Below are positions 1 to 20,129 of a DNA stretch of 20,129 bases, piece by piece. Made by a program: the position numbers and the translations under genes. The notes under the pieces are model-generated. The model had not been told where the DNA came from and made no database searches. It saw nothing but the letters and a program-made list of their open reading frames with translations. Within the stretch, counting starts at the first letter, position 1. Each line of letters begins with the position of its first letter. This DNA is from a virus. The stretch lies in the IMG/VR virus record IMGVR_UViG_3300020472_000216, positions 1 to 20,129 of that record; one strand, given 5' to 3'.

Positions 1-399
1 CGATACTATTATGATAATGAAAGTATCAAGGAACCTGCTAAAGATTGGGGTACACGTGATAGATCAAAAGGCAAATATCACAACAAAGGTACAGGATTGC
101 AACCTCATTCTGGTCTCACTAAATCATATCCAAAGAAGAACAAACGTTCAGTTTGGAGTATAACAAATAAACCATATAAAGGAGCACACTTTGCTACTTT
201 CCCACCTGATTTAGTCAGTCCTTGTATATTAGCAGGGTCACGAGTTAGTGATACTATTCTTGACCCATTTATGGGATCAGGTACAACTGCAATGGTTGCA
301 AAATCATTAGATAGACATTACATAGGGTGTGAATTGCACGAGGATTATAGTAACTTAGTGCATAAACGCTTAGGTGTAATGAATTACTGTGACAGTTGA
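1..399 (+). CDS. DNA methyltransferase, C-terminal part (beta class, N4-cytosine or N6-adenine); 5' end outside window
   Basis: The reading frame is open from base 1 to the TGA at 397-399 (132 codons visible). The visible part contains FPPDLV followed by the SAM-binding motif I, DPFMGSGTT, and then GCELHEDY, which fits the acidic residue that contacts the SAM ribose. Motif I lying at the C-terminal side of the protein is the layout of beta-class amino-methyltransferases, where the catalytic (D/S/N)PP(Y/F/W) motif and target-recognition region come first; those would lie upstream of the window. It would methylate DNA at an unknown site, to protect phage DNA from host or phage-encoded nucleases. 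A PD-(D/E)XK nuclease candidate lies 1.8 kb downstream. The target specificity cannot be read from this fragment. Confidence 0.88.
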   Translation, partial: RYYYDNESIKEPAKDWGTRDRSKGKYHNKGTGLQPHSGLTKSYPKKNKRSVWSITNKPYKGAHFATFPPDLVSPCILAGSRVSDTILDPFMGSGTTAMVAKSLDRHYIGCELHEDYSNLVHKRLGVMNYCDS

Positions 400-401
400 C
401 A

Positions 402-445
402 AAGTGCACACATTTTCCCCATTTGGTTGAAATCTCGTGTATATT
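402..445 (+). promoter_or_regulatory. Promoter A: upstream element AAGTGCACAC and -10 TATATT
   Basis: AAGTGCACAC at 402-411 lies exactly 38 bp before the hexamer TATATT (440-445). There is no TTGACA at the normal -35 distance; a CCCC tract sits there instead. The same arrangement recurs at 2161, 3164, 1076, 840 and 5103. The last 17 bases, AAATCTCGTGTATATTA, match those of promoter B at 16 of 17 positions. It lies just after the methyltransferase stop and would serve the gene at 532 after a leader of about 80 nt. Confidence 0.5.
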
Positions 446-447
446 AT

Positions 448-507
448 AAGAGTGGAAGGAATTGAGGCAATACCCGCAAGGGACACTGACCCAACGCTTC
501 CACACTT
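448..507 (+). promoter_or_regulatory. Structured leader: long stem enclosing a GCAA tetraloop hairpin
   Basis: AAGAGTGGAAG (448-458) pairs with CTTCCACACTT (497-507), 10 of 11 positions, with one A-A mismatch. Inside it, CCC-GCAA-GGG (473-482) forms a short GNRA-capped hairpin. The element sits in the 5' leader of the gene at 532. It does not match the cyanobacterial glutamine riboswitch or other families I could recall, so its role is unknown. It could be a stabilising 5' structure, a small RNA or a regulator. Confidence 0.4.
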
Positions 508-531
508 ATTCACTTTACTAACTGTCACACT

Positions 532-837
532 ATGCCAGCAGCGACTTCTACACCTCGTAAGACTCGCACTCGTAAACCAAAAGCGACCGCTACAGTTGCT
601 AAATACTCACCAAAAGCACCTGTGGAGGATGTGAAAGTGGCACAACCAAAAGTTGATTTGATCTCACGTGAACAATATATTGCTGATGCAAAGGCAAGAT
701 GGAGCATTCACCAGTATGAGGTTCAGGAACTCTGGAAAGATCTCCAAGTAGTCGGTAAATGGATTGTCACACACTCCAAGACTGCCTACGAGTATTCCAA
801 GAAATCATACGACCGAGCATTCAATCAAACCACTTGA
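532..837 (+). CDS. Small protein with a Lys/Arg/Pro/Thr-rich basic N-terminus, unknown function
   Basis: A 101-aa protein starting at ATG 532. Residues 1-30 are a basic, alanine/threonine/proline-rich tail (RKTRTRKPKA) resembling histone-tail or AT-hook-like nucleic-acid binding segments. Residues about 45-95 look like a small helical domain rich in Tyr, Trp and Lys. There is no strong Shine-Dalgarno; AACTGTCACAC directly precedes the ATG. The gene sits alone between promoter A with its structured leader and a strong intrinsic terminator, so it is probably a monocistronic unit. Binding to DNA or RNA is inferred only from composition, and I do not recognise a named family. Confidence 0.75.
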   Translation: MPAATSTPRKTRTRKPKATATVAKYSPKAPVEDVKVAQPKVDLISREQYIADAKARWSIHQYEVQELWKDLQVVGKWIVTHSKTAYEYSKKSYDRAFNQTT

Positions 838-839
838 GG

Positions 840-884
840 AAGTGTCACACAACCGCCCTTCGGGGCGGTTTTTTTGTGTATAAT
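840..884 (+). promoter_or_regulatory. Promoter C: upstream element AAGTGTCACA and -10 TATAAT
   Basis: AAGTGTCACA at 840-849 precedes TATAAT (879-884) by 39 bp. The intrinsic terminator of the previous gene fills the space between them, so termination and re-initiation share one 45-bp stretch. Transcription would start near 891, leaving a leader of about 20 nt before the ATG at 911. Confidence 0.55.
851..875 (+). terminator. Intrinsic terminator with TTCG tetraloop
   Basis: AACCGCCC (851-858) pairs perfectly with GGGCGGTT (863-870) around a TTCG loop, followed by a T run through 875. This is a textbook Rho-independent terminator for the gene ending at 837. Confidence 0.93.
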
Positions 885-894
885 GGTATTATAC
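878..894 (+). repeat. Perfect palindrome GTATAATGGTATTATAC over the -10 box
   Basis: Seven-base arms, GTATAAT and ATTATAC, flank GGT. It includes the TATAAT of promoter C, and it also reads TATAAT on the opposite strand. It could be an operator at the start site or a bidirectional -10 region. Confidence 0.5.
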
Positions 895-910
895 AAACGA
901 ATTTAAAATT

Positions 911-1072
911 ATGAGATATTCTGTCCACTGTCCATCCGCACCCTATGAAAATTCATCATTTGTAACACTTGATGAGTGTTGGGGTTTATGCCTAGACCTA
1001 TCTGAAGAGTATGGATATGCTGAGGTAAGATATGGTGCTTGCGTGATGGGATCATACACCAATGGACAGTGA
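911..1072 (+). CDS. Short Cys/Tyr-containing protein, unknown
   Basis: A 53-aa ORF from ATG 911 to TGA 1070-1072. It contains four cysteines (in HCPSAP, DECW, LCLDL and GACV) and a generally acidic centre. No transmembrane segment or known motif is seen. Support for it being real comes from context: it lies exactly between a promoter (-10 at 879-884) and an intrinsic terminator whose stem overlaps its stop codon. No clear Shine-Dalgarno precedes the start. Its function is not recognised. Confidence 0.6.
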   Translation: MRYSVHCPSAPYENSSFVTLDECWGLCLDLSEEYGYAEVRYGACVMGSYTNGQ

Positions 1073-1090
1073 GCAAACTGTCCATTTTTT
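1061..1090 (+). terminator. Intrinsic terminator overlapping a stop codon and a promoter
   Basis: AATGGACAGT (1061-1070) and ACTGTCCATT (1077-1086) form a perfect 10-bp stem with a GAGCAA loop, followed by T's to 1090. The 5' arm runs into the TGA of the upstream gene. The 3' arm overlaps the upstream element of the next promoter. Confidence 0.9.
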
Positions 1091-1119
1091 ATTGAAACCT
1101 GACCCAAATCGACTATAAT
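1076..1119 (+). promoter_or_regulatory. Promoter E: AACTGTCCAT element, -35 TTGAAA, -10 TATAAT
   Basis: TTGAAA (1092-1097) and TATAAT (1114-1119) are separated by 16 bp, a good sigma-70-type promoter. AACTGTCCAT at 1076-1085 lies 38 bp before the -10, the same spacing as promoters A, B and D. The expected start is about 1125-1127, essentially at the ATG at 1126, so the message may be leaderless. Confidence 0.75.
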
Positions 1120-1125
1120 AACAGT

Positions 1126-1281
1126 ATGAACAAAACAATCACACTTTCCGATCAACAGCATTCACTCCTAGTGGATCTCTTCTCTTCAATCGCAGACCTT
1201 GACCTTCAAGAGCACTGTGATGATTCAAGCGAGTTTGATGCACTATGGGATGCAGTGATCGAAGCAAAGGAGGTCGCTTAA
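1126..1281 (+). CDS. Small acidic protein, unknown
   Basis: A 51-aa acidic ORF starting at ATG 1126 and ending with KEVA-stop. The ATG falls where the promoter at 1092-1119 should begin transcription, and there is no Shine-Dalgarno, so translation from a leaderless message is likely. It heads a five-gene run (1126-2206) with junctions of 0-5 nt, so it is probably the first gene of an operon. The C-terminal codons AAG GAG GTC double as the ribosome-binding site of the next gene. No family is recognised. Confidence 0.65.
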   Translation: MNKTITLSDQQHSLLVDLFSSIADLDLQEHCDDSSEFDALWDAVIEAKEVA

Positions 1282-1285
1282 ATGA
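1267..1285 (+). repeat. Gene-junction repeat, copy 1 (SD-stop-start)
   Basis: The 19-bp sequence AAGGAGGTCGCTTAAATGA is identical to that at 1832-1850. Both copies encode KEV-A-stop of one gene and the Shine-Dalgarno plus ATG of the next. Confidence 0.85.
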
Positions 1286-1407
1286 GTTGCCTTCGAAATG
1301 AAATGATCCTTGAGACACTCTGGGAAGAGGTCTGTGAGGAGTATCCAACACTCTCTCCAGAAGCGAGAGAGAAAATCTGTTATCAACGCTTTGAGGATTT
1401 ATCCTAA
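1282..1407 (+). CDS. Very small protein, unknown
   Basis: A 41-aa ORF whose ATG follows the preceding stop with no gap. A full-strength Shine-Dalgarno, AAGGAGG (1267-1273), lies inside the upstream gene. Its stop overlaps the next start by one base (TAATG at 1405-1409). Composition is Glu-rich with two or three cysteines. The tight coupling at both ends is the main support; the function is unknown. Confidence 0.6.
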   Translation: MSCLRNEMILETLWEEVCEEYPTLSPEAREKICYQRFEDLS

Positions 1408-1610
1408 TGATTGTAAACTTTTCCTGTCGAATTGTTTGTGATGATGAAGGGGTAAATCCTCTTCATTTATGTGAAGAAATTCAATGCTATTTGAATTCTA
1501 ATCATCACTTACTAGACGAAACTGATGAGTCTTATATTAATGCTAAGGTCCTAAGTTACAGGTTAGAAGTTGATAAACAACTCGCATTCTTTGCAGCGGA
1601 GGAGTATTAA
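1407..1610 (+). CDS. Small acidic protein, unknown
   Basis: A 67-aa ORF starting at the A of the previous TAA (TAATG overlap, translational coupling). It has Cys at three positions (FSCRIVC, HLCEEI, IQCYL) and an acidic, helix-prone second half. Its final codons, GCG GAG GAG, provide the Shine-Dalgarno for the gene at 1616. No known motif is seen; it is a member of the small-gene operon at 1126-2206. Confidence 0.65.
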   Translation: MIVNFSCRIVCDDEGVNPLHLCEEIQCYLNSNHHLLDETDESYINAKVLSYRLEVDKQLAFFAAEEY

Positions 1611-1615
1611 ACACT

Positions 1616-1846
1616 ATGTTTCTAAGTAACAAACTAGGCAGACACTTTTGGGTTGATGATGAATATGAACTCAGAAGTTGCCCATCATTTGTAGATAATA
1701 CAGGTGATTTTGACAATGCTGATTATGTATCAGACTGGGATGATTACACTGATGTTGATGTTAGTTACCTACTCAACATTTACAAGTCTGAAATACATAA
1801 CAAATTAAATTACGCTGGTTCACTATCATTCAAGGAGGTCGCTTAA
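1616..1846 (+). CDS. Small acidic Asp/Tyr-rich protein, unknown
   Basis: A 76-aa ORF, 5 nt after the previous stop, with GGAGGAG as ribosome-binding site. The middle (about residues 26-48) is very rich in Asp with aromatic residues (FDNADYVSDWDDYTDVDVSY), a composition seen in DNA-mimic-like or host-takeover phage proteins; this is only a resemblance. The C-terminus SFKEVA ends with the same AAGGAGGTCGCTTAA as the gene ending at 1281. Confidence 0.65.
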   Translation: MFLSNKLGRHFWVDDEYELRSCPSFVDNTGDFDNADYVSDWDDYTDVDVSYLLNIYKSEIHNKLNYAGSLSFKEVA

Positions 1847-1850
1847 ATGA
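1832..1850 (+). repeat. Gene-junction repeat, copy 2
   Basis: Identical over 19 bp to 1267-1285. It again joins two small genes with zero spacing and supplies a full-strength ribosome-binding site inside the upstream C-terminus. Confidence 0.85.
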
Positions 1851-2017
1851 AAACTTATCAAGTTGAATGTATGGAAGTAACAACTTTCATAGTAGAAGTT
1901 GAAGCAGAAAATGAAGATCAAGCACGTGAACTTGTCAACGAAGATGTTAACAAGTATGAGGTAATTAATGAAGAGGTTAGTGACTGGGAAATCAATCTAA
2001 TTGAGGAGGTTGTATAA
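1847..2017 (+). CDS. Small acidic protein with DpnD/PcfM-like pattern
   Basis: A 56-aa ORF directly abutting the previous stop. The pattern YQVECMEVTTFIVEVEAENEDQARELV, two beta strands followed by a helix starting at AENEDQAREL, resembles the small DpnD/PcfM-type fold found in phages and plasmids. The resemblance is by eye and weak. The C-terminus EEVV is encoded by GAG GAG GTT, which is the ribosome-binding site for the next gene. Its function is unknown. Confidence 0.6.
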   Translation: MKTYQVECMEVTTFIVEVEAENEDQARELVNEDVNKYEVINEEVSDWEINLIEEVV

Positions 2018-2020
2018 ACA

Positions 2021-2206
2021 ATGAGATTGATATTAGTCTCCATTGTTGTATTAATTGGTGTCAATCTTGGACACAATGTAATACAAACTCAATATGAATT
2101 ACAAGAACGTAAGTTACAACAATGGTGTGAGATTGACAAGTCTTATTGTGCCACTACTGAAAGTGTCCACAATTCCCCCACTGACCTTAAATCTGGTGTA
2201 TATTAA
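2021..2206 (+). CDS. Small single-pass membrane protein
   Basis: A 61-aa ORF, 3 nt after the previous stop, with GGAGGT upstream. Residues 2-16 (RLILVSIVVLIGVNL) form a hydrophobic N-terminal segment, either an uncleaved membrane anchor or a signal peptide. It is followed by a polar, Gln/Glu-rich helical stretch with two cysteines (WCEIDKSYC). It probably sits in the host inner membrane. The second half of the gene contains promoter B for the nuclease gene that follows. Confidence 0.65.
   Translation: MRLILVSIVVLIGVNLGHNVIQTQYELQERKLQQWCEIDKSYCATTESVHNSPTDLKSGVY
2161..2204 (+). promoter_or_regulatory. Promoter B: AAGTGTCCAC element and -10 TATATT
   Basis: AAGTGTCCAC (2161-2170) lies 38 bp before TATATT (2199-2204). 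The -10 region matches promoter A at 16 of 17 bases. There is no TTGACA. The expected start is at 2209-2213, on or just after the ATG at 2209, so the message is leaderless or translation starts at the in-frame ATG at 2230. Confidence 0.5.
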
Positions 2207-2208
2207 CA

Positions 2209-2754
2209 ATGACCACAACACAGTCACAGATGCTTATCATCACTCCAGAAATGAAACCTGAAGAAAAGTATCAACAACTGTTTGAACAAATGTATTCACT
2301 TTGTGAGGCAAATAACTGGGGTGATCCTTTCAGTTATGCACGCAGCAGAGAGATACATTTAGCAGGGATACTTGGGCACCGAGTTAGTGATACTTTATCA
2401 GGTGCAGATGCTTATGACAGTGATAACAATCCTGTCGAATATAAGAGCACTATTGGTAAGAAACTAACCGCAACATACAATGGAATTAGTGTTCAGAACT
2501 CGTGGGAAGACCAATTAACATATTTGAAGGAAGATAAGATCGGTAAGTATAAAGATCACTTCTTTGCTCGTTATCACTTAGGCAAGGTAGTTGAGGTCTA
2601 CAAAATGTCATCAACTGATGTACTTGCAATCTTAATTCCTAACCTGAAGAGACAATTCTTCAGCAAAAATGTTAAGAAAGATCCCAGACTTGGTTACACT
2701 ATTTCTAACAAACTCATCAAACAATTCGGAGTCAAAGTTAATGTCAAATCCTGA
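2209..2754 (+). CDS. PD-(D/E)XK-type nuclease, restriction-endonuclease-like (candidate)
   Basis: A 181-aa protein. A helix with Glu49 (SREIHLAGILG) leads to GAD-AYD and then VEYKST. This places Asp67 ten residues before Glu77-x-Lys79, the classic PD-(D/E)XK metal-dependent nuclease pattern of many type II restriction enzymes and of some homing endonucleases. The length fits a single-domain restriction enzyme. A DNA methyltransferase ends at 399, so the two may form a restriction-modification pair split by small genes; alternatively this enzyme degrades host DNA that lacks the phage's methylation. The start is uncertain: the promoter falls so close that either a leaderless ATG at 2209 or ATG 2230 could be used. 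The family is inferred from spacing and residues only. Confidence 0.6.
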   Translation: MTTTQSQMLIITPEMKPEEKYQQLFEQMYSLCEANNWGDPFSYARSREIHLAGILGHRVSDTLSGADAYDSDNNPVEYKSTIGKKLTATYNGISVQNSWEDQLTYLKEDKIGKYKDHFFARYHLGKVVEVYKMSSTDVLAILIPNLKRQFFSKNVKKDPRLGYTISNKLIKQFGVKVNVKS

Positions 2755-2953
2755 AACTCTCTCACCTGATAGAGAAGAATCTATCAATCTTCTTGCCAAT
2801 AATTATTATGACAAGATGAAAGTTCACGTAGATTTTGGTAACCCAAAAGACGCAGAATGCCTCTATGATGAGTTTATTGTGGATGGAATTGACCCTGAAG
2901 ATGGTGATTATGTATGGTGTTTTCTAAATGATTTAACTCAATTAGAAGACTAA
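2741..2953 (+). CDS. Small acidic protein, unknown
   Basis: A 70-aa ORF starting at ATG 2741, overlapping the nuclease gene by 14 nt. It is strongly acidic (DREES, DGIDPEDGDY, QLED). The start at 2741 is preferred over upstream in-frame codons because those lie deep inside the nuclease gene. An acidic partner overlapping a nuclease gene could be an inhibitor or regulator of it, but nothing else supports that. No family is recognised. Confidence 0.6.
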   Translation: MSNPETLSPDREESINLLANNYYDKMKVHVDFGNPKDAECLYDEFIVDGIDPEDGDYVWCFLNDLTQLED

Positions 2954-2998
2954 TTACAGTCCTTAAGTAAGACTTTAAACTGCTTACATTGTCCCACT

Positions 2999-3015
2999 TA
3001 ATTATCAATCAAATG
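2999..3015 (+). repeat. SD-less start-region repeat, copy 1 (TAATTATCAATCAAATG)
   Basis: Matches 3565-3581 at 16 of 17 bases, ending in the ATG of a tiny gene in both cases. There is no Shine-Dalgarno in either copy. Confidence 0.6.
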
Positions 3016-3126
3016 GCAGAATCCATTCTTGAAAACAACAACTACCTCGTCAATCTGTTCGAGGAATGTGTTAACGGCAATGAGATACTTGAGTTGTTAG
3101 ATGAACTCTTTCAAGACTACAACTAA
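3013..3126 (+). CDS. Very small acidic protein, unknown
   Basis: A 37-aa ORF at ATG 3013, acidic and leucine-rich (NLFEEC, EILELLDELFQDY), probably one amphipathic helix. It is preceded by TAATTATCAATCAAATG, nearly identical to the leader of the gene at 3579, and is followed by tandem hairpins and a terminator. The conserved start context suggests real translation, but its size leaves doubt. Confidence 0.5.
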   Translation: MAESILENNNYLVNLFEECVNGNEILELLDELFQDYN

Positions 3127-3152
3127 CACCACTAAGTATCAACAATTAGTAT

Positions 3153-3170
3153 GACACTCTCCAAAGTGTC
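3153..3170 (+). repeat. Hairpin upstream of terminator
   Basis: GACACT (3153-3158) and AGTGTC (3165-3170) form a perfect 6-bp stem with a 6-nt loop. The 3' arm overlaps the promoter element at 3164. It sits just before the terminator hairpin, making a tandem pair. Confidence 0.5.
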
Positions 3171-3207
3171 CACCAATGCCCCCACGAGGGGCATTTTCTG
3201 TTATTAT
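3164..3207 (+). promoter_or_regulatory. Promoter D: AAGTGTCCAC element and -10 TATTAT
   Basis: AAGTGTCCAC (3164-3173) is exactly 38 bp before TATTAT (3202-3207). Downstream bases ATAAGAG are the same as in promoter A. The expected start is near 3214, about 20 nt before the ATG at 3234. Confidence 0.5.
3175..3197 (+). terminator. Intrinsic terminator
   Basis: AATGCCCC (3175-3182) pairs with GGGGCATT (3188-3195) around CACGA, ending in TTTT. It lies wholly inside the space between promoter D's upstream element and its -10 box. Confidence 0.85.
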
Positions 3208-3233
3208 ATAAGAGTCAAACAAATAAAGGACTT

Positions 3234-3554
3234 ATGAGAAAGATTGAATCCCAAATGAACTCTGCAATCAGAGCACGCCGTAACTGGACATCTGGGAACA
3301 CAAGTGTTGTTATTGATGACCAAAATGACGCTCTTGTTTATCTTCACGGCAATTTTATTGCTAAGATAAGTGATAGATTTGTAAGACTATTTGACGGCGG
3401 ATGGCAATCAGTGACCACAAAATCACGCCTTAATGCTCTATTAGATGAGTTCCATTATGGATCTAGAGTATTTCAAAGAGATTTTAATTGGTTCGTTGGT
3501 TTACAAATAGGCGGACAATTACCATTCTATTCAGGTATAGAATTAAACCACTAA
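3234..3554 (+). CDS. Hypothetical protein, 106 aa
   Basis: Starts at ATG 3234 after AAAGGA, a good ribosome-binding site. The protein is basic at the N-terminus (MRKIESQMNSAIRARRNW), followed by a beta-rich middle with repeated hydrophobic strands (TSVVIDD, ALVYLHGNFIAKI, RFVRLFDGGWQSVTT) and a helix (SRLNALLDEF). It resembles conserved small cyanophage proteins, but I cannot name a family. It has its own promoter (D) and lies directly after a terminator, so it is a separate unit, possibly transcribed through the small genes to 3854. Confidence 0.75.
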   Translation: MRKIESQMNSAIRARRNWTSGNTSVVIDDQNDALVYLHGNFIAKISDRFVRLFDGGWQSVTTKSRLNALLDEFHYGSRVFQRDFNWFVGLQIGGQLPFYSGIELNH

Positions 3555-3564
3555 TCGTTCACCC

Positions 3565-3581
3565 TAATTATCAACCAAATG
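3565..3581 (+). repeat. SD-less start-region repeat, copy 2 (TAATTATCAACCAAATG)
   Basis: Matches 2999-3015 with one difference. It ends in the ATG of the small gene at 3579. Confidence 0.6.
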
Positions 3582-3722
3582 TCACAAACTATCGACATCT
3601 ACGATTCACTAACAAATGATGAATTGCAAACAGTTACTAACATTTTCCTTGAAGCATTATCAAGGAGACGATTACAACCACCTGAAGTATTTGAAATCGT
3701 AACTAACATCATCATTGACTGA
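3579..3722 (+). CDS. Very small acidic protein, unknown
   Basis: A 47-aa ORF at ATG 3579 with two predicted helices (TNDELQTVTNIFLEALSRRRL and PPEVFEIVTNIII). Its leader repeats that of the gene at 3013. No Shine-Dalgarno is present. It lies 24 nt after the 106-aa gene and is likely co-transcribed with it. The function is unknown. Confidence 0.5.
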   Translation: MSQTIDIYDSLTNDELQTVTNIFLEALSRRRLQPPEVFEIVTNIIID

Positions 3723-3737
3723 ATCATCCATCCTAAA

Positions 3738-3854
3738 ATGTCATCCAAAACTTACAAAATGTCACAAGAAGTTTACAAACAACTCTGCAATCCTACTCCA
3801 GTTATTAAGTATTACTTTCTAACAAATTGGCAACCTAGGAAGAAAACAACTTGA
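3738..3854 (+). CDS. Very small basic protein, unknown
   Basis: A 38-aa ORF at ATG 3738 (an alternative ATG lies at 3759). It is basic with a Lys-rich C-terminus (QPRKKTT). Its TGA overlaps the TTGACA -35 box of the next promoter. There is no strong start signal, so it is plausible but weakly supported. Confidence 0.35.
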   Translation: MSSKTYKMSQEVYKQLCNPTPVIKYYFLTNWQPRKKTT

Positions 3855-3880
3855 CAAGGTATCAATCCTTGCTATATAAT
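3851..3880 (+). promoter_or_regulatory. Promoter F: consensus sigma-70, TTGACA-18-TATAAT
   Basis: TTGACA at 3851-3856 and TATAAT at 3875-3880 match the consensus perfectly with an 18-bp spacer. This promoter lacks the AAGTGT element, consistent with its full -35. Transcription would start near 3887 and read the gene at 3922. Confidence 0.85.
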
Positions 3881-3907
3881 GAGGGGAGTAAATAACCCCT
3901 CTTTTTT
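3881..3907 (+). terminator. Intrinsic terminator nested over a transcription start
   Basis: GAGGGG (3881-3886) pairs with CCCCTC (3896-3901), followed by six T's. Incoming transcripts would terminate here. A transcript starting near 3887 lacks the 5' arm and so escapes. Confidence 0.75.
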
Positions 3908-3921
3908 ATTACTAACTCGTT

Positions 3922-4569
3922 ATGCCTGAAGATAACATTTTATCCGACAATTTAGAGTCAGTTGCTAACACAAACGTGTATGGTATGTTTATGACACCTG
4001 TGGGCGTACATTCGCTTACTAATCATAAACAACATAAGCAAACAATTCTTGACTATATTGCCGCCTTATCTCCTGATGATGTTAAACAATCACCCCGAAA
4101 AGATATTAATAGTGGCGTGCTGCAATTAGGTGCCTTAAATGTACTTAACCTTGAACAGTTCGTATCACTTAAATCAGACATATTACAGGGCATTGTAGAC
4201 ATCAATAGTAAAGCACTATGTTATGAATTGGGTGACAATCCTAATCTAATTGATTCACATTTAGAACTAGGAAATGAAGGGAGTTTGTATGCACCACACG
4301 AGCAAAGTAATTGCCTCTATAGTGGAACTTATTTTGTAAATTGGAACGCTAATGAACATTCTCCCCTGAAATTTAAAAGGGATGTATCATCAACTCATTA
4401 CCCCGTTATTCAATACAATCAAACACAGATTACACCCTTCAATATGTTAGATGGAATCGTACCAATTACAGAAGGTGAGATATGTTTATATCCTGCTAAT
4501 TTGACTCGTGGGTATGAACCAAACACCAAAGGTAATAGAATTACGATAACATTTAACGTTGCACTTTGA
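3922..4569 (+). CDS. 2OG-Fe(II) oxygenase-like protein with degenerate metal site
   Basis: A 215-aa protein with the layout of the TIGR02466-type phage 2OG-Fe(II) oxygenases. A segment APHEQSNCLYSGTYFVNW (about 124-141) aligns with the usual HxHxxSxxSGxYYV, then EGEICLYPANLTRGYEPN (184-201), and finally RITITFN (206-212). In the family, iron is held by two histidines of the first motif and one histidine after the 'YP/FP' strand. Here His126 is kept, but the second position is Gln128 and the distal position is Arg196. Two of three ligands appear missing, so it may be catalytically dead or use another chemistry. Arg206 could still bind 2-oxoglutarate. It is driven by promoter F and followed directly by an HNH gene. 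Confidence 0.65.
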   Translation: MPEDNILSDNLESVANTNVYGMFMTPVGVHSLTNHKQHKQTILDYIAALSPDDVKQSPRKDINSGVLQLGALNVLNLEQFVSLKSDILQGIVDINSKALCYELGDNPNLIDSHLELGNEGSLYAPHEQSNCLYSGTYFVNWNANEHSPLKFKRDVSSTHYPVIQYNQTQITPFNMLDGIVPITEGEICLYPANLTRGYEPNTKGNRITITFNVAL

Positions 4570-4584
4570 CCCCCCTTAAGTATT

Positions 4585-4914
4585 ATGAACCCATTCAAAA
4601 AGATTAATGATAATACCTATCAAGATGATGCAGGTATTTTATACAAACCTATCCCTAATTACGAGGACTATTTTGTATCTAACGAAGGACAGATATATTC
4701 AACTAAGTGGGGTAAATGGAAGAAATTAAAGATACATTTAAATGAAAATGGATATAGACGTGTTACTTTGCGACAAAATGGTAAAACAGTTGTTAGACGT
4801 TGTGCACGATTGTGTGCCCTTGCTTATCATCCAGGCGGAACAGATTCGCAGAACGTTATTCACATTGACAAAGACAAATTGAATGACCAAAGTAATAACC
4901 TAAAATGGGTATGA
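4585..4914 (+). CDS. HNH homing endonuclease with NUMOD4-like domain
   Basis: A 109-aa protein. Residues about 20-47 (PIPNYEDYFVSNEGQIYSTK) match the NUMOD4 DNA-binding motif, and GYRRVTLRQNGK forms the following strands. The C-terminal VIHIDKDKLNDQSNNLKWV is the HNH core (HiDxdkxNN..NLxW). The protein stops right after NLKWV, where relatives continue with a few more residues carrying the last catalytic Asn/His, so it may be slightly truncated. No Shine-Dalgarno precedes the ATG, typical for free-standing homing genes. It would nick or cut cognate alleles of competing phages and spread with its flanking DNA. It directly follows the oxygenase-like gene. Confidence 0.82.
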   Translation: MNPFKKINDNTYQDDAGILYKPIPNYEDYFVSNEGQIYSTKWGKWKKLKIHLNENGYRRVTLRQNGKTVVRRCARLCALAYHPGGTDSQNVIHIDKDKLNDQSNNLKWV

Positions 4915-5189
4915 GTTAGTGATAGTTTTCCACAATTATTCCACAGTTAAGTATATTTTCTGTGGATAAATAAATGGTTAATTAAACATACTTAAGCGTT
5001 CTATCTTTAGAGTCATAAGTGTTATAAACCCACGGAGGAATAGCGACCTTAATAGACTATATAAGAACAGAACAGTTGTCAACACTTAGGAGACACTACA
5101 GAAACTGTTACAAACCCCTTGACGTTTTCCACAGATTCGTTTATAATTAAGGGGTAAACACTAACTAACACATAGCGGTACTATTACCA
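4915..5189 (+). other. AT-rich intergenic region with a cluster of DnaA-box-like sites
   Basis: This 275-bp gap has no convincing ORF. It contains TTTTCCACA at 4926-4934, TATTCCACA at 4937-4945, TGTGGATAA at 4961-4969 (the exact reverse complement of TTATCCACA), and TTTTCCACA at 5125-5133. As I recall, TTTTCCACA is the DnaA-box form used by cyanobacteria, and TTATCCACA is the E. coli consensus. GATAAATA (4965-4972), which resembles the T4 late promoter box, overlaps the third site. A promoter closes the region. Confidence 0.6.
5103..5147 (+). promoter_or_regulatory. Promoter G: TTGACG-17-TATAAT with DnaA box in the spacer
   Basis: TTGACG (5119-5124) and TATAAT (5142-5147) are 17 bp apart, a near-consensus sigma-70 promoter. 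TTTTCCACA (5125-5133) fills the first half of the spacer. AACTGTTACA (5103-5112), a relaxed form of the upstream element, is 39 bp before the -10. The expected start is near 5154; it serves the gene at 5190. Confidence 0.8.
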
Positions 5190-5378
5190 ATGGGAAGGAC
5201 TTACAAACGTAACGATACGTATAGTTCAAATAGACCAAAATCTTTAAGAGAAAAGAGAAACAAATCGAACCGTAATAAGGGTCGAGTTTCTAACAACAAC
5301 TCCGAGCATTATGAGTACTCTGAGTATCAACAATCAAACGCTAATCGTACTCACCAAGGTAACACAAATGGACCCTGA
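5190..5378 (+). CDS. Small basic Asn/Ser/Arg-rich protein, unknown
   Basis: A 62-aa ORF at ATG 5190. It is highly polar and basic in the first half (RTYKRND, RPKSLREKRNKSNRNKGR) and Asn/Tyr/Gln-rich in the second, with no hydrophobic core. It is likely disordered and could bind nucleic acid. It follows promoter G after about 36 nt. Its end overlaps the start of an acidic protein by 11 nt. No family is recognised. Confidence 0.55.
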   Translation: MGRTYKRNDTYSSNRPKSLREKRNKSNRNKGRVSNNNSEHYEYSEYQQSNANRTHQGNTNGP

Positions 5379-5511
5379 GATTAAACCGTTTAATAGTAAA
5401 GATTGGATCGACAATCTCTTAGATGAAGATGATAACGAGTCTAAGGATTACGTTGAGATTGATGACACTTCCTTTGGAGATTTGGACCTTGACTACACAC
5501 ATTCCCAGTAA
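5368..5511 (+). CDS. Small acidic protein, unknown
   Basis: A 47-aa ORF. The start at ATG 5368 is preferred over ATG 5311 because AAGGT lies 10 nt upstream of 5368 and the intervening codons overlap the basic gene. About one third of residues are Asp or Glu (NLLDEDDNESKDYVEIDDTSFGDLD in pieces), with almost no basic residues. Overlap with the preceding basic gene and opposite charge suggest the two may act together. No family is recognised. Confidence 0.55.
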   Translation: MDPEIKPFNSKDWIDNLLDEDDNESKDYVEIDDTSFGDLDLDYTHSQ

Positions 5512-5692
5512 GATTGCAATCTATTGTGATCTATTTGATGAGGGTAATTTGCCCCCTGATGAACAAATAGAGATGGCACAGTTCTTAATAGATTGTGACC
5601 TACACAATGAACTCCTTCAGTATCAACAATTCTGCGACTATTGCATCGCCGAAGGGTTATGTTATGAGGTAGGAATTGCAGAGGATAAGTAA
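5489..5692 (+). CDS. Conserved small cyanophage-type protein, TTG start likely
   Basis: The coding signal is clear from IPSKIAIYCDLFDEGN onward, followed by an acidic helical segment (PPDEQIEMAQFLIDCD) and a Tyr/Cys-rich end (QYQQFCDYCIAEGLCYE). I recall similar short proteins in many marine cyanophages. The best start is TTG at 5489, with GGAGA at 5476-5480, giving 67 aa and 23 nt of overlap with the upstream gene. ATG 5462 or 5423 in the same frame would add residues unlike the rest. The function is unknown; the two paired cysteine-containing helices could bind metal or be structural. Confidence 0.65.
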   Translation: MTTHIPSKIAIYCDLFDEGNLPPDEQIEMAQFLIDCDLHNELLQYQQFCDYCIAEGLCYEVGIAEDK

Positions 5693-5867
5693 CAACAACT
5701 GTGTGCCCACTAAGTAACACAAATGTAATCACGATTGCACCCACTAAATGATATCGACTTATATAAAAAAGTCCTTCGTTGTTAACCTACAACAGTATAG
5801 GACGGCATATATTATCGAAATCGCATAAAATGGTACCTAGATATAGAAAAAATTCGCTGAGAAAAAA
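5693..5867 (+). other. Intergenic boundary between the small-gene block and the tail-associated block
   Basis: 175 bp with no ORF and no strong terminator. It holds A-rich boxes (TATATAAAAAAG near 5760; GATATAGAAAAAA near 5838) that could belong to a T4-like late promoter, but none matches TATAAATA well. GTACCTAG near 5832 has look-alikes before the genes at 12598 and 12753. Confidence 0.3.
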
Positions 5868-6284
5868 ATGACCAAAAAGGTTCGTCAGAGATTGGAAGGA
5901 GAATACTCCCAATGGCTTGGCAGAGAGTGGTCCCGTACGAAGGGTGGAGGTTGCTTCACCCTTCTTTATGATATGGGGAAGGATATCGGATACCACGTCT
6001 GCAAAGAAGACTACAGTTTCACTGCCAGAGAGTTCCTCAAGGATCTGTGGGAAGCAGAAGACTGGTCTGTGCTGAAAACATCAGAGATGGGGGAAGTGTT
6101 TGACCTAGACGATCTGAATAAATTTGATATTTTGGTGATGAAATTAGATAAACGTTTGAATCACTGCGCTGTATATCTTGGGGAAGGGTATTTGTTACAT
6201 CATAAAGCTTTCGATGTGTCAAGAATAGAATCTGTAGAACAATATATACCAAAGACACTGTATGTTATAAGAAAAAATGCATAG
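5868..6284 (+). CDS. NlpC/P60-family cysteine peptidase (tail-associated endopeptidase-like)
   Basis: A 138-aa protein. Residues 15-40 (QWLGREW, then GGGCFTLLYDMGKDIG) match the start of the NlpC/P60 domain, with Cys29 as nucleophile. LNHCAVYLGEGYLLHH carries His99 and the third triad residue His111. Such proteins cleave peptide cross-links in peptidoglycan; phage lambda tail protein K is a relative. The size is that of a bare catalytic domain. The only obvious start is ATG 5868, preceded by a weak GAG. It heads a compact operon whose next gene overlaps it by 8 nt. Its place upstream of baseplate genes suggests a tail or baseplate enzyme helping DNA entry rather than an endolysin, but lysis cannot be excluded. 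Confidence 0.85.
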   Translation: MTKKVRQRLEGEYSQWLGREWSRTKGGGCFTLLYDMGKDIGYHVCKEDYSFTAREFLKDLWEAEDWSVLKTSEMGEVFDLDDLNKFDILVMKLDKRLNHCAVYLGEGYLLHHKAFDVSRIESVEQYIPKTLYVIRKNA

Positions 6285-6441
6285 ATTCACTACAATTATC
6301 CGAGAGGATGATCATACGGGTGATCTATACGTTATTCTACCAGACTCAGTATTATCTGAAGCAGACTTAATGGTCGGCGATGAGGTAGAATATAGTGTAG
6401 ACAATGAAACCGTACTCTTGGAGAAGTCAAGAAATGACTAA
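6277..6441 (+). CDS. Small AbrB/MazE-like swapped-hairpin protein (candidate)
   Basis: A 54-aa ORF at ATG 6277, overlapping the peptidase gene by 8 nt and the next gene by 8 nt. The pattern LYVILPDSVLSEADLMVGDEVEYSVDNETVLLEKS follows the strand-'lP..ll..l.l..GDeve'-strand order of the AbrB/MazE fold, normally a dimeric DNA-binding domain in regulators and antitoxins. The acidic N-terminus is unlike DNA-binding members, so it could serve another role. No toxin gene is adjacent. Confidence 0.6.
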   Translation: MHRFTTIIREDDHTGDLYVILPDSVLSEADLMVGDEVEYSVDNETVLLEKSRND

Positions 6442-6607
6442 AATGACTAGCACAGAGGAAAAACTGTGCTATGATGCTGTTAGGTATTACCAAATGAATC
6501 ACGTTGGTCCTTTTAAGCACGCACAATACGCTATGTGCGACGAAATCCTACGAAAACTTAACCACACTCAACATTATGGACAAACCTCAGTCGGAACGGC
6601 AGACTGA
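6434..6607 (+). CDS. Small protein, unknown
   Basis: A 57-aa ORF. The start at ATG 6434 is chosen because GGAG lies at 6420-6423 and it fits the 8-nt overlap with the upstream gene. The sequence looks like one or two helices with Tyr, Cys and several His (YDAVRYYQMNHVGPFKHAQYAMC). It overlaps the next gene by 32 nt. No family is recognised. Confidence 0.6.
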   Translation: MTKMTSTEEKLCYDAVRYYQMNHVGPFKHAQYAMCDEILRKLNHTQHYGQTSVGTAD

Positions 6608-6776
6608 ATGGACTGCTACGTTCACGAAGGAGGAACGTCAACTAATATGCAACTCAGGCAAATGGTGTTTGTTATACAAAGCCGAGGTCTGTGGGGGCAA
6701 ACCCCTGTTGAAGGTACAGGCAACTTGGAGAAGTATAAGAGAGAAATTAAAAGCAGGGGATGACTTCTTAGAGTAG
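6576..6776 (+). CDS. Small basic protein, unknown
   Basis: A 66-aa ORF at ATG 6576, overlapping the previous gene by 32 nt. It contains Trp and Cys in the middle (CNSGKWCLLYKAEVCGGK) and a basic helix near the end (TWRSIREKLKAG). No Shine-Dalgarno precedes the start, which suggests translational coupling. No family is recognised. Confidence 0.6.
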   Translation: MDKPQSERQTEWTATFTKEERQLICNSGKWCLLYKAEVCGGKPLLKVQATWRSIREKLKAGDDFLE

Positions 6777-6798
6777 TAAACCCTGAAAGTACTACCCC

Positions 6799-6812
6799 CG
6801 CGACGCTTCGCG
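6799..6812 (+). promoter_or_regulatory. Short GC-rich hairpin before the oxygenase start
   Basis: CGCGA (6799-6803) and TCGCG (6808-6812) form a stem with a 4-nt loop, 8 nt before the ATG at 6820. No Shine-Dalgarno is present, so the hairpin may influence initiation. There is no T run, so it is not a terminator. Confidence 0.45.
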
Positions 6813-6819
6813 TATTACT

Positions 6820-7335
6820 ATGGAAATCATTGACAACTTTTTACCAACAGAAGAATACCTTCTGCTACAGGAACAATTCTCGTCAGATGTGTTCCCGTGG
6901 TACTTTGGTCGAAAGACTAATCATATTGCCCAGATGTTCGAACCTGACTTAATAGCGAAGGAAAAACATAACTGGCATCTATTCAATCTAATGTACTCAA
7001 ATGGGACTCCTCTAACCCCTGAGTATGACCTTGTGCTAGGTTTAATTAATAAGATCAACCCACGTGCCCTTATACGAGTAAAGGCGAACCTAACCCCTGT
7101 TGCGGATGAGATACGGACGTTTGAGTTACATAATGATATAAACGATGATGGTAAAGGGGAATCAAAGACATCAATCTACTATATAAATGATAATAACGGA
7201 TTTTCTTTATTCGAAGAAGGGCTTAAAGTAGAGTCTGTCGCAAACAGATTAGTAACCTTCCAAGAGAACGTTCTACACTGCGGTTCTACTTCGACTGATG
7301 AAAGACGTATAGTACTGAATCTTAATTACTTTTAA
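6820..7335 (+). CDS. 2OG-Fe(II) oxygenase (prolyl-hydroxylase-like), complete catalytic site
   Basis: A 171-aa protein. FELHND gives the HxD pair (His104, Asp106). About 47 residues later ENVLHCGS gives the distal His153, and ERRIVLNLNY provides the conserved Arg (162/163) that binds 2-oxoglutarate. TSIYYIN and RLVTFQ are the flanking double-stranded beta-helix strands. The enzyme would use iron, oxygen and 2-oxoglutarate to hydroxylate an unknown substrate. Such genes are frequent in cyanophages, where roles in host carbon/nitrogen metabolism or modification of phage or host proteins have been proposed. It lies between unknown small genes and an HNH gene, not next to a recognisable substrate. 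It contrasts with the protein at 3922, which lacks two ligands. Confidence 0.88.
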   Translation: MEIIDNFLPTEEYLLLQEQFSSDVFPWYFGRKTNHIAQMFEPDLIAKEKHNWHLFNLMYSNGTPLTPEYDLVLGLINKINPRALIRVKANLTPVADEIRTFELHNDINDDGKGESKTSIYYINDNNGFSLFEEGLKVESVANRLVTFQENVLHCGSTSTDERRIVLNLNYF

Positions 7336-7340
7336 CTAAA

Positions 7341-7871
7341 ATGAAACTAAACATATGTGTGTTCTGTGGTAGAGAAGATGATCTACATCACCACCACGTA
7401 GTACCTAGAGGATCAGAAGAAGCAAGAGCTTGTGGGGTTTCAGATGAATTTATTGAAAGTGAGTACAACCTTATAACAGTATGTACTAAGCATCACAATA
7501 TGATACACGGTATAAGACATACAATGAAGAAGCAGAATTTCAGTCAGTTAGTAAAAGATGGTCAAGCAAAGGGAATAGAAGAAGGAAGATTTCCAGGTAG
7601 ACCAAGAATGGAAGAGTGGAAACGTGATAAAATATATGAGATGTATGACAACGGTGCTAAGTGGGAAGAAATACACGAAGTAACTGGTTGTGCTGCAAGT
7701 ACAATATCTAAGTGTCTACACGCTAGTGGAAGAATACTGAAACGTAATAAAAGAAAGTATAACCCAAACTACTGGGACGGTAAAGCGGATAAGTGGATGG
7801 AAGAAGAACAAGCACGTTTATCCAAACCCAAAATCAAAAAAGATTTCTCTGATATGCCCCTTCTATCTTAA
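7341..7871 (+). CDS. HNH endonuclease with C-terminal helix-turn-helix
   Basis: A 176-aa protein. CVFCG (Cys6, Cys9), then DLHHHHVVPRG, then YNLITVCTKHHNMIHG form a zinc-supported HNH nuclease domain over residues 5-57. After a linker, GRPRMEEWKRDKIYEMYDNG and WEEIHEVTGCAASTISKCL form a resolvase-like helix-turn-helix, which would give DNA recognition. The C-terminus is basic. This is a free-standing homing-endonuclease-like gene, 5 nt after the oxygenase, with no Shine-Dalgarno. As at 4585, an HNH gene follows an oxygenase gene. An alternative role in packaging-type nicking is less likely given the location. Confidence 0.88.
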   Translation: MKLNICVFCGREDDLHHHHVVPRGSEEARACGVSDEFIESEYNLITVCTKHHNMIHGIRHTMKKQNFSQLVKDGQAKGIEEGRFPGRPRMEEWKRDKIYEMYDNGAKWEEIHEVTGCAASTISKCLHASGRILKRNKRKYNPNYWDGKADKWMEEEQARLSKPKIKKDFSDMPLLS

Positions 7872-7872
7872 T

Positions 7873-8142
7873 ATGGACATCCCTGAATTTGAATCATACG
7901 AGCAAGAGTTGGAGTGGCGATTTGAAAGGATTGCTGATTCTATTAAAACTTTAGCACAGAAGTCTCAGTCACACGAACAGTTTTTAAAGCGTGGTGCTGA
8001 GATGATTATGTACAAGATCCCAGGTACTGAGGACTATTCTAACCTCAAACAGGTATTTGACGATCTTTATAAGAGACTAAATAAGCTGGAGGTAGCGTAC
8101 CTAAATGCCAGCATATCTGATAGAGACGGGAAGGAGTTATGA
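7873..8142 (+). CDS. Small acidic helical protein, unknown
   Basis: An 89-aa ORF one base after the HNH stop, ending 38 nt inside the giant structural gene. It is highly charged and helical, with a likely coiled-coil segment near the C-terminus (LKQVFDDLYKRLNKLEVAYL). Leading the structural gene with an overlap suggests a tail or baseplate assembly factor or a chaperone, which is inference from position only. Confidence 0.7.
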   Translation: MDIPEFESYEQELEWRFERIADSIKTLAQKSQSHEQFLKRGAEMIMYKIPGTEDYSNLKQVFDDLYKRLNKLEVAYLNASISDRDGKEL

Positions 8143-11100
8143 GAATCCAGTAGATTCTTATGAATACTCACGCTCATATACAACTGACGATCATCCAGAC
8201 TTTGCCCAATTTGGTCCTGGTGGATATCAAATAACTGTAGAAGGTAGTGGACCTGGTTCTTTCGAGTTTGGAAAGGATGAGGTCTATTACATTGGAACAC
8301 AGTCAGAGACTTGTGTGGCTAATTGTAATGCAGAGAGAAGAGCAATATACAGATGGTATTCTGCTAGAAGAGTAGATCATACTTATCATTACTTAAATGA
8401 TCTTCCTGATAGTATGCCTTTAAATCCTAAAAGGTATAATGCGGAACCAAGAAATAGGAAGGAAGTCTTTTATACATCAGAGAAAAATCTTGCAGGTAAT
8501 ACAGAGATATTCTTATTATATGATGCTGCAAACTTTAACAGTTATCTCTCTACTACCAGTGGTGCAAGTACCGTATCGATACAGTTTGATGGTAGTGGTA
8601 ATCTAGTTTGTACAGGATCAGGTAGTGCTACTATAGTTTTTAACTTTAGTTGGAACGATAATCCTAATACTGCTGGTACTGCATTAGGAACATATGCTAT
8701 TCCCACTCTGGGTATATCATTTACTCAGACTGGACAAGCAGGACAGTCTCCTCAGCAATCTGCTACTGTTACTGCTGGTAACACATACAACTGCACTATT
8801 ACTAATGGTAATGCAGCTGGATTCAATCTTCAGAATGGTAATACAGAAATATGTTTTAAAGACGGTAGTGGTAGTGATTGTAATGCTTTACTTACTACTG
8901 CAATCAATCAGGATCAAGGAAATGCAATTTGTAGTTTAGGATATATCTGGACCACGGCAGCCGCTGCAACAGCAGCAGGTGTAACTCATCCTGCTGAGTC
9001 TGCGATACCTTTATACCATTATAAGGAACTCACAAACAACGATGATTTCTATACTACCACCCCTGCTACAGAGGTCAATTTAGAAACTGGCATTGCTGGT
9101 GTACCTGATTGCGCCAAACCACTAGACCAGGCATACAAGTATCAAGGCATCCTAGGATATGTGTTCTCAGCAACTGCACCTAGAATTAAGAAGCAGATCG
9201 TTGAAGCAGGTAAACCGATCAACACTGGAGAGGTTTCTAGGTCATCTTGGTACGATTGGGATGAGGCTGGTGGGTATGGAGAGGAGGAATATAACGAACA
9301 GAGTCCTCCACCGAGCACTATGGGGTGGGGAAACCCCGATAATGTCGATTTATTAGACGATAAAGCTAATTTTGAGTGGTATTATGGCAAAAATGGTGCT
9401 GTAAAGGCGTGTTTACCCCGATTTTTGGGTTTTCACGACGCTTTTGAGGGTCAATTCGTGTATTATTTGTATGATACGTCATTTCCCTTCTCAGGACCGA
9501 TATATGGGGTTAATTTGATCACTACGGACGCACCTTGCAATCCTAGCACTGCTGACTGTCCACACGACCCACATACAACATATCACTCATATTATTATGA
9601 GATGCGTGAAGATGCTTGGAAGACCCAAAAAACACATATTGCAGTCGATGCACCCAACACTGTAGGTCTTCAGGAGTCATTTTGGACTGTTGGAACAGAT
9701 GATCATATGGTTTTCTTCCGTTATACGAGTGTTACTGGCTTTTTTGCGATAGGTGAACAGATCAATGGATGGTTAATACAGAACGTACGTTACTTTGGTG
9801 ATGAGTTACGTTGTGGTTATATGAATTTACAGACTATTGCTGGTGTACAAGGTAGTTCTTTCTCATATCAGCAGACTTTTAACTCTGCAAACAACGGAAC
9901 TGCTGAAATTTTAGCTGGTTTTGGGATAAGAGATAAGGCAGCATTCTTTGGAGTATATGAATTTCCTAAGAAATTGGCATATTATAAGGCAGAAATTGAT
10001 AATAGAGCACTTATACCGAAGAGAAACTTTGATGAAGCAATATTAGAAGCAACAATTAATGATGCTGGTGGTATAGGATCTATTGAAATTATCAATGCAG
10101 GTAGAGATTATGTTAAACCAACCTGTGTTATCTCTATTCCTGACCTATTAAGACAGGAAGGATACTCTGATACTGCCTCAAATATACCAGAAACGTTCGA
10201 AGATAACGTAAGTGGTAATGTTCAGGTACAATATCAAAGGAAAGATGACTTTAAAGCAGCAAGTTATGATGCTGAGAAAGCCGCTGCTAACGTTCAGACT
10301 CAACAATACATCACAGAAGCGGGTTATTCTGGGTCTTTGAGGCAAGCAGAAGCATCAATTGTGCTAGATTCACTAGGATGTGTCAAAGCAGTCACTATAG
10401 TTGACCCTGGAGCAGGGTACCAGGCTGGAGAAGAAGTTACTATTAGTGTTGTTGAGATTGATAGAAAGAGTAGAACTGATACTTATGTTGGAGAAGGTGC
10501 TGATGATATCTCTGGAGGACTAGAAAGATCACTTAATTCTGAAGATGAGGATGAAACTATACCATCTGAGGATGCTAGAAGTGCTTGGGGTGAAGGTTTA
10601 GGGTATGCTAAAGAGTCATTTAAGAATTTCAATCAACCAATTCGATCAGAATACGTTGATGGGTACTTGAAAACAAAGGATTTTGATGATAAAGAGAAGA
10701 CAAGATTCTGTGATAACATCCCTGTTAGGTGTTTAGATCCATCTGTAGGTACAGATTGGACAAATTTAAGCACATATTTGGATCCTGATGATTATCAGAG
10801 TGAAATTTTGAACGCAGAACCCACTTGGGGACAAAATGATGCGATGATTTCGGGTGCTGTATCTCAATCTGTGCAAGATGCACAGTATGTTGAGGGTAAA
10901 ATGGCATCTGGAATGCCTGGAATGTTCGGTGGAGAGTGTTTAGAGACATTTCAGGCTAATCTTTATCAGGTTAGACGCTTTTTTGACATACCTTGTCCTA
11001 CTGTTGCGTATAATCAGTACGGGGAAGAGACGACATATGGGTATTTGCCATACAAATACTGTGGAAGTAAGGAAGAATTTGCTCAAGTTCGTGTTTCAAT

Positions 11101-11866
11101 GTGGTGTGAAGGGGATGTTTCCCTTAAAGGTGAAACTGTTAACCAACAATTCCTTGATTGGTTGGAGTCTTTACCTAAACCTTCTTACACAAAGCCTCGT
11201 CCAGCTGGTCCAAACAACAAATCTCACACTTGTGTACGTGGTAGTAGCGTCAAAGGACGTTGTTTCTCGTCAGGTGGCGGTAACTATACGTTCGTTCCTA
11301 CTGCTGGTGATGAAACTACGTTCGATTTTTACGGGTCTGAGCTGGAGAAATTAGCAACTTGGGTTGGACCGAACAATTATACATCGTATGGAAGTGGGTC
11401 TATAAGCATATATGACACAATGAATGGTCAAACATATACGCACACGTACAATACTATCCAGTTGGCTAGCTGTACTAATAACAAATTCCCTAATCCTTGC
11501 TGGCATAACTTCATTGCTGACGGTGTGTTGAACGTATACAGTGGTTATGATGAGAATGGTAATGGTTTAGCATCAGATGATATCTGTACTGGACAACCTT
11601 TCTCCAATCCTTCTACTTGGGTACAGAGTGGAAACCTGAATGAATATGGTAATTGTTCTGCTCTACAGAACGTTGTACACTCTACAGTGGCATTTGACAC
11701 AGGTAAAACATCAGAAGACAACCCATACATAGAATTGGGACCGTTTAACGGAAAAATGCATTGGGCAAACTACTTGCCTGGGGCAACACACTTATTAGAT
11801 CAATCGATTAAACGATGGGGTAACCCATATTTCGATGAATGTGATTTAACTAATCAGGATCAATAA
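8105..11866 (+). CDS. Giant virion structural protein (1253 aa), probable baseplate or tail component
   Basis: Starts at ATG 8105 with GGAGG at 8088-8092. Recognisable parts: residues 80-130 (AIYRWY, then VFYTSEKN) and 302-356 (LYHYKEL, DDFYTT, YQGILGYVF) look like two DUF5648-type repeats, often seen in secreted or surface proteins. About 650-680 (SIEIINAGRDYVKPTCVISI) and 749-783 (VKAVTIVDPGAGYQAGEEVTI) are single beta-repeats of the kind that fill the giant protein at 15274. The protein is rich in Gly, Tyr, Asn and Cys. The stop overlaps the PAAR gene start (TAATG), arguing for co-assembly at the central spike or baseplate. I see no gp5-like lysozyme or OB-fold motif. The exact role is unknown. 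Confidence 0.8.
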   Translation: MPAYLIETGRSYENPVDSYEYSRSYTTDDHPDFAQFGPGGYQITVEGSGPGSFEFGKDEVYYIGTQSETCVANCNAERRAIYRWYSARRVDHTYHYLNDLPDSMPLNPKRYNAEPRNRKEVFYTSEKNLAGNTEIFLLYDAANFNSYLSTTSGASTVSIQFDGSGNLVCTGSGSATIVFNFSWNDNPNTAGTALGTYAIPTLGISFTQTGQAGQSPQQSATVTAGNTYNCTITNGNAAGFNLQNGNTEICFKDGSGSDCNALLTTAINQDQGNAICSLGYIWTTAAAATAAGVTHPAESAIPLYHYKELTNNDDFYTTTPATEVNLETGIAGVPDCAKPLDQAYKYQGILGYVFSATAPRIKKQIVEAGKPINTGEVSRSSWYDWDEAGGYGEEEYNEQSPPPSTMGWGNPDNVDLLDDKANFEWYYGKNGAVKACLPRFLGFHDAFEGQFVYYLYDTSFPFSGPIYGVNLITTDAPCNPSTADCPHDPHTTYHSYYYEMREDAWKTQKTHIAVDAPNTVGLQESFWTVGTDDHMVFFRYTSVTGFFAIGEQINGWLIQNVRYFGDELRCGYMNLQTIAGVQGSSFSYQQTFNSANNGTAEILAGFGIRDKAAFFGVYEFPKKLAYYKAEIDNRALIPKRNFDEAILEATINDAGGIGSIEIINAGRDYVKPTCVISIPDLLRQEGYSDTASNIPETFEDNVSGNVQVQYQRKDDFKAASYDAEKAAANVQTQQYITEAGYSGSLRQAEASIVLDSLGCVKAVTIVDPGAGYQAGEEVTISVVEIDRKSRTDTYVGEGADDISGGLERSLNSEDEDETIPSEDARSAWGEGLGYAKESFKNFNQPIRSEYVDGYLKTKDFDDKEKTRFCDNIPVRCLDPSVGTDWTNLSTYLDPDDYQSEILNAEPTWGQNDAMISGAVSQSVQDAQYVEGKMASGMPGMFGGECLETFQANLYQVRRFFDIPCPTVAYNQYGEETTYGYLPYKYCGSKEEFAQVRVSMWCEGDVSLKGETVNQQFLDWLESLPKPSYTKPRPAGPNNKSHTCVRGSSVKGRCFSSGGGNYTFVPTAGDETTFDFYGSELEKLATWVGPNNYTSYGSGSISIYDTMNGQTYTHTYNTIQLASCTNNKFPNPCWHNFIADGVLNVYSGYDENGNGLASDDICTGQPFSNPSTWVQSGNLNEYGNCSALQNVVHSTVAFDTGKTSEDNPYIELGPFNGKMHWANYLPGATHLLDQSIKRWGNPYFDECDLTNQDQ

Positions 11867-12399
11867 TGGCATTAGGACTTTTAAGACCAGTAGCACATCA
11901 TAACGGATTGCCGTGTTCTGGACACGGTGTACCTATTCCTGCGACTATTCATAGTAACCAGGCTTGTAGTACACCACCTATTGAACTTCCTGTTGTTGTT
12001 AAGGAAAAGACTTGTATGTGGCCTCCAAACCCACTTACACCTTTAACTGCTCTTAACCCTATGAGAGCAACAGTTTTAGTTAATGGATTACCTATTATGA
12101 TCTTTGGGGACGTATTTACACCTCATAGATCAATTACAACTAATATTGTGAATTTTTCGTGTCCTTGTGGTAAAGCGATGTGTATTATACCGACTCCTTT
12201 CAACTGTAGTGTACTAACAACTGAAGATATGAAGGGTTTAGGTCATACTCGTGTTTTAGAATCAACTACTAAGCAAGTTTTAGCATTCAAAATACCTATT
12301 GGACGCATTATGGATCCATTGGGCATAGGAAAACCAGGAAAAAGTTGGCCTTGTTCATCTGTGGTTGCTTTTGGCAGTCCAAATGTGTTAGCATCATAG
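11866..12399 (+). CDS. PAAR-domain spike-tip protein (T4 gp5.4-like)
   Basis: A 177-aa protein starting within the previous stop (TAATG). CSGHGVP (Cys17, His20) near the N-terminus, RATVLVNGLPIMIFGD (67-82) and PHRS follow the PAAR pattern of repeated 'V.vNG.p....gD' strands with His/Cys for a zinc site. SFSCPCGKAMC-type cysteines (99, 101, 106) add further metal candidates. The end, VVAFGSPNV, is a further strand. Such proteins cap the tip of the membrane-piercing spike. It is longer than a bare PAAR (about 95 aa), so it may carry an extra domain (residues 115-160). Its position between a giant tail protein and gp25 supports a baseplate function. Confidence 0.8.
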   Translation: MALGLLRPVAHHNGLPCSGHGVPIPATIHSNQACSTPPIELPVVVKEKTCMWPPNPLTPLTALNPMRATVLVNGLPIMIFGDVFTPHRSITTNIVNFSCPCGKAMCIIPTPFNCSVLTTEDMKGLGHTRVLESTTKQVLAFKIPIGRIMDPLGIGKPGKSWPCSSVVAFGSPNVLAS

Positions 12400-12421
12400 A
12401 GAAGTTCGAATAGCTGCCGTT

Positions 12422-12574
12422 ATGGCTGTAAAGACCAAACAAGGTGCTTGGGGTGCCTCGGAGTATGTGGAAGCAACTCCGAAGAAGACACGTCAGGGAA
12501 GTGGAAAGCATACAAAGTATGCAGCAACTTCTAGAAATAAGCGAAAAAAACCATCCAGGGGACAAGGAGGCTAA
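12422..12574 (+). CDS. Small highly basic conserved-looking cyanophage protein
   Basis: A 50-aa ORF at ATG 12422. It has a short ordered start (GAWGASEYVEATPKKT) and then a Lys/Arg/Ser/Gly-rich tail (KKTRQGSGKHTKYAATS and NKRKKPSRGQGG). I recall similar short proteins beside structural genes in other T4-like cyanophages. The composition suggests nucleic-acid binding or a disordered tail that binds an acidic partner. There is no Shine-Dalgarno. It lies 22 nt after PAAR. Confidence 0.75.
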   Translation: MAVKTKQGAWGASEYVEATPKKTRQGSGKHTKYAATSRNKRKKPSRGQGG

Positions 12575-12597
12575 ATAATACCTAGTGCGGTAGAAAA

Positions 12598-12753
12598 ATG
12601 GAAGAACAACCCCCAGAATGGACTAAAGGTCCTGTCAGGAGACCTGTCGATATAGCAGACAGCTTCCACGAATCAGGTATGTATCTAATAACGGATCCTC
12701 GTTCCGATAAATACCTAGAACGTAGCCGCAACAAGGAAGAGTCTGAAACCTAA
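12598..12753 (+). CDS. Small protein directly upstream of gp25, unknown
   Basis: A 51-aa ORF at ATG 12598, ending in TAA at 12751-12753 with a 1-nt overlap into gp25. It is Pro-rich at the start (EEQPPEWTKGPVRRPVD) and charged later (DPRSDKYLERSRNKEESE). A short protein coupled to gp25 may help baseplate assembly. A GATAAATA box lies within its coding region. No family is recognised. Confidence 0.7.
   Translation: MEEQPPEWTKGPVRRPVDIADSFHESGMYLITDPRSDKYLERSRNKEESET
12706..12713 (+). promoter_or_regulatory. Candidate T4-like late promoter box (GATAAATA)
   Basis: GATAAATA differs from the T4 late consensus TATAAATA only in the first base and fits the NATAAATA form I recall for cyanophages. 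It lies 40 bp before the gp25 start. It could also be chance inside a coding region. Confidence 0.4.
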
Positions 12754-13160
12754 TGGCTTATCGCTTTAAAGCAGATAGAAATCTATCACGAGCTTTCCGT
12801 GACCTCAGTATAGGGATGAAATCCAACCCCAATACTGAGGATTTTTCTATGGTTAAAAACGAGAACGCTATCAAACAATCAATCAGAAACCTAGTTCTTA
12901 CTGGGTTTGGTGAGAGACCTTTTCAACCTACAAAGGGATCCAGATTACGTCAGATGCTTTTTGAACCTTTTGACATCTTTATGGCAGAAGAACTCAAAGA
13001 GGAAATAATGAACGTGTGTCAACGATTTGAACCGCGTGTGGTGGTAAATGAGGTTAGATTACGTGCAGATGACACTAATAACCTAGAAGTTGAATTAGAT
13101 TACACCATCATCGGTGAAACATTAACTCAAACCGTAGACTTCTTGCTGGAGAGAACATAA
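12753..13160 (+). CDS. gp25: Baseplate wedge subunit gp25 (GPW/gp25 family)
   Basis: A 135-aa protein, the usual length of T4 gp25 (132 aa). The core TNVLTGFGERPF-like segment appears as IRNLVLTGFGERPFQP (residues about 45-60), followed by G-S-RLRQMLFEPFD, the hallmark of gp25. The end, EVELDYTIIGETLTQTVDFLL, matches the family's beta-strand tail. In T4, gp25 forms the wedge core with gp6 and gp53 and nucleates the sheath. It starts in the previous stop (TAATG), with AAGGAAG upstream, and overlaps gp6 by one base in the same way. Confidence 0.96.
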   Translation: MAYRFKADRNLSRAFRDLSIGMKSNPNTEDFSMVKNENAIKQSIRNLVLTGFGERPFQPTKGSRLRQMLFEPFDIFMAEELKEEIMNVCQRFEPRVVVNEVRLRADDTNNLEVELDYTIIGETLTQTVDFLLERT

Positions 13161-15244
13161 TGGCAGCAATACCATCCAATTTAACATCATTAGACTTCTC
13201 TGAGATACGGGAATCTATCAGATCTTACCTGCGAACACGAGATGAGTTCACAGATTACGATTTTGACGGATCTGCTGCGTCTTATTTGCTAGATGTTTTA
13301 TCATATAACACTTATTACGCTTCTTTCAATGCTAATATGGCAATGAATGAGGCATTTCTTGAGTCTGCGACAATCAGAGATAACGTAGTTAAGATAGCAA
13401 AGCAGTTAAATTATACACCGAGATCAATTAAAGCACCAAAGGCTTGTGTGCAGTTTGCTGTACAAACGGAGACTATTGGTTCAGGTACAACATATCCTGC
13501 AACAGTAACTATGGTTGCTGGTGATGTTTTTGTATCTGCTGTGAGTGGATCTGGTTATACATTCACTTTACCAACTTCTTTGAGCGCAGTTGTTGATCAA
13601 TCTACTGGAGTTGCAACCTTTAGTAAGGTAGTTATCAATCAAGGTAACACTTTAGAGTATGAATACGTTGTAGATGATGTTAAGAAGAGATCTTATGAAA
13701 TTCCTGCTGATCAGGTAGATACAGACCTTCTAACAGTCTCAATTTCACCCAATGCACAGTCTGAAGAGATTGACACATACAACTTAGTTAAAAATATTGT
13801 TGATGTTGATGGTACTACTCGTGGATATTTCCTTGAGGAGACAGACGATCAACGTTATCACGTAGTATTTGGTGATGGTGTCATTTGTCGTCAGTTAATT
13901 GCTGGTGAAGTAATTAAATTAAAGTATGTACGTACTGAAGGTACTGCTGCTAATGGATGTAAGTCCTTCAGCTTTATCGGTCGTGTGATAGACTCTGAAC
14001 AACGTTATGTCCCATCTTCTCAGATCTCCTTAGCAACGGTAGACGGTGCTCAGGATGGTGAAGATGTAGAATCTACCCTAAGTATCAAATTCAACGCTCC
14101 TAGGGCGTTTAACAGTCAGAACAGAGCAGTAACTGAGTCTGACTATGAATTTATCACTAAAAAGGTATATCCACAGGCAAAATCCGTTACTGCATATGGT
14201 GGAGAGCGTTTAGCACCACCAGTTTACGGAAAAGTCTACATATCCATTCGTACGAAATCAGGTGCCCTACTTAACACAACGACCAAGAAGAGAATCAAGA
14301 CTGATCTTCTTAAATATTCGATTGCGGCGATTGAACCTGTCATCGTCGATCCCATTACCCTATACATTAGACCAAAAACTTGGGCGTTCTTCGACGGTAA
14401 TAAGACTACATTATCAAATAATGAAGTTGCGTCTAAAGTTCTGGGAGCTGTCGATCAATACAATTCTCAAGCGGAATCTACTAGATTCAATGGTCGCATT
14501 GACCTCAGTGCTTATCAGTCGATGATCGATTCCTCTGATCCTTCGATCAGTGGCAATATTACCCATATGTCTTTGGGTATGAACGTCGAGAACTTCAATT
14601 TTGGTCAGACATTTACTAAGTGTATTGATTTTAACAACGAAATCGCTAACCCCAATGATCTTTCAGGTGGAAATAAAGGATCTAGTGCGGCTACCGAAGG
14701 AACTTGCGTACCAAAATACTCTACAGTAAAAACTGGAACATTTTATGCAACTGGATATACAGAAGGTCTTCTGAATATTCAAGGTGGAGTTAATGCTAAT
14801 CAGATTTCATCAGCAAGTCTACTCACTGATGATACTACTGCGTTACTTCCAGTAAATATTCGTGATGACGGTTACGGAACACTCATAATGATAACTAAGG
14901 TTGATGAAACTGAGGTTGTTCTTAAGAAGAATGTAGGAACCGTTGATTATAAGAGTGGACAGGTCTGTGTTGGACCAGTAGATATCGCAAGTACCCCAGA
15001 TGGAACTGCCAGAGTGCCAGTTACCATCATACCTGCGTCTGGTAATGTCAACATAGGTACAGGTCTAGATCCTACGATCTTTAACCCAACTGTACAAACC
15101 ATCGACTACACAATTGATGGAACTAACGTTCCAACCTTCGATCCGTTCGACTTTAACGCTATTAACTTCGATGGAAGCTCAATAAATATCATTGATTATC
15201 CAACCACCGTGTTTGAGATGCCAGAGTTCAACTCTTGCTTCTAA
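13160..15244 (+). CDS. gp6: Baseplate wedge subunit gp6
   Basis: 694 aa, close to T4 gp6 (660 aa). It begins SNLTSLDFSEIRESIRSYLRTRDEFTDYDFDGSA (in pieces: FSEIRESI, FTDYDFDGSA, LLDVLSYNTYY, NANMAMNEAFLESA), the conserved N-terminal region of gp6/baseplate J-like wedge proteins. The middle (YHVVFGDGVICRQL and FNAPRAFNSQNRAVTESDYE) is the Baseplate_J-type core. gp6 dimers form the inner ring of the baseplate and bind gp25 and gp53. GGAG lies upstream of the ATG. The C-terminus (residues about 600-694) is Asp/Asn/Thr-rich and probably cyanophage-specific. Its position right after gp25 is the typical cyanophage order. Confidence 0.95.
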   Translation: MAAIPSNLTSLDFSEIRESIRSYLRTRDEFTDYDFDGSAASYLLDVLSYNTYYASFNANMAMNEAFLESATIRDNVVKIAKQLNYTPRSIKAPKACVQFAVQTETIGSGTTYPATVTMVAGDVFVSAVSGSGYTFTLPTSLSAVVDQSTGVATFSKVVINQGNTLEYEYVVDDVKKRSYEIPADQVDTDLLTVSISPNAQSEEIDTYNLVKNIVDVDGTTRGYFLEETDDQRYHVVFGDGVICRQLIAGEVIKLKYVRTEGTAANGCKSFSFIGRVIDSEQRYVPSSQISLATVDGAQDGEDVESTLSIKFNAPRAFNSQNRAVTESDYEFITKKVYPQAKSVTAYGGERLAPPVYGKVYISIRTKSGALLNTTTKKRIKTDLLKYSIAAIEPVIVDPITLYIRPKTWAFFDGNKTTLSNNEVASKVLGAVDQYNSQAESTRFNGRIDLSAYQSMIDSSDPSISGNITHMSLGMNVENFNFGQTFTKCIDFNNEIANPNDLSGGNKGSSAATEGTCVPKYSTVKTGTFYATGYTEGLLNIQGGVNANQISSASLLTDDTTALLPVNIRDDGYGTLIMITKVDETEVVLKKNVGTVDYKSGQVCVGPVDIASTPDGTARVPVTIIPASGNVNIGTGLDPTIFNPTVQTIDYTIDGTNVPTFDPFDFNAINFDGSSINIIDYPTTVFEMPEFNSCF

Positions 15245-15273
15245 TCATCCAAAAATAGCAAAATAAACAGCAG

Positions 15274-18200
15274 ATGAAGGCTATTACCGTATCTAACAGG
15301 GTGCAGGACCAGATACCTGCATTCATTAGAGAAGATAACGAACAATTTGTTAATCTTCTTACCGAATACTACAGATCTCAAGAAAAATCAGGTCGTCCTT
15401 ATGACATCCTGAATAATATCTTGAATTATACAGATGTAGGTTCTGGTGAGTTTGATCCTAACTTCTTATCTTCAGCTTCTGCTGTGCTGGAGAAAGTTGA
15501 CCCTACTCAGAACAAAATCATCTCTGAGAACGTTAATTATTTCTTAGAAAAAGACGGAACAATAAAAATTGATAGTGAAGTAATCTATTATGAGAAGGTT
15601 ACTCATTCACCAGATATAGTATTCACTCCAGGTGTTAATAAGGCTGAATTTGATCGTAAAATCCAAGAATTTGAACCAATTGCTACGCAGTTTGATGGTA
15701 GTAAGGTTTTATTTGATCTGAGACTTTTAGGTAAGCCAGTTTCACCTCAATCTGCTAATCATCTGTTAGTTGTTGTTAATAACGAGTTTTTATATCCAGA
15801 TGTTGATTATTTCATCGAGGGAGACAAAATAAGGCTTCAGAACCCTCCTGCTGCCCCTACAGGTGGTCTTACAGGTGCTATTAACACTGTTCGATACCTT
15901 ATTGGTTACACAAGCATCCCTGTCCGTAATATAGACCCTATTACAGTTGCAGTTGATGCCAAAGAGTTTAACTTAACTAATAATGGAGTTTCCTATACTC
16001 CTTTATCCACTGTATCGAGTATCGTTGTAGTCGATAGAGTAGAGAAGCGTCCATATGAAGATTTCACTGTATTTCAAGACAGATTAATCTTTAAGAATGA
16101 AATTGGACAGAATTCAGTCATCCAAATCAGATCGATTGAGATGATTGCACCTGAATTTGGTAGTGGTGCTAGTGCTATTGCAGATATTGAACAAGGAAAG
16201 GTTGATAAGGTTATTGTTAAGACTGGTGGTACTGGATATCGTTTAAGTTTTGCTCCAAAGATCAGTATTGCGTCTACTAAAGGTCCAGGTCGAAATGCTA
16301 CTGCTGAAGCATTGGTAAATGGCATTAAAGACGATAGATTACTGTTTGCAGGACAAGGTTATACATCTGCTAACCCTCCAATCGTTGTAGTTGACCCTCC
16401 TGCTGACCCTGAAGGTAAAACTGCTCAAATCCGTGCAGTTGTTGATGATTCCATCGAAGGGGTCTCACAACTCATTGTAGACAGTTCTGGAAGTGGTTAC
16501 GATAAGATCCCATCTATCTCATTTGTTAATCCTGGTGGTGCAACCGTCACTAATCCTACTTTGAATGGTGATTCTATAGCAGATGGATCAATTACAGTTG
16601 TAGAGAAGGGTTCTGGATATACAACTCCTCCTTTGGTTTATTTGGATCTACCAACTGGTGATAATGCTATTAAAGCAAACGTAGTTGCTACTATTGATGA
16701 ATATGGACGTGTTAATGGTATTACTGTTGTATCTGGTGGACAAGGATATGAAACAATACCTAGAGCAAAGATTATTGACCCTGTAGGTGCTCAAATACTT
16801 GATGTAAGTGTAACTGGTGGTAGAGTTACTAATATTGAACTATTAACTGGTGGTGCAGGTTATACTGATGCTCCATCTGTGTACATTGTTGATAATAGGA
16901 AGGATATTGCTGATCAACCTATAGGTGGAACTGGTTCTACTGCTGTTGCAACCATTTTCAATGGTGAGATCACTGATATCAATATAACCAGTTTTGGATC
17001 TGGATATTCAGATACAGAACCACCTAAAGTCTTTATTGCTGCTCCTCCTGCTCCAGAAGCATCTTGTGACGTTGGATTTGGAGAAGTAACTGGATTTACC
17101 ATTCATAATGCTGGAGAACTATATGAACCATCTGCGTTTGTTAATTGTAAGCGTGGTGTTTCTGGTGTAACCAGTTTTGACCAAAAAGGTAATCAAGTAT
17201 ATGAGAAAGAAGCAGAAACTGTTCAGTCTTCTCACGCGGTTGGATCTACTATTTCTAACCTAGATACACTCTTTGCTAAGGAATTATACAGAAGATACGT
17301 AAACCAGTACCTTCCTAATGCGGAAATTGACTATGAAAAGGTAAATGCTCCGCAAATTATCAAAACTATTAGTGATTTCTACGCATCTAAAGGTACGAAG
17401 ATCTCCACACAGTACCTATTCAAGATGCTGTTCTCGGAGAATGTTGATGTATCTTATCCAAAAGATGAGGTTATCAAACCTTCTGCTGCATCTTGGAACG
17501 TAGATACAGTCTTACGTGCAGAACTTTTGGAAGGAAATGCAGGTGATCTATTAGATGCACAGTTAATTCAGTACATAGATGACGTAGATATTAATGTTAA
17601 AGGTGCATCTGCACTAATTGAGAACGTTATTGCGATCAATACTGGTGTAGGTACTGTATATGAACTTGCAATATCTGAAGAAACTTTACAAGGTAAGTTC
17701 ACTATACCTTACAAAACTACTCTGGTAGAGCAACTTAGCACTACCGATTCGATTATTACTGTTGACTCTACGATTGGTTGGCCTGAAAGAAACGGTACAA
17801 TCCTCATTAATGATAATGAGCAGGTTCAATACAAGGAGAAAACTCTTAACCAGTTCATCGAATGTACACGTTCTAAGAACGGTATTGTAGAGGATTGGGA
17901 TTCTGGTACAACAATTTACTCAGAAATCTTTGTATATGTCAATAGAGGTCTCGAAAATGAGATCAAAATGCGTGTTTTGGGTATTGCAGACGCAAAATCC
18001 ACTGTACTGACCAACACAGGATCATATTACTTACCTGGTGACAAATTAAACGTTGCATCTCTTGGTTCTACTTCTATAGATCAACGTATCACATCTTGGT
18101 TGTATAACGTTAAGAAACTGATTCAGATCAGTGGTATTGTACCTGGTGGTCTTAATAATCAGACAGCAACTGTAACTTGCTCTAATAATCACGGTCTTTT

Positions 18201-20129
18201 GGTTGGAGACACCGTTACTATCTACGGTGCAAACCCAACTGTGTTCAATGGTACCTTCTTAGTTACCTCACGTATTAGCAATCTAATCTTTGAATACAGT
18301 ATTCCTGCTCCTGCCGACGCTCCTCCTGCTGGTAATATCCTATTATCTGTTGATTTGAACAAAGGTAAGTCTACAGAAGAAGGAATTAGCATTGCTATTA
18401 GAGATTTTACTACAAACGTACAGAATACGTTCTTTAATGATGACTATGCTTACATAGCATCTTCTGGTATTCCTAACTATGAAGTTGGTCCTTTTGTTGG
18501 ATCTGCACTACTTCCAGGCAACCAGCGTAAGTTAATTCGTATTCCTAGAGTAATTAACACGGTATCCAAACGTGAAGATACTACGTTTGGACCTATTGGT
18601 GCGTGGGTTAATGGTGTATCTGCGTGGTCTTATAGATCAGAAAGCAAAATTAAGTATGGTGGTGTAACTGGTTTAAACATCACTAATGTTGGTAAAGGAT
18701 ATGATGCTGCAAATCCCCCTATCATTGAGATTACAGGTGGTGGTGGAACTGGTGCTGCTGCAAGTGTTGTTGTAGACGGACAATTAAGTGAAATTGATGT
18801 CAGCGCAGGGGGTACTGGTTACACTAGCAGTCCTCTTGTTTCTATTGTGGGTGGTAACGGATTCGGTGCTACTGCTACCGCTGTTATTACTAACGGTGTA
18901 GTAAGTAAGATTCTAGTTGAAAACCCAGGTCAAGGATACACTTCACAACCTGATGTATCAATATCAGGTGGAAATGGTAACGGTGCTACCGCAACTGCTG
19001 CTGTTAGAGGTCCAATTAAGTCTGTAAGTGTAACTAGCGCAGGTTCTTCCTACACTACATCACCTGCGATCAAATTGAATTCTGGTGAAGGTGCTGTTGC
19101 ACAACCTATCATAATCAATGGTCGTATCGTTTCAATCGCTATTATTGCTGCTGGTAAAGGATATACCACTGCACCTGAGATTGTGATCAATGGTGACGGT
19201 TATGGTGCTGTCGCAAAAGCAACTATTGGTAGTGTTGGTGAGGATAGAGGTAAGGTCATTGGTGTTACTGTGGTCAATAGAGGTATTGGTTACACTACTG
19301 GACTCACAACTGTTAGATTAGAAGCAGTCGGTGAAATGGCGACATTCACTGCAAACGTGTTCGAGTGGACAAAAAACCTACAGGATGAGTTAGGTCAATC
19401 TTTTGATACTGCTCGTGGATACGTATTTGCTGGATATAACACTCAGTATGGTGGTGAATATGCACACGTATCAGATCCTAAGCAATTAAGGTATGTTCTT
19501 GGTGATAACGTATTTAAAAACCAAGCAACCCAATTATTACAAGAATTATCTACAGGATGGCAACACTCACCTATTCTTGGATGGGCATTTGATGGTAACC
19601 CCATTTATGGTCCTTACGGTTACATAGATGCTACTGACCAGTCTTCTGGTGTACGTCGTATTAGATCTTCTTACAGAATCAAGCCAATTCTGATATATGA
19701 TGCTGCAACTAACCCAAATCCAGTTAGAGCAGATGGTCCTCTTTTAACTGAGTATCCTGCTGGTTCATTCATTGAAGATTTTGAGTACACCTTCCAATAT
19801 GGTGACCTAGACCAATATAATGGTCGTTTCTGTAAGACACCGCAGTTCCCTGAAGGTGTTTACGCATATTTCATCTCTATCGATGCATCTGACGCAGGTA
19901 ACCCTATATTCCCATACGTTGCTGGTCCTCAACTTTATTCTTCAGCAGATGCGTGGAACTACACACAGGATGCTGTACAGACTAATATTCCTGATGATGT
20001 TGTTCGTTTCCGTGATCCTTATGAGGATGTTGACATTGATATCGAACGTCAGCCTAATGCTGAGACAGATATCCTTGTAACTGAACTTGGTGAAGAACTT
20101 ATCTTTGAAATTGAAGATACTAACAGAGA
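15274..20129 (+). CDS. Giant virion structural protein with beta-repeats and YHYH-type motif; 3' end outside window
   Basis: Open from ATG 15274 to the right edge with no stop (1618 codons visible). Residues 12-38 (IPAFIREDNEQFVNLLTEYYR) and 666-730 (LFAKELYRRYVNQYLP ... SKGTKISTQYLFKMLF) are related alpha-helical segments. Residues about 299-625 and 1130-1355 hold at least 12 beta-repeats of the form 'G.V..I.V...G.GYT..P.V.I..G.G.GA.A.A'. About 1436-1450, GWAFDGNPIYGPYGY, is the core of the YHYH domain. In T4, gp7 (a large wedge protein) follows gp6, so this may replace or contain gp7 function. It could also be a long baseplate-attached fibre. The start has only a weak ribosome-binding site. 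YHYH proteins are known from cyanophages, but their function is not. Confidence 0.85.
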   Translation, partial: MKAITVSNRVQDQIPAFIREDNEQFVNLLTEYYRSQEKSGRPYDILNNILNYTDVGSGEFDPNFLSSASAVLEKVDPTQNKIISENVNYFLEKDGTIKIDSEVIYYEKVTHSPDIVFTPGVNKAEFDRKIQEFEPIATQFDGSKVLFDLRLLGKPVSPQSANHLLVVVNNEFLYPDVDYFIEGDKIRLQNPPAAPTGGLTGAINTVRYLIGYTSIPVRNIDPITVAVDAKEFNLTNNGVSYTPLSTVSSIVVVDRVEKRPYEDFTVFQDRLIFKNEIGQNSVIQIRSIEMIAPEFGSGASAIADIEQGKVDKVIVKTGGTGYRLSFAPKISIASTKGPGRNATAEALVNGIKDDRLLFAGQGYTSANPPIVVVDPPADPEGKTAQIRAVVDDSIEGVSQLIVDSSGSGYDKIPSISFVNPGGATVTNPTLNGDSIADGSITVVEKGSGYTTPPLVYLDLPTGDNAIKANVVATIDEYGRVNGITVVSGGQGYETIPRAKIIDPVGAQILDVSVTGGRVTNIELLTGGAGYTDAPSVYIVDNRKDIADQPIGGTGSTAVATIFNGEITDINITSFGSGYSDTEPPKVFIAAPPAPEASCDVGFGEVTGFTIHNAGELYEPSAFVNCKRGVSGVTSFDQKGNQVYEKEAETVQSSHAVGSTISNLDTLFAKELYRRYVNQYLPNAEIDYEKVNAPQIIKTISDFYASKGTKISTQYLFKMLFSENVDVSYPKDEVIKPSAASWNVDTVLRAELLEGNAGDLLDAQLIQYIDDVDINVKGASALIENVIAINTGVGTVYELAISEETLQGKFTIPYKTTLVEQLSTTDSIITVDSTIGWPERNGTILINDNEQVQYKEKTLNQFIECTRSKNGIVEDWDSGTTIYSEIFVYVNRGLENEIKMRVLGIADAKSTVLTNTGSYYLPGDKLNVASLGSTSIDQRITSWLYNVKKLIQISGIVPGGLNNQTATVTCSNNHGLLVGDTVTIYGANPTVFNGTFLVTSRISNLIFEYSIPAPADAPPAGNILLSVDLNKGKSTEEGISIAIRDFTTNVQNTFFNDDYAYIASSGIPNYEVGPFVGSALLPGNQRKLIRIPRVINTVSKREDTTFGPIGAWVNGVSAWSYRSESKIKYGGVTGLNITNVGKGYDAANPPIIEITGGGGTGAAASVVVDGQLSEIDVSAGGTGYTSSPLVSIVGGNGFGATATAVITNGVVSKILVENPGQGYTSQPDVSISGGNGNGATATAAVRGPIKSVSVTSAGSSYTTSPAIKLNSGEGAVAQPIIINGRIVSIAIIAAGKGYTTAPEIVINGDGYGAVAKATIGSVGEDRGKVIGVTVVNRGIGYTTGLTTVRLEAVGEMATFTANVFEWTKNLQDELGQSFDTARGYVFAGYNTQYGGEYAHVSDPKQLRYVLGDNVFKNQATQLLQELSTGWQHSPILGWAFDGNPIYGPYGYIDATDQSSGVRRIRSSYRIKPILIYDAATNPNPVRADGPLLTEYPAGSFIEDFEYTFQYGDLDQYNGRFCKTPQFPEGVYAYFISIDASDAGNPIFPYVAGPQLYSSADAWNYTQDAVQTNIPDDVVRFRDPYEDVDIDIERQPNAETDILVTELGEELIFEIEDTNR

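Follow-up and report, generated by a model that had tools for sequence, protein, structure and literature searches.

Probable early-type promoters of T4-like cyanophages with a 20-bp inverted repeat at a fixed distance from the -10 box

Background

In phage T4, the MotA box of middle promoters is centred near -30. The T4-like cyanophages infect the ocean's most abundant photosynthetic cells, yet they do so without the known early and middle transcription switches of T4. A novel regulatory element of early genes was reportedly found by Doron et al. 2016 in Syn9 and P-TIM40, and is said to be early-specific and conserved in T4-like cyanophages. Cyanomyoviruses have been described as having no motA and asiA homologs (PMC2984593), and NtcA and Pho promoters have been predicted in cyanophages (PMC3037559).

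Here we analyse a 20,129-nt stretch of viral DNA (IMG/VR record IMGVR_UViG_3300020472_000216, positions 1 to 20,129), referred to below as the window. Its six sites, each with an element upstream of a -10 box, are genuine and belong to a wider promoter class. We consider it highly probable that they are early-type promoters of T4-like cyanophages, made up of a dyad, a spacer and a sigma-70 -10 box; the activator, the start sites and the timing are what we infer.

The identities that the above systems would offer were ruled out by the absence or rarity of their motifs in the six window sites and 659 others. The MotA box [AT][AT]TGCTT[TC]A near -30 was found at 0/6 and 2/659 sites, in agreement with the preliminary description, which had called the element analogous to but different from that box. 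The NtcA pattern GTA-N8-TAC gave the same counts (0/6 and 2/659), and both the Pho box CTTA-N7-CTTA and the T4-like late promoter TATAAATA were found at none of the 6 or 659 sites.

Results

The PWM used for scoring was trained on independent IMG/VR contigs, and its training set contained no 24-mer of the window. Its matches in the window are exactly the six elements (24.3-35.5 bits including the -10 box), and the reversed window gave zero matches with the same PWM. Shuffled sequence and related cyanophages had been proposed earlier as comparisons. The six window matches stand against a mean of 0.045 per first-order shuffled window at 12 bits, and ten T4-like or related cyanophages gave 158 matches, 8-22 per genome, versus 10 in reversed sequence.

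All six sites are on the plus strand, with right arms starting at 402, 840, 1076, 2161, 3164 and 5103 (sites 1 to 6). The distance from this start to the -10 hexamer is 38 bp at sites 1, 3, 4 and 5 and 39 bp at sites 2 and 6, and the hexamers are TATATT (sites 1 and 4), TATAAT (sites 2, 3 and 6) and TATTAT (site 5), all as previously claimed. What had been noted as the element is its right half; the true length is double, and the overlooked left arm lies 11 bp upstream at 6/6 sites (GACAGT, ACCACT, GACAGT, GCCACT, GACACT and GACACT, in site order).

Site 1 (390..409, TGACAGTT GACA AAGTGCAC) scores 17.4 bits for the element and 26.4 bits including the -10 box at 440..445. Further -10 candidates are seen at this site at 442 and 445 (+40 and +43). 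Site 2 (828..847, AACCACTT GAGG AAGTGTCA; 21.9 bits, total 33.6) has its -10 box at 879..884, and site 3 (1064..1083, GGACAGTG AGCA AACTGTCC; 19.5 bits, total 35.5) at 1114..1119. Sites 4 (2149..2168, TGCCACTA CTGA AAGTGTCC; 23.6 bits, total 30.2) and 5 (3152..3171, TGACACTC TCCA AAGTGTCC; 24.7 bits, total 35.4) share their right arm, with -10 boxes at 2199..2204 and 3202..3207, respectively. Site 6 (5091..5110, AGACACTA CAGA AACTGTTA) has the lowest score (14.8 bits, total 24.3) and is followed by TTGACG-17-TATAAT at 5119..5147.

Across the class, the element is an inverted repeat of 20 bp, TGMCASTT-N4-AASTGKCA; its centre lies near -53, and it spans about -62 to -43 with the predicted start as +1. 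This start is placed about 12 nt past the first base of the -10 box, as for the Syn9 boxes at 47257, 48611 and 51053. A spacer of 26-28 bp separates it from a sigma-70 type -10 box, frequently with a TG extension, and the predicted start has the initiator YA(T) and usually a leader of ~18 nt. The arm definition (left GMCAST, right AASTGKC, 4-bp centre) holds at 6/6 window sites (14.8-24.7 bits), each with 2-3 mismatches to the 20-bp dyad. The spacing from right-arm start to -10 box is 38-40 bp in the class, a range that includes all six window sites. In IMG/VR, 110 of 129 AAGTGTCCAC...TATAAT pairs have a gap of 28 or 29, and the gap spread was flatter for the reversed element used as control. 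Seeding used only the right arm together with the -10 box; the left arm thus emerged without selection, and so did the YAT initiator. The first ATG falls 15-25 nt past the predicted start at 66% of sites, versus ~9% in shuffled sequence.

The preliminary description took four of the six sites to have no -35 and to carry a C-tract in its place, which is overstated. TTGAAA lies 16 bp before the TATAAT of site 3, and site 6 has TTGACG 17 bp before its own; counted against TTGACA at 16-18 bp, two window sites match at 5/6 bases and the other four at no more than 3/6. Over all sites, 31-35% have at least 4/6 of the -35 bases at 16-18 bp, versus 9-10% in shuffled sequence. Since about one third of sites keep these bases, the dyad element may only boost transcription. 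The earlier interpretation holds in part: an upstream element fixed in position and offsetting a weak -35, much as a MotA box does, points to an activator. The replacement of -35 contacts from -50 to -41 is not supported, since the dyad is located further upstream than the -35 and a recognisable -35 is retained at about one third of sites. The consensus sigma-70 promoter at 3851..3880 on the plus strand (12/12 match, spacer 18) has no PWM match, in line with its earlier description as lacking the element.

The C-tract is partly terminator sequence. Intrinsic terminators on the plus strand fill the spacers of site 2 (851..870, stem-loop AACCGCCCTTCGGGGCGGTT then TTTTT) and site 5 (3175..3195, stem-loop AATGCCCCCACGAGGGGCATT then TTCTGTTATT). 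Such a terminator is found in the spacer at 29%/20% of sites versus 0.3-0.5% in shuffled sequence; with nested terminators in 20-29% of spacers, part of the C-tract is therefore explained. At site 3 the dyad doubles as a hairpin stem, in a structure resembling a terminator (1061-1086, plus strand). With this site excepted, the dyad was rejected as a general terminator, as a T-rich stretch immediately 3' of it was found at only 3/659 sites.

The promoters cluster in one small-ORF region, on a single strand in most genomes. In the window, this cluster lies near a methylase gene (1-399) and before the baseplate genes (gp25-like at 12753, gp6-like at 13160). Syn9 has the same layout of methylase, small ORFs and gp25/gp6, and the promoters of P-TIM40, P-SSM2 and contig L304 are also near methylase genes. 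The element is upstream of orthologs of cobS in 7/9 phages, of a peptidase gene in 7/9 and of a helicase gene in 5/7. Because it precedes orthologous genes in 5-7 phages, it is under selection. Neither Rfam families nor tRNA genes were detected when the window was scanned for them.

The dyad promoter is present in every T4-like picocyanobacterial virus tested, with 12 sites in Syn9 and 15 in P-TIM40, and also in the more divergent S-TIM5. In 1.8 Mb, 606 profile matches were obtained versus 12 reversed. The genome profile scan gave zero matches in T4, Ma-LMM01, P-SSP7, P-SS2, Syn5, S-CBS2 and S-CBS4, the last five being element-free podo- or siphoviruses of picocyanobacteria. No enrichment was found in hosts, with 36 dyads in 201 Cyanobiaceae genomes versus 42 for the backwards pattern. 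Across 257 Gb of cellular contigs, the strict pattern matched only three times: once in a cyanomyovirus contig within a Prochlorococcus single cell, and twice in a bin with many copies and phage-like genes. The only palindrome conserved in several Prochlorococcus genomes was considered as a host operator and rejected; it adjoins a RidA-like gene, resembles a terminator hairpin and is without a -10 box at the required distance.

Discussion

Most likely, the dyad recruits host sigma-70 RNA polymerase by way of a putative dimeric factor, probably phage-borne. Host RNA polymerase with the main sigma factor would melt the -10 box, and the dimeric DNA-binding protein on the dyad would recruit the polymerase, offsetting a weak or missing -35. 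A nested terminator would halt read-through from the upstream gene while lying outside the transcript of its own promoter, and the spacer often contains the terminator of the preceding transcription unit. We propose early timing because we equate the class with the early element reported for Syn9 and P-TIM40.

A phage-made activator is inactive on the first transcripts unless it is carried in by the virion. We tentatively suggest that a phage-borne dimeric activator, either delivered by the virion or made from a few plain sigma-70 promoters, reads the dyad across T4-like picocyanobacterial viruses, a reading that we rate somewhat short of even. If true, transcription would be taken over by a route unlike the Alt/MotA/AsiA scheme of T4, and promoters would be compacted, with an intrinsic terminator between activator site and -10 box. 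Among the proteins shared by all, or almost all, phages with the element and missing from the others, no clear DNA-binding protein was found, and phrog_385, a 'transcriptional regulator', was not found in S-TIM5. A weak candidate is the small AbrB/MazE-like protein at 6277..6441 on the plus strand (MazE Pfam E 0.007, below cut-off), with homologs in 7/10 element-bearing phages tested, P-HM2, S-TIM5 and S-CRM01 being those where none was detected, and in 0 element-free phages. P-TIM40 and S-SZBM1 are two phages with an AbrB-like protein.

The dyad could instead be bound by a host transcription factor already there at infection, whose operator the phages have collected. Early promoters must function before phage proteins exist, and the elements of P-TIM40 and P-SSM4, which share the host NATL2A, do not differ significantly (p 0.20); with Syn9 and S-PM2 (p 0.04), the comparison of host-matched and phage-matched element variation is mixed. 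We consider a host factor rather doubtful, however, as the dyad is unenriched in the Cyanobiaceae genomes, picocyanobacterial sipho- and podoviruses do not have it, and the few strict-pattern matches in cellular contigs are in phage or phage-like context.

It is unlikely that the dyad is the operator of a repressor shutting off early genes, possibly the AbrB/MazE-like protein. AbrB sites have been reported as bipartite TGGNA motifs (PMC11135676), which resemble the TGKCA half-sites, and the gene is in the same region, its homologs occurring in the same phages and in none that are element-free. Three element-bearing phages are nevertheless without a detectable homolog, and a -10 box at strict spacing, combined with weak -35s, suggests that the polymerase is contacted positively.

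A duplicated promoter cassette, spread within the phage and with the element itself functionless, had also been offered earlier and is very improbable. It fits only sites 1 and 4, which are identical at 36/51 bases and 18/26 spacer positions. Sites 2 and 5 share 16/26 spacer positions, but both contain terminators; other spacers share 2-11/26, yet both arms and the -10 box are kept, and the same arrangement before orthologous genes in divergent phages refutes duplication as a general explanation. Chance likeness picked out by eye, for which a post hoc motif with several allowed -10 variants would speak, has practically no probability left, being refuted by the independent profile, the shuffles and the reversed controls.

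With the promoter defined by dyad, spacing, initiator and lineage restriction, the early regulon becomes predictable in any cyanophage contig, and so precise a definition is a means to fish for the factor that reads the dyad. The nested terminator packs the termination of one unit and the initiation of the next in ~60 bp.

The class resembles T4 middle promoters, where MotA acts with AsiA, in having an upstream box at a fixed distance from a sigma-70 -10 box and a weak -35, and differs from them in the position of the box and in its 20-bp dyad. Like class I/II activator-dependent promoters of the CRP type, it has a dimer-sized inverted repeat upstream of a sigma-70 promoter; unlike them (-41.5 or -61.5), its dyad is centred near -53, and the half-site differs. 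Upstream activator sites in cyanophage genomes are a feature shared with the predicted NtcA and Pho promoters (PMC3037559).

The dyad promoter is probably the early element of Doron et al. 2016, a match made by the genomes that carry it. The motif is not reproduced in papers citing that study. The symmetry of the dyad, the nesting of terminators and the lack of the element in hosts may already be part of the 2016 description. The motif had been put forward as not known to be described, which probably does not hold, the class having probably been described in 2016. Syn9 and P-TIM40, the two genomes of that study, each have dyad promoters grouped among their small ORFs; the class is real and probably already known.

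Six probable promoter sites in the window

The window is the 20,129-base record of a T4-like cyanophage, with a DNA methylase fragment and small ORFs followed by gp25- and gp6-like baseplate genes, and its DNA matches are mostly to Synechococcus and Prochlorococcus phages. The preliminary description had placed six 10-mers of the form AASTGNNNNN (402, 840, 1076, 2161, 3164 and 5103) 38 or 39 bp upstream of -10 boxes, and every coordinate and distance was confirmed. A two-part profile trained on IMG/VR loci gave 606 matches versus 12 in reversed sequence (1.8 Mb). Those loci were fetched with the originally described motif, so that unbiased testing rests on the window, on control loci and on reference genomes. 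Scanning the window, none of whose 24-mers is present in the training set, returned the same six elements and no others, compared to a mean of 0.045 profile matches per shuffled window (12 bits); the pattern is commoner than in shuffled sequence. The description had seen the right half of the element but overlooked its left arm, which was found at 6/6 window sites.

The window also holds three DnaA-box-like TTWTCCACA sequences within 208 bp (4926-5133), at 4926, 4961 (minus strand) and 5125. Three such matches anywhere were reached in 4/100 whole-window shuffles.

Promoter architecture

Scanning IMG/VR with the pattern AAGTGTCCAC-N25..31-TATAAT gave at least 120 stretches, and the gap was 28 or 29 in 110 of the 129 pairs among the matches listed. 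Two complete control scans of IMG/VR behaved as background: the element read backwards gave 117 stretches, without a comparable gap peak, and a deliberately wrong gap (4-10) gave 62. Only the right arm and the -10 box had been set by the seed; the other conserved positions came from the aligned sites. Among the matches listed, these were C at -9 (85-96%) and A at -8 (79-85%) of the left arm, and Y-A-T at +11 to +13 of the -10 box. The refined element is the inverted repeat TGMCASTT-N4-AASTGKCA, followed by C-rich sequence, a spacer of 26-28 bp, TATAAT (with a TG extension in 24-32% of sites), an initiator and an A-rich leader. From predicted start to first ATG there are 15-25 nt in 66% of the IMG/VR sites listed, compared to about 9% in shuffled sequence. 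Counted from a start 12 nt downstream of the first -10 base, the dyad would be centred near -53 and span about -62 to -43.

The element had been read as an activator site replacing -35 contacts. At least 4 of 6 bases of a -35 are recognisable in 31-35% of sites, compared to 9-10% of shuffled spacers; among the window sites this holds for 1076 and 5103. With a -35 retained in about a third of sites, the element would supplement it rather than always take its place.

The spacer encloses a GC-rich, T-tailed hairpin in 29% of the IMG/VR sites listed and 20% of reference sites, compared to 0.3-0.5% of shuffled spacers; sites 840 and 3164 are the window examples, where the hairpin accounts for part of the C-tract described earlier. 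Such a nested terminator would stop transcripts arriving from upstream, and it would itself lie outside the promoter's own transcript. At site 1076 the stem of such a hairpin consists of the dyad itself, an arrangement rare elsewhere (T-rich stretch at that position in 3/659 sites).

Within 3851-3908, terminator and promoter also overlap at the dyad-free consensus sigma-70 promoter, where a perfect stem and T tail (GAGGGG...CCCCTCTTTTTT) follow directly, so that the start site would fall within the terminator stem. For site 402, the leader of the predicted transcript is untypical in being about 80 nt long (452-531), and it contains the long-range stem GTGGAAG...CTTCCAC (-20.8 kcal/mol over 89 nt); no Rfam family matched this leader.

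Distribution among phages

Ten cyanophage genomes carried 158 profile matches in total versus 10 when reversed: S-PM2 and P-SSM2 22 each, the freshwater S-CRM01 19, P-SSM4 18, P-TIM40 15, P-HM2, S-RSM4 and S-SZBM1 14 each, Syn9 12 and S-TIM5 8. No dyad promoter was found in T4, P-SSP7, Ma-LMM01, P-SS2, Syn5, S-CBS2 or S-CBS4. In positive genomes 8-17 sites gather in one 25-kb stretch, compared to 1.2-2.8 expected if evenly spread. The promoter stands upstream of orthologs, namely cobS (7/9 phages), a peptidase gene (7/9), a helicase gene (5/7) and Syn9 gp90 (5/5). A methylase gene directly precedes a site in the window, in contig L304 and in P-TIM40; one P-SSM2 site lies just within the 3' end of dam, and one P-SSM4 site shortly downstream of its dam match.

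Marine virus AG-345-O18 (L549), a relative of the window, has no dyad promoter in 10.5 kb. It carries a different repeat, TCGC[TCA]TAAAGTGTCCTTATAGTGT, at 1215, 3422 and 5903, one copy being downstream of the same methylase gene as the window's. This repeat is possibly a diverged version of the dyad element.

Host or phage factor

The evidence favours a phage-borne factor as reader of the dyad, in view of the lack of host enrichment together with absence from other picocyanobacterial phages. With at most one mismatch, the dyad occurred 36 times in 201 Cyanobiaceae genomes, versus 42 for the pattern read backwards. This criterion passes about 29% of reference phage sites (43/148); a host regulon would therefore have been expected to show up even at a single good site per genome.

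Cellular genome contigs totalling 257 Gb gave three matches to the strict promoter form. One lies on a contig of 189 kb from a Prochlorococcus single cell, which carries phage genes, including the same methylase as the window; the other two are on contigs from a single metagenomic bin, which hold many copies and are weakly similar to the DNA of cyanophages. L305 and L306, contigs filed under a Microbacteriaceae (actinobacterial) bin, carry many dyad promoter copies, eight of them at +39 within the 8 kb of L305. Both are probably misfiled cyanophage DNA, the alternative being a phage of another host that uses the same element.

No clearly DNA-binding protein was found in exactly the element-bearing phages. 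The family phrog_385 is in 9/10 of them, and homologs of a small AbrB/MazE-like protein (window 6277-6441) occur in 7/10 and in none of the element-free phages. AbrB reportedly binds bipartite TGGNA motifs (PMC11135676), and by this analogy the AbrB-like protein may be taken as a lead only.

Comparison with known regulatory elements

Cyanomyoviruses have no motA and asiA homologs, and their early promoters were long held to be host-like (PMC2984593, PMC5780444); a comparison of cyanophage genomes had earlier led to the prediction of promoters of the sigma-70, T4 late, Pho and NtcA types (PMC3037559). Very probably the window sites are new members of a promoter kind already described. Doron et al. 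2016 (ISME J 10:1437) reportedly found a novel regulatory element that controls early-gene transcription in Syn9, with similar behaviour in P-TIM40 and conservation among T4-like cyanophages. Both of these genomes, Syn9 and P-TIM40, carry the clustered dyad promoter, and we therefore consider it very probable that the two elements are the same. For the dyad promoter, the present analysis shows the symmetry of the element, the terminators nested in its spacers, its placement before orthologous genes and its absence from host genomes.
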